From the NCBI GenBank assembly GCA_025359785.1, contig JANYET010000014.1:124001-188000 (forward strand): a DNA stretch of 64,000 nucleotides. Direction: 5' to 3'. Positions 1-64,000 of the stretch are shown piece by piece. Each line of letters starts with the position of its first letter. Position 1 is the stretch's first letter. Both the position numbers and the translations under genes were made by a program. The notes under the pieces were generated by a model, which saw nothing but the letters and a program-made list of their open reading frames with translations, had not been told where the DNA came from and did no database searches. This DNA comes from Alphaproteobacteria bacterium. Its GTDB lineage: Bacteria; Pseudomonadota; Alphaproteobacteria; Caulobacterales; Caulobacteraceae.

Positions 1-483
1 CGCGCGGGCCTGCGCGAACGCGCCGCCGCGATCATCGCCGGCCTCAAGGGTGTGACCGCGGGCCGCTTCCTGCTGAGCTATATGGCGCTTCGCCAGGTCA
101 CCGCCGCCGTGGGGCTGGTCGCCATCGCCGGGCAGCCCCAGACCGTGCGGCCGCTGATCGCGCCGATGGCCGAGGCGGCCACCGAGGTTCACGACGGTCC
201 GCCGGACCTTGCGGCGCGCTACGCCGTGCGCGCCATGGCCGCGGCCACCGACAATGTCGCGGTGTTCTTCAGCGAAGACGTCTTCATCGCCATGGGATCG
301 GTGCTGCTGATGGTGGGCTTCCTGACCTCCAGCGCGATCGTGCTCGACCCGATCCACATCTCCGTCTGGTCGATCCCCACGGCGCTGGCGGCCTTCGCGA
401 TCCACGGCGCACGGCTGCTGCTCTTCGACCGCCGCCTCGCCCGCCGCCTCGCCCCCCGGACCCCGGGTGTGATCAGGCCGTGA
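1..483 (+). CDS. DUF969 family membrane protein, putative 5-oxoproline transporter subunit (5' end missing)
   Basis: The frame is open from base 1, so the start lies outside the window and 160 residues are visible. Residues translated from bases 1-60 (RAGLRERAAAIIAGLKG) run straight into a membrane protein with a phosphate-poor, Ala/Leu-rich core and at least two clear hydrophobic segments (about 70-90 and 105-125 of the visible part). It resembles DUF969, a family that nearly always sits directly before DUF979. Public family names describe the pair as 5-oxoproline (pyroglutamate) transporter subunits, often next to pyroglutamyl peptidase. The stop overlaps the GTG start of the next gene by 4 bp (GTGA), so the two are translationally coupled. 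Transport substrate is inferred from family naming only. Confidence 0.8.
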   Translation, partial: RAGLRERAAAIIAGLKGVTAGRFLLSYMALRQVTAAVGLVAIAGQPQTVRPLIAPMAEAATEVHDGPPDLAARYAVRAMAAATDNVAVFFSEDVFIAMGSVLLMVGFLTSSAIVLDPIHISVWSIPTALAAFAIHGARLLLFDRRLARRLAPRTPGVIRP

Positions 484-1433
484 TCAAGCTCAGCGCCGTC
501 TATCTGCTGGCCGGCCTGATGTTCGCGGGCTTCGCGCTATTCAGCGCCGGCGACCGCGCCAATTCCAAGCGGTTCGGCAACACCGCCTTCTGGGGCCTCA
601 CGGCGCTCAGCTTCCTGGCGGGAGACCGGCTAGGCGACCTGGGCAACGGCGTGCTGGTCCTGAGCCTCGCGCTGCTGGCCGGGTTCGGCTTGCTGGGGCG
701 CGGCCAGCCGGCGACCACGACCCCGGATGAGCGGATGGCGCTCGCCCAGCGGTTCGGCAACCGGCTGTTCATCCCGGCCCTGATGCTGCCGCTGGTCGTC
801 GCGCTCGGAGTGCTGGTCCTCAAGCCCATCCAATTCGGCGGCATCGCCCTGATGGACCCGAAACAGGCGACGCTGATCTCGCTGGCGGTTGCGGTGATCG
901 TTGGCCTGGTCACGGCGCTGATCCTGCTGCGCCAGCCGCCGGCAAGCCCGCTGCAGGAAGGCCGCCGTCTGGCCGACACGATCGGTTGGGCTGTGCTGTT
1001 GCCGCAGTTCCTGGCGGCCCTGGGCGCGGTCTTCGCCCTGGCCGGCGTCGGCGCCCAGATCGGCCACCTCGTGACCACCTACCTGCCGGTCGACACCCGG
1101 TTCGCCGCCGTGACCGTCTACTGCGTCGGCATGGCGGCCTTCACCATGCTGATGGGCAACGCCTTCGCGGCCTTTCCGGTGCTGACCGGCGGCGTCGCCA
1201 TCCCGATCCTGGTGATCCATTTCGGCGGCAATCCGGCGGTGATCGCCTCGATCGGCATGCTATCCGGCTTCTGCGGCACGCTGATGACGCCGCTGGCCGC
1301 CAACTTCAACCTGGTCCCGCCGGCCCTGCTGGAGATCCCCGACCGCTATGCGGTGATCAAGGCGCAGATTCCGACGGCGCTGCTGATGCTGATCGTCAAC
1401 ACGGTGCTGATGTATGTCCTCGCGTTCCAATAG
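480..1433 (+). CDS. DUF979 family membrane protein, putative 5-oxoproline transporter subunit
   Basis: A 317-residue polytopic inner-membrane protein with about nine or ten hydrophobic segments, matching the DUF979 family in length and in its position after a DUF969 gene. The N terminus (MIKLSAVYLLAGLMFAGFAL) is a membrane segment starting at the GTG that overlaps the upstream stop. Conserved-looking regions are LTALSFLAGDRLGDLGNG near residue 40-60 and GNAFAAFPVLTGGVAIP near 230. The pair is predicted to form a two-component permease for 5-oxoproline. No ATPase or binding protein is present nearby. The 3' end overlaps the next gene by 20 bp, which supports one transcript for all three. Confidence 0.83.
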   Translation: MIKLSAVYLLAGLMFAGFALFSAGDRANSKRFGNTAFWGLTALSFLAGDRLGDLGNGVLVLSLALLAGFGLLGRGQPATTTPDERMALAQRFGNRLFIPALMLPLVVALGVLVLKPIQFGGIALMDPKQATLISLAVAVIVGLVTALILLRQPPASPLQEGRRLADTIGWAVLLPQFLAALGAVFALAGVGAQIGHLVTTYLPVDTRFAAVTVYCVGMAAFTMLMGNAFAAFPVLTGGVAIPILVIHFGGNPAVIASIGMLSGFCGTLMTPLAANFNLVPPALLEIPDRYAVIKAQIPTALLMLIVNTVLMYVLAFQ

Positions 1434-2451
1434 CCGGCTGACGCCGCAGATCGCCTCCAGGTTCGCCGGCATCGCGCTCGGCCACGTCGAACGGGAGTAC
1501 CCCAACAAGCTCGATCACGTGCTGGACGGCCCGGCCGACGCCGGCGGCCCCCGCGACCTGCACCCGATCTTCTACGGCAGCTTCGACTGGCACTCCTGCG
1601 TCCACGGCTACTGGCTGCTGGCGACCCTGCTGCGCCGCCAGCCCGGAATCCCCGAGGCCGAGGCCATCCGCGCGCTGTTCGACCGCGCCTTCACCACCGA
1701 GAACGTCGCCGCCGAGGTCGCCTACCTCGCCCGGCCCTCGTCACGCGGCTTCGAGCGGCCCTACGGCTGGGGCTGGCTGCTGAAGCTGCAGGCCGAGCTG
1801 CTGGCGCATGAGGCACCCCCCTCGTCGGCAAAATGGGCCGCCATCCACCAGCCGCATGCCGAGGTCTTCGCCGAGCGCTTTCGGGCGTTCCTCCCCAAGG
1901 CGGATTATCCCATCCGCACCGGCGTACATTCTTCAACCGCCTTCGCCCTGACGCTGGCCCAGGACTATGCCGCCGCCGCCGGCGACACCGCGCTGACCGC
2001 CCTCTTCGCCGCCAAGGCGCGCGCCTGGTACCTCGCCGACCGCGACGCCCAGGCGTGGGAGCCGTCGGGCGACGAATTCCTCTCCGCCACCCTGATGGAG
2101 GCCGAGTGCCTGCGCCGCCTGCTGCCGGCCGATGAGTTCGGCCCGTGGCTGGCGGCCTTTCTGCCGCGCGCGGCCCAGCGCCAGCCGGCCACGCTGTTCA
2201 CGCCGGCCACGGTGTCCGACCGCTCCGACGGCAAGATCGCCCACCTCGACGGGCTCAATTTTTCCCGCGCCTGGTGCTGGCGCGAGATCGCCGCGTCACT
2301 ACCCGACGGCCATCCCCTGACGTCCGTCGCCCAGGCCACCGCCGATGACCACATGGCCGCCAGCCTGCCGCATGTGGCCGGCGACTACATGGGCGAGCAC
2401 TGGCTGGCCTCGTTCGCGCTTCTCGCCCTGATGGCCGGCGAAACCGCGTAG
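1414..2451 (+). CDS. DUF2891 family protein
   Basis: A 345-residue soluble protein without signal peptide, recognised as DUF2891 by its typical opening (a helix followed by HPIFYGSFDWHSCVHGYW at about residue 50-67), the block SSRGFERPYGWGWLLKLQ near 110, and HLDGLNFSRAWCWREIA near 275. The many conserved His, Trp and Asp residues suggest an enzyme with an alpha/alpha-barrel fold, but the function of the family is unknown to me. The start ATG lies inside the end of the DUF979 gene. The DUF969-DUF979-DUF2891 order suggests a role in using pyroglutamate or pyroglutamyl peptides; this is inference from neighbourhood. Confidence 0.85.
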   Translation: MSSRSNSRLTPQIASRFAGIALGHVEREYPNKLDHVLDGPADAGGPRDLHPIFYGSFDWHSCVHGYWLLATLLRRQPGIPEAEAIRALFDRAFTTENVAAEVAYLARPSSRGFERPYGWGWLLKLQAELLAHEAPPSSAKWAAIHQPHAEVFAERFRAFLPKADYPIRTGVHSSTAFALTLAQDYAAAAGDTALTALFAAKARAWYLADRDAQAWEPSGDEFLSATLMEAECLRRLLPADEFGPWLAAFLPRAAQRQPATLFTPATVSDRSDGKIAHLDGLNFSRAWCWREIAASLPDGHPLTSVAQATADDHMAASLPHVAGDYMGEHWLASFALLALMAGETA

Positions 2452-2469
2452 GCCGCCGTCCGGGGCGCG

Positions 2470-3927
2470 CTAACGCTCGTCGAAGAGCCGGCGAAGCACG
2501 GATGGCGCGAGCCCCGGCAGGTCCTCGGAGATAAGGCCCGGTCCATGCAATTCCGCAGCCTCGGCGTGAATCCAGGCGCCGGCGCAGGCGGCTTCGAAGC
2601 TTTCCATGCCCTGAGCCACCAGTCCGCCGATGAAGCCAGCCAACACGTCGCCGGAGCCCGCGGTGGCAAGCCAGGGCGAGCCGTTGGCATTGACCGCGCA
2701 ACGCCCGTCGGGCGCGGCGATCACCGTGTCGGAGCCCTTGAGCAGCACCACGGCCCCGGCCCGCTCCGCCGCCGTCCGCGCCGCGGTGATCCGCTCCGGC
2801 GAGGCCGCCAGCAGGCCGGGAAACAGGCGCTCGAACTCGCCCACGTGCGGGGTCAGGACGTCGTCGCGGTCAAGCAGCGAGAACAGTTCCTCCGGATCGT
2901 CCCGGAAGACGGTGATGGCGTCGGCGTCGAGGATCAGGGCCGCGCCGGTCCGCGCCAGAGCCAGGACGTTCAGCAAGGTGGGCTCGCCGACGCCGGCCGC
3001 CGGGCCGATGATCGCGGCGTCGACCGCTCGGGCGGCCTGCTCCAGCTCCAGATCGGTCTCGAACCCCTTCAGCATCACCGCTTCCAGGTGCCCGGCGTTG
3101 ACCGCCAGCGCCTCCGGCGGCGACAGGATCGTCACCAGGCCCGCGCCGATCCGGAGCGCGGCCCGCGCCGCAAGCCGCGCCGCGCCGGTGCTCCAGACCT
3201 CGCCGCTGACCACCACCAGCCGACCGCGCGCATGTTTGTGCGATGCGGCCGTGGGCCAGGGAAAGCGCGGCAGCCAAAGCTCCGGGCCGTTTTCGTGGGT
3301 CTGACTCTGCGTGGCCCCGAGGCCGATGTCAGCCACCACCACCTCGCCGCAACGGTCGCGGCCGGCCTCCAGCAGATGCGCCGGCTTCTTGGCGTGGAAG
3401 GTGACGGTCAGCGCGGCGCAGGCGGCGGGCCCGATCGGCCTTCCGGTATCGCCCGGAACGCCGCTTGGCACATCGACGGCGACCACCCGTTCGGGCGCCT
3501 CTGCCATCCGCAAGGCCGCCGCCGCCGCCGGGCCGTCCAGGGCGCGCGAAAGCCCCGCGCCGAACAGGGCGTCGATCCAGACGCCGGGCTCCAGATGACC
3601 GTTCAGCGGCTTCGTCGCCCCCTCCGCGACCGCGGCCCAGCGGGCGCTGGCGGCCTGGGCGTCCTGGGTCGCGGGCTCGCCGAAGGATCGCACCGCCACC
3701 GGCCAGCCGCGGCCCTTCAGCACCCGGGCGGCCACATAGCCGTCACCGCCGTTGTTGCCCGGCCCGCAGAGCACCAGCGCCGCCTGCCGCGCGAACCGCG
3801 AGCAGACCGCGTCGGCCACCGCCGTCCCCGCGCGCTCCATCAGGGCGAGCCCCGACGTCCCGGCCGCGATCGCCGCCGCGTCGGCCCGACCCATCTCAGC
3901 GACGGTGAGGACTTGGCGTGACTTCAA
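2470..3927 (-). CDS. nnrDE: Bifunctional NAD(P)H-hydrate epimerase / ADP-dependent NAD(P)H-hydrate dehydratase
   Basis: This enzyme repairs hydrated NADH and NADPH (NADHX, NADPHX). The N-terminal YjeF_N domain (about residues 1-205) epimerises the R form; it shows LCGPGNNGGDGYVAARVL, the usual nucleotide-binding loop. The C-terminal ribokinase-like domain (about 220-485) removes water using ADP and carries the signature AGSGDVLAGFIGGLVAQG with GSGD at about 424-427. Length of 485 aa matches the fused bacterial form. It starts 17 bp after the stop of the histidine phosphatase gene, so it is probably the third gene of a minus-strand operon. It converges with the DUF2891 gene (18 bp apart). Confidence 0.93.
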   Translation of the reverse strand: MKSRQVLTVAEMGRADAAAIAAGTSGLALMERAGTAVADAVCSRFARQAALVLCGPGNNGGDGYVAARVLKGRGWPVAVRSFGEPATQDAQAASARWAAVAEGATKPLNGHLEPGVWIDALFGAGLSRALDGPAAAAALRMAEAPERVVAVDVPSGVPGDTGRPIGPAACAALTVTFHAKKPAHLLEAGRDRCGEVVVADIGLGATQSQTHENGPELWLPRFPWPTAASHKHARGRLVVVSGEVWSTGAARLAARAALRIGAGLVTILSPPEALAVNAGHLEAVMLKGFETDLELEQAARAVDAAIIGPAAGVGEPTLLNVLALARTGAALILDADAITVFRDDPEELFSLLDRDDVLTPHVGEFERLFPGLLAASPERITAARTAAERAGAVVLLKGSDTVIAAPDGRCAVNANGSPWLATAGSGDVLAGFIGGLVAQGMESFEAACAGAWIHAEAAELHGPGLISEDLPGLAPSVLRRLFDER

Positions 3928-3944
3928 GGTGTTAGACCTTCATC

Positions 3945-4514
3945 CTAGAGTACGCCCGTGGTCGCTTCACGGCCTTTTTCGACCAGGGTCAGCCTCTCGC
4001 CGTCGGTCTCCAGCACGGTGATCGAGGCATGGTCGGGCCGGAACGCCAGCACTTGCGGCACGCCAAGCAGCTGCGACACCACCGCGTTGGTCGCCACATA
4101 GTGCGAGAACACCGCCGTATGGCCCCGCGCCGCCAGCGACGCCGCGATCTCGCCGCGCCAGGCGTCGTAGTCGAGATCGCCCTCGATCTCCGCCCAGGTC
4201 CCGGCGAAGGACTTGCGAAGCCAAGGGCCCCGCTCGTCCACCGACAGCGCCGCCGGCGTCGGGATCTCGCCCACCCGCGGATCGACCTCGATCGCCACGC
4301 CCAGGGCCTCAGCGGTCGGCTCGGCGGTCTCCCGGCAGCGGCGCAACGGCGAGCTCACCACCTTGGTCGGCCGCTCTGCCGGCGGCAGCGCCAACAGCCA
4401 GTCCCTGGCGGCCCGCGCCTGGGCCTGGCCGGTCTCGTCCAGCCCCGGGTCGTCATCGTCGCCGCCCCAGGTGGCGGAGGGCTTGCCGTGGCGGATCAGA
4501 TAGAGGCGGTCCAT
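3945..4514 (-). CDS. Histidine phosphatase family protein
   Basis: A 189-residue cytosolic protein of the phosphoglycerate mutase-like (histidine phosphatase) superfamily. The catalytic RHG triad is at residues 8-10 (LYLIRHGK), the second Arg in SSPLRRCRETAEP at about 56-68, and the second catalytic His in AVFSHYVATNAVV near 140. The start ATG is chosen because it places RHG at the usual position immediately after the first strand; longer readings run into the thiolase gene. The gene lies 8 bp after the thiolase-like gene and 17 bp before nnrDE. The substrate cannot be told from sequence. Confidence 0.88.
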   Translation of the reverse strand: MDRLYLIRHGKPSATWGGDDDDPGLDETGQAQARAARDWLLALPPAERPTKVVSSPLRRCRETAEPTAEALGVAIEVDPRVGEIPTPAALSVDERGPWLRKSFAGTWAEIEGDLDYDAWRGEIAASLAARGHTAVFSHYVATNAVVSQLLGVPQVLAFRPDHASITVLETDGERLTLVEKGREATTGVL

Positions 4515-4522
4515 TAGCGTTC

Positions 4523-6058
4523 TCAGTCCGGCGTGAAGAGGTTGATGTCGCCGGCGCCGGTGATCACCTGGCCGGTGCGGCCCACCTGCTCGCCCTGCTC
4601 GAGGCTGGCCAGGGTGGCGGGATCGTTGGGCGTATTGGCGGCAAACCGGCGGCCGTCCGCGTCGCGCCCGATGACGATCCCCATGAACGGCCCCTCGCGG
4701 CGATGGACGACGGTGTAGGTCTCGATCCTGGCCGCGCCCTGCGGCGTTTCGGTGACGGCCGGGTGCGGCAGCGCGTCGATCTGGCGCTGCAGGACGCCCG
4801 GGTCCTGCCGTTCGAACGGCGCGTCCGGGCGCTTGGCCGAGTAGATGCCGGTCGATTGCTTGGTCAGGTACCAGCCGTTGGCGGTCACCAGGCCGTAGCT
4901 CTTTGGCTTGGCCCTCAGCTTGCCCATCATCGCGGCGATCGAGTGCATGGCGTAGTTGTTTCCCGGCCCACCCGCGTAGGGCAAACCCCCGGTCACCGTC
5001 AGTCCGCGCGGATCGTCCAGCGACAGGCCAAGTTCCTCCGCCCCGATCTCCACCGCCACCGGGAAACAGGAATAGAGATCGATGAAGTCGATGTCGGAGA
5101 GCCCGACACCGGCCATCTCCAGCGCGTGCTGACCGGTCAGGCGCATGGCCGGGCTCGAATGGAAGTCCTGCCGGTCGAGCGGGAACCACAGGTCGGCGGC
5201 GTCGGCGCAGCCGTGCAGATAGACCCACTTGTCCTGCGGCACGCCCAGTTCGCGCGCCTTCTTCTCGCTGGCGATGATCACGCCCGCCGACTGGTCGACC
5301 TCCATGATGGCGTTGAGCAGCTTCGGGTAGGGGAAGCCGACCATGCGGTTGCGCTCGGAGACCGTGATCAGGTCCTGCGGCGTGCGCTCGACCGGGAACC
5401 AGGCCTCGGGGTTGCCCGCCGCCACCTGGGTGAACGGCGCGAACAGCTTGCCCAGCCGCGCCTGGTGGTCGGCGACCGAGCGGCCGTCGCGGGCCCGCAG
5501 CGCGTTCTCGAACATCGGATAGATATTGATCGGACGGTTCAGGGCATGGCGAGCCTCGTAAGGCGTGACGCCGGGCCGGGGATCGCCGATCCGTTCCGGC
5601 TCCGGCAGGTCCTCGTCCTCATGCCAGTCGTCGAAGCCCAGCCCCTTGGTCAGCCGCTTCATGGCCGAGCCCAGGAACTCCGCGCCGACCGCCAGGCCCA
5701 GCTCCGTCTCGCCACGGGCGATCCGCTGGGCCAGCACGTTGATCAGCTGCTGGGGCGTGTTGCCGCCCATGTGCGAATAGACCGCCCAGGTCGGGCTCGC
5801 GCCCACCTGCCCGGCCAGGCTCGCCGGCGGATTGGTGCAATGCGGGATCATCCCTCGCGTCGAGCCAGGCGCATCGATGGTGAAGCCGGCGACGGCCAGG
5901 GCATCGATCGCCGCCAGCCCCGCGGCGCCGATCCCGGCGTCGGCCGCCGCCCGTTCCGCCGCAATCTTCAGCAACGTCGTCGGCGACGGCGAGGCGCCAG
6001 GATCGCCCCGATAGGTGAATTGGCTCGTTCCGATGAGAACAGGGACGTGGCTTTCCAT
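4523..6058 (-). CDS. Thiolase-like acetyl-CoA acetyltransferase family protein, active site divergent
   Basis: A 511-residue protein with the thiolase fold plus a C-terminal OB-fold-like extension (about 425-511), as in the group often labelled acetyl-CoA acetyltransferase next to SCP2/SCP-x thiolases. Where SCP2 thiolases have the nucleophile Cys (N-C-S-T-G-S), this protein reads AVYSHMGGNTPQQLIN near residue 90, with no Cys. The later HDCF box reads IDLYSCFPVAVEIG, and the GHP motif reads GGLPYAGGPGNNYAMH. It may therefore bind acyl-CoA without classical thiolysis. It is the first gene of the minus-strand cluster and ends 8 bp before the phosphatase gene. Function in lipid metabolism is inference. 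Confidence 0.82.
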   Translation of the reverse strand: MESHVPVLIGTSQFTYRGDPGASPSPTTLLKIAAERAAADAGIGAAGLAAIDALAVAGFTIDAPGSTRGMIPHCTNPPASLAGQVGASPTWAVYSHMGGNTPQQLINVLAQRIARGETELGLAVGAEFLGSAMKRLTKGLGFDDWHEDEDLPEPERIGDPRPGVTPYEARHALNRPINIYPMFENALRARDGRSVADHQARLGKLFAPFTQVAAGNPEAWFPVERTPQDLITVSERNRMVGFPYPKLLNAIMEVDQSAGVIIASEKKARELGVPQDKWVYLHGCADAADLWFPLDRQDFHSSPAMRLTGQHALEMAGVGLSDIDFIDLYSCFPVAVEIGAEELGLSLDDPRGLTVTGGLPYAGGPGNNYAMHSIAAMMGKLRAKPKSYGLVTANGWYLTKQSTGIYSAKRPDAPFERQDPGVLQRQIDALPHPAVTETPQGAARIETYTVVHRREGPFMGIVIGRDADGRRFAANTPNDPATLASLEQGEQVGRTGQVITGAGDINLFTPD

Positions 6059-6136
6059 ACTTCGCTCGCCTTCCGACCGTTGTGCGCCGCGATCCTAGGG
6101 ACCGGAGCGGCGGTCTTGAAGGCATTTCGGCGTTGA

Positions 6137-6643
<507 letters not shown>

Positions 6644-6683
6644 GTCTCAACCAACTCATCGATCGCTAAAGGGGATCAACATC

Positions 6684-8096
6684 ATGGCCGCCACCGCCAA
6701 AGACATCCTGGCTCAGATCAAGGAAAAGGACGTCAAATACGTCGACGTCCGCTTCACCGATATCCGCGGGAAGATGCAGCACGTGACCTTCGACATCGAC
6801 CTGGTCGATGACGACTTCCTGACCGACGGCACCATGTTCGACGGCTCGTCGATCGCCGGCTGGAAGGCCATCAACGAAAGCGACATGAAGCTGCGTCCGG
6901 ACCTGGACTCGGCGATCATCGACCCCTTCTACCAGCAGACCACGATGGCGCTGTTCTGCGACGTGGTGAACCCGGACACCGGCACGCCCTACGACCGCGA
7001 TCCGCGCTCGATCGCCAAGGCGGCGCTGAACTTCGTGAAGGCCTCGGGCATCGGCGATACCGTCTACTTCGGGCCGGAAGCCGAGTTCTTCATCTTCGAC
7101 GACGTGCGTTGGTCGGTGCAGCCGAACGACACCGGCTACTCCTACGACTCCACCGAGCTGCCGATCAATTCGGCCAAGGCCTACGAAGAAGGCAACATGG
7201 GCCATCGCCCCGGCCCCAAGGGCGGGTATTTCCCGGTCAACCCCGTGGACTCCGCCCAGGATCTGCGCGGCGAGATGCTGGCGGTGATGGGCGAGCTCGG
7301 CATGAAGCCGGAAAAGCACCACCACGAGGTGGCCCCGGCCCAGCACGAGCTCGGCCTGAAGTTCGACACCATGATCGTCATGGCCGACCGGCTGCAGCTC
7401 TATAAGTACGTCATCCAGAACGTCGCCCACGCCTACGGCAAGACGGCCACCTTCATGGCCAAGCCGATGTTTGGCGACAACGGCTCGGGCATGCATGTCC
7501 ACCAGTCGATCTGGGGCGAAGGCAAGCCGCTGTTCGCCGGCGACAAGTACGCGGGCCTTTCGCAGATGTGCCTGTGGTACATCGGCGGGATCATCAAGCA
7601 CGCCAAGGCGATCAACGCGTTTTCGAACTCCACCACCAACTCCTACAAGCGCCTGGTGCCTGGCTATGAAGCCCCGGTGAAGCTGGCCTATTCGGCCCGC
7701 AACCGGTCGGCCTCGATCCGCATCCCGCACGTCGACAGCCCCAAGGGCAAGCGCCTGGAAGCCCGCTTCCCGGACCCGATGGGCAACCCCTATCTGACCT
7801 TCACCGCCCTGCTGATGGCCGGCATCGACGGCATCATCAACCAGATCGACCCGGGCGCGCCGGCCGACAAGAACCTCTACGACCTGCCGCCGCGCGAGCA
7901 GAAGAAGATCCCCGAGGTCTGCGGCTCGCTGAAAGAAGCGCTGGAAAACCTCGACAAGGACCGTGGGTTCCTGAAGGCGGGCGGGGTGATGAACGACGAT
8001 TTCATCGACGCCTACATCGAGCTGAAAATGGAAGAGGTCATGCGGCTGGCGCTGCACCCGCACCCGGTCGAATTCGAGATGTATTTCAAGTGCTAA
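6684..8096 (+). CDS. glnA: Type I glutamine synthetase
   Basis: Makes glutamine from glutamate, ammonia and ATP in the cytosol; the dodecameric GSI-beta form. The protein has 470 residues. It shows the N-terminal [18 protein letters not shown], the metal-binding GPEAEFF block, and the adenylylation site Tyr at about 399 in [13 protein letters not shown], so activity is expected to be switched by GlnE. The start ATG follows GGGGAT and begins [20 protein letters not shown], standard for the family. It is the second gene after glnB, and transcription probably ends at the hairpin 25 bp after the stop. Confidence 0.97.
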
Positions 8097-8120
8097 TCAG
8101 CGAAAGCTGAGCAGAGTTAG

Positions 8121-8153
8121 GGGCCGCGGCGCAAGCTGCGGCCCTTTTCTTTT
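8121..8153 (+). terminator. Rho-independent terminator of glnB-glnA
   Basis: A 10-bp stem GGGCCGCGGC / GCTGCGGCCC (one G-T pair) closed by the GNRA tetraloop GCAA, followed by TTTTCTTTT. It lies 25 bp after the glnA stop. Confidence 0.9.
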
Positions 8154-8177
8154 GGCCGCGCCTCCCCACCTCGGCGT

Positions 8178-8435
8178 ATGCCCCCATGGCTTGGCTATCT
8201 CTTGGCGCTCGCCGCCCTTCTGGTCCTGGCGCCAGCGATCGCTTGGCTTGGCCACCGCTATGGGCAGCGGTTCAAAGGCGGAGCGGCGCTGGTCTCGCTT
8301 CTGTTCGTCGGCGTGCCCTTCGAGCCGCCGCCCAAACCGAAGATCGAGGCCAACGTGCGCCACGTGGAGGGCGACGCCGAAAACGGCGAACCCCCCGATC
8401 CGGACGTTGCCGAGCCGAAATCATCCGACGGTTGA
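8178..8435 (+). CDS. Small membrane protein, unknown function
   Basis: An 85-residue protein with one long hydrophobic segment at about residues 4-24 (LGYLLALAALLVLAPAIAWL), a basic turn (GHRYGQRFKGG), a second hydrophobic stretch at about 36-48, and an acidic, proline-rich C-terminal tail. I do not recognise a family. It sits alone between the glnA terminator and the M61 peptidase gene, 59 bp before the latter, and could be co-transcribed with it. No strong ribosome binding site is visible, so reality as a gene is likely but not certain. Confidence 0.55.
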   Translation: MPPWLGYLLALAALLVLAPAIAWLGHRYGQRFKGGAALVSLLFVGVPFEPPPKPKIEANVRHVEGDAENGEPPDPDVAEPKSSDG

Positions 8436-8494
8436 GCTTTGCCGCAAACCGGCCCTACAACGGGAAATCCTTCCTTGTCCTAAGGTCACCTCCG

Positions 8495-10438
8495 TTGAAG
8501 CCAGTCCTGTTTGCCTGCGCCGCCACTCTCATCATCGCGAGCGCGGTCCTTGCTCCCGCCGCTATCGCGCAACCCTCGCCCGGCCCGCAGCCCTACCCGA
8601 TGCCGCCGAAGACCGAGGCGCCGCAGGACATGGCCTATCCGGGCCTGCTCAAGGTGCAGGTCGACGCCACCGACCTCGACCGCCATATCTTCCGTGTCCA
8701 TGAGACGATCCCGGTCGCCAAGGCCGGGCCGATGACCATCCTCTATCCGCAGTGGCTGCCGGGGAACCACGGCCCCAGCGGTCCCCTGAAGGCCGTCGGC
8801 GGCATCGTCTTCCGCGCCGGTGGCCAGGCGCTGCCCTGGATGCGCGATCCAGTCGACGTCTACGCCTTCCACATCGATGTGCCGGCCGGCGCGACCAGCG
8901 TCGATGTCGACTTCGACCTGCTCACCGCCGTGGCCGCCGATGAAGGCCGCATCGTCATGACGCCGGAGATGATCAGCTTGCAGTGGATCAGCCTGGCCAT
9001 GTACCCGGCCGGCCACTACACGCGCCGCATCCAGATCGAGCCCGCCGTCCGCTTCCCGGAAGGCTGGACGCCGTTCTCGGCCCTGGAAAGCACCGGCCTG
9101 CGCGACGGCGTCACCCACTACAAGGCCGTCGACTTCGACACCCTGGCTGACAGCCCGATGATCGCCGGCCGCTACGCGCGGCGCATCGACCTCGATCCGG
9201 GCGGCGTCGCCCCGGTGAACCTCGACGTCATCGCCGACCGGCCGGAGCTGCTGGAGGCCACGCCGCAGCAGATCGAGGCCCACCGCCAGCTCGTGCAGCA
9301 GGCCTACAAGCTCTACGGTTCGCACCACTACAACCACTACGACTTCCTGTTCTCGCTGTCCGACCGCATGGGCGGCAATGGCCTGGAGCATCATCGCTCC
9401 AGCGAGGACGGCACGGCGCCCGACTACTTCACCGGCTGGCCGAAGAACCCGGCCGCGCGTGACCTGCTGGCCCACGAATACACCCACTCCTGGGACGGTA
9501 AGTTCCGCCGCCCCGCCGACCTGTGGACGCCCAACTTCAACGTGCCGATGCGCGGCTCGCTGCTCTGGGTCTATGAGGGCCAGACGCAGTATTGGGGCTT
9601 CGTGCTCTCTGGCCGCTCGGGCCTGCTCAGCAAGCAGGAGGCGCTCGACGCGCTGGCCACCACCGCGGCCACCTACGCCTATCGCGTGGGCCGCGAATGG
9701 CGCAGCGTCGAGGACACCACCAACGACCCGGTCATCGCCGCGCGTCGCCCGCAGCCATGGCTCAGCTTCCAGCGCAGCGAGGACTACTATTCGGAGGGCC
9801 AGCTTGTCTGGCTCGACGCCGATACGCTGATCCGCGAAAAGTCCGGCGGCAAACGCTCGCTCGATGACTTCGCCAAGGGCTTCTTCGGCATCGACAACGG
9901 CAGCTGGACGCCGGTTGCCTACACCTTCGACGACGTGGTGGCCGCCCTGAACAAGGTCGAGCCCTACGACTGGGCCGGGTTCCTCAACGCGCGGATCAAC
10001 CAGGTGGCCCCCAAGCCGCCCTTGGATGGCCTGGCTCGCGGTGGCTGGAAGCTCGCCTACACCGACACGCCCACCGACTATTTCAAGTCCGCTGAGGCGC
10101 GGCGCAAATCGATCGACCTCACCTACTCCCTGGGCCTGACCCTCAGCCGAGAGGCCGAGATCACCGGCGTGCAGTGGGAGGGGCCCGCCTTCAAGGCGGG
10201 CCTCACCATCGGCGGCAAGATCCTGGCGGTGAACGGCATCGCCTTTGACGCCGACCGGCTGAAGGACGTCATCACTGAGGCCAAGAAGGGCCGCGATCCG
10301 ATCCTGCTGCTGGTCAAACGCGGCGACCGCTTCACCAGCGTGGCGATCGACTACCACGACGGCCTGCGCTACCCCCGCCTCGAACGCATCGAGGGCACGC
10401 CGGACCTGCTCTCAGCGATCTACGCGCCGAAGAAGTAG
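8495..10438 (+). CDS. M61 family metallopeptidase (glycyl aminopeptidase-like), exported
   Basis: A 647-residue zinc peptidase. A signal peptide (about residues 1-27, ending AAIAQ) sends it to the periplasm. The M61 N-terminal beta domain comes first, then the gluzincin motif HEYTH at 327-331, and a PDZ domain near 545-640 (GVQWEGPAFKAGL, IGGKILAVNG). M61 enzymes remove N-terminal Gly or Ala from peptides. I chose the TTG start at 8495 because it gives a correct signal peptide and follows AAGG with 9-bp spacing; longer readings overlap the small membrane protein gene in another frame. It converges with the retropepsin-TPR gene, with only 10 bp between the stops. Confidence 0.9.
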   Translation: MKPVLFACAATLIIASAVLAPAAIAQPSPGPQPYPMPPKTEAPQDMAYPGLLKVQVDATDLDRHIFRVHETIPVAKAGPMTILYPQWLPGNHGPSGPLKAVGGIVFRAGGQALPWMRDPVDVYAFHIDVPAGATSVDVDFDLLTAVAADEGRIVMTPEMISLQWISLAMYPAGHYTRRIQIEPAVRFPEGWTPFSALESTGLRDGVTHYKAVDFDTLADSPMIAGRYARRIDLDPGGVAPVNLDVIADRPELLEATPQQIEAHRQLVQQAYKLYGSHHYNHYDFLFSLSDRMGGNGLEHHRSSEDGTAPDYFTGWPKNPAARDLLAHEYTHSWDGKFRRPADLWTPNFNVPMRGSLLWVYEGQTQYWGFVLSGRSGLLSKQEALDALATTAATYAYRVGREWRSVEDTTNDPVIAARRPQPWLSFQRSEDYYSEGQLVWLDADTLIREKSGGKRSLDDFAKGFFGIDNGSWTPVAYTFDDVVAALNKVEPYDWAGFLNARINQVAPKPPLDGLARGGWKLAYTDTPTDYFKSAEARRKSIDLTYSLGLTLSREAEITGVQWEGPAFKAGLTIGGKILAVNGIAFDADRLKDVITEAKKGRDPILLLVKRGDRFTSVAIDYHDGLRYPRLERIEGTPDLLSAIYAPKK

Positions 10439-10448
10439 CGGCTGGCGA

Positions 10449-12230
10449 TCAGGATTTTGCCGCGGGCGGCGGCCCATCCGGCGCCAGTCCAAACTTCTGA
10501 AACTGCTTGTCGATGCCGGGCGAGATCGCCTTGGCCGCGGCCATATCGGCCTCGCCCTCGGCCTTCTGGCCTTTCTTCAATTCGGCCAGGCCGCGGCCGT
10601 AAAGCGAGTCCGCGCCGCCGGGCTGGGCCTTGATCGCCGCCCCATACTGGGCGATGGCCTCGTCAAGCCGGCCCATCCGCAGCAGCACCAGAGCGCGGCT
10701 GTCCATGATCGCCGAGACCCGGTCCTTCTTCAGCGCCGCGTCGCAGTCGGCAAGTGCCAGGTCCAGCTCCCGGCCCCAGACACCACGGGTATAGCAGCGG
10801 GCGTTCAGCACCTGGGCCATGTCTTCGCTCTTCGGATGCGACACGATCCAGCCGTCCAGCGCGTGGATAGCCGGCTCGTACAGGCCCGCCTGGGCGTAGA
10901 CGACGCCGATGGAGGCCATCAGGTCCGGATCGGCGGGCGCCAGCTTGATCGCCATGTCGAAGTCGACCTTGGCCTTGACGGGCTCGCCCATGGCCAGTGC
11001 GACCCGCCCTCGAAGCATCAAGGCCTCGCTGTCGCTGGGATCGCGTTTCAAGGCCTCATTGAGATCGTCCAAGGCCGGCAGAGTCTGGCGCACAGCCAGT
11101 CTGACCGTCGCCCGGGCCCGATAGTTTCGCGCGACATCGGGCTCCAGCGCGATGGCGCGCGTGTAGTCGGCGATAGCCGGCAGATAGTCCCGTCGCGCCG
11201 CCAGCCCCGCCGCGCGCCGAGCGAACTCTGCGCCGGTCTTGGGTTCGCTGCCGCCGGCCGCCGGCGCTGCCTGGGCCTGCACCCGGCCCACCTGGTCCAA
11301 CCGGAACACCGGCCCGCCATTGTAGGTAAAATAGACCTTCTTCTGACTGTTCGAGATCAGGATCCGATGCGACAGAAAGAAGTCGGCGCCCAACAGCATG
11401 TCGCCGCCGGGCAGTTCAATATCGGCCACCCGCAGGCGGGTGTTCTTGATTTCCTCTTCGCCGATCTTGAAGCTCGCGAATGGCGCCAGGAAGGTTTCGA
11501 GCCCCTTGCCGAAAATGCCGTAGCTGATCCCGCCGCTCACCACCCCGTCGGAGGTGACCTTGATCCCGGCGCGACCGGCGGCCGTGCGGCTCATCGCCGA
11601 CAGGCTCGAGCCGGAGTCGAACATTACGCGGATGCTGTGGTCGTCGACCTTCGCCGTGGTGATCACCCGGGTGAGGATGGTGGTCGGCTCGATGATCGAA
11701 AGCCGCGACACGGGCAGGCCCGCCGACCAGTAGGCGAGGTTGGCGTCGTAGCCGCAGCCCGTCGCCTTGAAATAGCGCATGACGCCGTTCGCAAGGTCGT
11801 ACTCCACGTCGAACGGACCCATCAGATTCTCGCCGATATTACCAACGAGGTCCCCGCCGACCCGGCCGATCACGACGAAGTCGGCGTTGCGAAAGCCCAT
11901 GCCGGCGAAGACGAAGCTCTCCGCGGCGACCGCCTGCATATCGCGGCTAACGCCACCGACGCCCTGTAGTTTCCAGCCAAACGGCGCGATCGAGTGTTTC
12001 AGGCCATACTTGCCGGCGGTGTCGGTCGTCACCCCGCTGAAAAAGGCGCCCGTATCGACCAGGAACTTAGCATCCTGCCCGTTGATCTTGGCCATGATGG
12101 TCGGGCGCAAGCCCTCCATGGTCACCGGCACGTCGGCGATTTTCTGAAACTGGCAGGCGGCCGATGCTCCGCTGGCCGAGGCCACGGCGAGCAGGGAGAC
12201 CAGGGCGACGGAGACCGGCGTGAGGTTCAT
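10449..12230 (-). CDS. Exported retropepsin-like aspartic protease fused to TPR repeats
   Basis: A 593-residue protein. After a signal peptide (about 1-24, ending ASGASA) come two aspartic protease half-sites: DTG at 59-61 (KFLVDTGAFFSGV) and DSG at 205-207 (VMFDSGSSLSAM). Both lobes lie in one chain, pepsin-like in arrangement but retropepsin-like in sequence. Residues about 340-590 are tetratricopeptide repeats (ARRAAGLAARRDYLPAIADY and following units), which usually bind partner proteins. The inner ATG at 12230 is preferred to one 21 bp upstream because it gives a standard signal peptide; no clear ribosome site separates them. Substrate unknown. Confidence 0.83.
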   Translation of the reverse strand: MNLTPVSVALVSLLAVASASGASAACQFQKIADVPVTMEGLRPTIMAKINGQDAKFLVDTGAFFSGVTTDTAGKYGLKHSIAPFGWKLQGVGGVSRDMQAVAAESFVFAGMGFRNADFVVIGRVGGDLVGNIGENLMGPFDVEYDLANGVMRYFKATGCGYDANLAYWSAGLPVSRLSIIEPTTILTRVITTAKVDDHSIRVMFDSGSSLSAMSRTAAGRAGIKVTSDGVVSGGISYGIFGKGLETFLAPFASFKIGEEEIKNTRLRVADIELPGGDMLLGADFFLSHRILISNSQKKVYFTYNGGPVFRLDQVGRVQAQAAPAAGGSEPKTGAEFARRAAGLAARRDYLPAIADYTRAIALEPDVARNYRARATVRLAVRQTLPALDDLNEALKRDPSDSEALMLRGRVALAMGEPVKAKVDFDMAIKLAPADPDLMASIGVVYAQAGLYEPAIHALDGWIVSHPKSEDMAQVLNARCYTRGVWGRELDLALADCDAALKKDRVSAIMDSRALVLLRMGRLDEAIAQYGAAIKAQPGGADSLYGRGLAELKKGQKAEGEADMAAAKAISPGIDKQFQKFGLAPDGPPPAAKS

Positions 12231-12275
12231 GCCAACAAGCTTAGGCGGCATTTCACTGTCGCAGGAAGAACAACC

Positions 12276-13187
12276 TCAACCCCCCAGCTTCCCGTCCATC
12301 CACGCCCCGGCCACGGCGATCGCGCGGCGGGCGGCGGTGAGCTGGCCGCCGAAGGCGTGCCAGACGTGGATCATCTCCGGCCAGATATCCAGGCGGACCT
12401 CGACGCGGGCATGGCCGGCGCGTTCGGCCAGCAGCAGGCTGTCGCCCAGCAGCGCCTCCTCCGAGCCCACCTGGATCAGCATGGGGGCAACGCCGGTGAA
12501 GTCGCCGAACACCGGCGACGCCCGGGGATCGCGGGCGTCGAAGCCGCCGAGATAGGCCGCGGCGCTCTCGTCCAGCCCCGCCTTGCTGATCATCGGGTCG
12601 TCGGCCGCCTTCGAGCCGTAGGTCGCATGGCTCTGGGTCAGGTCGGCCCAGGGGCTGATGACGAACAGCCCCGCCGGCTGCGGCAGGCCGAGATCCCTCA
12701 GCTGCAGGGCCAGCGCGAGTGTCAGCCCACCGCCGGCCGAGTCGCCCGCAACGATCATCCGCTCGGGTTCGGCGCCCTCATCCAGCATCCAGCGGTAGAC
12801 GCCGACCGCGTCCTCCACCGCCGCCGGACAGGCATGTTCCGGCCCGAGCCGGTAGTCCGCGACGATGGCGGTCGCCCGCGCCGCCTCGGCGATCCGGGCG
12901 ACCAGAGGCCGATGGCTGCGCGGGCTGCCGCCCACATAGCCGCCGCCGTGCAGATAGAGCATCTGGCGGTCCGCGACGGCGCCGGGCGTGACCACGCGCT
13001 CGCACTTCACCCCGCCCGCGGTCAGGTGCTCATGGCGGCATCCGGACGGCAGGGAGCCCATTTCGCCGACGGCGTCCGACGCCGCGCGCCGCTCTTCCCG
13101 GGTCAGCCGCGGCGCGTCCGGCTCCGGCGCCCGCGACGCCAACAGCGCGCGCACGCCCGCGATCTGCGGATCCTTCCAGCTCGACAT
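12276..13187 (-). CDS. Alpha/beta hydrolase, hormone-sensitive-lipase (family IV) esterase type
   Basis: A 303-residue cytosolic esterase. It has the HSL oxyanion motif HGGGYVGGS at residues 80-88, the nucleophile elbow GDSAGGG with Ser150, and the catalytic His in MIHVWHAFGG near 280. It is expected to hydrolyse short-chain carboxyl esters. The gene lies 45 bp upstream of the retropepsin-TPR gene on the same strand and is divergent from parE (about 174 bp apart, with no coding sign in between). Confidence 0.9.
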   Translation of the reverse strand: MSSWKDPQIAGVRALLASRAPEPDAPRLTREERRAASDAVGEMGSLPSGCRHEHLTAGGVKCERVVTPGAVADRQMLYLHGGGYVGGSPRSHRPLVARIAEAARATAIVADYRLGPEHACPAAVEDAVGVYRWMLDEGAEPERMIVAGDSAGGGLTLALALQLRDLGLPQPAGLFVISPWADLTQSHATYGSKAADDPMISKAGLDESAAAYLGGFDARDPRASPVFGDFTGVAPMLIQVGSEEALLGDSLLLAERAGHARVEVRLDIWPEMIHVWHAFGGQLTAARRAIAVAGAWMDGKLGG

Positions 13188-13361
13188 GCCCTCATCCGCC
13201 CTTTTCGAGGATAGGAGCGCGGGCAGAGGCGGCTGTCGAGAGACTCTGAAGCGCGCAGGCGCGTCTTATGGCCTGGACCCGAGGCCTTGCCGCATTGCGT
13301 TCCCGCCCGGAGGGATTCATACCGAGGGTGCCTCCCAGAATCGTCACATCTTCACCGGCCC

Positions 13362-15512
13362 ATGCCCAGTAAACCCGCCGCCCAACCCCTCGACCTGTTC
13401 GGCGACCCCGCGTCCAGTCCCGTGGCGGCCTCGCCGCCGGCCCAGAGTCCGGAGCCGCGCCCGGCCCCCGTCGCCCAGGCCCCCGTCGCCCAGGCCCCTG
13501 TCGCCCAGGCCCCTGTCGCCCGGGCGCCCACCGCCACCCCCGTGGCCACCGACGGCTATTCGGCCAAGGACATCGAGGTCCTCGAAGGCCTGGAGCCGGT
13601 GCGCAAGCGGCCGGGCATGTATATCGGCGGCACCGACGAACGCGCCCTGCACCACCTGTTCGCCGAAGTCCTCGACAACGCCATGGACGAGGCGGTGGCC
13701 GGCCACGCCAAACTGATTTCGGTCAGGCTCGACGCGGACGGCCAGCTCACCGTCACCGACGACGGCCGCGGCATCCCGGTCGATCCGCACCCGAAACACC
13801 CCGGCAAGTCGGCGCTGGAAGTGATCATGACCGTCCTGCACTCCGGCGGGAAATTCTCCGGCAAGGCCTACGAGACCTCTGGCGGCCTGCATGGCGTGGG
13901 GGTTTCCGTCGTCAATGCGCTGTCCGAACGCGTCGAGGTCACCGCCTGGAAGGACGGCTTCGAGTGGCGCCAGGCCTTCACGCGCGGCAAGCCGATCGGC
14001 GGCATCGAGAAGCTCGGTCCGACCCGCAAGCACGGCACGGCCATCGCCTTCCATCCCGACCCGGTGATCTTCGGCGAGGGTGTCGCCTTCAAGCCCGCGC
14101 GCCTCTACCGCATGGCGCGGTCCAAGGCCTATCTTTTCGGCGGCGTCGAGATCCGCTGGTCATGCGACCCCCTTCTCCTAAGTGAAAATGGCCGCATCCA
14201 GGACCAGACGCCGGCCGAGGCGGTCTTCCGCTTCCCCAATGGTCTCGCCGACTTCCTGGCCGAGCGTATCAAGGACATCGAGACCGTCACACCGGAGCCG
14301 TTCGCCGGACGCTATTCCCGGCCCGGCGAGAGCGGCAAGGTTGAATGGGCCATCGCCTGGACGCCGGCCGGGTTCGGCGAGGCCGACGGCTTCATGCAGT
14401 CCTACTGCAACACCGTGCCGACACCGGAGGGCGGCACCCACGAGGCCGGCTTGCGCGCGGCGCTGACCCGCGGCCTGAAGGCCTATGCCGAACTGACCGG
14501 CGAGAAGCGCGGCGCCATCCTCACCGCCGACGACGTGTTGGCCCAGGCGGGCTCTCTGGTCAGCGTCTTCGTCCGCGATCCGGAATTCCAGGGCCAGACC
14601 AAGGAGCGCCTCTCCTCCGCCGACGCGCAGCGGCTGGTCGAGACCGCGCTGCGCGACCCCTTCGACCACTGGCTGACCGCCCAGCCCAAGGTCGCCTCCG
14701 CCCTGCTCGAATTCGTCATCGAGCGCGCCGAGGAGCGCCTGAAGCGCCGCAAGGACAAGGAGGTCGCCCGCGCCTCGGCGACCCGCAAGCTGCGCTTGCC
14801 CGGCAAGCTCGCCGACTGCTCCGGCAACGCCATCGACGGCACCGAGATCTTTCTGGTCGAGGGCGACTCCGCCGGCGGCTCGGCGAAACAGGCCCGCGAC
14901 CGCAGGAGCCAGGCGATCCTGCCCCTGCGTGGCAAGATCCTCAACGTCGCCTCGGCCACGCTGGACAAGCTGGGTCAGAACAAGGAACTCAGCGACCTGA
15001 TGCTGGCCCTCGGCGTCCAGGGCGGCGCCAAGTTCAAGGAAGAGGATCTGCGCTACGACCGCGTGGTGATCATGACAGACGCCGACGTCGACGGCGCCCA
15101 CATCGCGAGCCTGCTGATCACATTTTTCTATCGCACCATGCCGCAGATGATCCGCTCGGGCCGGCTATACTTGGCCCTGCCGCCACTCTATCGCCTCAGC
15201 CACGGGGCCAAATCCGTCTACGCTCGCGACGACGCTCATCGCGACGAACTGCTGGCCGGTGAGTTCAAGGGCAAGAAACCGGAGATCAGCCGCTTCAAGG
15301 GCCTGGGCGAGATGATGCCGGCGCAGCTGAAGGAGACCACCATGGACCCTTCGAAGCGCACCCTGGCCCGGGTGACGCTGCCGCACGACGACCCGGACGC
15401 CACGGAGTTCGTCGAGGTGCGGGTCGAGTCGCTGATGGGCCGCAAGCCGGAGCTGCGCTTCCAGTTCATCCAGGAAAACGCCGAATTCGCCGTCGCCGAC
15501 CTCGACGTCTGA
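13362..15512 (+). CDS. parE: DNA topoisomerase IV subunit B
   Basis: The ATPase subunit of topoisomerase IV, which decatenates daughter chromosomes with ParC. The protein has 716 residues. After a low-complexity, Pro/Ala-rich N-terminal extension (about residues 1-62, containing four PVAQA-type repeats) comes the GHKL ATPase (VRKRPGMYIGGTD, EVLDNAMDEA, TDDGRGIP), then the Toprim domain (FLVEGDSAGGSAKQARDR, TDADVDGAHI). SAKQARDR rather than SAKQGRDR favours ParE over GyrB. The ATG at 13362 is chosen because a longer reading adds Cys/His/Arg-rich residues unlike the family. It converges with the MBL-fold gene, with 6 bp between the stops. Confidence 0.94.
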   Translation: MPSKPAAQPLDLFGDPASSPVAASPPAQSPEPRPAPVAQAPVAQAPVAQAPVARAPTATPVATDGYSAKDIEVLEGLEPVRKRPGMYIGGTDERALHHLFAEVLDNAMDEAVAGHAKLISVRLDADGQLTVTDDGRGIPVDPHPKHPGKSALEVIMTVLHSGGKFSGKAYETSGGLHGVGVSVVNALSERVEVTAWKDGFEWRQAFTRGKPIGGIEKLGPTRKHGTAIAFHPDPVIFGEGVAFKPARLYRMARSKAYLFGGVEIRWSCDPLLLSENGRIQDQTPAEAVFRFPNGLADFLAERIKDIETVTPEPFAGRYSRPGESGKVEWAIAWTPAGFGEADGFMQSYCNTVPTPEGGTHEAGLRAALTRGLKAYAELTGEKRGAILTADDVLAQAGSLVSVFVRDPEFQGQTKERLSSADAQRLVETALRDPFDHWLTAQPKVASALLEFVIERAEERLKRRKDKEVARASATRKLRLPGKLADCSGNAIDGTEIFLVEGDSAGGSAKQARDRRSQAILPLRGKILNVASATLDKLGQNKELSDLMLALGVQGGAKFKEEDLRYDRVVIMTDADVDGAHIASLLITFFYRTMPQMIRSGRLYLALPPLYRLSHGAKSVYARDDAHRDELLAGEFKGKKPEISRFKGLGEMMPAQLKETTMDPSKRTLARVTLPHDDPDATEFVEVRVESLMGRKPELRFQFIQENAEFAVADLDV
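13467..13526 (+). repeat. Four tandem 15-bp repeats inside parE
   Basis: Units cccgtcgcccaggcc, same, cctgtcgcccaggcc, cctgtcgcccgggcg. They encode PVAQA three times and PVARA once in the disordered N-terminal extension. Copy number may vary between strains by slippage. Confidence 0.95.
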
Positions 15513-15518
15513 CGCCGT

Positions 15519-16565
15519 CTAGTTCTGGCCGAAGCGGATCTCGTCGGAGCCGACTGGCAGCTCAATAGTCATTCCGTCCTTGGCGAGGCGCCAGTCCAGC
15601 GGCCCGCCGGCGTCCATGCCCCGGGTGAAGGCCTCCGGCGTGAAGTTGGGCAGTCCGGCCTGGGTCAGATGATAGAGCACCAGCCGTTTCACGCCCGCCA
15701 TCCGCGCGATCTCGGCCGCCTCCACGGGGGTCGTGTGATAGCTCAGCGTGTCGGCCATGATCGAGCTCATCCGCGCGTTACCCATACCCGCCAGGCCCTT
15801 GGACATCTGCTGGGTCATGGTGGCGTTCTGCGCCTCGTGGATCAGCACGTCTGCGCCCTTGGCGGCGGTCGCCAGCGGCGGCCATTTGCGGGTGTCGCCG
15901 CTGATCACCACCGAGCGGCCCTTGTAGTCGAAGCGGTAGCCGAAGGCCGGCGTCACCGGATTGTGCGCCACCGCGATCGCGGTCACCGTCAGGTCGCCGT
16001 CGTGCAGCACCAGCTTGGTCGCCCCGCCGGCCGCGTCGGGCTTCGGCATGACCACCACCTGCGCGGCCAGCAGGCCGGCCGCGATCGGCAGCTTGACCTC
16101 GCCGTGCTCGTGGTGGGCGTTGCGGAACACGTGGTCGTTCTCGTAGGCGAGGTTGAAGCCCTTGCCGACCTTGTCCGTGCCCGATGGCCCGATCAGCGCC
16201 AGCGGCGCCGGGCGCCCGGCGACCCAGCTCTGCATGTTGAATTCGCCGAGATCGCCCAGGTGGTCGGAATGCAGGTGGGTCAGGAACACCGCCCTCGCCT
16301 GGGCCAAAGGCAGGCGCCAGGCCATCAGGTTCTTGGTGGACTCCGGCCCCACGTCGACCGCGTAGAGCTTGCCCGCGGCCTGGACGATCACGCAGGCCTT
16401 GGCCCGATCGCGGATCGGCAGGGGGCCGGACGTGCCGCAGAAAGTGACTTTCAGACTATCGGCGCCGGCCGGCGCTTGGGCCTGGGCCCGCGCCACTCCA
16501 GACCCCAGGCCCAGAAATACCGCGGCCGCCATCAGCGCCGCACGGAAAAATCCCAATCCGCGCAT
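15519..16565 (-). CDS. Exported MBL-fold metallo-hydrolase, RNase Z/arylsulfatase-like
   Basis: A 348-residue metallo-beta-lactamase-fold enzyme. A signal peptide (about 1-28, ending VARAQ) is followed by FCGTSGPLP, the dinuclear metal motif HLHSDH at 97-102, the distal Asp in VVISGDTRKW, and a His-containing YHLTQAG near the C terminus. The order resembles RNase Z and the secreted arylsulfatase-like branch; export argues against tRNA processing. The start is set by the signal peptide (MRGLGFFRAALMAAAVFLGL); a longer reading adds a Ser/Gly-rich stretch with no family match. It is divergent from the cytochrome-PQQ gene, 151 bp away. Substrate unknown. Confidence 0.87.
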   Translation of the reverse strand: MRGLGFFRAALMAAAVFLGLGSGVARAQAQAPAGADSLKVTFCGTSGPLPIRDRAKACVIVQAAGKLYAVDVGPESTKNLMAWRLPLAQARAVFLTHLHSDHLGDLGEFNMQSWVAGRPAPLALIGPSGTDKVGKGFNLAYENDHVFRNAHHEHGEVKLPIAAGLLAAQVVVMPKPDAAGGATKLVLHDGDLTVTAIAVAHNPVTPAFGYRFDYKGRSVVISGDTRKWPPLATAAKGADVLIHEAQNATMTQQMSKGLAGMGNARMSSIMADTLSYHTTPVEAAEIARMAGVKRLVLYHLTQAGLPNFTPEAFTRGMDAGGPLDWRLAKDGMTIELPVGSDEIRFGQN

Positions 16566-16716
16566 TGTCGTTCCCCCAGAACCCTGCGGCGACCCTACGG
16601 GCGAACTTCGCGAGCTGACCAGCGGTTTTGCGGTCGCGGTCATGCCGACACCGCGGCTTGCCGAGTCTCCGCGGCGCGCCCAAGGTGAAAAGAAAACGCC
16701 TGGGGAGGCTTTTAAC

Positions 16717-18675
16717 ATGGCACTGACACGCTGGTTCTCGGCGGCTCTGTTCGCGCTCGGGCTGGGTCTGCCGCTCGTAGCCCACGCTCAGGACACGGCG
16801 GTCGGCGCCACGGTGTTCAACGCCCGTTGCAAGGGTTGCCACGAGCCGGCCATCGAGCGCGCGCCGGACCGCGCGACGCTCGCCACAATGCAACCCGCCA
16901 ACATCGTCGATGCGCTCACCAACGGCGTCATGAAGCCCATGGCCGCCGGGCTCTCCGACGCGGAAAAGCAGGCCGTTGCGGCCTACCTCACCGCGCCTGC
17001 CGCCCCCGTCGCCGCCCCGCTCGCCGCCCGCTCGCCGCAGGGCCGACCCGCCGCCGCGCCCGTCGGCGTCGACGTGAAATGCGACACCAATCCGCCGATC
17101 AAGCCGACCGGCTCCGACTGGACCAGCGTTGGCCTCGAGACCTCGCACCGCTATCAGCCCAACCCCGGCCTGCGGGCCGCCGACCTGCCGAAGCTGAAGG
17201 TCAAGTGGTCCTTCGCCATGTCCGGCGGCTCCATGCCGACGGTGATCGGCGACTGGCTGTTCATCGCCAACCGCACGGGCAAGTTCTATGCGCTGGACGC
17301 CAACACCGGCTGCGTCCGATGGGTGGTGGAGAACGCCGCGGCGCGCACCACGCCGATGATCGTGAAATCCGCTGTTTCACCCAGCGGCTGGCTGACCATC
17401 GTCGGCGAGCGCGACCGCGCGGCCCACGCCTTCGACGCCCAGACCGGCCGGGAAATCTGGAAGAGCCCGCCGCTGGAGGCCAACACCATCGCCGGCATCA
17501 CTGGCACGCCGGTCATCTCCGGCGATCAGGTCTTCGTGCCGCTCACCTCCGGCGAGGAAGGCGCCGCGCGCCAGCCGACCTATCGCTGCTGCAGCTTCCA
17601 GGCCTCGCTCGCCGCCCTCGACCTGAAGACCGGTAAGCTGAACTGGCAGACCAAGGTCCTCACCGAGCCGTTGCACGACACCCACAAGAACGCCGTGGGC
17701 GTGATGCTGCAGGGTCCGGCCGGCGGCGCGATCTGGTCGGCGCCGACCGTCGATGCCGCGCGCGGGCTGGTCTACGTCGCCACCGGCGACAGCTACACCG
17801 AGGTCGACACCAAGGGCGCCGACGCCATCGTCGCCATCGACACCCGGACCGGCAAGATCCGCTGGTCGAACCAGGTGACAGAGCGGGACAACTTCATCGT
17901 CGGCTGCAACGCCGCCCAAAAGCCGGTGAACTGCCCGAGCCCCGACGGCCCGGACTACGACTTCGGCGCCTCGCCGATCCTGTTCCACCTGCCCGCAAGC
18001 CAGGGCAAAGGGCCCGGCAAGGATGTCGTGCTCTCGGGCCAGAAGTCCGGCGTGGTCTACGGCATGGACACCGACACCGGCAAAAGCCTGTGGTCGACCC
18101 GCGTCGGCTCGGGCTCGTCCCTGGGCGGTATCGAGTGGGGGATGGCCGCCGACCTGACGCGGCTCTACGTCGCCAACGCCGACACCGTGAACCTGCTGGA
18201 GGAGAACCTGAAGGTGCTCGGCCGCTCCAATGTGGCCACGCCGCTGGGTCCGCCCATGCCGGGCCTTTCGGCCATCGACCCGGCGACCGGCAAGATCCTG
18301 TGGACTGTGCCCGCGCCCAAGGCGGCCTGCCACTACGCCGGCGACCGCAGCAAGGACCGCGGCGGCGGCGCCTGCGCCCGCGCCCAGTCCCAGGCGCCGT
18401 CGGTGATGCCCGGCGCGGTGTTCTCCGGGACGCTGGACGGCTGGTTCCGCGCCTACGATCCGGCCACGGGCAAGATCCTCTGGGCCGACAGCACCACCGA
18501 TCGCACCTACGACACCGTCAACCAGGTGAAGGGCCAGCCGGGCGGCAGCCTCGACGGCCTGGGCGCCGCTATCGCCGGCGGCCGGGTCTTCGTGATGAGC
18601 GGCTTCAACGGCGCGGCCAACACCGGCGGCAACGGGACCAACGTGCTGCTGGCCTACTCCGTCGACGGCAAGTAG
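16717..18675 (+). CDS. Exported cytochrome c-PQQ beta-propeller dehydrogenase, polyvinyl-alcohol dehydrogenase-like
   Basis: A 652-residue periplasmic quinohaemoprotein. Signal peptide about 1-24 (ending VAHAQ); a cytochrome c domain follows with haem motif CKGCH at 38-42 and a likely axial Met in NGVMKPMAAGLS. Then come a Pro/Ala linker and an eight-bladed PQQ-type propeller with repeated FYALDANTG, LAALDLKTGKL and AIDTRTGKIRW blades. Vicinal cysteines at 291-292 (YRCCSFQ) match the disulphide known in PQQ alcohol dehydrogenases. A haem domain before the propeller is the layout of PVA dehydrogenase (cytochrome). The start follows a strong GGGGAGG. The real alcohol substrate is not known. Confidence 0.87.
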   Translation: MALTRWFSAALFALGLGLPLVAHAQDTAVGATVFNARCKGCHEPAIERAPDRATLATMQPANIVDALTNGVMKPMAAGLSDAEKQAVAAYLTAPAAPVAAPLAARSPQGRPAAAPVGVDVKCDTNPPIKPTGSDWTSVGLETSHRYQPNPGLRAADLPKLKVKWSFAMSGGSMPTVIGDWLFIANRTGKFYALDANTGCVRWVVENAAARTTPMIVKSAVSPSGWLTIVGERDRAAHAFDAQTGREIWKSPPLEANTIAGITGTPVISGDQVFVPLTSGEEGAARQPTYRCCSFQASLAALDLKTGKLNWQTKVLTEPLHDTHKNAVGVMLQGPAGGAIWSAPTVDAARGLVYVATGDSYTEVDTKGADAIVAIDTRTGKIRWSNQVTERDNFIVGCNAAQKPVNCPSPDGPDYDFGASPILFHLPASQGKGPGKDVVLSGQKSGVVYGMDTDTGKSLWSTRVGSGSSLGGIEWGMAADLTRLYVANADTVNLLEENLKVLGRSNVATPLGPPMPGLSAIDPATGKILWTVPAPKAACHYAGDRSKDRGGGACARAQSQAPSVMPGAVFSGTLDGWFRAYDPATGKILWADSTTDRTYDTVNQVKGQPGGSLDGLGAAIAGGRVFVMSGFNGAANTGGNGTNVLLAYSVDGK

Positions 18676-18777
18676 CGCCGGGAACCTCAACGTCTGGGCG
18701 GCTTTGACCACCACCGCCGATTGCCGTGCGTCCGCCGCCATGGCAGCTTGATCGTGGATGCTGGCGATGAGGATTCC

Positions 18778-19326
18778 ATGACGGTTCGGAACAGCGCGAT
18801 TGGTCGCCTCGCTCTGGTCACGGTGGCCGCGGCCACACTCGTCGCCGTGCCGGCGCGGGCGCAGTCACGACCGCCGATCGTCTTCCGCGCCGAGCAGTGC
18901 CTGCGCCAGAACGTTGACCGGGTTGTCGCCGCCGAGCGCGATCTCCAGTCGGCGGCGGCTTTCCTGGTCACCTACGCCTGCGCCGGCGAGGTCGCCGGGG
19001 CGCAAAAATATTATCGGAATAGCGCCTATATTCAGATGTTTAACACCGTGATCAAAACGGTGGCGACAGCGACCCCGCCCGGAACGCCGGCAAAGCCCGC
19101 CGCGCCCAACCCGCTGGCCGGGCTCGATCTCAAAGCCTCGGTCGATCCCGAGACCGGCGAGTTCGTGACAGCGCCGACCGCACCCGGCGCGCCGGCCAAT
19201 CCGCTTGCCGCCATGCTCCCGATGATGAGCGGCCTGTTCGGCCAGGTGGCCCCGGACTCCACGCCTGTCGAGCTTCGAAAGCTCGCCGGTGAGCTGGTAC
19301 TGGCCGCACGCGCCAAGGCCCGCTGA
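18778..19326 (+). CDS. Exported protein of unknown function
   Basis: A 182-residue protein with a clear signal peptide (MTVRNSAIGRLALVTVAAAT, cleavage near ARAQS). The mature part has two Cys (EQCLRQN and TYACAG), an amphipathic N-terminal half, and a Pro/Ala-rich middle (TPPGTPAKPAAPNPLAG). I recognise no family. Bases 19005-19045 (encoding KYYRNSAYIQMF) are clearly more AT-rich than the surroundings. The ATG follows GAGG. It lies 102 bp after the quinohaemoprotein gene on the same strand and may belong to the same transcript. Confidence 0.75.
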   Translation: MTVRNSAIGRLALVTVAAATLVAVPARAQSRPPIVFRAEQCLRQNVDRVVAAERDLQSAAAFLVTYACAGEVAGAQKYYRNSAYIQMFNTVIKTVATATPPGTPAKPAAPNPLAGLDLKASVDPETGEFVTAPTAPGAPANPLAAMLPMMSGLFGQVAPDSTPVELRKLAGELVLAARAKAR

Positions 19327-19471
19327 GCGCTCTGAAGCGCTTGCATGCGCTCTGCGCGTTGACTTGGCGGTCGCTGCCCGTATGTTCCGCGCGTGCGACG
19401 ATCTCCGTCCGCGCCGCCGCGGCGGCGCCGGCCCAATGTCTGGGCGGCTTCCCCGCACCTTATCGTAACGA

Positions 19472-21355
19472 ATGACCGAATTTTCCGAACTTGGACTTTC
19501 GCCTGCCACGCTGCAGGCCGTCGCCGACACCGGCTACACCACCGCCACGCCGATCCAGGCCGAGGCGATCCCTTACGCGTTGCATGGCAAGGACGTGCTG
19601 GGCATCGCCCAGACCGGCACCGGCAAGACCGCGGCCTTCACCCTGCCGATGATCGACCGGCTGGCCGCTGGCCGCGCCCGCGCCCGGATGCCACGCGCCC
19701 TGGTCATCGAGCCGACGCGTGAGCTGGCCGACCAGGTCGCCGCGTCCTTCGAACGCTACGCCAAGGGCCAGCGGCTCTCCTGGGCCCTGCTGATCGGCGG
19801 CGTCTCGTTCTCCGACCAGGAACTGAAGCTCGACCGCGGCGTCGATGTGCTGATCGCCACGCCCGGCCGCCTGCTGGACCACTTCCAGCGCGGCAAGCTG
19901 TTGATGACCGGCGTCCAGATGCTGGTGGTCGACGAAGCCGACCGCATGCTCGACATGGGCTTCATCCCGGACCTGGAGCGCATTTTCCAGCTGACGCCCA
20001 AGAAGAAGCAGACGCTATTCTTCTCGGCCACCATGCCGCCGGAGATCACCCGGCTCACCAAGCAGTTCCTCAACGATCCCGTCCGGATCGAGGCCTCCCG
20101 GCCGGCGACCACGGCCGAGACCATCACTCAGAATATCGTCCGTATCCCGACCCAGGACCAGAAGGCCAAGCGCACCGCGCTGCGGGCGCTGATCGAGCGC
20201 GCTGACGTCAAGAACGGCATCATCTTCTGCAACCGCAAGTCCGAAGTCGACATCGTCGCCAAGTCGCTGAAGACCCACGGGCACGACGCCGCTCCGATCC
20301 ACGGCGACCTCGACCAGCAGACGCGCATGCGCACCCTGGAGAGCTTCCGCAACGGCTCGCTGAAGCTGCTGGTGGCCTCCGACGTGGCGGCGCGCGGCCT
20401 CGACATCCCGGACGTCAGTCACGTCTTCAACTTTGACGTGCCGCACCACGCCGACGACTACGTCCACCGGATCGGGCGCACCGGCCGCGCCGGCAAGTCC
20501 GGCCAGACGTTCATGATCACCACGCCGGCCGACGCCCGGAACCTGGACAAGGTGCTGAAGCTCATCGGCAAGGTCCCGGAAGAGATCGTCCTCGACATCG
20601 ACTGGTCGTCCATCAAGGACGAACCGCGCAGTTCGCGCGGCGGCGACCGGGGCCGGAGCGGCTCCCGAGATGGCGCAAGGTCGGGCGCATCCAGCCGTGA
20701 CCGCGATCGCAGGCCTCGCCCCGTGCCGGTGCATGGCGAGATGGCGTCGATGACCCCTTTCGATCCCGCCACCGCGCCGGAACCGAGCGAGGCCGCGCCG
20801 CGGCCCGCCCGCGCCGAACGCCCGGCGCGCGAGGCCCGACCTGAACGTGAAGCCCGGCCTGAACGCGAGGCCCGGCCTGAACGCGAGGCCCGGTCTGATC
20901 GAGAGGCTCGGCCTGATCGCGAGGAACGCCCAGAACGCTCACCCGAGCGCACCGGCCGCACGCGCGGCCGCCGCGGCGGCGGCGAGCCGCGTCCGGCCCC
21001 CGAGGGCGACACCGCCGCGGCGCCGGTCGAGGCCGCGCAACCCGCCCAGGCGCGCGAACCTGACCGCGCACCTGACCGCGCACCCGGGGACCGGCCGCCC
21101 CAGGACCGCAACAACCGCAATCGCGGGGGCCGCTCCGAGCGCCCGCAACAGGATCGCCCACGCCCAGATCGTGGGCCAGATCGTGGACCGGACCGCGGCG
21201 CCGATCGTGGTTCCGACCGTGGTTCCGACCGTGGTTCCGACCGGCGGCCTCGCGACCGGGACGAGGGCGACGACGGTGTCGTGGGCTTTGGGCACGACGT
21301 CCCGGCCTTCCTCTCCAAGCCGCCGCCGCCGCGCTCCGACGACGAGGCGAAATAA
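19472..21355 (+). CDS. DEAD-box ATP-dependent RNA helicase, RhlE-like, with long disordered Arg-rich tail
   Basis: A 627-residue helicase for RNA remodelling (ribosome assembly or mRNA decay). The core (about 1-385) shows the Q motif with FSELGLSPATLQAV, AQTGTGKTA (motif I), PTRELADQV (Ia), VVDEADRM (II), SATMP (III), and ARGLDIPDVSHV and HRIGRTGRAGK (V, VI). The remaining about 240 residues are low complexity, with six REARPE-type and six DRGx-type tandem repeats, typical of RNA-binding tails that drive condensation. RhlE is the closest recognisable subgroup. The ORF start is MTEFSELGLS, directly before the Q motif. Confidence 0.92.
   Translation: MTEFSELGLSPATLQAVADTGYTTATPIQAEAIPYALHGKDVLGIAQTGTGKTAAFTLPMIDRLAAGRARARMPRALVIEPTRELADQVAASFERYAKGQRLSWALLIGGVSFSDQELKLDRGVDVLIATPGRLLDHFQRGKLLMTGVQMLVVDEADRMLDMGFIPDLERIFQLTPKKKQTLFFSATMPPEITRLTKQFLNDPVRIEASRPATTAETITQNIVRIPTQDQKAKRTALRALIERADVKNGIIFCNRKSEVDIVAKSLKTHGHDAAPIHGDLDQQTRMRTLESFRNGSLKLLVASDVAARGLDIPDVSHVFNFDVPHHADDYVHRIGRTGRAGKSGQTFMITTPADARNLDKVLKLIGKVPEEIVLDIDWSSIKDEPRSSRGGDRGRSGSRDGARSGASSRDRDRRPRPVPVHGEMASMTPFDPATAPEPSEAAPRPARAERPAREARPEREARPEREARPEREARSDREARPDREERPERSPERTGRTRGRRGGGEPRPAPEGDTAAAPVEAAQPAQAREPDRAPDRAPGDRPPQDRNNRNRGGRSERPQQDRPRPDRGPDRGPDRGADRGSDRGSDRGSDRRPRDRDEGDDGVVGFGHDVPAFLSKPPPPRSDDEAK
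20828..20935 (+). repeat. Six tandem 18-bp repeats in the helicase tail
   Basis: Unit cgcgaggcccggcctgaa with drift, encoding R-E-A-R-P/S-E/D six times. The third and fourth units are nearly identical, which points to recent duplication. Confidence 0.9.
21167..21238 (+). repeat. Six tandem 12-bp repeats in the helicase tail
   Basis: Unit gaccgtggttcc with drift, encoding D-R-G-x six times (x = P, P, A, S, S, S). The last two copies are identical. Confidence 0.9.
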
Positions 21356-21473
21356 GCCGCGCGACGCTCGGCGTCCCTTAACCCTCCGTTCGGCCTTCCG
21401 GCCTTAGGTTTGTTCCCCAGACGATTGGCCGGCCGCGATCGACGTGGCGGGTCGTGTTGGGAAGATCATACTG

Positions 21474-22541
21474 ATGACCGTCGACGTTCAGACCGCGTTG
21501 CGCAGCCCCAAGTCCTACGAACTGGCGCGGACCGCGCTGGAGGTGATGGAGGCCAACCATGTCTGGCCGACCGTGCGCAACTTCGAGCTCTGGGTGCACT
21601 ACGTCGCCGAGAAGGAAAGCCCGCTCGCCCAGGAAATCGACCGCCTGCTGGCGGCCGGCGAGCCGATCACTGAGACGCTGGGCGCCGAACTGGCCGCCAT
21701 GTTCCTGCCCGAGGCCCGCCTGAACGGCGACATCCTGGAAGCCGGCGACGTGCTGGCGAAGGAGTTGCAGACCGTCACCAACGCCATCGGCTCGGCCCAG
21801 AAGTCGAACGAGGAATACGGGCACGAACTGGCCATCGCATCCGGACGCCTGGAGGGTGAGGACGCGAGCGAGGTGAAGGCCGTGGTCAAGGACCTGACCG
21901 CCGCCACCCGCAAGGTGCAAAGCGAGAACGGCGTCCTTGAGACCCAGTTGGCGGAAACCACCGCCGAACTCGGCCGCCTGCGCGAAAGCCTGGACAAGGT
22001 GCGCAAGGACGCCATGACCGACGGCCTGACCAATCTGGCCAACCGCAAGGCCTTCGACGAGCGCCTGGAAGCGACCTGCGATCAGATGGACGCCGCCGGC
22101 GAAGGCATGACGTTGGCGATCATCGACATCGACCATTTCAAGGGCTTCAACGATGCCTGGGGCCACCAGATCGGCGACCAGGTGCTGCGCTATGTGGCCA
22201 GCGTCATCGGCCGCCGGGGCGCCCGGCCCCGCACGGCCGCCCGCTACGGCGGCGAGGAGTTCGCGATCATCTTCCCCAGCGAGAACGGCCGCACCGCCAT
22301 GACCGTCCTTGAGGAAATCCGCGTCGAGATTTCCTCCCGCGCGCTCAAGCGCCGCTCCACCAACGAGGACCTCGGCGCGATCACCGTCTCAGCCGGCTAT
22401 GCTGAGCGCCTCGCGGGCGAAAGCACCATGAGCCTGATCGAGCGCGCCGACGCGGCGCTCTACGCCTCCAAGCACGCCGGCCGCAACCGCACGACGGCGG
22501 CCCAGCCGATGGCCGCGGTGGCCGCGGTCGCCGCCGCCTGA
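21474..22541 (+). CDS. GGDEF diguanylate cyclase with N-terminal helical region (DgcB-like)
   Basis: A 355-residue soluble enzyme making cyclic di-GMP from two GTP. Residues about 1-175 are helical, with a coiled-coil-like stretch (ENGVLETQLAETTAELGRL) directly before the GGDEF domain (MTDGLTNLANRKAF, IDIDHFKGFNDAWGH, RYGGEEF with GGEEF at 259-263). The layout resembles Caulobacter DgcB, which also has a coiled coil and no membrane segment; this identity is a suggestion. The four residues at the usual inhibitory RxxD position read ARPR, so product inhibition may be lost. The ATG at 21474 follows GGGAAG; an upstream start adds ten residues only. Confidence 0.9.
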   Translation: MTVDVQTALRSPKSYELARTALEVMEANHVWPTVRNFELWVHYVAEKESPLAQEIDRLLAAGEPITETLGAELAAMFLPEARLNGDILEAGDVLAKELQTVTNAIGSAQKSNEEYGHELAIASGRLEGEDASEVKAVVKDLTAATRKVQSENGVLETQLAETTAELGRLRESLDKVRKDAMTDGLTNLANRKAFDERLEATCDQMDAAGEGMTLAIIDIDHFKGFNDAWGHQIGDQVLRYVASVIGRRGARPRTAARYGGEEFAIIFPSENGRTAMTVLEEIRVEISSRALKRRSTNEDLGAITVSAGYAERLAGESTMSLIERADAALYASKHAGRNRTTAAQPMAAVAAVAAA

Positions 22542-22647
22542 GGTCGGCAACGCCTGGGGCCCGGCAACGCCTTTCGCGTTTCCCCCTAGGCTTCCGCGAG
22601 GGTAAAGTCCTTTAGATCGGGCAACGTCTCGAACTGGAGGAATACTC

Positions 22648-23448
22648 ATGGACGGCGCCACCACGCCCGCGAAGGTCCGGACCGAGGTCAAGGACCGCAT
22701 CGGCATCATCACCCTGAACGATCCGGCGACCCTCAACGCGGCCGGCATGGAGCTGATGGAAGGCCTGACCGCGGCCTTCGAGGGCTTCGTCGCCGACCCG
22801 GGCGTCCGCGCCATCGTTATCACCGGCGAGGGCCGTGGCTTCTGCTCCGGCGCCAATCTCTCGGCCGGCGGCGGCCGCATCACCGACGCGCCCGGCGGGC
22901 CCAATCAATCGCTGATCAAGGTCTACAACCCCTTCGTCAGCGCCGTGCGCAAGTCGCCCAAGCCGCTGGTCGCCGCCGTCAACGGCGTGGCGGCCGGGGT
23001 CGGCGCGTCGCTGGCCCTGGTCTGCGACCTCTGCGTCGCCGCCGAGAGCGCCTACTTCCTCCAGGCTTTCCGTCGCATCGGCCTGGTGCCGGACGGCGGC
23101 GCGACCTACCTGCTGCCCCGCCTGGTCGGCAAGGCGCGCGCCATGGAGCTGATGCTGCTGGGCGAGAAACTGCCCGCCAGGACCGCCCTGGAATGGGGCA
23201 TGATCAACCGTTGCGTGCCCGACGCGGACCTGATGTCCACCGCCATGGGGCTGGCCACCCAGCTGGCCGACGGCCCGATCTCGCTCGGCTACACGCGCAA
23301 TCTGGTCTGGGCCTCAATGGACGCCGCCTGGCACGATCAGGTGGAACAGGAAGCCTATCGCCAGGGCGACGCCGCCCGCACGGAAGACGCCCGCGAGGGC
23401 ATCATGGCCTTCGTCCAGAAACGCCCCGCGGAGTTCAAGGGCCGCTGA
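22648..23448 (+). CDS. Enoyl-CoA hydratase/isomerase family protein, PaaG-like
   Basis: A 266-residue crotonase that adds water to, or isomerises, acyl-CoA thioesters. The oxyanion-hole segments are GRGFCSGANLS (about 60-70) and NGVAAGVGASLALVCDLCVA. The active-site region reads IGLVPDGGATYLLPRLVG, with Asp rather than the hydratase Glu pair, as in PaaG-type isomerases. Exact reaction uncertain. A strong GGAGG lies 8 bp before the ATG. No related acyl-CoA genes are adjacent. Confidence 0.9.
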   Translation: MDGATTPAKVRTEVKDRIGIITLNDPATLNAAGMELMEGLTAAFEGFVADPGVRAIVITGEGRGFCSGANLSAGGGRITDAPGGPNQSLIKVYNPFVSAVRKSPKPLVAAVNGVAAGVGASLALVCDLCVAAESAYFLQAFRRIGLVPDGGATYLLPRLVGKARAMELMLLGEKLPARTALEWGMINRCVPDADLMSTAMGLATQLADGPISLGYTRNLVWASMDAAWHDQVEQEAYRQGDAARTEDAREGIMAFVQKRPAEFKGR

Positions 23449-23487
23449 TCGAATTGACTGTGCGGCCGTTTCGACTTTCGGCCCTGG

Positions 23488-23658
23488 TCACCGCGTCACG
23501 GCGACGGCAATCAGCAGCGCCAGCAGGCAGAGCGCCACAACGATGCCGGCTGTCCACAGGGCCAGCTTCAGCAGGCTGAACTGCAGAACCCATCGTGGCC
23601 ACGGGCCGTGGATCACCCGGTAGTCTGCGTCAATCTCGGGCGGGCGTTCGGCTTCCAT
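23488..23658 (-). CDS. Small single-pass membrane protein (56 aa)
   Basis: Reading the minus strand gives a 56-residue protein starting MEAERPPEIDADYRVIHGPW, with one strong hydrophobic helix at about 33-53 (LWTAGIVVALCLLALLIAVA) and a C-terminal TR. It fills most of the gap between the crotonase and receiver genes. Codon use is in line with the genome (mainly CTG, GCC, GTG). No strong ribosome binding site is visible and I know no family, so this is a prediction from composition and membrane-helix quality only. Confidence 0.5.
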   Translation of the reverse strand: MEAERPPEIDADYRVIHGPWPRWVLQFSLLKLALWTAGIVVALCLLALLIAVAVTR

Positions 23659-23821
23659 GCGCCATGATGGCCCCGCTGGACGCCGATGTCATGTCGCCCA
23701 CCGAGGGTCTGGCCCCAGGCGTGCAAAGCCCGCCATCGGCGCAATTTGCGTTGCGTCAACCTGCGACCCGGTAGACATGGACAGATTGTCGCACCCTCGG
23801 CATGGCGCCCGACCCAAGACC

Positions 23822-24187
23822 ATGGCCTTTCAGAACACCGGCAAGCACGCGCTGATCATCGAAGACGAGATGCTGATCGCGCTGGAGATCGAAAGCCTCT
23901 TGCACGACCTCGGGTTCGCCAGCTGCGATATTGTCGACAACCCGACGGACGCGGTGAAGAGCGCGCTGGCCCATCGGCCTGATCTGGTCACCGCCGACCT
24001 GCGCATATTCGGCGGCACGGGCATCGACGCCGTCGAGGCGATCACCCGGCGCCTGGGGCCGGTGCCGCACATCTACCTGACCGGCAATGCCGACATGCTG
24101 GCCGGCCAAACCGCCGCGCCCGTCGTCGACAAGCCGCTCACCCGCCATGCCCTGGCCGAGGCCTGCCGCCGCGCCTGCGCCGCCTGA
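23822..24187 (+). CDS. Stand-alone receiver-domain response regulator
   Basis: A 121-residue CheY-like receiver with no output domain. The acidic pocket is E14-D15 (LIIEDEML), the likely phosphoryl acceptor Asp59 (LVTADLRIFGG), the switch Thr in HIYLTGNAD, and the conserved Lys in VVDKPLTRHAL. It is similar to the small alphaproteobacterial receivers that act in phosphorelays. No histidine kinase lies nearby, so its partner is elsewhere. A longer reading starting 45 bp upstream is possible (MDRLSHPRHG) but adds unstructured residues. Confidence 0.85.
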   Translation: MAFQNTGKHALIIEDEMLIALEIESLLHDLGFASCDIVDNPTDAVKSALAHRPDLVTADLRIFGGTGIDAVEAITRRLGPVPHIYLTGNADMLAGQTAAPVVDKPLTRHALAEACRRACAA

Positions 24188-24215
24188 TGCGTCGCGCAAG
24201 GCGGCAGGCGGGCCG

Positions 24216-26399
24216 TCAGTCGCCGGCCTTGCCCGTCGTGGCGGCGGCGGCCGGCGCCGGAAAGCCCTTGTTCCGCAGATAGGCGTCGATCTTGGCGTCG
24301 CGGCCGCGGAACTTGCGGTAGGCCACGGCCGGGTCGACCGTGTTGCCCACCGAGACGATGTCGTCGTGGTAGCGCTTGGCCATCGCCTTGTCGTAGGGCC
24401 CGCCGTGTTCCAGGAACGCCTCGAAGGCGTCGTGGTCCAGGACCTCGGACTGCAGATAGCTGTAGTAGCCCGCGGCATAGCCATCGCCGGAGAAGATGTG
24501 GCCGAACATGGTCGGGCGGTGGCGCATCACCACCGCCTTGGGCATCTTGAGCTCGGTGAACAGGTTGGCCTCGAACCGGTCCGGATCGATGTCCGCGCCG
24601 CCGGCCAGGTGGACCTTCATGTCGTAGATGGCGCTGGCCATGAACTCGGTGACCGTGAAGCCCTGGTTGAAGGTCGAGGCCTTCTGGATTTTCTCCACGA
24701 GCGCCGCCGGGATCGGCTCGCCCTTGGCGTTGACCGCGAACTTGTTGAGGATTTCCGGCGTCGACAGCCAGTTCTCGTTGAGCTGCGAGGGGAATTCCAC
24801 GAAATCAGTGGCGACGCTGGTGCCGGCCTGGGTCGGGTAGGTCACCGCTGAGTTCAGGTCGTGCAGGGCGTGGCCGAACTCGTGGAAGATGGTGATCGCG
24901 TCATCCCAGCTGATCAGGATCGGCTGGCCGGGCGCGGCCTTCACGAAGTTGGTGTTGTTCGACACGATCGGCGTCTGGCCGCCCAGGAACCGGCTCTGCG
25001 GGCGATAGCCCTGCTCCCAGGCGCCGGAGTTCTTGCCCTCGCGCGCATAGGGGTCGAGGTACCACAGACCCACGTGCTGGCCGGCCTTGGTCACCTCGTA
25101 GACGGTGACCTCTGGGTGGAACACCGGCACGCCGCTCACCGGCGTGAACTTGAAGCCGTAGAGCTGGCCAGCCTCCCAGAACACCGCGTCGCGGATCTTG
25201 TCGAGCTGCAGGTAGGTTTTCACCTCGCCGTTATCGAGGTCGTACTTCGCCTTGCGCACCTTCTCGGCGTAGTAGCGGTAGTCCCAGGCCTCGATCGTGA
25301 TTTTGGCCCCTTCCCTGTCTGCCACCGCCTGCATGTCGGTGACTTCCTGCCGGACCCGGGCGGTGGCCGAGGGCCAGACCGCCAGCATCAGAGCCATCGC
25401 CTCGTCCGGCGACTTGATCATCTTGTCGCCTAGCTTCCAGTGGGCGAACGTCGGGTAGCCCAGCAGCCTGGCGCGCTCGTAGCGCAGCTTCAGGATCTCC
25501 TTCATCGTGGCGGAATTGTCGTGCGCGTCCTTGTGGTCGCCGCGGCTGTAGTAGTTGCGCCAGACCGTCTCGCGGAGCGCCCGGTTGTCGGAATAGGTCA
25601 GGAAGGGGTCCATCGAGGACCGCGAGTTGGTGATCGCCCACTCGCCCTTGTGGCCATGGTCGGCGGCGGCCTGCGCGGCGGCGGCCTTCAGGGTTTCCGG
25701 CAGCCCGCCGAGCTCATTGGCCTTCAGATAGGTGACCCAGCCCGCCTCGTCGGCCTGCAGGTTCTGACCGAACTTGGCGAACAGGCTCGCGAGCCGCTGG
25801 TTGATCTCCCCGACCCGGACCTTGGCCTTGGGGTCGAGCGCCGCGCCGGCGCGCGTGAAGTTGCTCCAGTAGATCCAGACCAGTCGCTGCTGTTCGGCCG
25901 TCAGCGCCTTGGTGGACGCAGCGTCCTGCAGCGCCTTGATCCGCGCGAACAGCTTGGCATTCTGGACGATCTCGTCATTGAAGGCGGCGAGCTTGGGGTC
26001 CATCTCGTTCTGGACGGCCTGATAGGCCGGCGTCGACAGGTTCGACGCCCAGACGCTGTAGAACGTCCCCACCCGGTTCAGTGGCTGGCCGGCCAGTTCG
26101 AGCGCCTCGATGGTGTTTTTGAAGGTGGGCTTGGCCGGATTGTTGGCGATGGCCTCGATCTCGCGCCGCTCCAGCGCCATGGCCTCTTCCAGAGCCGGCT
26201 TGAAGTCGGCGACCTTCACCAGGTCGAACCGCGGATAGCCGCCATAGCGGCCGGTCCAGGGCGCCAGCATCGCGTTCTTGTAGGCTACGGCGGCCTGAGC
26301 GGGCGGCGCCTTGTGGGTCTTGTGGGTCGCCGCCATGGCGATCACCGGGCTCGCGGCCAGCGCCAGGACGCTGACGCTGATGAGGAAAGACTGACGCAT
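24216..26399 (-). CDS. Exported M3 family metallopeptidase (peptidyl-dipeptidase Dcp / oligopeptidase A type)
   Basis: A 727-residue zinc oligopeptidase. A signal peptide (MRQSFLISVSVLALAASPVI, cleavage near AMAAT) indicates the periplasm. The long helical N-terminal region is followed by the zinc motif HEFGH at 506-510 (TIFHEFGHALHDL), the third ligand region in FVEFPSQLNENW, and the typical GYAAGYYSYLQSE block. M3 enzymes degrade short peptides released during protein turnover. The second ATG is chosen because AGGA lies 10 bp before it and it begins the signal peptide. It converges with the receiver gene, 28 bp apart. Confidence 0.92.
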   Translation of the reverse strand: MRQSFLISVSVLALAASPVIAMAATHKTHKAPPAQAAVAYKNAMLAPWTGRYGGYPRFDLVKVADFKPALEEAMALERREIEAIANNPAKPTFKNTIEALELAGQPLNRVGTFYSVWASNLSTPAYQAVQNEMDPKLAAFNDEIVQNAKLFARIKALQDAASTKALTAEQQRLVWIYWSNFTRAGAALDPKAKVRVGEINQRLASLFAKFGQNLQADEAGWVTYLKANELGGLPETLKAAAAQAAADHGHKGEWAITNSRSSMDPFLTYSDNRALRETVWRNYYSRGDHKDAHDNSATMKEILKLRYERARLLGYPTFAHWKLGDKMIKSPDEAMALMLAVWPSATARVRQEVTDMQAVADREGAKITIEAWDYRYYAEKVRKAKYDLDNGEVKTYLQLDKIRDAVFWEAGQLYGFKFTPVSGVPVFHPEVTVYEVTKAGQHVGLWYLDPYAREGKNSGAWEQGYRPQSRFLGGQTPIVSNNTNFVKAAPGQPILISWDDAITIFHEFGHALHDLNSAVTYPTQAGTSVATDFVEFPSQLNENWLSTPEILNKFAVNAKGEPIPAALVEKIQKASTFNQGFTVTEFMASAIYDMKVHLAGGADIDPDRFEANLFTELKMPKAVVMRHRPTMFGHIFSGDGYAAGYYSYLQSEVLDHDAFEAFLEHGGPYDKAMAKRYHDDIVSVGNTVDPAVAYRKFRGRDAKIDAYLRNKGFPAPAAAATTGKAGD

Positions 26400-26508
26400 G
26401 GGGGAGACCATTCCTGACTCAGGCCGGTCGGCAGCGCGGCGCGACGGCGGTTCATTGGCATTGCGATCTTTGTAGTGCGGGCCGCGGCGTCTGTCTGCAC
26501 AGCGCGGT

Positions 26509-27171
26509 TCAGTCCTCGTCCGCCAGGCCGGCGACGAAGGCCGGGAGCCACGGATTGCGGCCCGGCTTCATCCGTTCCGACCGATAGATGTGGATCAGGT
26601 CGGAATAGGCCCGGTCGAAGTCCTTGTTGACGATGACGTAGTCGTACTCGTTCCAGTGGGCGATCTCGCGCTGGCCGAGCGCGAGGCGCTGGTTGATGAT
26701 CTCGGTGCTGTCCTGCGCCCGGGCGTGCAGCCGCCGCGCCAGGTCCGGCCAGGAGGGCGGCAGGACGAAGACGCGGACACTGTCGTGCGGCGCCTTTTCG
26801 GCCACCTGCTGTGCGCCCTGCCAGTCGATGTCGAACAGCACATCCTTGCCGGCCTCCATGGCCGCCACCACCGGCGCCCGGGGCGTGCCGTAGAGGTTGC
26901 CGTTGACCTCGGCCCACTCCAGCAGTTCGCCAGCAGCGGCCATCGCCTCGAACGCCGCGCGGCTCTTGAAGAAATACTCGCGGCCCTCTTCCTCGCCGGG
27001 GCGTGGCGGCCGTGTGGTGGCCGAGATCGACAGGATCATGTCGGCGTAGTCGGCCACCAGGCGCCGCGAAAGCGAGGTCTTGCCGGCGCCGGCCGGGCTC
27101 GACACCAGCAGCAGCAGGCCGCGGCGCGTGGTCTCCCAAGGCTTGGCGTGGTCTTCGACCGTAATGCTCAC
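26509..27171 (-). CDS. gmk: Guanylate kinase
   Basis: Converts GMP and ATP to GDP and ADP. A 220-residue protein with the P-loop SSPAGAGKTSLSRRL at about 24-38, the GMP-binding SATTRPPRPGEEEGREYFF, and DIDWQGAQQV. The N terminus is about 17 residues longer than in E. coli. The order mltG-yicC-gmk on one strand is common in alphaproteobacteria; only 6 bp separate it from the yicC stop. Confidence 0.96.
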   Translation of the reverse strand: MSITVEDHAKPWETTRRGLLLLVSSPAGAGKTSLSRRLVADYADMILSISATTRPPRPGEEEGREYFFKSRAAFEAMAAAGELLEWAEVNGNLYGTPRAPVVAAMEAGKDVLFDIDWQGAQQVAEKAPHDSVRVFVLPPSWPDLARRLHARAQDSTEIINQRLALGQREIAHWNEYDYVIVNKDFDRAYSDLIHIYRSERMKPGRNPWLPAFVAGLADED

Positions 27172-27177
27172 TGGCGG

Positions 27178-28059
27178 TCACTCGACATTCTGCACCTGCT
27201 CGCGGAACTGCTCGATGCCGGCTTTGAGGTCCAGGCCGACCGCGGTCAAGGCGCCGGACGCGGCCTTGGAACACAGCGTGTTGGCCTCGCGCATGAATTC
27301 CTGGGTCAGGAAGTCGAGTTTGCGGCCGACCCCGCCATCGCTCGCCAGGAGCGCGCGGGCGGCATCGACGTGGCCGCGCAGGCGATCCAGCTCCTCCTGG
27401 ACGTCGGCCTTCACCGCCATGGCGGCGGCCTCCTGCAGGATGCGCTCTTCGGTGACAGCCTCGCCGGCCAGCTCCGTCAGCCGCTTTTCGAATCGCGCCT
27501 TGATCAGCGCGGGCTGTGCGCCGGCCAGGCCCGCGGCCTTGGCGGTCAGCGCGCCGATCTGCGCCACGAGACCGCCCAGCACGCCGTCAAGCGCCCGGCC
27601 CTCCTCCGCGCGGCCCGCCGCCAGTCCGTCCAGCGCCGCGCCGATCGAAGCCGCCATGGCCGCCTCCAGAGCGGCCTGCGCATCCGGATCGTCGGCGGCG
27701 TCCGCGGTCTCGATCACGCCCTTCAGGCTCAGCAGGCCGTCGAGCGTCGGCGGCGCCACCATGCCAGTGGCAACATAGGGCCCGCCCGCCTTCAGATATC
27801 GCTCCAGCTGCTCGATATTGACCTGCACCGCGCCGACGGTGTCCGCGCGCTTGGCCTGGACGCCGATCGTCAGCTGACCGCGCTGGAACCGGCTCTGCGC
27901 ACCCTCGCGGGCCGCGCGCTCCAGCCCCTCGAACCCCGGGGGGCCGCGAAAGCGGACCTCCAGGTTGCGGCCGTTGACGCTGCGCGCCTCGACCGCCCAG
28001 CTCCACGCGCCCAGCGACCCTTCCGCCCGCCCGAAGCCCGTCATCCCGGAAATGCTCAT
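27178..28059 (-). CDS. yicC: YicC family protein (putative endoribonuclease)
   Basis: A 293-residue protein with the YicC N-terminal opening SISGMTGFGRAEG, the block WAVEARSVNGRNLEVRFRGP, and the C-terminal DUF1732 signature FLTQEFMREANTLCSKA. YicC proteins are reported to act as RNases in E. coli; the role here is inferred. The ATG overlaps the mltG stop (ATGA), so translation is coupled, and gmk follows after 6 bp. Confidence 0.93.
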   Translation of the reverse strand: MSISGMTGFGRAEGSLGAWSWAVEARSVNGRNLEVRFRGPPGFEGLERAAREGAQSRFQRGQLTIGVQAKRADTVGAVQVNIEQLERYLKAGGPYVATGMVAPPTLDGLLSLKGVIETADAADDPDAQAALEAAMAASIGAALDGLAAGRAEEGRALDGVLGGLVAQIGALTAKAAGLAGAQPALIKARFEKRLTELAGEAVTEERILQEAAAMAVKADVQEELDRLRGHVDAARALLASDGGVGRKLDFLTQEFMREANTLCSKAASGALTAVGLDLKAGIEQFREQVQNVE

Positions 28060-29072
28060 TTCGCTCGCGCCCGCTCGATCGCCCGCCACTTGGCCACGTT
28101 GGCCTGATGCTCGACGAAGGTCGAGGCAAAGACGTGCCCGCCGGCGCCGTTGGCCACGAAGAACATCTCGTCGGACTTCGGCGGATTGAGCACCGCGGCC
28201 AGGGCCGCGCGGCCAGGGTTGGCGATCGGCGTGGGCGGCAGGCCGACGATCCGATAGGTGTTGTAGGGCGTCGCCGTCACCAGCTCTTTCATGGTGATTC
28301 CGCGCCCCAGCGGCCGGCCCTTGGTGATGCCGTAGATGATCGTCGGATCGCTCTCCAGCTTCATCCCCTGGCGCAGGCGGTTTTCGAACACCGCGGCGAT
28401 CCGGGGCCGCTCGGACGGGATGCCGGTTTCCTTCTCGACGATGGAGGCCAGCGTCACTGCTTCCTCCGGCGTCTTGAGCGGCAGGTCCGGCGACCGGCCG
28501 GCCCATAGCTGCGCCAGCAGCGCGTCGCGGGCCGCGCGCATCTTGCCGATTACCTCGGCCCGGTCCTCGCCGCGCGCGACCGGGTAGCTGTCCGGCAGGA
28601 TCGAGCCCTCGGGCGGGGCGGCGACATCGCCGGTCAGCACGGGCTGGGCGCGGACCGCGTCGGTGGCCATGTCGGTGGTCCAGCCCTCGGGCACGGCCAC
28701 GAAGCGCTTCACGACCTTGCCCTGGGCGATATCGGCCAGCACGGAGGCCATGGATTGCCCGCTGCGGAATTCGTATTCGCCGGCCTTCAGGCGCCGGCCC
28801 GCGTTGGCCAGCTTGGCGGCCAGGTAGAAGATGTTGCGCGACCCGATGACCCCCGCCGACTTCAGGGCCGCCGCGATCTGGCTGGTGCTCGCGCCGCGTG
28901 GCAGGACGACGTCGGTGACCTGGCCCTCGCGCGCCGAGGGCCCTGGGCCGCGATAGGTCCAAATCACCCAGCCGGCGGCCAGGATAACGCTGACGAAAAC
29001 CAGAGTCAGCAGTCGGCTTGCGCTTCGAAACAGACCCCGATCCCCGCGGACAGGCCGACGCCGGCCGCTCAC
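28056..29072 (-). CDS. mltG: Endolytic murein transglycosylase
   Basis: An inner-membrane enzyme that cuts nascent peptidoglycan strands and sets glycan length. The protein has 338 residues: a basic cytosolic N terminus, one membrane helix at about 20-40 (LLTLVFVSVILAAGWVIW), a LysM-like segment, and the YceG catalytic domain with the active Glu in LASIVEKETGIPSERPRIA and the later TPYNTYRIVGLPPTPIANPG. The GTG start overlaps the fabF stop by 4 bp, and its own stop overlaps the yicC start. Confidence 0.94.
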   Translation of the reverse strand: MSGRRRPVRGDRGLFRSASRLLTLVFVSVILAAGWVIWTYRGPGPSAREGQVTDVVLPRGASTSQIAAALKSAGVIGSRNIFYLAAKLANAGRRLKAGEYEFRSGQSMASVLADIAQGKVVKRFVAVPEGWTTDMATDAVRAQPVLTGDVAAPPEGSILPDSYPVARGEDRAEVIGKMRAARDALLAQLWAGRSPDLPLKTPEEAVTLASIVEKETGIPSERPRIAAVFENRLRQGMKLESDPTIIYGITKGRPLGRGITMKELVTATPYNTYRIVGLPPTPIANPGRAALAAVLNPPKSDEMFFVANGAGGHVFASTFVEHQANVAKWRAIERARAK

Positions 29073-30367
29073 GTGACCTTCTTGAACACCACCGACGCGT
29101 TGGTCCCGCCGAACCCGAAGGAGTTCGAGAGCACGACGTCGATCTTCATCGGCTTGGCCTTGTGCGGCACCAGGTCGATCTTCGTCTCGACGGACGGGTT
29201 GTCGAGATTGATGGTCGGCGGGGCGATCTGATCGCGGATCGCCAGCACCGAGAACGCCGCCTCGATGGCGCCGGCCGCGCCCAGCAGGTGGCCGGTGGCC
29301 GACTTGGTCGAGCTCATGGTCGCGCGGCCGGCCGCATCGCCCAGCAGACGCGTCACCGCGCCCAGCTCGATCTCGTCGCCGAGCGGCGTCGAGGTGCCGT
29401 GGGCATTGATGTAGTCCACATCGGCCATCGCGATGCCGGCGTCCTTCAAGGCCCCGGTCATGGCGCGGAAGCCGCCGTCGCCGTCGTCGGCCGGCGCGGT
29501 GATGTGATAGGCGTCGCCCGCCAGCCCGTAGCCCGCGACCTCGGCGTAGATCTTCGCGCCGCGCGCCTTGGCGTGTTCGTATTCCTCGAGCACCAGGACG
29601 CCGGCGCCCTCGCCCATCACGAAGCCGTCGCGGTCCTTGTCGTAAGGCCGGCTGGCCTTTTCGGGGGTGTCATTGAAGCCGGTCGACATGGCGCGCGCGG
29701 CGATGAACCCTGCCATGCCGACGGGACAGATCGCAGCCTCCGCCCCGCCGGCCACCATCACGTCGGCGTCGCCGTACTTGATCAGCCGCGCCGCGTCGCC
29801 GATCGCGTGCGCGCCGGTGGCGCAGGCGGTGACCACCGAATGGTTCGGGCCCTTGAAGCCGTAGCGGATCGAGACCTGGCCGCTCGCCAGGTTGATCAGG
29901 GCCGAGGGGATGAAGAACGGGCTGACGCGGCGCGGGCCCTTCTCGTGCATCTCGATCGAGGTGCGCTCGATCGTGGCCAGACCGCCGATGCCCGAGCCGA
30001 TCATCACCCCGGTGCGTTCGCGATCCTCATCGGCCTCCGGCTGCCAGCCGGAATCCTTCACCGCTTCGTCGGCGGCGGCGATGGCGTAGAGGATGAAATC
30101 GTCGACGCGGCGCTGGTCGCGGGTCGAAAGCGTCTGGTCGGGATCGAAGGAGCCTGGGATGTCCGGCCCGCCGCCGCCGCGCCCATCGACCCGCGGAACC
30201 TCGCCGGCCACGCGGCAGCCGAAGTCCTCGGTGATGTCGAAGGTGGTGACCTTGCCGATTCCGGACTTGCCGGCCAGGATCGCGGCCCAGGAAATCTCGG
30301 TTCCCTGGCCCAGCGGCGTGATCAGGCCGATACCGGTGACGACGACTCGACGCGGGGCGATGCTCAA
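29069..30367 (-). CDS. fabF: Beta-ketoacyl-ACP synthase II
   Basis: Condenses malonyl-ACP with acyl-ACP in fatty acid elongation. The protein has 432 residues with the catalytic Cys in VVTACATGAHAIG, and two His in NAHGTSTPLGD and SATGHLLGAAG. I choose the TTG start (SIAPRRVVVTGIGLITPLG follows) because GAGGA lies about 8 bp before it and it matches the family start; a longer reading adds 14 residues of no family similarity. The glycine-rich insertion VDGRGGGGPDIPG near residue 60 is longer than in E. coli. It lies 84 bp after acpP in the same direction. Confidence 0.95.
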   Translation of the reverse strand: MSIAPRRVVVTGIGLITPLGQGTEISWAAILAGKSGIGKVTTFDITEDFGCRVAGEVPRVDGRGGGGPDIPGSFDPDQTLSTRDQRRVDDFILYAIAAADEAVKDSGWQPEADEDRERTGVMIGSGIGGLATIERTSIEMHEKGPRRVSPFFIPSALINLASGQVSIRYGFKGPNHSVVTACATGAHAIGDAARLIKYGDADVMVAGGAEAAICPVGMAGFIAARAMSTGFNDTPEKASRPYDKDRDGFVMGEGAGVLVLEEYEHAKARGAKIYAEVAGYGLAGDAYHITAPADDGDGGFRAMTGALKDAGIAMADVDYINAHGTSTPLGDEIELGAVTRLLGDAAGRATMSSTKSATGHLLGAAGAIEAAFSVLAIRDQIAPPTINLDNPSVETKIDLVPHKAKPMKIDVVLSNSFGFGGTNASVVFKKVT

Positions 30368-30451
30368 AGGCGCGGTCCTCAAAGGAAGACCGCCGAAGCC
30401 AGGGGACAACCCCGACCCGGCGGTCCGAAAACCCTAAGCCGAATCAGGCGC

Positions 30452-30691
30452 TTAAGCGCCCAGCTTCTCAGCAATAAACTTCACGGCGTCACCGACCGTC
30501 TGGATGTGCTCGGCGGCGTCATCCGGAATCTCGATGTCGAATTCTTCCTCGAAAGCCATGACCAGCTCGACGTTGTCGAGGCTGTCGGCGCCCAGGTCGT
30601 CGATGAAGCTGGCCTTTTCGGTGACCTTCTCCGGATCGGCGTCCAGGTGCTCAATGACGATTTTGCGGACGCGTTCTAGGACGTCGGACAT
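30452..30691 (-). CDS. acpP: Acyl carrier protein
   Basis: A 79-residue, very acidic carrier of growing acyl chains. The 4'-phosphopantetheine attachment Ser37 lies in [20 protein letters not shown], the standard motif. The start [10 protein letters not shown] follows AAAGGG; an in-frame upstream reading has no family similarity. It lies between fabG (135 bp upstream, with a candidate promoter in the gap) and fabF. Confidence 0.97.
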
Positions 30692-30719
30692 TAGGTAGGT
30701 CCCTTTAAAGTGCAGGCTT

Positions 30720-30748
30720 TGAATCGGCGAGCCGGGCCGTGAAGTCAA
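30720..30748 (-). promoter_or_regulatory. Possible sigma-70-type promoter of acpP
   Basis: On the minus strand TTGACT, a 17-bp spacer, then GATTCA. The -35 is good, the -10 poor. It would give a short leader of about 20 bases before acpP, consistent with the high expression expected of that gene. Confidence 0.3.
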
Positions 30749-30826
30749 CCTCCACCGCCAGCCTCATCGACAGTCGTTGGCGCGTTAGCATGTTCCGATA
30801 GGCCAAGGCGAGACCCTGAGGCCACC

Positions 30827-31567
30827 TTAGATCATCGCCATCCCGCCGTTCACATGCAGGGTCTGGCCGGTGACATAGGCCGCCTCGTAGCTGGCCAGGT
30901 AGGCGCAGGCCGCGGCGACATCGGCGCCGGCGCCGAGACGACCGCTCGGAATAGTCGCCAGAATCTGGGCTTTCTGGGCCTCGTTCAGCCCGTCGGTCAT
31001 CGGGCTTTCGATGAAGCCCGGCGCCACGCAATTGACGGTGATTCCCCGGGTCGCGACCTCGGCGGCCAGCGCCTTGGAAAACCCGATCATCCCGGCCTTG
31101 GACGCCGCATAGTTGGCCTGGCCCGGGTTGCCGGTCACGCCGACCACCGAGGTGATGCCGATGATCCGGCCGTGGCGGCGTTTCATCATCCCGCGCATGG
31201 CCGCCCGCGTCAGCCGGAAATAGCTCTCCAGATTGACCTTCAGGACCTCCGACCAGTCCTCATCCTTCATCCGCATGAGCAGGCCGTCCTTGGTGATGCC
31301 GGCGTTGGCGACCAGGATGTCGATCGGCGCGCCGGCGGCGGCTTCGGCGGCCGCGATCAGGCCATCGACGGCCGCGGCGTCGGACAGGTTAGCCGGAACC
31401 GCCGCGGTGCGGGCGCCGAGTTCGGTCGCGCGCTCCTGCAGCACCGCTTCCCGCGTGCCGGACAGCACCACATAGGCGCCCTGGGCATGTAGGGCGCGGG
31501 CGATCGCCGCCCCGATGCCGCCGGTGGCGCCGGTGACGAGCGCGGTCTTGCCGGTCAGGTCGAACAT
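30827..31567 (-). CDS. fabG: 3-oxoacyl-ACP reductase
   Basis: NADPH-dependent reduction of 3-oxoacyl-ACP. A 246-residue short-chain dehydrogenase with TGATGGIG at about 12-19, NAG at 88-90, catalytic Ser140, Tyr153 and Lys157 (NYAASKAGMIGFSKAL), and the C-terminal YVTGQTLHVNGGMAMI typical of FabG. It lies 12 bp after fabD and upstream of acpP, the usual fatty-acid synthesis order (fabH and plsX are not here). Confidence 0.96.
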   Translation of the reverse strand: MFDLTGKTALVTGATGGIGAAIARALHAQGAYVVLSGTREAVLQERATELGARTAAVPANLSDAAAVDGLIAAAEAAAGAPIDILVANAGITKDGLLMRMKDEDWSEVLKVNLESYFRLTRAAMRGMMKRRHGRIIGITSVVGVTGNPGQANYAASKAGMIGFSKALAAEVATRGITVNCVAPGFIESPMTDGLNEAQKAQILATIPSGRLGAGADVAAACAYLASYEAAYVTGQTLHVNGGMAMI

Positions 31568-31579
31568 GGCGGCCGTCTC

Positions 31580-32524
31580 CTAAAGGCTTTTGGCGAAGGC
31601 TTCGAGGTCGGCCGGCGCATTCAGCGGAACGGCCTCGGCGTCGGGCGCGATCCGCTTGGCCATGCCGGACAGCACCTTGCCGGCGCCGGCCTCGGCGAAG
31701 CGGGTCACGCCGCCCGCGCCCGCCAGCCACAGCATGCTCTCGCGCCAGCGCACCCGGCCCGTCACCTGTTCCACCAGCATCCGGCGGATCGCTTCGGGGT
31801 CCAGCGTCGGCTGGGCGGTGACATTGGCCACCAGTGGCGCGCGCGGGGCCAGGATCGTCGCGGAGGCGAGCGCCGCGGCCATCTCATCGGCCGCCGGCTG
31901 CATCAGCGGGCAGTGGAAGGGCGCCGAGACGTTCAGCAGGATAGCGCGCGCGCCCAGTTCCTTGGCCTTCTCGATGGCCAGGTCGACGGCGGCCTTGTCG
32001 CCGGAGATCACCACATTGCCGGCGTTGTTATCGTTGGCGACCACGCAGACCCCGACCGCCGAACCGGCGGTGGCCGCCGCCTCCGCCAGCGCCACATCGC
32101 TTTTGGGTCCGATCAGGGAGGCCATGGCGCCCTCGCCCACCGGCACGGCCCGCTGCATCGCCTGGCCGCGCAGTTTCAGCAGGCGCGCGGTGTCGGCCAG
32201 GCCGATCGCGCCCGCCGCCGCCAGCGCTGAATATTCGCCCAGGCTGTGGCCCGCCACGAAGGCCGCCTTGTCCACACCGACGCCGAACTCCTTCTCGAGC
32301 GTCCGCATCACCGCCAGGCTCACCGCCATCAACGCCGGCTGCGCGTTTTCGGTGAGGGTCAGCTGATCCTCCGGCCCCTCGCGCATCAGCTTGAAAAGCT
32401 TCTGGCCGAGCGCGTCGTCAACTTCCTGGAAGACCTCACGCGCCGCGCCGAACGCCTCGGCCAGGTCGACGCCCATGCCCACGGCCTGACTGCCCTGGCC
32501 GGGAAAGAGGAAAGCGAGGCTCAT
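31580..32524 (-). CDS. fabD: Malonyl-CoA:ACP transacylase
   Basis: Loads malonyl groups onto ACP. A 314-residue protein with LAFLFPGQGSQAVGMG at the start, the nucleophile Ser94 in GHSLGEYSALAA, and the catalytic His in VSAPFHCPLMQPA. The ATG at 32524 gives the exact family start; the longer reading has an unrelated extension. First gene of the fab cluster; divergent from the zinc dehydrogenase gene, 107 bp away. Confidence 0.96.
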   Translation of the reverse strand: MSLAFLFPGQGSQAVGMGVDLAEAFGAAREVFQEVDDALGQKLFKLMREGPEDQLTLTENAQPALMAVSLAVMRTLEKEFGVGVDKAAFVAGHSLGEYSALAAAGAIGLADTARLLKLRGQAMQRAVPVGEGAMASLIGPKSDVALAEAAATAGSAVGVCVVANDNNAGNVVISGDKAAVDLAIEKAKELGARAILLNVSAPFHCPLMQPAADEMAAALASATILAPRAPLVANVTAQPTLDPEAIRRMLVEQVTGRVRWRESMLWLAGAGGVTRFAEAGAGKVLSGMAKRIAPDAEAVPLNAPADLEAFAKSL

Positions 32525-32631
32525 GCGGTTGGCTCCGAGAACGTCAGGATCCGGCTCTATCGATTCCGAGCCGCGAGGGCTACGGAATAAGGAAAGCCCC
32601 GGCAAGGCGGCGAAATTCAGGGAAGACCGCG

Positions 32632-33711
32632 ATGCGAGCAGTCGTGCGGCGCAACAAACAGCTGGTCTGCGACGAGATCGGCGAACTGGAGCCGGCGCAG
32701 GGCCAGGTGCTGGTCAAGACCTTGGCCTGCGGCATCTGCGGGTCCGACCTGCACGCCCTGCATCACATGGAACACATGATCGCGCTGGGCCGGCGCGGCG
32801 GCGGCGGGGAGAATGGCTTCGATCCGGCCGCCGATACCGTCTTCGGCCACGAGTTCTGCGCCGAGATCCTCGACCATGGGCCCGGCTCGGCCAAGACGCT
32901 TAAGGCCGGGACCCGCGTGGTCAGCGTGCCGATCACCCTGACGCCCGGCGGCATGGAGGCACTGGGCTTCTCCAACCGGCTGCCCGGCGGCTTCGCCGAG
33001 CGCATGGTGCTGAGCGAGGCGCTGATCCTGGCGGTGCCGAATGGCCTTTCCACCGAGCACGCCGCGCTGACCGAGCCCTTCGCCGTCGGCCTGCACGCGG
33101 TCGCCAAGGCGCGGATGGACGCCAATTCCGTGGCCCTGGTGATCGGCTGCGGTCCTGTCGGCCTGGCGGTGATCGCCGCCCTGAAGGCTGGCGGCCACGG
33201 CCCGGTGATCGCCGCTGATTTCTCGCCGCGCCGCCGCGCCGCCGCCGAGAAACTGGGCGCCGACATCGTCGTCGATCCGGCCAGGGAGTCGCCGCACGAC
33301 CGCTGGGAGGCGCTGGGCGTACCCAAGGCCCGCGGCGCCCAGCAGATGATGCGGATGATGGGCGGCAACTTCGGCCGGCCCGTGATCTTCGAATGCGTCG
33401 GCGCGCCGGGCGTCGTCCAGGCCCTGATCGAGGCCGCGCCCGCCGGCGCCCAGATCGTCGTGGCCGGCGTCTGCATGGAGACCGACCGCATCGAGCCCTC
33501 GATCGCCATCACCAAGGAGATCGAGCTGACCTTTGTCTTCGGCTATTCGCCGGAAGAGTTCGCCGACACGCTGCGCAATATCGCCGAGGGCCGCATCGAC
33601 GTCTCCGGCCTGGTGACCGGCCGCGTGGGGCTGGACGGCGTCGCCGGCGCCTTCACCGCGCTCGCCGATCCCGAGGCCCACGTGAAGATCCTGGTCGAGC
33701 CGGCGGCCTGA
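32632..33711 (+). CDS. Zinc-binding alcohol dehydrogenase (MDR family)
   Basis: A 359-residue medium-chain dehydrogenase. The catalytic-zinc Cys is in LACGICGSDLHALHH, the second ligand in TVFGHEFCAEI, and the NAD-binding glycines in VIGCGPVGLAVIAAL. The structural zinc Cys cluster found in classical ADHs is not apparent; the region instead has VVSVPITLTPGGMEALGFSN. It probably oxidises a secondary alcohol or polyol. It stands alone, divergent from fabD, and is followed by a 402-bp non-coding region. Confidence 0.87.
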   Translation: MRAVVRRNKQLVCDEIGELEPAQGQVLVKTLACGICGSDLHALHHMEHMIALGRRGGGGENGFDPAADTVFGHEFCAEILDHGPGSAKTLKAGTRVVSVPITLTPGGMEALGFSNRLPGGFAERMVLSEALILAVPNGLSTEHAALTEPFAVGLHAVAKARMDANSVALVIGCGPVGLAVIAALKAGGHGPVIAADFSPRRRAAAEKLGADIVVDPARESPHDRWEALGVPKARGAQQMMRMMGGNFGRPVIFECVGAPGVVQALIEAAPAGAQIVVAGVCMETDRIEPSIAITKEIELTFVFGYSPEEFADTLRNIAEGRIDVSGLVTGRVGLDGVAGAFTALADPEAHVKILVEPAA

Positions 33712-34001
33712 CACCGGCCGCCCTGAGAGCGCCTGTCGCGAGCGGTCCTCCAGCCTCGCCCCGTTCCGTTCGCGGCCCCTTGCCTCCGTACACTGCTCAG
33801 GAACGAAAGCGATCGACGCTTGATCAGATTGCGGCAGACCCCGGGATCGCCACCAAAGGCTTGAGCATTTCGCGCCTGAGGGGAAAATAGCGACTTACTG
33901 ACGCGGCCCGGCTTTGCTCGACTTGGTTAACGGCCCCGATACCCCGCCGAATCTTTCTGAATCCGCCTTTGGGCGCATGTCGCCTCTAGGGATACTTCAT
34001 C

Positions 34002-34030
34002 TTGACAGTCGGTTATCTGCGACCTAATTG
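34002..34030 (+). promoter_or_regulatory. Candidate sigma-70-type promoter upstream of the DUF4402 gene
   Basis: A perfect -35 TTGACA, a 17-bp spacer and TAATTG. Its predicted start site (about 34037) would fall on the CtrA box, so bound CtrA would repress it. Alternatively, the CtrA box serves as the -35 region of a second promoter starting near 34078. Confidence 0.45.
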
Positions 34031-34036
34031 ATAATC

Positions 34037-34051
34037 TTAATAACCTGTTAA
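34037..34051 (+). promoter_or_regulatory. CtrA binding site (perfect TTAA-N7-TTAA)
   Basis: TTAA at 34037-34040, seven bases (TAACCTG), TTAA at 34048-34051. This is the full consensus of the cell-cycle master regulator CtrA of Caulobacterales, 63 bp before the DUF4402 start codon. In Caulobacter the pilin gene pilA is CtrA-activated, a parallel for the role proposed here. Confidence 0.7.
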
Positions 34052-34059
34052 TTTCTGGG

Positions 34060-34073
34060 CCAGGCTTGCCTGG
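34060..34073 (+). repeat. 14-bp inverted repeat in the fibre-gene promoter region
   Basis: CCAGGC-TT-GCCTGG, a perfect 6-bp inverted repeat with a 2-bp centre, 9 bp after the CtrA box. It could be an operator or a 5'-UTR hairpin, depending on which promoter is used. Confidence 0.5.
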
Positions 34074-34113
34074 GACATCCGTATTCCGTCAGTCGCATTC
34101 CGTGGGGATTTCA

Positions 34114-34632
34114 ATGAGCACCCGTAATATTCTGCTGGCGGCCGGTTCGGCCCTGGCCCTGTCCGCCCTGGCCACCGGCGCCTTCGCCGCCGGCAGCGTC
34201 TCGACGACGGCCACCGCCAGCGTGACGGTCCTGTCGCCGGTGACCATCGTCAAGGTCCAGGACCTGGTCTTCGGTCAGGTCGTGCGGCCGTCGAACGCCA
34301 ACACCAACACCGTGACCCTGGACACCAGCGACACCGTGACGGTCACCGGCACGGGCAACGGCTCGATGGTCGCCAGCGCCACCTCTTCGGCCAAGTTCAC
34401 CATCACCGCGCCCGCCGCGACGACCTATACGACGACCCAGGGCCTGACCTTCACCGCGGCAGGCCTGACCAACATCGGCCCCAGCCTGCCGGTGGCGCAA
34501 ACCGGCACGCTCGGCACCATCCCGGTCGGCGGCAGCCAGGGCATCACCTACGGCGGCCACTTCGACATGAACGCCTCCACCCCGGCGCAGGCCTACACCG
34601 GGACGCTCGCCGTCACCATCAACTACAACTAA
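34114..34632 (+). CDS. DUF4402 domain protein, probable major fibre subunit
   Basis: A 172-residue exported protein. The signal peptide covers about residues 1-25 (MSTRNILLAAGSALALSALA, cleavage near AFA). The mature part is almost all Thr/Ser/Val/Gly-rich beta strand and matches DUF4402 (VQDLVFGQVVRPS, VTVTGTGNG, SAKFTITAP). It ends VTINYN, with Tyr next to last, as in subunits joined by donor-strand exchange. Its own promoter region and a terminator behind it, ahead of chaperone and usher genes, suggest the abundant building block. GGGGAT precedes the ATG. That it is a pilin is inference from context. Confidence 0.82.
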   Translation: MSTRNILLAAGSALALSALATGAFAAGSVSTTATASVTVLSPVTIVKVQDLVFGQVVRPSNANTNTVTLDTSDTVTVTGTGNGSMVASATSSAKFTITAPAATTYTTTQGLTFTAAGLTNIGPSLPVAQTGTLGTIPVGGSQGITYGGHFDMNASTPAQAYTGTLAVTINYN

Positions 34633-35013
34633 GTCGGACGCGCCGATCTCGTCCCCGCGCCGGCGGGGATCCATTTCGAAGCTTAGCGGCGCGGCCGGTC
34701 CGCCGGACGCCGCGACGTTCGACCCTGCCATGGCCGCCCCGAAAGGGCGGCCATTGTTGTTTTGGCCGCGGTTGTTTTGGGCCTCGCGCGCCTGACCTTG
34801 CCGCGAGGCCGGCAAACACGCCATTAACCCTATCGCGCCATTCTGCCGACTCGCTGAAGCCCGGTCTTGGGCGTCGGGCGGCGCGGTCCTTCGCGCCGAC
34901 CGGGAACAAAGCTTGCGAGCTGGACGAACGCCGATGGATACTCCCCCCGTTCTCGTGCTGCCAGCCTCCGGGCGACGGTCGCCGGGCCACAGTTCAGCAC
35001 CGGCGTACCATCC
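34633..35013 (+). other. 381-bp intergenic region between fibre subunit and chaperone genes
   Basis: Contains the terminator at 34731-34763. A 27-codon reading frame (34934-35017) ends on the chaperone start codon, but its coding status is doubtful. I see no clear promoter for the chaperone gene; CATTAACCCTATCGCG near 34821 is AT-richer than its surroundings. Confidence 0.7.
34731..34763 (+). terminator. Rho-independent terminator after the DUF4402 gene
   Basis: A 9-bp perfect stem TGGCCGCCC / GGGCGGCCA with loop CGAAA, followed by TTGTTGTTTT. Partial read-through would make far more subunit mRNA than chaperone/usher mRNA. Confidence 0.85.
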
Positions 35014-35979
35014 ATGAGGCTGTCACCGCTTCTCACCGCGCTCGCGCTGCTCGCGACGGTGGCTGTCGGCGCCGCGATCGCCCAGCCCTCGTCAACGCCC
35101 GCGCCCACGCCCACGCCCACGCCAGCTTCGACAACCGCCGCCCCGGGCGCTCCGGTGATCATCGCCCCGGCCACGGGCGCGAACCTCAATATCTCGCCCA
35201 AGCGCGTGACCTTCGACCGCAATCATCGGTCGGGCTCGATCTACATCTTCAACCAGGGCTCCGGACCGGCGACCTTCGACATCTCGCTGGTAGACCGGGT
35301 GATGCTTCCGGACGGCCAGATCCTGGCGGTGACCGACGCCCAGGCGAAGCCTGAGACCAAGGCCATCGCGGACCGCGTCGCGTCCGCCAAGGCGATCCTG
35401 CAGGTCTCGCCGCGCCGGGTGACCCTCAGCCCGGGCCAGGGCCAGACCATTCGCCTGCGGATCGCGGGCTCGCCGGCCGATCCGAGCCTCGCGGAGATGC
35501 GCAGCCACCTGACCATCTCCACCCTGCCGCCGCGCGACAGCGGCACCACCGCCGAGGCCGCCGCCGCCAACGCCCCGCCCGGCGAACTGCGCTTCCAGAT
35601 CAACGCCCTGCTGGGGCTCAGCGTGCCGGCGATCGTGCGCCTGAACGACATCGATATCCGCGCCGGCCTCGCCAACGGCCGCGTGAGCCTGGAACGTCTG
35701 GCCGGCCCGAACAGTCCGGCCACCCCGGTGCTCAGCCTGGACCTGCTGCGCCAGGGGACGAATTCGCTGTTCGGAAATCTTGAGATCCGCGCCGCGGGAC
35801 AACCCCGGAACACGCCGCCGTTGGGCCTCGCCCGAGGCGTCGGCGTCTATACAGAGATCGATCGTCGCTCGATCCGCATCCCCCTGATCCGCGCGCCCGC
35901 GCCGGGCGAACATCTGGAGGTGACCTTCACCGACGACGACACCTCGCCGGGAAAGCTCCTTGCGAAACTCATCCTTTAG
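35014..35979 (+). CDS. Periplasmic fimbrial-type chaperone (PapD-like)
   Basis: A 321-residue exported protein: signal peptide about 1-23 (ending AAIAQ), a PTPTPTP linker, then an immunoglobulin-like chaperone fold. The first strand region reads ISPKRVTFDRNHRSGSIYIF, followed by LPDGQILAV, and the G-strand region reads LQVSPRRVTLSPGQGQTIRL, close to the PR-x-x-x-L-x-PG-x-x-Q signature of pilus chaperones. It would hold subunits in the periplasm and deliver them to the usher. The start is set by the signal peptide. The last 20 bp overlap the usher gene, so their translation is coupled. Confidence 0.82.
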   Translation: MRLSPLLTALALLATVAVGAAIAQPSSTPAPTPTPTPASTTAAPGAPVIIAPATGANLNISPKRVTFDRNHRSGSIYIFNQGSGPATFDISLVDRVMLPDGQILAVTDAQAKPETKAIADRVASAKAILQVSPRRVTLSPGQGQTIRLRIAGSPADPSLAEMRSHLTISTLPPRDSGTTAEAAAANAPPGELRFQINALLGLSVPAIVRLNDIDIRAGLANGRVSLERLAGPNSPATPVLSLDLLRQGTNSLFGNLEIRAAGQPRNTPPLGLARGVGVYTEIDRRSIRIPLIRAPAPGEHLEVTFTDDDTSPGKLLAKLIL

Positions 35980-38900
35980 ACGCGCCGCGCTCTTCGCGAC
36001 GGCCGCGGCCCAGCTCTGCGTCGGTAATCCGGCGCGGGCTCAGCCCCGGCCGCCTGACGCGATAGACGTCCTGCTGTTCGGCGCGCGCGGGCCGCCGACC
36101 GGGATAGCCAACCCCAATGGCGAGGCGATCGCCGACTTCCTCATTCGCGGCGACGGGCCGCAGGGCATGCCGCGGACATCGTCGGGGCGTGCGCGTCTGC
36201 TTCTGGTGAACACCAGCGCGGCGACCGCTCCGGCCCGATCAACCCAGGTGGCGGCAACCCAGGTGGCAGCAACCAAGGCCGCGGCAACCAAGGCGGCGGC
36301 GATGCCGCCCGGCGTGGGCCCGCGCGACCAGATCGGCGATCTGGTGCTGGCCAGCGCCGCCGCGGCGCCCGGCGGTTTCACAACGCGCTCCGGCGGCGGC
36401 GTCGCGCGCACCTTCGCCGCGCCCGATCCTCAGAGCCTGCTGCTGCTGCTGGTGCAGCTCGACGACCTGACGCTCACCGACGGCATGGCCGCCTATGGCG
36501 CGCCGGAGGATCCGCTGCTGCCGGTGGGCGAGATCAGCCGCCTGCTGGAGCTGGATATCGACGTCAGTCCCAGCACCGGCCGCATCACCGGCAGCCTCGG
36601 CGAAGCGCGCCGCGCCCTGATCATCGACCTGGCGACCAACACCGCGCGCATCGGCCCGGTGCAGGTCGGCCTGGCGCCGGGCGACGTTGTGGTCGATGCG
36701 GCCGATATCTATGTGCGCGCCTCGGTGCTGGCCAAGCTGCTGCCGCTGAAATTCGACGTCGATCCGCGCGCCCTGCAGATGCGGCTCACGGCGACCGAGC
36801 TGCTGCCGATCCAGGGGCGGCTGCAGCGCCTGGCGCGGATCCGGCAGTCGGCGCCGAACCCGAACGCCACCCAGGTCATGCGCGTCAAGGAGCCCTACCG
36901 GCTGTTCACGCCGCCGTCGCTCGACGTCGCGCTTGGCCTTGGGGCCCAGACGGTCGCGCCCCGGGCGCTGACCCGATACGACATCCGCCTGGGCGGCGAC
37001 CTGGCCTATATGGGCCTGCAGGCCTATGTCGGGTCCGACGACAGCGGCCGGGCCAGCATCGCCCGCGTCCTGCTGGAAAAGCGCTCGGTCGACGGCGATC
37101 TGCTGGGGCCGCTGCACGCCCGCGTCGTGGGCCTGGGCGACGTCTTCACCCCCGGCCTGTCGATCGGGCCCCGCAGCATCGGGGGCCGCGGCTTCCAGAT
37201 TTCCAGCGCGCCGCTGGACCAGGCCAGCGTGTTCAACCGTGTCGATCTGCGCGGCGAGCTGCCGCTGGGCAGCGATGTCGAGCTCTACGTCAACGATGTG
37301 CTGCAAGGCGCCCAGCAGCAGGCCGTGGCGGGCCAGTACGCCTTCCTGAACGTGCCCCTCACCCAGGGCATCAACGTCATCCGCCTGGTGACCTACGGTC
37401 CGCGTGGCCAGCGCGCCGAAGAGACCCGGATCATCAACGCCACCGGCGGCCTGCTGCGCGCCGGCCAGGTCACCTACGACTTCGGCGCGGTGGCGCAGGA
37501 TGAAGCGCTGATCAGGCTCAGTGACTTCAACACCTTCGTCGCCAACCGCGGGTCCGGCCGCCCGCGGGTCGTGGCGGCGGTGAACTATGGCGTCACCCAG
37601 TACCTGACCGCCACGGTGGGCGGCGCGGTCTATACCGACTACCTGGGGATCGAGCGGCAGCTCTACACCGGTGGCCTGAAGACCTCGATCGCCGGGTTCG
37701 CCACCCAGTTCGATCTGGCGGGCGACAATCACGGCGGCCAGGGCGCCTCGGCCGACATCGCCGGGCGCATCCTGGGCGCCAATACCGTGCTGCGCCATTC
37801 GGAGTACCGCGGCGGCCTGCTGGACGAGAACAACGCCGAGGCGTCGATCGACCGCCCGGTGCGCCGGCGCACCGAACTCGACATCGACCGCAATGTGCCG
37901 CTGGGCGGCGGCCGGGTGATCCCGCTGTCGGTTCGCGCGCTCCGCGACGTCTACGCCGATGGCGGCAGCGCCTGGATCGGCCAGCTGCGCGGATCGGCCT
38001 CGGTGGGCAGCGTGCTCTATTCGACGGGCCTGGAGTACGACCGCAACATCGCCGCCAGCGGCCAGACCAACGACATCCTGCGCGGTTTCGTCGGCGTCTC
38101 CACCTTCCGGAACTACGACTGGCAGGTCCGCGCGACCCTGAACTATGACGCGGTCCCCTATCTGCGGGTCAGCGGCCTGGAGGTCATCGCCGACCGGGCG
38201 ATCAGCAACACCTGGTCGGTGCGCCTGGGCGCCACGCAGCGCTTCACCGAGCCCAAGGACCTGGAACTGATCATCGGCAGCACCACGCGCACCAAGTTCG
38301 GCGATCTGGCGCTGACCGGCCAGTACGACACCTCCAACTCCAGCTGGCGGCTGGGCGCGCAGATGAACTTCGGCCTGGGCTGGAATCCGCAGGGGCACGG
38401 CTACGAACTGACCCGGTCCGGGCCCGGCTCCGGCGGTTCGGTGCTGTTCCACGCCTTCATCGACGCCAACGGCGACGGCCAGTTCGAACCCGGCGAGCGG
38501 CCGGTGGCCGGCGTCGCCTTGGAGGGGGGCGAGCTCAAGGCCAGGACCGATCTCGAAGGCCGCGCCTATCTCAGCGGGTTCGGGGCTGGCCCCACGGCGC
38601 GCCTGCTGGTGGAGATCGGCGATGTCGAGAACCAATCCGTCAAGACGCCGCCGAGAATGATCGAGTTCTCGCCGCGGCCCGGCGGCGTGACCCAGATCGA
38701 ATACCCCATGCGGCCGACCGGCGAGGTGATGGTCAACGTGCGCCTGCGCCGGCCTGATCAGGTTCCGGTCGGCCTCTCGGCGACCCGGGTGCGGTTGGTG
38801 GACGACAAGGGCGTGGTGTTCGAGGGCGTCACGGAATTCGACGGCTCGGTGAACTTCCACGACCTGCCGGCCGGCAGCTACCGCCTCGAGCTCGACAAGG

Positions 38901-39040
38901 ATCAGGCCGCGCGGCTGCGCATGCGCCTGACCGCGCCGGTCAGCGTCACAATTAGGCCGGATGGCGCGATTACGCCGGACGCCGAGGCCGAGGTTGAGTT
39001 TGAACCCCGCGCCGACGCGGAGCCCAAGGCGCCCGGATGA
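35960..39040 (+). CDS. Outer-membrane usher-like protein
   Basis: A 1026-residue exported protein beginning at TTG within the chaperone gene (GGGAAAG 5 bp upstream). Signal peptide about 1-28. Residues about 90-115 carry five-residue repeats (TQVAA, TKAAA). A soluble N-terminal region follows, including DDLTLTDGMAAYGAPEDPLL and LLELDIDVSPSTGRITGSL. Then comes a long beta-barrel region (about 320-830) with usher-like ELPLGSDVELYVNDVLQG and GQYAFLNVPLTQGINVIRLV. Near 835 it has FIDANGDGQFEPGERPVAGV, a calcium-type/SdrD-like repeat, then beta-sandwich C-terminal domains. It should secrete and assemble the DUF4402 subunits. The N terminus is unlike classical FimD/PapC. Confidence 0.8.
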   Translation: MRNSSFRRAALFATAAAQLCVGNPARAQPRPPDAIDVLLFGARGPPTGIANPNGEAIADFLIRGDGPQGMPRTSSGRARLLLVNTSAATAPARSTQVAATQVAATKAAATKAAAMPPGVGPRDQIGDLVLASAAAAPGGFTTRSGGGVARTFAAPDPQSLLLLLVQLDDLTLTDGMAAYGAPEDPLLPVGEISRLLELDIDVSPSTGRITGSLGEARRALIIDLATNTARIGPVQVGLAPGDVVVDAADIYVRASVLAKLLPLKFDVDPRALQMRLTATELLPIQGRLQRLARIRQSAPNPNATQVMRVKEPYRLFTPPSLDVALGLGAQTVAPRALTRYDIRLGGDLAYMGLQAYVGSDDSGRASIARVLLEKRSVDGDLLGPLHARVVGLGDVFTPGLSIGPRSIGGRGFQISSAPLDQASVFNRVDLRGELPLGSDVELYVNDVLQGAQQQAVAGQYAFLNVPLTQGINVIRLVTYGPRGQRAEETRIINATGGLLRAGQVTYDFGAVAQDEALIRLSDFNTFVANRGSGRPRVVAAVNYGVTQYLTATVGGAVYTDYLGIERQLYTGGLKTSIAGFATQFDLAGDNHGGQGASADIAGRILGANTVLRHSEYRGGLLDENNAEASIDRPVRRRTELDIDRNVPLGGGRVIPLSVRALRDVYADGGSAWIGQLRGSASVGSVLYSTGLEYDRNIAASGQTNDILRGFVGVSTFRNYDWQVRATLNYDAVPYLRVSGLEVIADRAISNTWSVRLGATQRFTEPKDLELIIGSTTRTKFGDLALTGQYDTSNSSWRLGAQMNFGLGWNPQGHGYELTRSGPGSGGSVLFHAFIDANGDGQFEPGERPVAGVALEGGELKARTDLEGRAYLSGFGAGPTARLLVEIGDVENQSVKTPPRMIEFSPRPGGVTQIEYPMRPTGEVMVNVRLRRPDQVPVGLSATRVRLVDDKGVVFEGVTEFDGSVNFHDLPAGSYRLELDKDQAARLRMRLTAPVSVTIRPDGAITPDAEAEVEFEPRADAEPKAPG
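36242..36301 (+). repeat. Four tandem 15-bp repeats in the usher gene
   Basis: Units acccaggtggcggca, acccaggtggcagca, accaaggccgcggca, accaaggcggcggcg, encoding TQVAA twice and TKAAA twice in a likely disordered linker after the signal peptide. Confidence 0.93.
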
Positions 39041-39141
39041 CTGGGTCCCCGACGACTGGGGGCCCGACGACTGGGCTAAGGCAACGGTTCCGGGTAGACT
39101 GGCGTTTCGATAGGGTGAGGCGTGCGCGTTCAACAGTGACC

Positions 39142-40158
39142 ATGATCAGGCTTCCCAAGCCACGGCCTGTACCGAGGAGCGCCACGGCGCTGGGGGCCGC
39201 TCTGTTGCTGCTGGCGTTGGCGAGCGGCGGCGTTGCAGCCCCGGTCTACACCATCCAGGCGACACAGAGCGCCGATCTGGGCGTGGTGACGTCGGCCATC
39301 GCCGGCGACACGGTGTTCCGCGTCGATCCTACCTCGGGCGCGGTGACCACGATCTCTGGCACGGCCACCCGCACGGCGGGCGGCACGACGCGGGCCGTCG
39401 TCACCGTCAGCTGCGCGGCCACCGATCCCGGCGACTGCACAAAAAACGTCAACGTCCGGCTTGGCCCGGTCGGCTCGGCCAGCGGGCGCGCGCGGAACCT
39501 CACGCGCCTCACCTTCACGATGGGTACGGCCACCCTGGCCGGCGGCCCGGGCGCGCCCGGCAGCGCCAGCTTCACGATCGCGCCGATTGGCCCCAATTCC
39601 TCGAAGACCTTCTTCGTGGGCGGCGACATGGGCATCGCGGGCGACGATTCCGGCCTGCCGACCGGCCTGGCGGAGTCCGACTTCTTCGCCTGGGCGGCTG
39701 AAAGCCCGACCCCGCCCACCGGCGGCGCCATCGGCCGCTTTCAGGCTCGGATCATCCGCTCGATCGCCATCGCCAAGACCTCGGACCTGGTATTCGGCCG
39801 CATCTCGAAGCCGCCCACCGGTCTGGGCACGGTGACCATCGACGCGACCACCGGGCTGCGCACCACCGCCGGCGCGCAGGGGTTCGACTCGCCCACGCCC
39901 AGCCGCGCGGCCTTCAGTGTGACCGGCGAGGGCGGCCAGACCTTCACGGTGACCGTGCCCCCGAGCTTCCAGATGACCGGGCCGCAGCCGATGACGGTCA
40001 CCCTGACCTCCTCGGCGGGCGCCTCTCCGACGCTGGGCGGCGTCCTGGGCTCACAGGGCAGTCTGACCTTCGGGGTCGGCGGCTCGGCGCCGGTGGATTC
40101 CACGACGCCGCCGGGCGACTATTCCGGCAGTTTCACGGTCACCGTCGCCTACAATTGA
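39142..40158 (+). CDS. Second, larger DUF4402 domain protein, probable minor or tip subunit
   Basis: A 338-residue exported protein. The signal peptide is about 1-33 (hydrophobic core ALGAALLLLALASGGVAA). The N-terminal half is a separate beta-rich domain with two Cys (VTVSCAATDPGDCTKN); the C-terminal half is a DUF4402 domain (KTSDLVFGRISKPP, FSVTGEGGQTFTVTVP) ending VTVAYN, again with Tyr next to last. Two-domain layout is typical of tip adhesins. A start at 39037 would overlap the usher stop (ATGA) and add 35 residues; I prefer 39142 because of the signal peptide, though it lacks a clear ribosome site. Adhesive function is inference. Confidence 0.75.
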   Translation: MIRLPKPRPVPRSATALGAALLLLALASGGVAAPVYTIQATQSADLGVVTSAIAGDTVFRVDPTSGAVTTISGTATRTAGGTTRAVVTVSCAATDPGDCTKNVNVRLGPVGSASGRARNLTRLTFTMGTATLAGGPGAPGSASFTIAPIGPNSSKTFFVGGDMGIAGDDSGLPTGLAESDFFAWAAESPTPPTGGAIGRFQARIIRSIAIAKTSDLVFGRISKPPTGLGTVTIDATTGLRTTAGAQGFDSPTPSRAAFSVTGEGGQTFTVTVPPSFQMTGPQPMTVTLTSSAGASPTLGGVLGSQGSLTFGVGGSAPVDSTTPPGDYSGSFTVTVAYN

Positions 40159-40231
40159 CCGTCTATGACCTGAGCCGCGACAAGCCGCCGCGAGCGATGT
40201 AGAAGGCGGCGAAACCGCCGGAGAAACCACG

Positions 40232-40777
40232 ATGAAGACCTTTATCGCCACTCTCGCCCTGGGCTGCGTCGCCGCGGCCGCCATGACCACCCAGGCCTTC
40301 GCCGAACTGAAGGTCGGCGCCAAGGCGCCCGACTTCACGGCGCCCGCCTTCCTGGCCGGCCAGCCCTTCACCTACAAGCTCGCCGATGCCCTGAAGAAGG
40401 GTCCGGTCGTCCTGTACTTCTTCCCCGCCGCCCACACCTCCGGCTGCAACGTCGAAGCCCACCTGTTCTCCGAGGCTGTCGACCAGTTCAAGGCCGCCCA
40501 CGCCACCGTCATCGGCGTCACGGCCGGCAAGCTGGACGAACTGGCCGCCTTCTCCACCGAAACCGAGCATTGCGGCGGAAAATTCCCGGTCGCCGCCGAT
40601 CCGGGCGCCAAGATCGCCAAGTCCTACGACTCGACCCTGATCGGCAAATCCGACTGGTCCAGCCGCACCTCCTACGTGATCGCCCAGAACGGCGACGTGG
40701 TGCACGTCTACTCGAACCTCAGCCCCAACGATCACGTCAGCCAGACCCTGAACGCCGTGAAGGCGATGAAGAAGTAA
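40232..40777 (+). CDS. Exported peroxiredoxin (AhpC/TSA family, BCP-like)
   Basis: A 181-residue thiol peroxidase. The signal peptide is about 1-24 (MKTFIATLALGCVAAAAMTT, cleavage near AFA). The active site reads YFFPAAHTSGCNVEAHLF with peroxidatic Cys72; a second Cys114 (ETEHCGGKF) could resolve it. Alphaproteobacterial peroxiredoxins of this type are often periplasmic. GGAG precedes the ATG. It lies 73 bp after the second DUF4402 gene, but there is no reason to link it to the fibre locus. Confidence 0.9.
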   Translation: MKTFIATLALGCVAAAAMTTQAFAELKVGAKAPDFTAPAFLAGQPFTYKLADALKKGPVVLYFFPAAHTSGCNVEAHLFSEAVDQFKAAHATVIGVTAGKLDELAAFSTETEHCGGKFPVAADPGAKIAKSYDSTLIGKSDWSSRTSYVIAQNGDVVHVYSNLSPNDHVSQTLNAVKAMKK

Positions 40778-40790
40778 GCAAGCGCACCCT

Positions 40791-40821
40791 CCTCTCCCCC
40801 GGCGCAGCCGAGAGGGAGAGG
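40791..40821 (+). repeat. Inverted repeat after the peroxiredoxin gene (REP-like hairpin)
   Basis: CCTCTCCC and GGGAGAGG separated by 15 bases, without a T tract. The CTCTCCC...GGGAGAG pattern is reminiscent of dispersed palindromes in GC-rich alphaproteobacteria. It may end transcription or protect the mRNA 3' end. Confidence 0.45.
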
Positions 40822-40833
40822 AGCGTCAATCGC

Positions 40834-40862
40834 TTGCTTCGGCGACGCTTTTCCCCTATCAG
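40834..40862 (+). promoter_or_regulatory. Possible promoter of rpsF-rpsR-rplI
   Basis: TTGCTT, a 17-bp spacer and TATCAG, about 140 bp before rpsF. The leader left over (about 130 bases) is long and GC-rich. Confidence 0.3.
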
Positions 40863-41001
40863 CGCGCCTCTTCACGGAGAGCGGTCTTACGCGGAACACT
40901 AAAGGGCTCGGGAAACTCCCGGTCGCCGCGCCAAAGATCCATCACGACCCGCGGGCCTTCCGCCGCCGGTCGCGCCGCCCTCCCAATGGAAGAAGGAAAC
41001 T

Positions 41002-41376
41002 ATGGCGCTCTACGAGCACGTCGTCATCTCGCGGCAGGATATCTCGCCGCAACAGGCTGAAGCCCTCAACGACACCATGAAATCTCTGATCGAAGCCGGC
41101 GGCGGGTCCGTCGCCAAGATCGAGTATTGGGGTCTTCGCAACCTGACCTATCGGATCAAAAAGAACCGCAAGGGGCACTACTCCCTGCTGGCCATCGATT
41201 CGCCGCCCGAGGCGGTGAAGGAAATGGAACGTCAGCTCTCCATCAACGAAGACGTCCTGCGGTACATGACCGTGCGCGTCGAAGAACTGGAGCTGGAACT
41301 CTCCCCGATCCTCGCCCGCCGCGATCGCGATCGCGAACGCCGCGATGACTTCCCGGCCAAGGAAGGCGCATTCTGA
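41002..41376 (+). CDS. rpsF: 30S ribosomal protein S6
   Basis: A 124-residue protein binding 16S rRNA with S18 on the platform of the small subunit. [20 protein letters not shown] and [17 protein letters not shown] are the usual S6 blocks; the charged C-terminal tail ([17 protein letters not shown]) is typical of alphaproteobacteria. AAGGAA lies 5-6 bp before the ATG. The stop shares one base with the rpsR start. Confidence 0.97.
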
Positions 41377-41660
41377 TGACCGACGAAACCACCACCGAAG
41401 CCCAGGACACCGCCCCGGCTGGCGGCGCTGGCGGCGCTCGCCGTCCGTTCTTCCGCCGCCGCAAGGTGTGCCCGTTCTCCGGCGCAGGCGCGCCGAAGAT
41501 CGACTACAAGGACGTCAAGCTCCTGCAGCGTTACGTCTCCGAGCGCGGCAAGATCGTGCCGTCGCGGATCACCGCGGTGTCGGCCAAGAAGCAGCGTGAA
41601 CTCGCCAAGGCGATCAAGCGCGCCCGCTTCCTGGCGCTCCTGCCCTACGTTGTGAAGTAA
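41376..41660 (+). CDS. rpsR: 30S ribosomal protein S18
   Basis: A 94-residue protein pairing with S6. It contains [34 protein letters not shown] and [19 protein letters not shown], the S18 signature. The N-terminal about 20 residues ([19 protein letters not shown]) form an acidic, disordered extension not found in E. coli. It overlaps rpsF by one base, so translation is coupled. Confidence 0.97.
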
Positions 41661-41674
41661 GGGAGCCCAGGCAC

Positions 41675-42262
41675 ATGAAAGTCATTCTGCTCGAACGCGT
41701 CGAGGGCAAGGGCGGCCTGGGCGATGTGGTCACCGTCAAGGACGGCTACGCGCGCAACTACCTGCTGCCCCGCGCCAAGGCGCTCCGCGCCAACAACGCC
41801 AACCTGAAGGTCTTCGAAGGCCAGCGGGCTGATATCGAGGCGCGCAACGCCAAGACCAAGGACGCGGCGGGCCAGTCCGGCGAAAAGCTCGACGGGACCG
41901 CCTACATCCTGATCCGTCAGGCGGGCGAAAGCGGCCAGCTTTACGGCTCCGTGGCCGGCCGCGACGTGGCCGATGCGGTCAACGACGCCGGCGGCGTCAA
42001 GGTCGACCGCGCGATGGTCTCCCTCGACAAGCCGATCAAGACGCTCGGCATGCACGAGGTGAAGATCCGCCTGCACGCCGAAGTCACCGTGACCGTGACC
42101 CTCAACATCGCCCGCAGCCAGGACGAAGCTGAGCGGCAGGCCCGCGGCGAGAACATCATCGCCTCGCAGTTCGAGGAAGATCGGATCGCCGACGAAGAAG
42201 CCCAGGCCGACCTCCTCCAAGGCGGCGCGGGCTCCATCGAGGGCAACTACGTTCAGGACTAA
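41675..42262 (+). CDS. rplI: 50S ribosomal protein L9
   Basis: A 195-residue L9 that binds 23S rRNA. The N-terminal domain reads MKVILLERVEGKGGLGDVVT and DGYARNYLLPRAKAL; a helix links it to the C-terminal domain. Like other alphaproteobacterial L9, it is longer than the E. coli protein because of an acidic tail (about 165-195). It lies 14 bp after rpsR and is followed by a terminator. Confidence 0.96.
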   Translation: MKVILLERVEGKGGLGDVVTVKDGYARNYLLPRAKALRANNANLKVFEGQRADIEARNAKTKDAAGQSGEKLDGTAYILIRQAGESGQLYGSVAGRDVADAVNDAGGVKVDRAMVSLDKPIKTLGMHEVKIRLHAEVTVTVTLNIARSQDEAERQARGENIIASQFEEDRIADEEAQADLLQGGAGSIEGNYVQD

Positions 42263-42298
42263 AACCGTGGCCGAAAGGCCGCACCGGACGACAGCGAA

Positions 42299-42325
42299 GG
42301 CGCGGGATTCCCTCCCGCGCCTTTT
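42299..42325 (+). terminator. Rho-independent terminator of rpsF-rpsR-rplI
   Basis: A perfect 9-bp stem GGCGCGGGA / TCCCGCGCC with loop TTCCC and TTTT, 36 bp after the rplI stop. Confidence 0.88.
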
Positions 42326-42368
42326 GCATGCTTATTGTGCAGTAGCTGTTGCAGAATTGTCATTTCCC

Positions 42369-42395
42369 TTGAAGGCGGCACACCCTAGCTAAGCG
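42369..42395 (+). promoter_or_regulatory. Candidate Caulobacter-type promoter of the TonB-dependent receptor gene
   Basis: TTGAAG, a 13-bp spacer and GCTAAGCG, near the Caulobacter housekeeping pattern TTGACGS-N10-14-GCTANAWC. The expected leader is about 55 bases. No Fur or other operator was recognised. Confidence 0.35.
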
Positions 42396-42457
42396 CCGGG
42401 GGCAGGTTTGTCAGCCGTTACGGCGACCATGCCAAGTTGTTCCAAGGGAATAAGTAT

Positions 42458-44977
42458 ATGAAATCGCGCGTACTTCTATTCGCGGCCGCCTCGGCCGTAA
42501 CCCTCTTCGCCACCGGCGTAGTCGCCCAGACAGCGGTCAGCGCCACGCCCGCGGATATTGCTGAACTTGTGGTCACCGGCAGCCGCGCCGAGCCCCGCTC
42601 GCGCCTGGAAACCATCGCCCCGGTTGACGTGGTCACCGCGACCCAACTGGCCCGCGGCGGCACCACGGAACTCGCCCAGGCGCTCTCCTTCGCGCTCCCC
42701 TCGCTCAACTTCACCCGCCCCGCGGTCACCGACGGCACCGACACAGTCCGGCCTGCGACGCTGCGCGGGCTCGCCCCCGACGAGACCCTGGTGCTGATCA
42801 ATTCCAAGCGGGCCCATGCCGCGGCCCTGGTCAACCTGAACGGCTCGATCGGCTACGGCTCTGGCGCGGTTGATCTGAACACCATTCCGGCGGCCGCCAT
42901 CGGCTCGGTCGAGGTCCTGCGGGACGGCGCCTCGGCGCAATACGGCTCCGACGCCATCGCCGGGGTCATCAACCTGCGCCTGCGCGAAGCCAGCTCCGGC
43001 GGCGCCGCCAGCGTCACCTATGGCCAGTATGACACCGACGTTGAAACCCGACCGTCGCTGAGCCCGATCCCGGGCCTCGTCCTGCAGCCGAAGAAGCACC
43101 GCAACGACGGCGGCACCACGACGATCACCGGCTGGCAGGGTTTGCCGCTGTTCGGCAGCGGATTCCTGACGATCTCGGCGGAGGCCAAGAAACAGGAACA
43201 CACCACCCGCGCCGGCCCCGACCCGCGTCAGCAGTACCCGTTCGTTGGCGGTGTCGCCGGCGCCTTCGATCCGCGCGAACTGACCTACGACCGCTACGAC
43301 AACTGGTACGGCGACCCCAAGCTCGACCAGTACACCGCCTACGCCAACGCTGGTTATGACCTGGCCAGCGGCGTCCATCTCTATGGCTGGGGCAGCTATC
43401 AGTTCCGCGACGCCTTCTCGGCGGCCAATGTGCGCCGCGCGATTCAGCAGAACGCCGGGTCGAACATCATCGCGGTCTATCCCAACGGCTTCCTGCCGAA
43501 GATCGAGGGCAAGGTCTCCGACGCCAGCCTGGCCGGCGGCGCCAAGGGCCGGGCCGGCGACTGGGACTGGGACGCCAGCCTGGTCTGGGGCCGCAACCAG
43601 TTCCACTTCGGCGTGACCGACAGCCTCAACGCCTCGATCGGCCCGACGAGCCCCACCGAGTTCGACGCCGGCAAGCTGATCTACCAGCAGACGGTCGCCA
43701 ACCTCGGCCTCAATCGCGTGGTCGAGGTGGGCGGCGCGAAGGTCAACCTGGCCGCCGGCCTCGAAATCCGCGGCGAGAATTACCAGATCAAGGCGGGGGA
43801 GCCGGCCTCCTACATCAACGGCGGCTTCTTCACCCAGGCCGCGCCCGCAGTGCTCGGTGGCTCCGGCTCCCAGTCGTTCTCCGGCTTCAGCCCAGCCAAC
43901 GCCACGGACAAGAGCCGCACCTCCGAGGCGCTCTACGTCGAGGCCGAGAGCAAGTTCGGCCGGCTCGATCTCGACGGCGCCGCCCGCTACGAGAACTACT
44001 CCGACTTCGGCGACGTGCTCACCGGCAAGCTCGGTGCGCGCTTCGACGTCACCGACAACGTCGCCCTGCGCGGCAGTGTCTCGAACGGGTTCCGGGCGCC
44101 CTCGCTCCAGCAGTCCTACATCACCACCACCTCAACCAACTTCGTGGCCGGCCTGCCGGTGCAGACCATCCTGCTGCCACCGACCGATCCCCGCGCCAAG
44201 CTGATCGGGGCCACGGCGCTGAACCCCGAGAAGTCCACCAACGTCTCGGGCGGCGGGGTCTTCCGCAACGGCGGCTTCTCACTGACGATCGATGCCTACT
44301 ACATCAAGATCAAGGACCGGATCGTGCTGTCCGACATCCTGCAACAGGCCAACGTCATCGCGCTGTTCAAGGCGGCCGGCGTCAACGACATCGGCGGCGT
44401 CCGCTTCTTCACCAACGGCGTGGACAGCGAGACCAAGGGCGTCGAGGCGGTGGCCAGCTACAAGTGGCGGCCCGACCCGGCCTGGGGGACCTTCGACTTC
44501 AGCGCCAGCGCTTCGCACAACGAGACCACGCTGACGCGGGTGCAGTCGACGCCGGTGCTCTCGGCGCTCAACCCGGCGCCGGTGTTCCTGCCGCACTACC
44601 GCACCTCGACGCTGACCGACGGCCAGCCGAAGTGGAAGGGCTCGCTGGTCGGCGATTGGTCGCTGGGCGATTTCGGCGTCACCGCCAAGGCGCTCTACTA
44701 TGGCAAGTTGCTGTCGCCGGCCAACAACAGCAATCCGCTGGGCGACTACACGCTGTCGCCCAAGACCCTGATCGACCTGGAAGCCCGCTGGAACGTCACC
44801 AAGCAGCTGCAGGTCGCGGTGGGCGCCGATAACCTGCTCGACACCTACCCCACCACCCCGCCCTACGTGCTGAACGGCGTGACGATCAGCTCCAACGGGG
44901 TCGGCGCCTTCCCGGAATACTCGCCCTTCGGGTTCCAGGGCCGGTTCGTCTACGGCCGCCTGAGCTACAGCTGGTAG
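42458..44977 (+). CDS. TonB-dependent outer-membrane receptor
   Basis: An 839-residue energy-coupled porin. Signal peptide about 1-24 (ending GVVAQ). The plug domain carries VVTGSRAEPRSRLETIAPVD, RGLAPDETLVLINSKR and VEVLRDGASAQYGSDAIAGV. The barrel follows, and the C terminus ends FVYGRLSYSW with an aromatic last residue as needed for outer-membrane insertion. Caulobacterales carry many such receptors for sugars, vitamins and siderophores; the substrate cannot be assigned. AAGGGA lies about 9 bp before the chosen ATG. It stands alone, between terminators. Confidence 0.93.
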   Translation: MKSRVLLFAAASAVTLFATGVVAQTAVSATPADIAELVVTGSRAEPRSRLETIAPVDVVTATQLARGGTTELAQALSFALPSLNFTRPAVTDGTDTVRPATLRGLAPDETLVLINSKRAHAAALVNLNGSIGYGSGAVDLNTIPAAAIGSVEVLRDGASAQYGSDAIAGVINLRLREASSGGAASVTYGQYDTDVETRPSLSPIPGLVLQPKKHRNDGGTTTITGWQGLPLFGSGFLTISAEAKKQEHTTRAGPDPRQQYPFVGGVAGAFDPRELTYDRYDNWYGDPKLDQYTAYANAGYDLASGVHLYGWGSYQFRDAFSAANVRRAIQQNAGSNIIAVYPNGFLPKIEGKVSDASLAGGAKGRAGDWDWDASLVWGRNQFHFGVTDSLNASIGPTSPTEFDAGKLIYQQTVANLGLNRVVEVGGAKVNLAAGLEIRGENYQIKAGEPASYINGGFFTQAAPAVLGGSGSQSFSGFSPANATDKSRTSEALYVEAESKFGRLDLDGAARYENYSDFGDVLTGKLGARFDVTDNVALRGSVSNGFRAPSLQQSYITTTSTNFVAGLPVQTILLPPTDPRAKLIGATALNPEKSTNVSGGGVFRNGGFSLTIDAYYIKIKDRIVLSDILQQANVIALFKAAGVNDIGGVRFFTNGVDSETKGVEAVASYKWRPDPAWGTFDFSASASHNETTLTRVQSTPVLSALNPAPVFLPHYRTSTLTDGQPKWKGSLVGDWSLGDFGVTAKALYYGKLLSPANNSNPLGDYTLSPKTLIDLEARWNVTKQLQVAVGADNLLDTYPTTPPYVLNGVTISSNGVGAFPEYSPFGFQGRFVYGRLSYSW

Positions 44978-45006
44978 GCTGAGGCTCGACGACGGAAGAC
45001 GGCGAG

Positions 45007-45035
45007 GGCGGGCTGGATTTCCAGCCCGCCTTTTT
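45007..45035 (+). terminator. Rho-independent terminator after the TonB-dependent receptor gene
   Basis: A perfect 10-bp stem GGCGGGCTGG / CCAGCCCGCC with loop ATTT and TTTTT, 29 bp after the stop codon. Confidence 0.92.
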
Positions 45036-45059
45036 CGTGAGCCATCGCTAAGGGCCAAG

Positions 45060-45068
45060 CTATCCACA
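45060..45068 (+). promoter_or_regulatory. DnaA-box-like site upstream of dnaB
   Basis: CTATCCACA differs from the DnaA consensus TTATCCACA at the first base only. It lies 75 bp before the dnaB start, between the receptor terminator and dnaB. A single site, so chance is not excluded. Confidence 0.4.
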
Positions 45069-45142
45069 GGGTCACTCTATTGTGTGGACGGGGCGCCGAT
45101 GCCGCAGTGATCGCAGGCCCGCCGTTAGGCTATCGGTAATGC

Positions 45143-46636
45143 ATGGCCCTTGTTCCGCTCCTCGACCTGCGACCGGTATCCGCCGACACCCCTATCGTGC
45201 ATGCGCCGGCCAATGTGGAGGCCGAACAGGCGCTGCTGGGCGCCCTGCTCTATGACAACGCCGCCTTCGAGCGGATCGGCGACTATCTGCAGGCCCGCCA
45301 CTTCTTCGAGCCCTTCCATCAGCGCCTTTTCGCCTCGATCGAGGGCCAAATCCGTAAGGGCCAGCTAGCCGAGCCGATCCTGCTGGCCGAGCAGTTCGCC
45401 CGCGACGTGGGTTTCGAGGAGCTCGGCGGAGTCCGCTACCTGGCCGACCTTGTCGACCGCGCGCCGCCCGCCGCCAACGCGCCGGACTATGCCCGCGCCG
45501 TCTACGACTTGGCGCTGCGCCGCGACCTGATCCGCATCGGCGGGGACATCTCCACCCTTGCCGGCCAGGGCGACGCCGACCTGTCGGCCCGCGACCAGAT
45601 CGAGGCGGCCGAACAGCAGCTCTACGCCCTCGCCGAGACCGGCGGCGTCAGCCAGGGGTTCATGACCTTCGCCGACGCCCTGCACGGCGCGGTCACCATG
45701 GCCGCCGAGGCGCACAGCCGTGACGGTGGCTTGGCCGGGCTTTCGACCGGCCTCATCGACCTCGACAACAAGATCGGCGGCCTGCACCCCTCCGACCTGG
45801 TGATCATCGCCGCGCGGCCCTCGATGGGAAAGTCGTCGCTGGCCTGTAACATCGCCTTCGACGTGGCCCGGAACTACGCGTGGGAGCCGCAGCCAGATGG
45901 CTCGAAGAAGACCGTTCGCGGTGGCGTCGTGGCCTTCTTCTCTCTCGAAATGGCCGCCGAACAGTTGGCCATGCGCCTGCTCGCCGAGGCCTCGGGCGTT
46001 TCCGGTGACCGGCTGCGCAAGGGCGAGATCGACGCTTCGGAATTCGGGCGGGTGCGCGACGCGGCCTTGGAAATCCAGGAGGCGCCGCTCTACATCGACG
46101 CCACCGGCGGCATCTCCATGGCTAAGCTGGCAGCCCGCGCGCGGCGCCTGAAGCGGATGGTCGGCCTCGACCTGCTGATCGTCGATTACCTGCAGCTGAT
46201 CACCGGTGGCGACGGGCGCAGCGACAACCGTGTGCAGGAAGTCTCGATGATCACCCAAAGCCTGAAATCTCTGGCCAAGGAGCTTTCGATCCCGGTTATC
46301 GCCCTGGCCCAGCTCTCCCGCCAGGTGGAAAACCGCGAGGATAAAAAGCCCCAGCTCTCCGACCTGCGGGAATCCGGCGCCATCGAGCAGGACGCCGACA
46401 TGGTCATGTTCATCTACCGCGAGGCCTACTACCTCTCCCGGCTGGAGCCGCGCGAAGGCACCGAAGAGCACTTCAAGTGGCAGGAGAACATGGATCAGGT
46501 GCGCGGCCAGGCCGATATCATCATCGGCAAACAGCGCCACGGCCCGATCGGCAATATCAAGCTCGCCTACAACGAGGACCTGACCAAGTTCGGCAACCTC
46601 GCCCGCGACCACCACAACCGCTACGACGCGCACTGA
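45143..46636 (+). CDS. dnaB: Replicative DNA helicase
   Basis: The hexameric helicase that opens the replication fork. The protein has 497 residues: N-terminal primase-interacting domain (NVEAEQALLGALLYDNAAFE), linker, and RecA-like C-terminal motor with Walker A ARPSMGKSS at about 224-232, Walker B LLIVDYLQLI, and the DnaB motifs ALAQLSRQVENR and DLRESGAIEQDADMVMFIYR. It begins a run of co-directional genes; alr follows after 7 bp. Confidence 0.96.
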   Translation: MALVPLLDLRPVSADTPIVHAPANVEAEQALLGALLYDNAAFERIGDYLQARHFFEPFHQRLFASIEGQIRKGQLAEPILLAEQFARDVGFEELGGVRYLADLVDRAPPAANAPDYARAVYDLALRRDLIRIGGDISTLAGQGDADLSARDQIEAAEQQLYALAETGGVSQGFMTFADALHGAVTMAAEAHSRDGGLAGLSTGLIDLDNKIGGLHPSDLVIIAARPSMGKSSLACNIAFDVARNYAWEPQPDGSKKTVRGGVVAFFSLEMAAEQLAMRLLAEASGVSGDRLRKGEIDASEFGRVRDAALEIQEAPLYIDATGGISMAKLAARARRLKRMVGLDLLIVDYLQLITGGDGRSDNRVQEVSMITQSLKSLAKELSIPVIALAQLSRQVENREDKKPQLSDLRESGAIEQDADMVMFIYREAYYLSRLEPREGTEEHFKWQENMDQVRGQADIIIGKQRHGPIGNIKLAYNEDLTKFGNLARDHHNRYDAH

Positions 46637-46643
46637 CCACCGG

Positions 46644-47738
46644 ATGGCCGACGTCGCCGCCGCGCGCCTGACCATCGATCTCGACGCGCTCGCCCACAAC
46701 CACGCGGTGCTGCGCGCCGAGGCCATTGGCGCCGAGGTCGCGCCGGTTCTGAAATCCGACGCCTATGGCCTGGGCGCCGCCGCCGTCGGACGCCGCCTGT
46801 GGGCCGAGGGCGCACGCAGCTTCTTCGTCGCCAGGCTGGCCGAGGGCGAGGCCCTGCGCGCGGCGCTGACGCCGGACCGGCCGGCGACGATCTATGTGCT
46901 CGACGGCATGACCGAAGACTCCGGCCCCCGACTGGACGCCGCCAGCCTGACGCCGGTGATCTGCACCCTGCCCCAGGTTGCCTGGGCCACCGCGCACGCG
47001 ACCGCCACCGGCCGCCGGCTCGGCGTGGCGCTCAACCTCGACACCGGCATGAGCCGCCAGGGCCTGACGCGCGACGAAACAAGAGCCATCGCCCAGGCTA
47101 CCGACCGCCTACAGGGGCTCGATATCGGGCTGGTGATGAGCCACCTGGGATCGGCTTCAGAACCAGATAATACCCGTAATACAAACCAGTTGGCGTCTTT
47201 TCTTAATGTATCAGGCCTGTTCCCGGACGCCCGCGCGAGCCTCGCGGCCTCCGCGGGTATCTTTCTAGGCGCGGCCTATCATCTGGACCTCGTCCGTCCC
47301 GGCATCAGCCTGTACGGCGGCGGCCCGCGAGAACAGCCCGATGGCCGCCTGAAGGCCGTCGTCACCCTCACCGCCCCCATCCTCGACCTGCGCCACCTGC
47401 GGCCCGGCGACGTTCTGGGCTATGGTGACAGCGTGCGGATCCCCGCCTCGACCCGCGTCGCGGTCGTCGCGGCCGGCTACACCGATGGCGTCATCCGCGC
47501 CGCCAAGGGCGCGGGATACGCCTGGTTCGCCGGCGCGCGCCGCCGACTGCTGATCGTCAATATGGACGTCCTGGTCATCGAGATCGGCGACACCAAGGCC
47601 ACGATCGGCGACCCGGTGGAACTGCTGGGCCCGAACGCCCTGCTCGACGACCTGGCCACCGCCGGCGGCACGGTCGCCCACGAGATCCTGGTACGCCTCA
47701 GCCGCCGCGCCGAGCGCGTCTATCTGGGCGAGGCCTAG
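46644..47738 (+). CDS. alr: Alanine racemase
   Basis: Interconverts L- and D-alanine for peptidoglycan using PLP. A 364-residue protein with the cofactor Lys37 in APVLKSDAYGLG (usual form AVVKADAYGHG), the catalytic Tyr in VAAGYTDGVIR, and the RLLIVNMDVLVIEIGD region. Bases 47159-47213, encoding PDNTRNTNQLASFLNVSG, use codons such as aat, aca, ttt, ctt and gta that are rare elsewhere in the window, although the encoded residues fit the family. It converges with the Yip1 gene; the stops overlap by 4 bp. Confidence 0.94.
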   Translation: MADVAAARLTIDLDALAHNHAVLRAEAIGAEVAPVLKSDAYGLGAAAVGRRLWAEGARSFFVARLAEGEALRAALTPDRPATIYVLDGMTEDSGPRLDAASLTPVICTLPQVAWATAHATATGRRLGVALNLDTGMSRQGLTRDETRAIAQATDRLQGLDIGLVMSHLGSASEPDNTRNTNQLASFLNVSGLFPDARASLAASAGIFLGAAYHLDLVRPGISLYGGGPREQPDGRLKAVVTLTAPILDLRHLRPGDVLGYGDSVRIPASTRVAVVAAGYTDGVIRAAKGAGYAWFAGARRRLLIVNMDVLVIEIGDTKATIGDPVELLGPNALLDDLATAGGTVAHEILVRLSRRAERVYLGEA

Positions 47739-48382
47739 TCGATCACGATCGGCCCGCCGAAGTCGCCGGCTCGATGGGTGAGCGAGCCGATCACCACGGC
47801 CATGACGACGGCCGCCAGCAGCGTCAGGAAGAAGTAGTTCAGCGTGAACACCGGCGCCGAGCGCATCAGCTTCGGCAGGCCGAGGTAGAGCAGATAGAGG
47901 CTGTAGCCCATGCCCAGGAGCGAGAAGAGGCCGCCAGCGGTCGGCAGCAGCAGGAAGGCGCCCGCCACCCAGAAGGCCGTGCCCGAATAGGCGGCGACTT
48001 TGAAAGCCTGGGTGCGGCTTCGCTCACCGCCGAACTGCGGGGCGAAATGGTCGATGACCAGGGCCAGCAGATAGACCGAGACCAGGGTCAGGGCGTAGTA
48101 GGCGATGGCGTTGCCAACCGCCCAGAGGAAGCTCGGGTGGTAGAACCGGATGCCGAAGATCTGGAAGCTGCCGAAGGAAATCCGGCCCAGCATCTGCCCG
48201 ACCGCCGGTATCGCGGCCAGCGGCATGACCCAGTAGCGGAACAGGCGCTCGATGCTGTCCGGCTCGGCCTCGATGGCGTCCCAGGTCTCGGCGGGGTGCA
48301 GCAGCAGGTTCAAGGCCCGGCGCACAATCTGCTGGACCGGCGAGTCCGCCGCCTCATGCGTCTCCGGTTCGACGTCGTTCAT
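47735..48382 (-). CDS. Yip1 family membrane protein
   Basis: A 215-residue inner-membrane protein with an acidic cytosolic N terminus, the Yip1-type block LNLLLHPAETWDAIEAEP (about residues 26-43), and five hydrophobic segments. Function unknown in bacteria; Yip1 proteins in eukaryotes act in vesicle traffic. It overlaps the end of alr by 4 bp tail to tail and is divergent from radA, 116 bp away. Confidence 0.82.
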   Translation of the reverse strand: MNDVEPETHEAADSPVQQIVRRALNLLLHPAETWDAIEAEPDSIERLFRYWVMPLAAIPAVGQMLGRISFGSFQIFGIRFYHPSFLWAVGNAIAYYALTLVSVYLLALVIDHFAPQFGGERSRTQAFKVAAYSGTAFWVAGAFLLLPTAGGLFSLLGMGYSLYLLYLGLPKLMRSAPVFTLNYFFLTLLAAVVMAVVIGSLTHRAGDFGGPIVID

Positions 48383-48498
48383 TGCAATCGTCTCCCAGCC
48401 TGCCCACCTGCGAGCCTAGCCGAGCCCGGCGGCCCACGCAAAGCGGCCCCGGTCCGCTAGACTGACCGTCACACCGAATCAGGAGCCCTCCCACCGCC

Positions 48499-49866
48499 AT
48501 GGCCCGCGACGGCGCCGTCTACGCCTGCCAGTCCTGTGGAGCCGTCCAGACCAAGTGGGCGGGCCAATGCCCGGCGTGTGGAGCCTGGAACACCCTGGTC
48601 GAGGAACTGCAGGCCCGACCGCCTGGAGCCATGGTGCCCTCCAAGGCCAGCAAGGTCCGGGGCCTCGCCTTCGAGGGGCTGGAGGACGAGACGCCCGCTC
48701 CGCCGCGCATCGCCACCGGCGTCGATGAATTTGATCGGGTCTGCGGCGGTGGCATCGTGCCCGGCTCGGCCATCCTGCTGGGCGGCGACCCGGGCGTCGG
48801 CAAGTCCACGCTGCTGCTGCAGGTGGCCGCCGAGGCCGCCCGGCGCGGCGCCCGCTGCGCCTACATCTCCGGTGAGGAGGCCGTCGAGCAGGTCCGCTCG
48901 CGCGCCCAACGCATGGGTCTGGCCGATGCGCCGGTGAAGCTCGCCGCCGAGACGTCGCTGCGCGCCATCACCGATGGCCTGAAGCGCGAGGCCTTCGACT
49001 TTGTGGTGATTGATTCCATCCAGACCCTTTGGAGCGACGCCCACGAAGCCGGTCCCGGATCGGTCACCCAGGTCCGCGCCGCGGCCGGCGAGCTGGTGCG
49101 GCTGGCCAAGTCGCGCGGCGTGGCCATCGTGCTGGTGGGCCATGTCACCAAGGAAGGAACCATCGCCGGCCCGCGCGTGATCGAGCACATGGTCGACGCG
49201 GTGCTCTCCTTCGAGGGCGAGCGCGGCTATCCCTTCCGCATCCTGCGCGGCGCCAAGAACCGCTTCGGCGCCACCGACGAGATCGGCGTCTTCGAGATGG
49301 GCGACGCCGGGCTGGCCGAGGTCAAGAACCCCTCGGCCCTGTTCCTCAACACCTCCGGCGAGCGCGCGGCCGGCGCGGCGGTGTTTGCCGGCATCGAGGG
49401 CTCGCGGCCCGTGCTGGTGGAGTTCCAGGCCCTGGTCGCGCCCTCGGCCTACGGCACCCCGCGCCGCGCGGTCGTGGGCTGGGACTCAGGCCGGCTGGCC
49501 ATGGTGCTGGCCGTGCTGGAGGCGCGTTGCGGCCTCTCCTTCGGCGACCGCGACGTCTATCTGAACGTGGCCGGGGGCCTGCGCATTACCGAGCCCGCGG
49601 CCGACCTGGCGGCGGCCGCCGCCTTGGCCTCCTCCGCCCTCGACCAGGCCTTGCCGCAGGACTGCGTGGTGTTCGGCGAGATCAGCCTTTCCGGCGAGGT
49701 TCGCTCGGTCAGCCGCATGGAATCGCGCCTCAAGGAGGCCGCCAAGCTGGGTTTCCGCCGCGCGCTCGGCCCCGCCGGCATGGACGGCGGTCCAGGCATG
49801 CAGCCGATCGGCGCCACCCGCCTCGCCGACGCCGTGCGACGGATCGGAGACGCCGGATGGGACTAG
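48499..49866 (+). CDS. radA: DNA repair protein RadA
   Basis: A RecA-like ATPase processing recombination intermediates. The protein has 455 residues: zinc finger Cys10, Cys13, Cys24, Cys27 (ACQSCGAVQTKWAGQCPACG); Walker A GGDPGVGKSTLLLQ; the RadA-specific GAKNRFGATDEIGVFEM; and a C-terminal Lon-protease-like domain without catalytic use. Complete and ordinary. The last 10 bp overlap cvpA. Confidence 0.96.
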   Translation: MARDGAVYACQSCGAVQTKWAGQCPACGAWNTLVEELQARPPGAMVPSKASKVRGLAFEGLEDETPAPPRIATGVDEFDRVCGGGIVPGSAILLGGDPGVGKSTLLLQVAAEAARRGARCAYISGEEAVEQVRSRAQRMGLADAPVKLAAETSLRAITDGLKREAFDFVVIDSIQTLWSDAHEAGPGSVTQVRAAAGELVRLAKSRGVAIVLVGHVTKEGTIAGPRVIEHMVDAVLSFEGERGYPFRILRGAKNRFGATDEIGVFEMGDAGLAEVKNPSALFLNTSGERAAGAAVFAGIEGSRPVLVEFQALVAPSAYGTPRRAVVGWDSGRLAMVLAVLEARCGLSFGDRDVYLNVAGGLRITEPAADLAAAAALASSALDQALPQDCVVFGEISLSGEVRSVSRMESRLKEAAKLGFRRALGPAGMDGGPGMQPIGATRLADAVRRIGDAGWD

Positions 49867-50489
49867 GCCTGACCCAGTTCGACATCATTGTCCTCGTCCT
49901 GCTGCTGATCTCGGCGGCCATGGGTTTCTTCCGCGGCGCCATGCTGGAGATCGTCTCGCTGATTGCCCTGGTGGTGGCCGCCGGGGCCGCGATCTTCGGC
50001 CTGTCCACGTCGGCCCCGATCGCACGCCGGCTCATCCACCTCGACTGGCTGGCGACCGCCGCGGCGCTGATCGTGGTCTTCGTGGTGATCTTCGTCCTCA
50101 TACGCATGATCGGGGCGATGATCGCCCGCCAGGTGCAACAGACCGACTTCCTGGGCGCGCTCGACCGCAGTATCGGCCTGGCTATCGGCCTGGCCCGGGG
50201 CCTGCTGGTTCTGGGCGCGCTCAACCTGCTGTTCAACGCCGCCACGCCCAAGGATTTGCAGCCGCACTGGATCGTGGGATCGACCACCTGGCCGCTGTCC
50301 CAGACTATGGGACGGCTGCTGAGCGCGCTGGCGCCCCAGGGCCTGGACATCGCCGGACGGCTGAAGCCCGCCTTCGACCGCGCGCTGCACAGCGCCGCGC
50401 ATGACGCGATGGATGACAGATTGAAGTCAGAAGGCTACGACGCCCGCCAACGGGGCGAGATCGAGAACCTGGTGGAGAAATCCCGATGA
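49857..50489 (+). CDS. cvpA: CvpA family membrane protein
   Basis: A 210-residue inner-membrane protein with four hydrophobic segments. The start MGLGLTQFDIIVLVLLLISA and the following MGFFRGAMLEIVSLIALV are the CvpA signature. The E. coli homologue is linked to colicin V production and envelope homeostasis. It overlaps radA upstream by 10 bp and purF downstream by 4 bp (ATGA), so radA-cvpA-purF are one translationally coupled unit, a common arrangement. Confidence 0.92.
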   Translation: MGLGLTQFDIIVLVLLLISAAMGFFRGAMLEIVSLIALVVAAGAAIFGLSTSAPIARRLIHLDWLATAAALIVVFVVIFVLIRMIGAMIARQVQQTDFLGALDRSIGLAIGLARGLLVLGALNLLFNAATPKDLQPHWIVGSTTWPLSQTMGRLLSALAPQGLDIAGRLKPAFDRALHSAAHDAMDDRLKSEGYDARQRGEIENLVEKSR

Positions 50490-51973
50490 GCGCGCACGAG
50501 AGACGGCGGCCTCTCCACCGCGACCCGCTCGACGACTCGCCCCGGCTGGAATGCGGTGTGTTTGGCGTGTTCGACACCGCCGAGGCGGCTGGCCTGACGG
50601 CGCTCGGCCTCCACGCCCTGCAGCATCGCGGCCAGGAAGCCTGCGGCATCGCCTGCTTCGACGGCCTGCGGTTCCATACCGAACGCCATATGGGCCATGT
50701 GGGCGACGCCTTCGGGGGCGCCGACCTCACCGAGCGGCTGCCCGGCCGCTTCTCCATCGGCCACACGCGCTATTCCACGGCCGGTGGCTCGGTGATCCGC
50801 AACGTCCAGCCAATGTTCGCCGACATGGAAGCCGGCGGCGTGGCGCTCTGCCACAACGGCAACCTGACCAACTTCCTGACGATCCGTGACCAGTTGGTCT
50901 CCGACGGGGTAATCTTCCAGTCGACGTCGGACTCCGAAGTGATCCTGCACCTGATCGCGCGGTCGCGGAAATCGCGCTTCGTCGACCGCTTCATCGACGC
51001 GCTGTCGCAGATCGAGGGCGGCTATGCGCTGGTCGCGCTGACCAACAAGAAGCTGATCGGCGTGCGCGATCCGCTGGGCATTCGCCCGCTGGTGCTGGGT
51101 GACCTCGACGGCAAGCCGATCCTGGCGTCCGAGACCTGCGCCCTCGACATCATCGGCGCGCGGTTCGTACGCGATATCGAGCATGGCGAGATGGTGGTGA
51201 TCGACGCCGATGGCGTGCAGAGCCTGAAGCCCTTCCCGGCTCAGCGGGCTCGGCCCTGCATCTTCGAATATGTCTACTTCGCCCGCCCGGACTCCGTCGT
51301 GAACGGCCGCTCGGTCTATGACGTCCGCAAGCGCATGGGCCGGCGGCTGGCCCAGGAAAGCCTGGTCCCCGCCGATGTGGTGGTGCCGGTGCCGGATAGC
51401 GGGGTGCCCGCCGCGCTCGGGTTCGCCCAGGAATCCGGCCTGCCCTTCGAAATGGGTATCATCCGCAATCACTACGTCGGCCGCTCGTTCATCCAGCCGA
51501 CCCAGGCGACGCGCGAATCCAGCGTGCGCATGAAGCTCTCGCCCAACCGCTCGGTCCTGGCTGGCAAGCGGGTGATGCTGATCGATGACTCGATCGTGCG
51601 CGGCACTAATTCGGTCCGCGTCGTCCAGATGGTCCGCGAGGCTGGCGCCGCCGAGGTGCACCTGCGCTCCGCCTCGCCGCCGATCATGTGGCCGGACTTC
51701 TACGGCATCGACATGCCAGACCGCGAACAGTTGCTGGCCGCCAACCATTCCGTCGAGGAGATTGCCAAGATCCTCGGCGTCGATTCCATGGGCTACCTCT
51801 CGGTCGACGGCCTCTACTGGGCCATGGACGCCGCGCCCCGCGATCCCGCCTGCCCGCAGTTCACCGACCACTACTTCACCGGCGACTATCCCACGCGCCT
51901 GCTGGACCGCGAGATCGCCGAGGGCCGCAACGAGGTCTCCGAGCGCCAGCTCTCGTTCCTGGTCGACGCGTGA
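50486..51973 (+). CDS. purF: Amidophosphoribosyltransferase
   Basis: First committed step of purine synthesis: PRPP plus glutamine to phosphoribosylamine. The protein has 495 residues. A 22-residue propeptide ends PRLE before the nucleophile Cys23 (CGVFGVFD). The PRTase domain carries VMLIDDSIVRGTNSVRVV. B. subtilis-type enzymes bind a 4Fe-4S cluster through four Cys; here RPCIFEYVYF keeps the first, but SPPIMWPDFYGID has Asp, and the later CxxC before FTG-YPT reads CPQFTDHYFTG. The cluster is therefore probably absent although the propeptide remains. Confidence 0.96.
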   Translation: MSAHERRRPLHRDPLDDSPRLECGVFGVFDTAEAAGLTALGLHALQHRGQEACGIACFDGLRFHTERHMGHVGDAFGGADLTERLPGRFSIGHTRYSTAGGSVIRNVQPMFADMEAGGVALCHNGNLTNFLTIRDQLVSDGVIFQSTSDSEVILHLIARSRKSRFVDRFIDALSQIEGGYALVALTNKKLIGVRDPLGIRPLVLGDLDGKPILASETCALDIIGARFVRDIEHGEMVVIDADGVQSLKPFPAQRARPCIFEYVYFARPDSVVNGRSVYDVRKRMGRRLAQESLVPADVVVPVPDSGVPAALGFAQESGLPFEMGIIRNHYVGRSFIQPTQATRESSVRMKLSPNRSVLAGKRVMLIDDSIVRGTNSVRVVQMVREAGAAEVHLRSASPPIMWPDFYGIDMPDREQLLAANHSVEEIAKILGVDSMGYLSVDGLYWAMDAAPRDPACPQFTDHYFTGDYPTRLLDREIAEGRNEVSERQLSFLVDA

Positions 51974-52968
51974 GCGGAGCGCCTGCGGGTGGCGTCTTCA
52001 GCCGCCTGAAAGTCGACTGGTATCTCGTCCTGATCATCTCGATGGCCGTGGCCGCCAGCCTGGCGCCCGCGCGTGGCGAGGTCGCGGTCGGCCTGGGTTG
52101 GGTCTCGAAGATCGCCATCGGCCTGGTCTTCTTCCTGCATGGCGCGAGGCTGCCGCGCGAGGCGGTGCTGAAGGGCCTGATCCACTGGCGGCTGCATCTG
52201 CTGATCTTGGCCGCCACCTTCGTGCTCTTCCCCGCGCTCTGCGTCGGGATCACCCACCTGCCCGCCTGGATCACACCGCCCGAGCTCGCCTCGGGTATTA
52301 TCCTGCTGGGTTGCCTGCCCTCGACCATCCAGAGTTCGATCGCCTTCGTGGGCGCGGCGCGGGGCAATGTCGCCGCGGCCGTCGCCTCGGCTTCAGTCTC
52401 CAACATGCTGGGTGTGTTCCTGACCCCGCTGCTCGCCGGGGCCCTGATGCACGCCAAGGGCGCTGTCAGCGCAGGGTCTTTCTGGTCGATCGTCGCCCAG
52501 TTGCTCGCGCCGTTCCTGGCTGGCCAGCTGCTGCGGCCGTGGATCGGCGGGTTCGTGGCCGCCCACAACAAGACCCTGAGTAAGTTCGACCGGGGCACCA
52601 TCCTGCTGATCGTCTACGTCGCGTTCTCCGGCGCGGTGGTCGGCGGCGTGTGGAGCCGGCTGGGCCCGGCAGACCTCGTGCGGCTGCTGCTCCTCTGCCT
52701 GGCCCTGCTGGGCGTCGTCCTGGCCGCCACCGCGTGCGCGGCGCGGGCCCTAGGCTTCGAAAAGGCCGACGAGATCGCCATCGTTTTCTGCGGCTCCAAG
52801 AAGTCGCTGGCCAGCGGTGCGCCGATCGCCGCGGCCCTGCTCAACCCCGCGGTCGCCGGCGTCGCCATCATCCCGCTGATGATCTTTCACCAGATTCAGC
52901 TGATGGCCTGCGCCGCCATCGCGCAGCGCTACGCGGCCCGGCCGGCGGAGGCTGACTCGCCTGCCTAG
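51970..52968 (+). CDS. Bile acid:sodium symporter (BASS/SBF-like) family transporter
   Basis: A 332-residue inner-membrane protein with nine or ten hydrophobic segments. It contains VFFLHGARLPREAVLKGL, LLGCLPSTIQSSIAFVGAARG and FCGSKKSLASGAPIAAALL, typical of the YfeH/SBF-like branch. The substrate is unknown; organic anions are usual. The GTG start overlaps the purF stop by 4 bp. The stop codon lies inside a perfect 16-bp palindrome. Confidence 0.88.
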   Translation: MSGAPAGGVFSRLKVDWYLVLIISMAVAASLAPARGEVAVGLGWVSKIAIGLVFFLHGARLPREAVLKGLIHWRLHLLILAATFVLFPALCVGITHLPAWITPPELASGIILLGCLPSTIQSSIAFVGAARGNVAAAVASASVSNMLGVFLTPLLAGALMHAKGAVSAGSFWSIVAQLLAPFLAGQLLRPWIGGFVAAHNKTLSKFDRGTILLIVYVAFSGAVVGGVWSRLGPADLVRLLLLCLALLGVVLAATACAARALGFEKADEIAIVFCGSKKSLASGAPIAAALLNPAVAGVAIIPLMIFHQIQLMACAAIAQRYAARPAEADSPA

Positions 52969-52974
52969 GCAGGC
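52959..52974 (+). repeat. Perfect 16-bp palindrome across the transporter stop codon
   Basis: GCCTGCCTAGGCAGGC; the central TAG is the stop. It has no spacer, so it is more like a protein-binding site than an RNA hairpin, and lies 14 bp before the SDR start codon. Confidence 0.6.
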
Positions 52975-52987
52975 TAGAGAGCCCACC

Positions 52988-53734
52988 ATGTCTCTTCCCC
53001 TGACCGATAAGATCGCCCTCGTCACCGGGGCCAGCCGCGGCATCGGCTACGCCTCCGCCATCGCGCTCGCCAAGGCCGGCGCTCACGTGGTCGCCGTCGC
53101 GCGCACCCAGGGCGGCCTCACCGAGCTTGACGACGAGATCCGGGCCGCCACCGGCCAGTCGGCCACCCTGGTTCCGCTCGATATCACCGATGGGACTGGC
53201 CTCGACGCCCTCGGGCTGGCGCTATACCAGCGTTTCGGACGCCTCGACGTCCTGGTCCATGCCGCCGCCATGCTGGGACCGATGACCCCCATGAGCCACC
53301 TTGAACCCGGCCAGTGGGACAAAGTCGTCGCCCTGAACCTGACGGCGACCTACCGCCTGATCCGCACCACCGAGCCGCTGTTGAGGGCGTCGCAGGCCGC
53401 GCGCGCCATCTTCCTGACCACCGGCCGCGTGGCGCGCCCGAAGGCCTTCTGGGGCGCCTACGGCGTCACCAAGGCCGGCCTGGAGCACATGGTCCGCACC
53501 TGGGCCGACGAGCTGGAGCAGACCGGCGTCCGCGCGGTCCTGCTCGACCCCAACACCATGCGCACCAGGATGCGCGCGGAGGCCATGCCGGGCGAGGATC
53601 CGGAAACCGTGACGCCGCCGTCGGAGATCGGCCCGCTGATGGTGCAACTGGCCCAGGCCGACCTGGGCCTGCCGAACGCTAACGTGGTCTTTTCCCACTG
53701 GAAGGCGCAGGGCGGGATGCTCGCTTCGGCTTGA
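52988..53734 (+). CDS. Short-chain dehydrogenase/reductase
   Basis: A 248-residue NAD(P)-dependent oxidoreductase. It has TGASRGIG at about 13-20, HAA in place of the usual NAG, and the active-site [11 protein letters not shown]. The catalytic Ser position appears as Thr/Gly in [11 protein letters not shown], so the tetrad may be altered. It starts 19 bp after the transporter gene. Its last 56 bp overlap the 3' end of der on the other strand. Confidence 0.87.
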
Positions 53735-55283
53735 CGCCGGGCCGCGCCAGCTTCTGAGCCCGCCCGCGTGGCGCGCCGGTCTTCGGCTTGGTATTGCCAT
53801 AGGGCTTGGGCTTCTTCGGCTTGCCCGCCGCGCCCGCCTTGGCCTTGGCCGACGCCGCGGTTCGCCGTTTGGCCTTCAGTCCTGTCGTGGGTAACCCGCT
53901 TTCGGGCAGGCCGAAGGGCGCGCGGACCGAGCCTTGCCCGGCCTTTTCCTCGCCCTCGGCGTAGGGGTTCTTGTTCGACTTCACCGTCACCCGGATCGGC
54001 ACGCCCGGCAGATCGAAGCTCTCGCGGAGCGAATTGACCAGATAGCGGCGATAACTCTCCGGCAGCTGGTCGGCGCGGCTGGCGAACAGCACGAAGGTCG
54101 GCGGCCGCGACTTTGTCTGGGCCATGTACTTCGGCTTGATCCGCCGTCCGCTCACCGCCGGCGGCGGGTGGCGTTCGGTAGCCATGCGCAGCCAGTCATT
54201 GAGGTCGCGGGTCTTCACCTTGGTCGACCAGTCGTTGTGGGTCTTGAACACCGCCGGCATCAGCTTTTCGAGCCCTCGCCCGGTCTCCGCCGACAGCGGG
54301 ATGATCGGTGCGCCGCGCACCTGCGGCAGCTGGCGTTGCGCTTCGTCGATAATGGCCGCCAGCGTGGTCTGCTGGTCTTCCACGAGATCCCACTTGGCCA
54401 GGACGAAAACCAGCCCACGGCCTTCTCGTTCCACAAGATCGGCGATCTGCAGGTCCTGAATCTCGAAGGGATGGGTTGCGTCCATCACCAGGATCACGAT
54501 CTCGGCGAAGGTGATGGCGCGGATACTGTCGTGGGTGGAGAGCTTCTCAAGCTTCTCCTGCACCTTGGCCTTGCGGCGCAGACCCGCGGTGTCGACCAGG
54601 CGCACGGCGCGGTCGCCCCAGGACCAGTCCACTGGAATGGCGTCGCGGGTGATCCCGGCTTCCGGCCCGGTCAGCATGCGGTCTTCGCCGATCAGCTTGT
54701 TGACCAGCGTCGACTTGCCGGCGTTCGGGCGACCCACGATGGCGATCTTCACGGCCTTTTCGCCGTCCTCGTCCGCGTGGTCGCTCTGGTCCGGCGCGAC
54801 GGCGATCAGCGCCGCATAGAGGTCGGCCATGCCCTCGCCATGCTCAGCGGAGATCGGCACCGGCTCGCCCAGACCGAGGCCGAAGGCTTCCAGAATGCCC
54901 TGATCGCCCTGTCGGCCCTCGGCCTTGTTGGCGGCCAGCACCACCGGCATGTCGCGCCGGCGCAGGATTTCGGCGAACACCTCATCGATGGGGGTGACTC
55001 CATCGCGGCTGTCGATGACGAAAAGCGCGACATCGGCCTCATCGATGGCCATCTCCGTCTGAATGCGCATCCGCGCCTCCAGGCTGTCGTCGGTCAGATC
55101 CTCGAAGCCGGCGGTGTCGATAAGCTCCAGGTCGAGGTCGCCGATCCGCCCGGTGCCGAAGCGCCGGTCGCGGGTCACCCCAGGCTGATCGTCGACGATC
55201 GCAAGTTTTCGCCCGGCCAGGCGGTTGAACAGCGTGGACTTGCCGACGTTGGGGCGCCCGACGATCGCGAGTTTCAGCGTCAT
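53679..55283 (-). CDS. der: Ribosome biogenesis GTPase Der
   Basis: An essential GTPase for 50S assembly with two G domains: [12 protein letters not shown] at about 8-19 and [12 protein letters not shown] near 187, each with DTAG ([18 protein letters not shown]) and NKAE/KWD elements, then a KH-like domain. At 534 residues it is longer than usual (about 490) because of a Lys/Arg/Pro-rich tail ([20 protein letters not shown] and following). The tail coding region overlaps the SDR gene end. Last gene of yfgM-bamB-der. Confidence 0.95.
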
Positions 55284-55305
55284 GGCGCGAGCATAGGCCT
55301 AAAGA

Positions 55306-56691
55306 TCAGCGCAGTGCGATCAGCTGGGCGTTATCAGTGACCAGATAGATCATGTTGCCCGCCGAAATCGGCCCGATCAGCACCGGAACGCCCACCTCGA
55401 TCTTGCGCTCGACCTCACCGGTTTTGGCGTTCAGCGCCGCCACCTGACCGGTGGAGGACGCCAGGATCAGGCGATTGTTCGAGAGAATCGGATTGGTCCA
55501 CAGCGGCTTCGGCACGGTGTGCGAACCGATCCCCCAAAGTCCGCCCTGCTTCTTGGCCACATAGCCGGCGTTGAGGTCGTGGATCCAGAAGATCAGACCA
55601 CTCTCGCGTGAGGCGCAGATCAGCTTGCCGTCGGTCGCCACCGCATAGACCACGTCACCGGCCGGCAGTGGCGTGGTGATGCCCACCACCGGCAGGCTCC
55701 AGCGCGGCTGGCCGGTGCGCAGATCCACCGCGGAGAACACACCGGAATGGCTCACCGCGAAAACGTCGCCCTGATAGATCACCGGGCGGCCGGCGATATC
55801 GCGGATTTCCGACAGCGCGCTGGTGCGGCTGGCTCGCGACAGGGCCTCATTCCAGAGGTCGTTGCCGTTCGCGGTGCGCAGCGCGACGAGTTCGCCGGAC
55901 CCGAAGGCCGCGACGACCGTATCGCCCGAGACCGCCGGGCTGCTGGAGGACAGGATCCGCGCCGATTCCGACAGGGCCTGATAGGTCCAGCCCGGCGCAC
56001 CGGTCGCGGCGTCATAGGTCAACAGCGTGTTGTCCAGAGCGACGGTCAGAACCCGCCCGCCGGCGACGGTCGGCGCGCCGTGGATCGGCTGTTCGGTGCG
56101 CGTGCGCCAGCCGACCCGGCCGGTCGTGGCGTCGATCTGCGCGACCAAGCGGAAACCGGAGGTCATGTAGAGCTTGCCGCCGGCGTAGGCCAGTCCGCCG
56201 CCGAAGGCTTCGCGATCACGCCGGTTGTCGGTCGGCCGCATGTTGATCCGCCAGAGGGCGGCGCCAGTCTGGGCGTCATGGGCGCTGACCTGCGCCTGGG
56301 CGTCCAAGGTAAACACCTTGCCGGCCGCCGCGATCGGCGGGGCGATGACCAACTCGCCGTTCTTAGAGCCCTGGCCGAAGCCCTTGCGCCAGGCGACGGT
56401 GAGCCCGGGCCCGGCGGTGCTGTTGCCGACGGACTGCTCGGGCGTCCCGCCGGGCAGCGGCCATTCCGCCACCGCCTCAACCGGCGGCAAGGCGAAGTCG
56501 ACGCCTTTCAGCGCCTCGGCCGGCTCCAGCTTCTGGTCCGCCGAGATGATCGAGATGCGATCGCCTTCGGTGGCGGTCTCCTTGGCTTCCTTACCCTTGA
56601 ACGGGTTGACCTTGCTGATCGTCGAGCAACCGCTCGCGCCCAGCGCGGCGATCATCAGGACGGCGATGAAACTCCTGGCGCGAAGCGTCAT
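55306..56691 (-). CDS. bamB: Outer-membrane protein assembly factor BamB-like lipoprotein
   Basis: A 461-residue beta-propeller lipoprotein. The lipobox LGASGC puts the lipidated Cys at 22. The mature part contains PQQ-like propeller blades (VFTLDAQAQVSAHDAQTGAA, LTYDAATGAPGW, FSAVDLRTGQPRW, VAALNAKTGEVERKI). BamB supports insertion of outer-membrane proteins through BamA. It lies between yfgM and der, the conserved order, with the ATG overlapping the yfgM stop. It is longer than E. coli BamB (392 aa) mainly at the N terminus. Confidence 0.92.
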   Translation of the reverse strand: MTLRARSFIAVLMIAALGASGCSTISKVNPFKGKEAKETATEGDRISIISADQKLEPAEALKGVDFALPPVEAVAEWPLPGGTPEQSVGNSTAGPGLTVAWRKGFGQGSKNGELVIAPPIAAAGKVFTLDAQAQVSAHDAQTGAALWRINMRPTDNRRDREAFGGGLAYAGGKLYMTSGFRLVAQIDATTGRVGWRTRTEQPIHGAPTVAGGRVLTVALDNTLLTYDAATGAPGWTYQALSESARILSSSSPAVSGDTVVAAFGSGELVALRTANGNDLWNEALSRASRTSALSEIRDIAGRPVIYQGDVFAVSHSGVFSAVDLRTGQPRWSLPVVGITTPLPAGDVVYAVATDGKLICASRESGLIFWIHDLNAGYVAKKQGGLWGIGSHTVPKPLWTNPILSNNRLILASSTGQVAALNAKTGEVERKIEVGVPVLIGPISAGNMIYLVTDNAQLIALR

Positions 56692-57500
56692 TGCGGACCG
56701 GGCGCTTGCTCTTGAGCAGAGGGCGCCTGAGCCGAGGGATCTTGCCCCTCCGGCGGCGCCAGGCCCATCGGCACGCCACCCGGACCCACCATCATCGGGG
56801 GTGGCAGGGCCTGGGCGGCCTTGACGGCGGCGGGAATGAACTTCGCGGACCCAGTATCGATCATGTCCATGGCGGCCCTGGCGCGCTGGCGAGCGCCTTC
56901 CGGCGCATCCAGCGTTCCGGTGATCACCACGAAATCGGCGCGCGCGCCGGCGGCGTCGCCCTTCATCAGCTTGGCGAAGGCCAGCGCCTCGCGGGCCTGC
57001 ACCCGATAGGGGTGACCGTCTTTCATCAGCGGCTGCAAACGCCCCTCCACTTCACTGTAGGAAGCGGTGTCGAGGATCGCGAAGGCGGATTTGAGGCGCG
57101 CGGCGTCACCGATGATATCGTTAGGCGCGGCTGCGGCCGCCTTGTCGAACAGCTCAACCGCGGCCTTGACGTCCTCCGGCTTGCCGGCCGCCATCTTGGC
57201 CCCGCCCAGCTGCATCAGCGCCAGCGCGCTATAGACCTTGACCGGCGACTTGGAGACATCGCCGAAGATCTGGATCGCCTTGGCGCTGTTCCCCTGGGCC
57301 TGGGCGCTCAGCGCGTCGGCATACTGTTCGGAAGCCTTGTCGGTGGTCTGCAGCTGGTATTGCTGCCAGCCCCAGATGCCCAGCGCGACGAGCAGCGCCA
57401 GCGCCGCGAGCGCCAGCACCCACGGCAGCCCCTTGCGGGCGAGCGTGCGGTAGCGGTCGGAGCGCAGCTGCTCCTCGACCTCTTCAAACAGATCGCTCAA
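56688..57500 (-). CDS. YfgM-like membrane-anchored TPR protein
   Basis: A 270-residue protein with a cytosolic N terminus (MSDLFEEVEEQLRSDRYRTL), one membrane helix at about 27-47 (VLALAALALLVALGIWGWQQ), a TPR-like periplasmic domain, and a Pro/Gln-rich tail (about 235-270). In E. coli YfgM works with PpiD at the Sec translocon. The order yfgM-bamB-der supports the assignment. Its stop overlaps the bamB start (ATGA). Confidence 0.87.
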   Translation of the reverse strand: MSDLFEEVEEQLRSDRYRTLARKGLPWVLALAALALLVALGIWGWQQYQLQTTDKASEQYADALSAQAQGNSAKAIQIFGDVSKSPVKVYSALALMQLGGAKMAAGKPEDVKAAVELFDKAAAAAPNDIIGDAARLKSAFAILDTASYSEVEGRLQPLMKDGHPYRVQAREALAFAKLMKGDAAGARADFVVITGTLDAPEGARQRARAAMDMIDTGSAKFIPAAVKAAQALPPPMMVGPGGVPMGLAPPEGQDPSAQAPSAQEQAPGPQ

Positions 57501-57631
57501 TCGGGGACTCCGGACAGAATTTGGCGTCGCATTTCAGAGGCCGGGAACCTATAGCGCGCCGCCTCGCGCCGCAACCAATCGTCCCCTGAACCCATGCTCA
57601 AGGTAAAACGGCCACGCAGCAGGGCATAGAA

Positions 57632-58009
57632 TCAGATCTCGCCGATCACCCGGGTGAGCACAAAACCCATCATCACCACGGCCAGACCGGCGGCGATCCA
57701 CACCACACCGCCGCCACTCGAAACCGTGGCCACCCAGTCAGCGCCCGACGTGACGTGGCTGACACTGTTGGTGAGCAGCCGCGCGGAATCGCCGGCAGCC
57801 TCCACGCGCTGGAAGATATCGGACATCATCAGCTGGCTGGCGCCGATAACGCCGCCGACCACACCGGCCGCGCCGATCAGCCAGCGCCGGGCGGTCCAGC
57901 CTGCATCCAGCCGACGTTCCACACGCTCGGCGAAGGGGCCCGCGTCGGCCAGTTCTGGGGCGTCCATGAAGAGGCGCTCAATCCGGCGCTCGAAATCCAG
58001 CTCAACCAT
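57632..58009 (-). CDS. Putative anti-sigma factor of the second ECF module (membrane protein)
   Basis: A 125-residue protein overlapping the end of the sigma gene by 8 bp. The cytosolic N-terminal part (FERRIERLFMDAPELADAGP) resembles that of the other module (DRLKALFALDDAPALDPAFS). Two hydrophobic segments follow, about 43-62 and 100-120. No zinc HxxxCxxC motif is present. The start ATG at 58009 is preferred since a longer reading runs through the sigma gene. Anti-sigma role is inferred from overlap, topology and the parallel module. Confidence 0.75.
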   Translation of the reverse strand: MVELDFERRIERLFMDAPELADAGPFAERVERRLDAGWTARRWLIGAAGVVGGVIGASQLMMSDIFQRVEAAGDSARLLTNSVSHVTSGADWVATVSSGGGVVWIAAGLAVVMMGFVLTRVIGEI

Positions 58010-58586
58010 TGCCGCGCCTCCCTTCCAAAACGGCGCCGTCTTCCGGCGCCAGTCGCGTTCTGAGTTTCTCCAGACCACGTTTGACATGGGATTTGACCGT
58101 TCCAAGTGGCAGGTTCAAGGCCTCTGCCGCTTCACTGTGAGAAAGCCCCGCGCCGAAACACATGGTCACGCATAGCCGCTCCACCGCACTCAGCACCTTC
58201 AGCGCCTCTTCCAGGTCGATGGCGGCGTCTGCGTCGGCGGGGCGGGTATCGGCCTCGTCCTCGACGGCCTCGGCCGTCAGGGCGCCCAGCTTGCGGTCCC
58301 GTTGCAGACGCCGCAGATAAAGCCTGGCCGCGATCTTCTTCACCCAGGCCGCGAACGTGCCCTCCCCACGGAATTCCGCAATCCGCTCGAAGGCGGTCAG
58401 GAAGGCGTCCTGGGCTACGTCATCGGCCTCGGCGGCCTGCGCGCCCATCCGGCGGAGTACGCCGCGGACGGCGGATCCATGGCGTCGCACCAGTTCCCCG
58501 AAGGCGCGTCGTTCCCCGATCGCCGCGAGCGCGCAAAGCTCGACGTCGTGCTGGCTGGCGAACTTGGAGTATCTTTCGCCCGGCAT
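58002..58586 (-). CDS. ECF RNA polymerase sigma factor, second module
   Basis: A 194-residue ECF sigma factor. Region 2 includes RAFGELVRRHGSAVRGVLRR and AEADDVAQDAFLTAFERIAE; region 4 includes LSAVERLCVTMCFGAGLSHS and EALNLPLGTVKSHVKRGLEK, a helix-turn-helix for -35 binding. The linker is acidic (AEAVEDEADTRPADADAAID). It starts 27 bp after the DUF6249-like gene and overlaps the putative anti-sigma gene by 8 bp. Confidence 0.93.
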   Translation of the reverse strand: MPGERYSKFASQHDVELCALAAIGERRAFGELVRRHGSAVRGVLRRMGAQAAEADDVAQDAFLTAFERIAEFRGEGTFAAWVKKIAARLYLRRLQRDRKLGALTAEAVEDEADTRPADADAAIDLEEALKVLSAVERLCVTMCFGAGLSHSEAAEALNLPLGTVKSHVKRGLEKLRTRLAPEDGAVLEGRRGNG

Positions 58587-58613
58587 GGGCCATTTCCCCC
58601 GGCTGAGCCGTGA

Positions 58614-58994
58614 CTAGCTCTTGGGCCGGTTGACGAAGCTGAGCACGATGAAGGCCAGGCCGATGAACACCGGGAAGGCGGCGCAGGCGATCATTGGAAT
58701 GGTGGCGTCTGGCTCTTCATAGCCCAGCGCGATCCCCATCGCGATGAAGCCCAGGCCGATGCCCAGCCAGATGATGCCGGTCCGCAGATCGCGGCTCGCC
58801 GACGGCGCCGGGCGGATAGTGATGTTGCGCGCGGCGTTTTCCATGACCTCGGTGGGCATGGGCTGGCCGCTTTCGATGGCGGCGCGCAGGGTTTCCTGCA
58901 CCCGGATACGTTCCTGACTGCGCAGCCAGAACGGGATGATGATAACGCCGACGATCGATCCAAAGACGATCGCAACGATCAAGACAGCTTCCAT
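58614..58994 (-). CDS. DUF6249-type small membrane protein, second module
   Basis: A 126-residue protein: N-terminal helix at about 3-24 (AVLIVAIVFGSIVGVIIIPF), a charged loop with QETLRAAIESGQPMPTEVME, then two more hydrophobic segments (about 72-92, 98-120). The loop resembles LLRSYAEKGKEPPPELVRGL in the membrane protein of the first module. AAGGAG lies 8 bp before the ATG. It is placed before an ECF sigma gene, so it may sense or relay an envelope signal; this is inference. Confidence 0.83.
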   Translation of the reverse strand: MEAVLIVAIVFGSIVGVIIIPFWLRSQERIRVQETLRAAIESGQPMPTEVMENAARNITIRPAPSASRDLRTGIIWLGIGLGFIAMGIALGYEEPDATIPMIACAAFPVFIGLAFIVLSFVNRPKS

Positions 58995-59081
58995 TTCGTC
59001 TCTCCTTACCTCGATGATAGCGGGCCGCTTTTAGCCCGTTTCTGATGAGGAAGAGGCTTAGGCGATGGCCGTCAGATGCAA

Positions 59082-59105
59082 ATTGTAGCGTGAATTCTTG
59101 GTCAT
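59082..59105 (-). promoter_or_regulatory. Candidate internal promoter of the second ECF module
   Basis: On the minus strand ATGACC, a 10-bp spacer and GCTACAAT. The latter matches seven of eight positions of the Caulobacter -10 GCTANAWC. It would start transcription about 75-80 bp before the DUF6249-type gene, so the second module could be expressed independently. Confidence 0.4.
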
Positions 59106-59410
59106 GTAGCCAGACCAAGCGCAGCCGTGGGCCGCGCGCCAAGGATGATCGCGGCGCAGGCCGCCACGACGATGGCTCCCAGCGCCGGCGCCAGCCAGTG
59201 TGAAACCGCTACCAGGACCGGCTGCAGGGTCGGCCAGATCAGCCAAAGTACGCCGGCCGCCACCACGCTCACCGCGCACAGCAGGGCGACCTCCTCGCGC
59301 AGGCGCTGACGCATCACCTGTTCCATCACGGCGTGCGAGAATGCCGGGTCCAGGGCCGGCGCGTCGTCCAGCGCGAACAGCGCCTTCAGGCGATCATCAG
59401 CTTGCGTCAT
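59102..59410 (-). CDS. Putative anti-sigma factor of the first ECF module (membrane protein)
   Basis: A 102-residue protein overlapping the sigma gene by 14 bp. Cytosolic N-terminal part (DDRLKALFALDDAPALDPAF) followed by two hydrophobic segments (about 42-62 and 75-95). It shares the pattern RL/I-x-x-LF-x-D-AP-x-L with the second module's protein. No zinc anti-sigma motif is present. Its role is inferred from position and topology. Confidence 0.77.
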   Translation of the reverse strand: MTQADDRLKALFALDDAPALDPAFSHAVMEQVMRQRLREEVALLCAVSVVAAGVLWLIWPTLQPVLVAVSHWLAPALGAIVVAACAAIILGARPTAALGLAT

Positions 59411-59936
59411 CGCTCACTCCCAACGCTTGGCAGAGCCGCGCGCGGCCCCGCGATACATGGCTTTTCACGGTGCCCAGCGGCATATTCAACGCCTCTGCGG
59501 CCTCAGGGTGGCTGAAATCGGCCGCCAGGCAAAGCGCCACGCAGGCCCGTTGTTCCGGCGGAAGATCCGCCATCGCCCTTTCCAGCGCGATCTTGTCTTC
59601 CGGCGCTGCGTCCACGGTGACATCGCGCTCGGCCTGGTAGACCGCGCCCCGCGCGCGCTCACGGCCCGCCGAGCGGATCGCGGTCAGATGTTTGTTGTAG
59701 CCGATGCCACAGAGCCAGGCTCGGACGCTGGCGCCGGTGGTCAGCCGCCCGATCCGCGACCACGCGGCCAAGAAGGTCTCCTGCGCCAGATCGTCGGCCA
59801 TGGCCCAGTCGCCGCAGGATCTTCGCAGGAACGCACGCAGCGCCTGCTGATGTCGCTCGACAAGCCGCGAGAAGGCTTCCGCCGATCCGCCCTGGGCGGC
59901 GGCGACCAGCGCTTCGTCGAGGCTCGCCGGCGACAT
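59397..59936 (-). CDS. ECF RNA polymerase sigma factor, first module
   Basis: A 179-residue ECF sigma factor. Region 2: SAEAFSRLVERHQQALRAFL and WAMADDLAQETFLAAWSRIG; region 4: RAMADLPPEQRACVALCLAA and EALNMPLGTVKSHVSRGRAR. The region 4 helix is nearly the same as in the second sigma factor (GTVKSHV), so the two may see related promoters. It starts 25 bp after the membrane protein gene and overlaps the putative anti-sigma gene. Confidence 0.93.
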   Translation of the reverse strand: MSPASLDEALVAAAQGGSAEAFSRLVERHQQALRAFLRRSCGDWAMADDLAQETFLAAWSRIGRLTTGASVRAWLCGIGYNKHLTAIRSAGRERARGAVYQAERDVTVDAAPEDKIALERAMADLPPEQRACVALCLAADFSHPEAAEALNMPLGTVKSHVSRGRARLCQALGVSDDAS

Positions 59937-59961
59937 CAGCCCAGGCCCCGGGCGGCAACTC

Positions 59962-60447
59962 TCATTTGTTTCGGAAACTGGAGGCCATCAGGGCAAAGAC
60001 CAGGTTGCCGATGCAGACGATGGTCAGGATGACCGCCACCAGTCGGAACGGCCCGTAGGTGCCCGGCCAGTCGGACCATTCCGACGCCCACCAGAAGCCC
60101 GCGGCGATCGCACCGGTGACGAACACCGTGCGCCACTGCCAGTAGGGGCCGTAGCGGTAGTAGTTGCGGTAGGCGCGGCGCATATAGCGCGGCGCGCCCC
60201 AATAGCCGCCGTAGTAGCCCGGCGGTGGCATGCCGCCCGGCGGATAGCCCCCCGGCGCCTCGCCCGGCATTTCGCCGAGGCCACGCACCAGTTCCGGCGG
60301 CGGCTCTTTGCCCTTTTCGGCATAGGATCTCAGCAGGTCGAGGTGATCGCGGCTGCGTTTGTAGGCCAGCCAGCGATCCCAGGCCCCGAACACAAAGGCG
60401 CCGATCGGAAACAGCAGCCACCAGTAGTCACGCCAGAACTCATCCAT
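59962..60447 (-). CDS. Small membrane protein, first ECF module
   Basis: A 161-residue protein: N-terminal membrane helix (MDEFWRDYWWLLFPIGAFVF), basic charged loop with LDLLRSYAEKGKEPPPELVR, a Gly/Pro/Tyr-rich stretch (PGGYPPGGMPPPGYYGGY), then two hydrophobic segments at about 107-122 and 135-155. It is the counterpart of the DUF6249-type protein of the second module. The ATG at 60447 is chosen because the longer reading adds Arg/Gly-rich sequence with no membrane character. First gene of the sixfold cluster. Confidence 0.8.
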   Translation of the reverse strand: MDEFWRDYWWLLFPIGAFVFGAWDRWLAYKRSRDHLDLLRSYAEKGKEPPPELVRGLGEMPGEAPGGYPPGGMPPPGYYGGYWGAPRYMRRAYRNYYRYGPYWQWRTVFVTGAIAAGFWWASEWSDWPGTYGPFRLVAVILTIVCIGNLVFALMASSFRNK

Positions 60448-60615
60448 GAGCCTATGCTCCCTGAACCTGCGGCGGCCGGAAAGTCCCGCACCACCTTTGC
60501 CTCTAGTCGCCGCAGACCCGCCGAGCGGATGCAAGGCGCGGCGATTGAGCGTCGGGAGCCTATGCTGAGCAGGCCCTGCTCGCCACGCCGCCGCCGCCCC
60601 GGCCGCGCGCGGCGA

Positions 60616-60981
60616 TCACCGGGCCTCGAACAGCTCCACGATGTTTCCCGCGGGGTCCTCGCAAAGAATCTGGCGGCCGCCGGGGCCCTCGACCATCGCA
60701 CTGCGGAAGCTTACGCCTTCGCCGCGCAACCGCTCGACCAACGCCGGCAGGTCGTCGACGCTCAACACGAACCGGCCCCAACCACCGGCTACTGGCTGCG
60801 CGCCGTCCGCCATCGGCCTGGACGCCGAGGCCATCGGGCCGGCCAGCCACAGCCTCAGGTCGTCGCGCTGCAATATCGCCATCGCCGGCCCGAACTGCTG
60901 CTCGAGACTGAACCCCAGCCTCTCAGTGTAGAACGCCACAGCCTTATCGACGTCATCGACGATGTAGCGAACCTGAGCCAT
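60616..60981 (-). CDS. VOC superfamily protein (glyoxalase/bleomycin-resistance-like)
   Basis: A 121-residue protein with the paired beta-alpha-beta-beta-beta fold: VRYIVDDVDKAVAFYTERLG, then GRFVLSVDDLPALVERLRGE and ILCEDPAGNIVELFEAR. The last Glu (NIVELFE) is a usual metal ligand, but the first ligand position (VRYIVD) lacks His. Function unassigned. It ends the minus-strand group before the ECF modules, 168 bp upstream of them, and starts 2 bp after the ArsC/YffB-like gene stop. Confidence 0.85.
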   Translation of the reverse strand: MAQVRYIVDDVDKAVAFYTERLGFSLEQQFGPAMAILQRDDLRLWLAGPMASASRPMADGAQPVAGGWGRFVLSVDDLPALVERLRGEGVSFRSAMVEGPGGRQILCEDPAGNIVELFEAR

Positions 60982-60983
60982 GG

Positions 60984-61355
60984 CTAGCTGAACCTCGCGG
61001 CGTAGATCTCCGGCTTGAACCCCACCACGAGGCGGCCCGGCGTTTCAAGCACCGGCCGCTTGATCATCGCCGGTTGCGCAAGCATCAGGGTGATCGCCTT
61101 GGCTTCGGTCATATCGGCCTTGTCAGCGTCCGGCAGCGCCCGGAAGGTCGTACCGGCGCGGTTCAACAGCACCTCCCAGCCGACCTGCGCGGCCCAGCGC
61201 TGCAGGCTCGCCCGATCGATACCCTGCTTCTTGTAGTCGTGGAATTCGTAGGCGACGCCAGCCTGGTCGAGCCACGTCCAGGCCTTCTTCATGGTATCGC
61301 AGTTGCGGATCCCGTGCAGCGTCACAGCCTTGGTGGTCACAGCCTTGGTCGTCAC
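60984..61355 (-). CDS. ArsC/Spx family reductase-like protein (YffB type)
   Basis: About 123 residues with a thioredoxin-like fold. VTLHGIRNCDTMKKAWTWLD matches YffB (VTLYGIKNCDTIKKA); then VAYEFHDYKKQGID, LLNRAGTTFRALP, and MIKRPVLETPGRLVVGFKPE. One active-site Cys (NCDT), as in Spx/YffB, not the ArsC thiol set. Three in-frame GTG codons 15 bp apart (61355, 61340, 61325) make the start uncertain; the first is chosen because GGAG lies 11 bp upstream. Cellular role unknown. Confidence 0.87.
   Translation of the reverse strand: MTTKAVTTKAVTLHGIRNCDTMKKAWTWLDQAGVAYEFHDYKKQGIDRASLQRWAAQVGWEVLLNRAGTTFRALPDADKADMTEAKAITLMLAQPAMIKRPVLETPGRLVVGFKPEIYAARFS
61321..61350 (-). repeat. Tandem 15-bp repeat at the start of the ArsC-like gene
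   Basis: Two nearly identical 15-bp copies (gtcacagccttggtg and gtcacagccttggtc on the plus strand) encode TTKAV twice and place GTG start candidates every 15 bp. Confidence 0.85.
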
Positions 61356-61473
61356 GGCGTTGCGGCTCCGAAAATCCGCCGGCAGACTCAAAGCCGGCGT
61401 CGGACGATAGCGCCGGACCGTCAGCACGCCGAGGGTGATAAAAGCCGCCGCTAAATCGGCCTGCGCGCCGCGT

Positions 61474-62037
61474 TCAACCGATCAGGGGAAACCTGTCGAG
61501 CACATCGTGACGACCCTCCCCGTAGTGGCTGTCCAGTAGCACGAACTCGCGAACCCACCACCGGACGGGCGCGATGAACGCAATGGCTCTGCGCCGCTCG
61601 GATCGCCACAGGGTGAGATGGGGATCGATCGCCGGCTTGCGCCGCCGCCACGGCGCAGCGGGCGCGACCGCGTCGTGCAGTCGGTCGTGCAGGTCGCGCA
61701 CGCCGCCAACCCTCTCGTCAGCCCAGGCCACGGTCGGCAGCGGGCCGCGGCCACGGCCCCAGGTCGCCACGCGGTCGAGCGCGACCAGAAACGGCGGCAG
61801 TCGGACCCGGCAAGCCGCCTGCACGGCCTCGGCGACCTGTTGACGGGGAAGGCTCCGGTGCAAGCCGAGCGAATAGAGCGAGATGTGCAGCCGGCTCGGG
61901 GCCATCGCGTGGCCGTCGGCGCACCCCAGGGCGCACAGCGTACGGGCGGCGTCGGCGTCCGGCTGGATCGCGAAGTAGATGTTGTGCAGGGCTCCGCCGA
62001 GCTTCGGCGCTTCCGGCTCATCGAACAGCAGGCTCAT
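61474..62037 (-). CDS. 2'-5' RNA ligase / 2H phosphoesterase family protein
   Basis: A 187-residue protein (194 if an ATG 21 bp upstream is used) with the two HxT/S motifs of the 2H superfamily: SRLHISLYSLG near residue 50 and IDPHLTLWRSER near 145. The N terminus LGGALHNIYFAIQPDADAA is typical of the LigT/ThpR group. In vitro these enzymes join or cut 2'-5' RNA linkages; the physiological role is unclear. It is divergent from the gene at 62225. Confidence 0.85.
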   Translation of the reverse strand: MSLLFDEPEAPKLGGALHNIYFAIQPDADAARTLCALGCADGHAMAPSRLHISLYSLGLHRSLPRQQVAEAVQAACRVRLPPFLVALDRVATWGRGRGPLPTVAWADERVGGVRDLHDRLHDAVAPAAPWRRRKPAIDPHLTLWRSERRRAIAFIAPVRWWVREFVLLDSHYGEGRHDVLDRFPLIG

Positions 62038-62224
62038 CGGAAAGTCCGTTCCTAACATCGCTCGCCCGGAGAGTTATCGCGATATTGGAACATTTCAAGA
62101 ACATTTGTTCGGAAAGATCCGGCGGACGGCGGCGTCGACGGGCTTGACGGCGCCCTGCGGGCAGCCTCCCCTACCCAACGGCAAGTCGCCTTCAGAGCGG
62201 CGGCCTCGGGAGCTTGAGATCGCC

Positions 62225-63295
62225 ATGAACAGCCGGCTTTTGGCCTTTGCCCTGGCGTCGGGCCTGACCCTTGCCGCCGCCGCGCCCGCGGTTGCGCAGA
62301 CAGATCCGGCTGCGGTCGCCAAGGGGTACAAGGCGCCGCGCAACGCCTTCGGCCAGCCGGACGTCTCCGGCGTCTGGAGCAACGCGACGATCACGCGGTT
62401 GGAGCGAGACCCGAAATACGGCGAACGGCTGCAACTGACCCCCGACGAGGCTGTAGTCATTGAGGGCGCCAGCGACAGCCGCAACGCCCGGCTGCGCGCC
62501 AAGACCGACACCTCGATCAAGGACCCGGACAAGCTGCCGGAGTGCCAGTCGGGCGCACAGGGCGCGGCCTGCGGCTACAACGCTTTCTGGACCGATCCGG
62601 GCACGCGCCTGGTCCGGATCGGCGGCGTAGCCCGAACCTCGATCCTGACGTCCCCCGCCAACGGCCGCCTGCCCGCCCCAGGCGGCGGAGCGGCAGGCCG
62701 CGCCCGGGCGCAGCTGGGCGGCAATTTCGACGGGCCGGAGCGCCGCGCCCTGGGCGAGCGCTGCATCGTGGGTTTCGGTGGCACGTCGGGGCCGCCCATG
62801 CTGCCGGTGCTCTACAACAACCACTACCAGATCCAGCAGACCCGCGACGCCGTGGTCATTGTAGTCGAGATGGTCCACGACGCCCGCATCGTGCGCCTCG
62901 CCGATCCGAAGCATCCGCCCGCCAACATGCGGCTCTGGATGGGTGACTCTGTCGGCCATTGGGAGGGCGATACCCTGGTGGTCGAGACCACCAACCTGCG
63001 CCGCGAAGAGGGCCTGCGCGGGGCCACCGAAAATATGAGGACCATCGAGCGCTTCACGCGCGTCTCACCGCAACAGATTCTCTATCAGTTTGAGGTGATC
63101 GATCCGCAGGCCTTCTCCGCGCCGGTGAAGGGCGAGGAGGCGCTGAACTTCACCAAGGACAAAATCTACGAATATGCCTGCCACGAGGGCAACTACGCCA
63201 TGACCGGCATCCTGGCCGGCGCCCGCCAGGCTGAAAAGGACGGCAAGCCCGTCGAAGGCAATCGCGGTCAGGTGCGGGAGGAAGGCGGGACTTGA
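62225..63295 (+). CDS. Exported protein of unknown function
   Basis: A 356-residue protein with a signal peptide (MNSRLLAFALASGLTLAAAA, cleavage near AVAQT). The mature part opens with APRNAFGQPDVSGVWSNATI, a phrase I associate with a family of uncharacterised secreted proteins in Caulobacterales and sphingomonads. Later blocks include GERCIVGFGGTSGPPMLPVL, YQIQQTRDAVVIVVEMVHDA, GHWEGDTLVVETTN and YEYACHEGNYAMTGILAGAR. The repeated beta-strand pattern suggests a beta-rich fold. No catalytic motif recognised. The ATG is fixed by the signal peptide. Confidence 0.82.
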   Translation: MNSRLLAFALASGLTLAAAAPAVAQTDPAAVAKGYKAPRNAFGQPDVSGVWSNATITRLERDPKYGERLQLTPDEAVVIEGASDSRNARLRAKTDTSIKDPDKLPECQSGAQGAACGYNAFWTDPGTRLVRIGGVARTSILTSPANGRLPAPGGGAAGRARAQLGGNFDGPERRALGERCIVGFGGTSGPPMLPVLYNNHYQIQQTRDAVVIVVEMVHDARIVRLADPKHPPANMRLWMGDSVGHWEGDTLVVETTNLRREEGLRGATENMRTIERFTRVSPQQILYQFEVIDPQAFSAPVKGEEALNFTKDKIYEYACHEGNYAMTGILAGARQAEKDGKPVEGNRGQVREEGGT

Positions 63296-63320
63296 GCGCC
63301 CGCCGTCTCATCGGACGCGA

Positions 63321-63968
63321 TCAGGTCTTCTTCTTGGGCTTGCCCTTGGCTTTCACCTGACCCGGCCAGCCGGACTCGATCGGCATCTTCGGATTGGCGG
63401 TGATCTTCAGGTCGGCGCAGTGGTGATAGGTGAACCGGCCGTCGGTGTTGATCCCGTGGTTTTCCATGAACTGGATCACCTGCAGCGAGCAGTGGTCGCA
63501 GTTGATGTTGGGAATCTTGACGTCGGTCTCGAACTCCTCGGCGGGTTTGCGCTCGTGATGTTCCCACAGCCCGTCGACCAGCACTGGCGCCTTGGGGTTC
63601 GGATCGATCTTGCCGGAGACCGAGATCGGCTTGCCGTTCGGCCCGTCCTTGGTGACGTCCTCGGGGTCGGCCGGCAGTTCGGCGCGGTCCAGCACCGACA
63701 GCGCGATCCGGAAGTGGCCCGGATGATAGATGGTCTCCTTGACGTGGACATGCAGCAGCGCGCCGCCCGCCACCTCGGTCACGACGCCGGTCGGCGTGCC
63801 GGCATTGGCCGTCGTGCCGCCGCAGGGGCCAAGCTTCTGAGGATCGCCCAGCTGGTTTTCCTCCAGCGCCGACTTCGGTTGCATCAAGATAAAGTGAGCC
63901 GAGCCCGCCACCGGGGCGGCCAGCATCACGGCGCCCGCGGCGAGCGCGGCGTAAAGACGAAGCTTCAT
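63321..63968 (-). CDS. Exported LPMO-like histidine-brace protein (SCE4755-type)
   Basis: A 215-residue exported protein. The signal peptide (MKLRLYAALAAGAVMLAAPV, ending AGSA at residue 24) leaves His25 as the predicted first mature residue, followed by FILMQP. A free N-terminal His is the hallmark of copper histidine-brace proteins such as lytic polysaccharide monooxygenases. Further candidate ligands are in LLHVHVKETIYHPGHFRI and WEHHERKP. Cys pairs occur at GPCGGT, NINCDHC and HHCADL. I recall a family named SCE4755 polysaccharide monooxygenase-like for this pattern. Enzyme activity is not shown. The C-terminal tail is basic (KAKGKPKKKT). Confidence 0.75.
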   Translation of the reverse strand: MKLRLYAALAAGAVMLAAPVAGSAHFILMQPKSALEENQLGDPQKLGPCGGTTANAGTPTGVVTEVAGGALLHVHVKETIYHPGHFRIALSVLDRAELPADPEDVTKDGPNGKPISVSGKIDPNPKAPVLVDGLWEHHERKPAEEFETDVKIPNINCDHCSLQVIQFMENHGINTDGRFTYHHCADLKITANPKMPIESGWPGQVKAKGKPKKKT

Positions 63969-64000
63969 GGTCAACACCCAACCTCGTTGATCGGCCCGCG

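Follow-up and report, generated by a model that had tools for sequence, protein, structure and literature searches.

Two side-by-side three-gene ECF sigma modules with DUF6249-type membrane proteins in Phenylobacterium

Among the described ECF sigma systems, CnrH–CnrY–CnrX resembles the locus studied here in having three parts, but its third part, CnrX, is a periplasmic metal sensor and not a DUF6249 protein. CnrY of Cupriavidus metallidurans is a two-helix anti-sigma factor of class II, according to the available part of PMC7406223. The same source describes anti-sigma factors with a class I domain (ASDI), such as RseA and RsiW, as encoded near the sigma factor gene and as having a cytoplasmic N-terminal domain, often with membrane helices. 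In Bacillus subtilis, a complex of YhdL and YhdK holds SigM: YhdL binds the sigma factor, YhdK is required for full anti-sigma activity, and regulation is believed to work by allostery and not by proteolysis (PMC6827917 and PMC11081497, both available in part). In the SigM system, a single autoregulated operon encodes an ECF sigma factor together with two small membrane proteins, much as we propose for the modules below, but its gene order is sigM-yhdL-yhdK, its host is Gram-positive, and the likeness drawn here is one of organization. The first-pass annotation of our locus knew of no description of such a three-part ECF system. Three-part ECF systems in general are known, as SigM–YhdL–YhdK shows; for a system of DUF6249 protein, ECF sigma factor, and partner, we found no description in the open-access literature searched, although the published ECF classification may still list these sigma factors as a group. 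Nothing bearing on such a system appeared in the available parts of PMC7403779, PMC12596196, and PMC4391529; the open-access match for DUF6249 concerns plant kinases only, none was found for DUF5056, and names for Caulobacter counterparts of the modules were not found in the literature searched.

The window, a 64,000-nucleotide stretch of DNA from a Phenylobacterium (Caulobacterales), carries at 57632..60447 six minus-strand ORFs in which, as first annotated, one gene order occurs twice: first a membrane protein of the DUF6249 type, then an ECF sigma factor, and last a small membrane protein. Module 1 consists of mem1 (59962..60447, 161 aa), a membrane protein that appears from hhalign to be a diverged relative of DUF6249, sigma1 (59397..59936, 179 aa), and partner1 (59102..59410, 102 aa), a putative anti-sigma factor; module 2 consists of mem2 (58614..58994, 126 aa), sigma2 (58002..58586, 194 aa), and partner2 (57632..58009, 125 aa), likewise a putative anti-sigma factor. 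The spacings originally given were exact, with gaps of 25 bp (mem1–sigma1) and 27 bp (mem2–sigma2) and overlaps of 14 bp (sigma1/partner1) and 8 bp (sigma2/partner2). By its domains, each sigma factor is an ECF (group IV) sigma factor: both the Sigma70_r2 and the Sigma70_r4 models exceed the Pfam cut-offs (56.5 bits and, for Sigma70_r4_2, 56.1 bits in sigma1; 54.1 and 52.1 bits in sigma2), and the only domains over cut-off are of the sigma2 and sigma4 types, with the exception of the related Sigma70_ECF in the sigma2 protein. The relatives of sigma2 in the PDB include CnrH (4cxf, E 1.3e-13). As far as sequence can tell, the two modules seem to belong to a signalling system that is widespread in bacteria.

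Mem2 belongs to DUF6249 (PF19762), a family of unknown function, with 53.6 bits over a gathering cut-off of 33. Its AlphaFold model (pLDDT 88) has helices at residues 2–41, 48–55, 66–93, and 95–121, and a crude hydropathy threshold gives three hydrophobic helices in mem2 and only one in mem1; a fold search of the PDB with the DUF6249 model returned no match at E<=0.001. The order DUF6249–sigma–partner was present at 78 of 80 named loci, which were collected by DUF6249 similarity and come from related species, and the remaining two end at a contig edge. In the other families of Caulobacterales, the DUF6249 gene is followed directly by an ECF sigma gene at 14 of 17 loci. Outside the order, 13 of the 15 sampled PF19762 genes over the cut-off are directly upstream of an ECF sigma gene; a directly downstream ECF gene on the same strand is absent for the other 2 and for 10 of 14 matches below the cut-off (29 of 33 matches were examined, and those left out, G569, G599, G675, and the second of G610, are all below the cut-off). 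Other Pseudomonadota classes show the linkage as well as Alphaproteobacteria, and with 13 of 15 genes linked outside the order, we rejected its confinement to Caulobacterales. Co-occurrence in other genomes, whose absence had been named in advance as grounds for giving up the proposal, was thus found at all three levels of sampling. DUF6249 may be a functional component of the signalling unit.

We favor, as the probable reading, ECF units that regulate themselves and have a third component in the membrane, with module 1 driving an efflux response. At rest, the DUF6249 protein and the partner would keep the sigma factor at the inner membrane; a signal that we infer to be membrane-borne would free it, and the freed sigma factor would bind a GCATC-type promoter and raise its own operon, with sigma1 in Phenylobacterium also activating a small regulon for export and detoxification. 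The partner is predicted to bind the sigma factor, and DUF6249 may serve as a sensor or a co-anti-sigma factor, by analogy with YhdK. DUF6249 might instead be an activator (an anti-anti-sigma factor) that responds to membrane stress by removing the partner from the sigma factor; without DUF6249, the system would then stay silent. This role would suit the first gene of the unit, and the family has a conserved loop and a basic region after helix 1 that could serve as a switch; however, the sequence data here do not tell an activator from a co-inhibitor, and YhdK, the nearest studied parallel, is required for full anti-sigma activity (PMC6827917, available in part), leaving the activator an unlikely choice. 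We also doubt that DUF6249 is a mere co-transcribed target, that is, a membrane-protection protein without a signalling role in a two-part sigma/anti-sigma system. Targets of ECF sigma factors often sit in the sigma factor's own operon, and some DUF6249 relatives have no neighboring ECF gene, but the linkage is found not only in Alphaproteobacteria but also elsewhere in the phylum, in other classes, and both paralogous modules retain their own DUF6249 copy in the same place.

In the three-part unit that we favor, the short N-terminal part of the partner is probably the anti-sigma domain. Each partner has two hydrophobic helices by hydropathy, as the first-pass annotation had stated: those of partner1 span residues 41–59 and 73–91 and follow an N-terminal part of about 40 aa, and partner2 shows an N-terminal part and two helices at a crude threshold. 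The partners resemble ASDI proteins in their sigma-adjacent gene, N-terminal domain, and membrane helices, but the ASDI domain has at least 50 aa and partly carries Hx3Cx2C, whereas in the partners the first hydrophobic helix starts after about 40 aa and the proteins, with no cysteines in partner2 or in the N-terminal part of partner1, lack those of the motif; domains below 50 aa were set aside in that study (PMC7406223, in its available part). For the class II (CnrY-like) feature of two short N-terminal helices wrapped around the sigma factor, the AlphaFold model of partner2, of moderate confidence (pLDDT 71), places helices at 2–15 and 23–79, and CnrY did not appear when PDB sequences were searched with the partner profiles at E<=1. 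Of 34 partner proteins, 11 matched DUF5056 (PF16479), a Pfam family of unknown function, at E<=0.1, the best of them at 1.4e-6; partner1 reached 13.6 bits (E 0.082), below the gathering cut-off of 28, and partner2 had no match to it. One of the 34 partner proteins matched the "Putative sensor" family PF13796 (1.2e-6). At all 32 loci examined, the gene after the ECF sigma gene encodes a 71–166-aa protein with a hydrophobic helix, in a survey whose script favored ORFs with such a helix. The partner might still not be an anti-sigma factor, leaving the sigma factor under transcriptional control alone or under the control of DUF6249. In line with this, the partner profiles matched no solved anti-sigma domain in PDB sequence searches, giving only weak matches to unrelated proteins, and the short N-terminal part is shorter still at one locus (L227). 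Yet the partner gene overlaps the sigma gene here and does so by 4 bp at 18 of 32 loci elsewhere, the two partners share an N-terminal block followed by hydrophobic helices, and short two-helix anti-sigma domains exist (PMC7406223, as far as available), and we consider a partner without anti-sigma function quite improbable.

The first-pass annotation had regarded the two halves as copies of one duplicated signalling unit. While sigma1 and sigma2 are 42% identical across 175 aa, pairwise BLASTP is nearly empty for mem1 and mem2 (48 aa, E 0.022) and for the partners (E 0.92), so the homology claimed for these proteins had rested on motifs. For the leading proteins, the claim is now backed by profile comparison, which supports distant homology and mem1 as a diverged DUF6249 protein. 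Mem1 lies outside the Pfam model that includes mem2, with no Pfam match over cut-off, DUF6249 (gathering cut-off 33) included, but its family (25 sequences, one of them a wrong-frame row, L133) aligned with the DUF6249 family at 97.9% in hhalign (E 3.2e-13, 110 columns), against 0.2, 1.0, 1.8, and 12.9% in four mem-versus-partner controls. The charged loop reported for both is present as L-R-x-x-x-E-x-G-x-x-x-P-x-E, although the earlier pattern was miscounted, with two residues instead of three between R and E. The partners align at 67% (E 5e-5) over 39 N-terminal columns; the block described before is shared, but its "DAP" is only local and the wider pattern is a leucine block with a near-invariant F before the helices. 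All three genes of the unit accordingly have homologues in the other half, those of the partners being the weakest. The copies do not look recent: the sigma tree places the halves in separate lineages with modest support (90 by a quick method whose own mark is 95), from which the duplication looks old, and a recent tandem duplication is unlikely. The sigma2 gene is frame-split at loci L302 and L108. That two unrelated ECF operons met here by chance, sharing only the usual make-up of small membrane proteins, would fit the near-empty BLASTP and the separate sigma lineages but is very unlikely given the profile homology of the leading proteins (97.9% versus 0.2–12.9%), the -35 element common to both promoters, and the identical three-gene order.

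A promoter-like site precedes each operon. The predicted ECF promoter of module 1 (60504..60532, minus strand) matches GCATCC-N15-GGCGACTA and that of module 2 (59051..59079, minus strand), between partner1 and mem2, matches GCATCT-N16-GCCTCTT; each has one match in the window, against 0.08 and 0.17 expected by chance, respectively. Slightly relaxed sites precede mem1 at 42 of 44 named loci and mem2 at 72 of 78; each module would be positively autoregulated, each sigma factor presumably reading its own site. The conserved -35 element of both modules is GCATC, which is unusual, but the -10 elements differ, and thus, the two modules are probably separate circuits. Among 32 more distant loci, GCATCY-N15/16-GCATC[TA] was found before DUF6249 in 17, compared with 33 of 6132 background windows, and GGAAC-N14-18-CGT was absent from all 32 upstream regions. 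A -35 element with AAC and a -10 element with CGT made up an early ECF hallmark that is no longer treated as a rule (PMC8103513, available in part), and the conserved GCATC, with the GGAAC form absent, lowers the case for a typical ECF promoter but not that for an ECF sigma factor. SigV of C. vibrioides has GGAAG-type promoters in another setting (PMC13171946, available in part). In genome G040, a scan of 0.8 of 3.58 Mb, in which its own operon was not included, gave six main-pattern and three relaxed matches to the direct-repeat promoter, against 0 and 0 in the controls, with no clear target among them.

A wider proposal, which we hold tentatively and with slightly less than even confidence, treats DUF6249 and the DUF5056-like partner as the two halves, both in the membrane, of one ECF signalling class. 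This class would be widespread, occurring in Alphaproteobacteria, other Pseudomonadota classes, and perhaps Bacteroidota; it would have its own promoter language, GCATCY-N15/16-GCATCT, and sense the state of the inner membrane itself. Caulobacterales would have two old paralogues, which in Caulobacteraceae lie side by side and, through divergence of the -10 element, would run as separate circuits, one of which controls an efflux response. DUF6249 and the DUF5056-like partners, both families of unknown function, here receive a first role that can be tested, and the recurring three-gene unit with its unusual promoter lends itself to searches of other genomes. With one promoter element shared and one diverged, the paralogous modules provide a natural case of possible insulation of sigma circuits after duplication.

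A search of 101 genomes with the exact module 2 pattern showed no target outside the module's own operon. The pattern occurs in 67 of the 101, usually once (reversed control, 7 matches); where the position of the operon is known, the site that recurs is its own promoter, and the remaining matches are scattered. With looser spacing, non-operon matches were not clearly above the control, and we dropped a module 2 regulon. Of 40 Phenylobacterium genomes with mem1, 32 have the exact module 1 site, compared with 3 of the 61 that lack mem1, counts from related genomes that are not independent samples; the reversed pattern matched once in the 101 genomes. The site is missing from 8 of the 40 genomes with mem1, and 28 of them have no exact site away from the operon. 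We found 38 non-operon sites and examined 36, leaving out the single sites of G758 and G760. All 36, from 13 genomes, precede six gene families, sorted by eye from translations and each named from one representative: a NodT-RND pump, two ABC exporters, a methyltransferase, a hydrolase, and a redoxin-like protein. Module 1 in Phenylobacterium thus seems to turn on export pumps, and with a concrete set of export genes named, its inducers can be sought.

The first-pass annotation had read six minus-strand genes as a tandem duplication of a three-gene ECF sigma module, and their order, gaps and overlaps match that account. Module 1 comprises a leading membrane protein (mem1, 60447–59962), an ECF sigma factor (sigma1, 59936–59397) and a small downstream membrane protein, the putative anti-sigma (partner1, 59410–59102), and module 2 the corresponding mem2 (58994–58614), sigma2 (58586–58002) and partner2 (58009–57632). 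The loop motif common to mem1 and mem2 is present, although the spacing first proposed was one residue short, the correct form being L-R-x3-E-x-G-x3-P-x-E. Both sigma factors carry sigma2 and sigma4 domains only and are 42% identical. While mem2 is a DUF6249 (PF19762) protein above the curated cut-off, mem1, partner1 and partner2 matched no Pfam or NCBIfam model above its cut-off, and BLASTP comparisons of mem1 with mem2 and of partner1 with partner2 were almost empty.

We gathered the mem and partner families from related genomes and compared them profile against profile. The mem1 family (25 sequences, including one wrong-frame row) aligned to the DUF6249 family (73 sequences) with 97.9% probability (E 3.2e-13, 110 columns), and the two partner families (26 and 40 sequences) aligned over 39 N-terminal columns with 67% probability (E 5e-5), in comparison with 0.2, 1.0, 1.8 and 12.9% in four mem-versus-partner controls. 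All three genes of one half therefore have a counterpart in the other, the partners most weakly, which bears out the proposed homology of the whole unit. In a quick sigma tree (66 rows, SH-aLRT only, midpoint root), one branch (support 90) set the sigma1 rows on one side and these grouped with DUF6249-linked sigmas from other families (L148, L149 and L150; support 90). One locus of another family (L141) had a sigma of each kind. From this tree, the module duplication probably dates far back, or else ancient paralogues were brought together to form the pair.

DUF6249 genes co-occur with ECF sigma genes in other genomes, too. In a scan of 80 named loci from the genus, Phenylobacterium, and its relatives in Caulobacter and Brevundimonas, DUF6249, sigma and partner stood in order at 78 (including L302, with the sigma split over two frames), and the remaining two, L252 and L286, end at a contig edge. 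An ECF sigma gene adjoins DUF6249 at 14 of 17 loci in other families of the order (table count). PF19762 was present in 21 of 387 genomes sampled from the class and in 29 of 299 sampled from the phylum. We examined 29 of the 33 hits outside the order: an ECF sigma gene lay directly downstream on the same strand at 13 of 15 loci above the cut-off, the exceptions being L181 and L182, and at 4 of 14 below it. DUF6249 matches with no ECF sigma detected directly downstream were seen at L146, L147, L153, L181, L182 and L187, and such loci may reveal the role of DUF6249 alone. At L232, L233 and L236, the ECF gene beside a weak DUF6249 match is encoded on the other strand, either by chance or as part of a divergent organization.

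At least part of module 1 was found upstream in 46 of the 80 named loci. Where it is absent the space is closed up in place, and at L238 an arsC-family gene directly precedes the module 2 promoter. The recurrent neighbors are arsC-family (61 loci), TPR (55), bamB (49) and der (41) genes, these counts being lower bounds because many loci are short. In the window, the TPR gene, which we take to be YfgM-like, bamB and a gene that is presumably der follow module 2 at 53679–57500; the glyoxalase-family gene that separates module 1 from the arsC-family gene (60616–60981) was present in only 1 of the 80 loci. At 11 of the 46 loci, several of them in Caulobacter (examples across the 11 are L295, L305, L311, L314 and L317), a further mem1-like match lies just before mem1, perhaps giving two DUF6249-like genes before one sigma. 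One locus (L297:4564-4851) has, between a complete module 1 and module 2, an extra partner1-like gene some 1.7 kb downstream of the former.

At 32 loci, within the order and outside it, the sigma gene is followed by one encoding a protein of 71–166 aa with a hydrophobic helix, the calling having favored ORFs with a helix, and the two genes overlap by 4 bp in 18. Of 34 partners, at least 90% share one N-terminal phenylalanine, 11 matched DUF5056 at E ≤ 0.1 (best 1.4e-6) and one matched PF13796 "Putative sensor" (1.2e-6). DUF5056 probably also occurs beside ECF genes in Bacteroidota. The DUF6249 structure model (pLDDT 88, pTM 0.59) has a long first helix that covers the hydrophobic segment and extends into the conserved region, followed by a short helix and then a helical hairpin, and gave no PDB fold match at E ≤ 0.001; the moderate partner2 model (pLDDT 71, pTM 0.36) has a short N-terminal helix followed by a long one.

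Two conserved bipartite sites precede the modules at the named loci. The predicted module 1 promoter, GCATCY-N15 followed by a GGCGACT-like box, was found in 42 of 44 upstream regions, and that of module 2, GCATCY-N16 followed by a GCCTC-like box, in 32 of 33 regions without mem1 and 40 of 45 with it, regions shorter than 300 bases being excluded; neither pattern was found at the other module's place in these regions. Both have their sole match in the window on the minus strand at the expected place (60532–60504 and 59079–59051), with 0.08 and 0.17 matches, respectively, expected by chance. At distant loci, GCATCY-N15/16-GCATC[TA] preceded DUF6249 in 17 of 32 (31 from other families or classes plus L136 of the same genus; three without an ECF neighbor) versus 33 of 6,132 background windows, which include true sites. 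We read this direct repeat as the older promoter form; it differs from the AAC/CGT named as the early ECF promoter hallmark in PMC8103513.

ECF sigmas with membrane regulators are a known kind, and the closest studied parallel is SigM with YhdL and YhdK, in which two membrane proteins make up the anti-sigma complex and the carrier-lipid pool is the proposed signal (PMC6827917, PMC11081497); two-helix anti-sigma domains are likewise known from CnrY (PMC7406223). We found no description of a DUF6249–ECF–partner system in the open-access literature, a search outside which the main ECF classification paper fell, and the three-part composition, promoter and regulon appear new. We infer sigma binding, topology, signal and the role of DUF6249 as follows: partner and DUF6249 would jointly keep the sigma at the inner membrane, and a membrane change or membrane-active compound would release it. 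The freed sigma would then read GCATC promoters and amplify its own operon, sigma1 additionally turning on exporters and detoxifying enzymes.

The exact site GCATCY-N15-GGCGACTA was present in 32 of the 40 Phenylobacterium genomes with mem1 versus 3 of the 61 without (101 in all), and a reversed-pattern control gave one match (G700). In one site-bearing genome where mem1 was not found (G015), the contig breaks off 138 bases ahead of mem2, and the assembly may therefore lack module 1; the other two without mem1, G758 and G760, each carry a single site, in which GGCGACTA is preceded by G. The predicted reading of this type of site by sigma1, and not sigma2, rests on such presence and absence across genomes. 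The strict module 2 pattern matched 67 of the 101 genomes, mostly once, and established no target beyond its own operon. For module 1, the operon site was the only one in 20 of the 32 genomes, and sites away from the operon occurred in 12 of the 40 genomes with mem1 (30 sites) and 3 of the 61 without (8 sites). We examined 36 of these 38, from 13 genomes, leaving out the single sites of G758 and G760, and each of the 36 had, no more than 119 bp downstream, a gene belonging to one of six families, assigned by eye and named from one representative each. A NodT-type outer-membrane factor accounts for 11 sites, and at L397, L401 and L413, the three of its loci that were read, genes for an RND adaptor and pump come next. 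A DrrA-like ABC ATPase, whose following permease matched Pfam below cut-off only, accounts for 6 sites across 5 genomes, one of them upstream of a truncated copy, and a second DrrA-like ABC ATPase for 7. The remaining sites belong to a class I methyltransferase (6), an alpha/beta hydrolase (3) and a large lipoprotein of redoxin/EF-hand-like type (3), whose AhpC-TSA and Redoxin matches fell just under the cut-offs. L411, near an mreB-looking gene (by eye), carries two copies of the promoter and first part of the ABC exporter ATPase gene, separated by 2.3 kb (sites at G000:C75:36606-36634 and 38938-38966), the second gene copy being truncated to 55 aa; either this stretch was duplicated locally or the assembly is at fault here.
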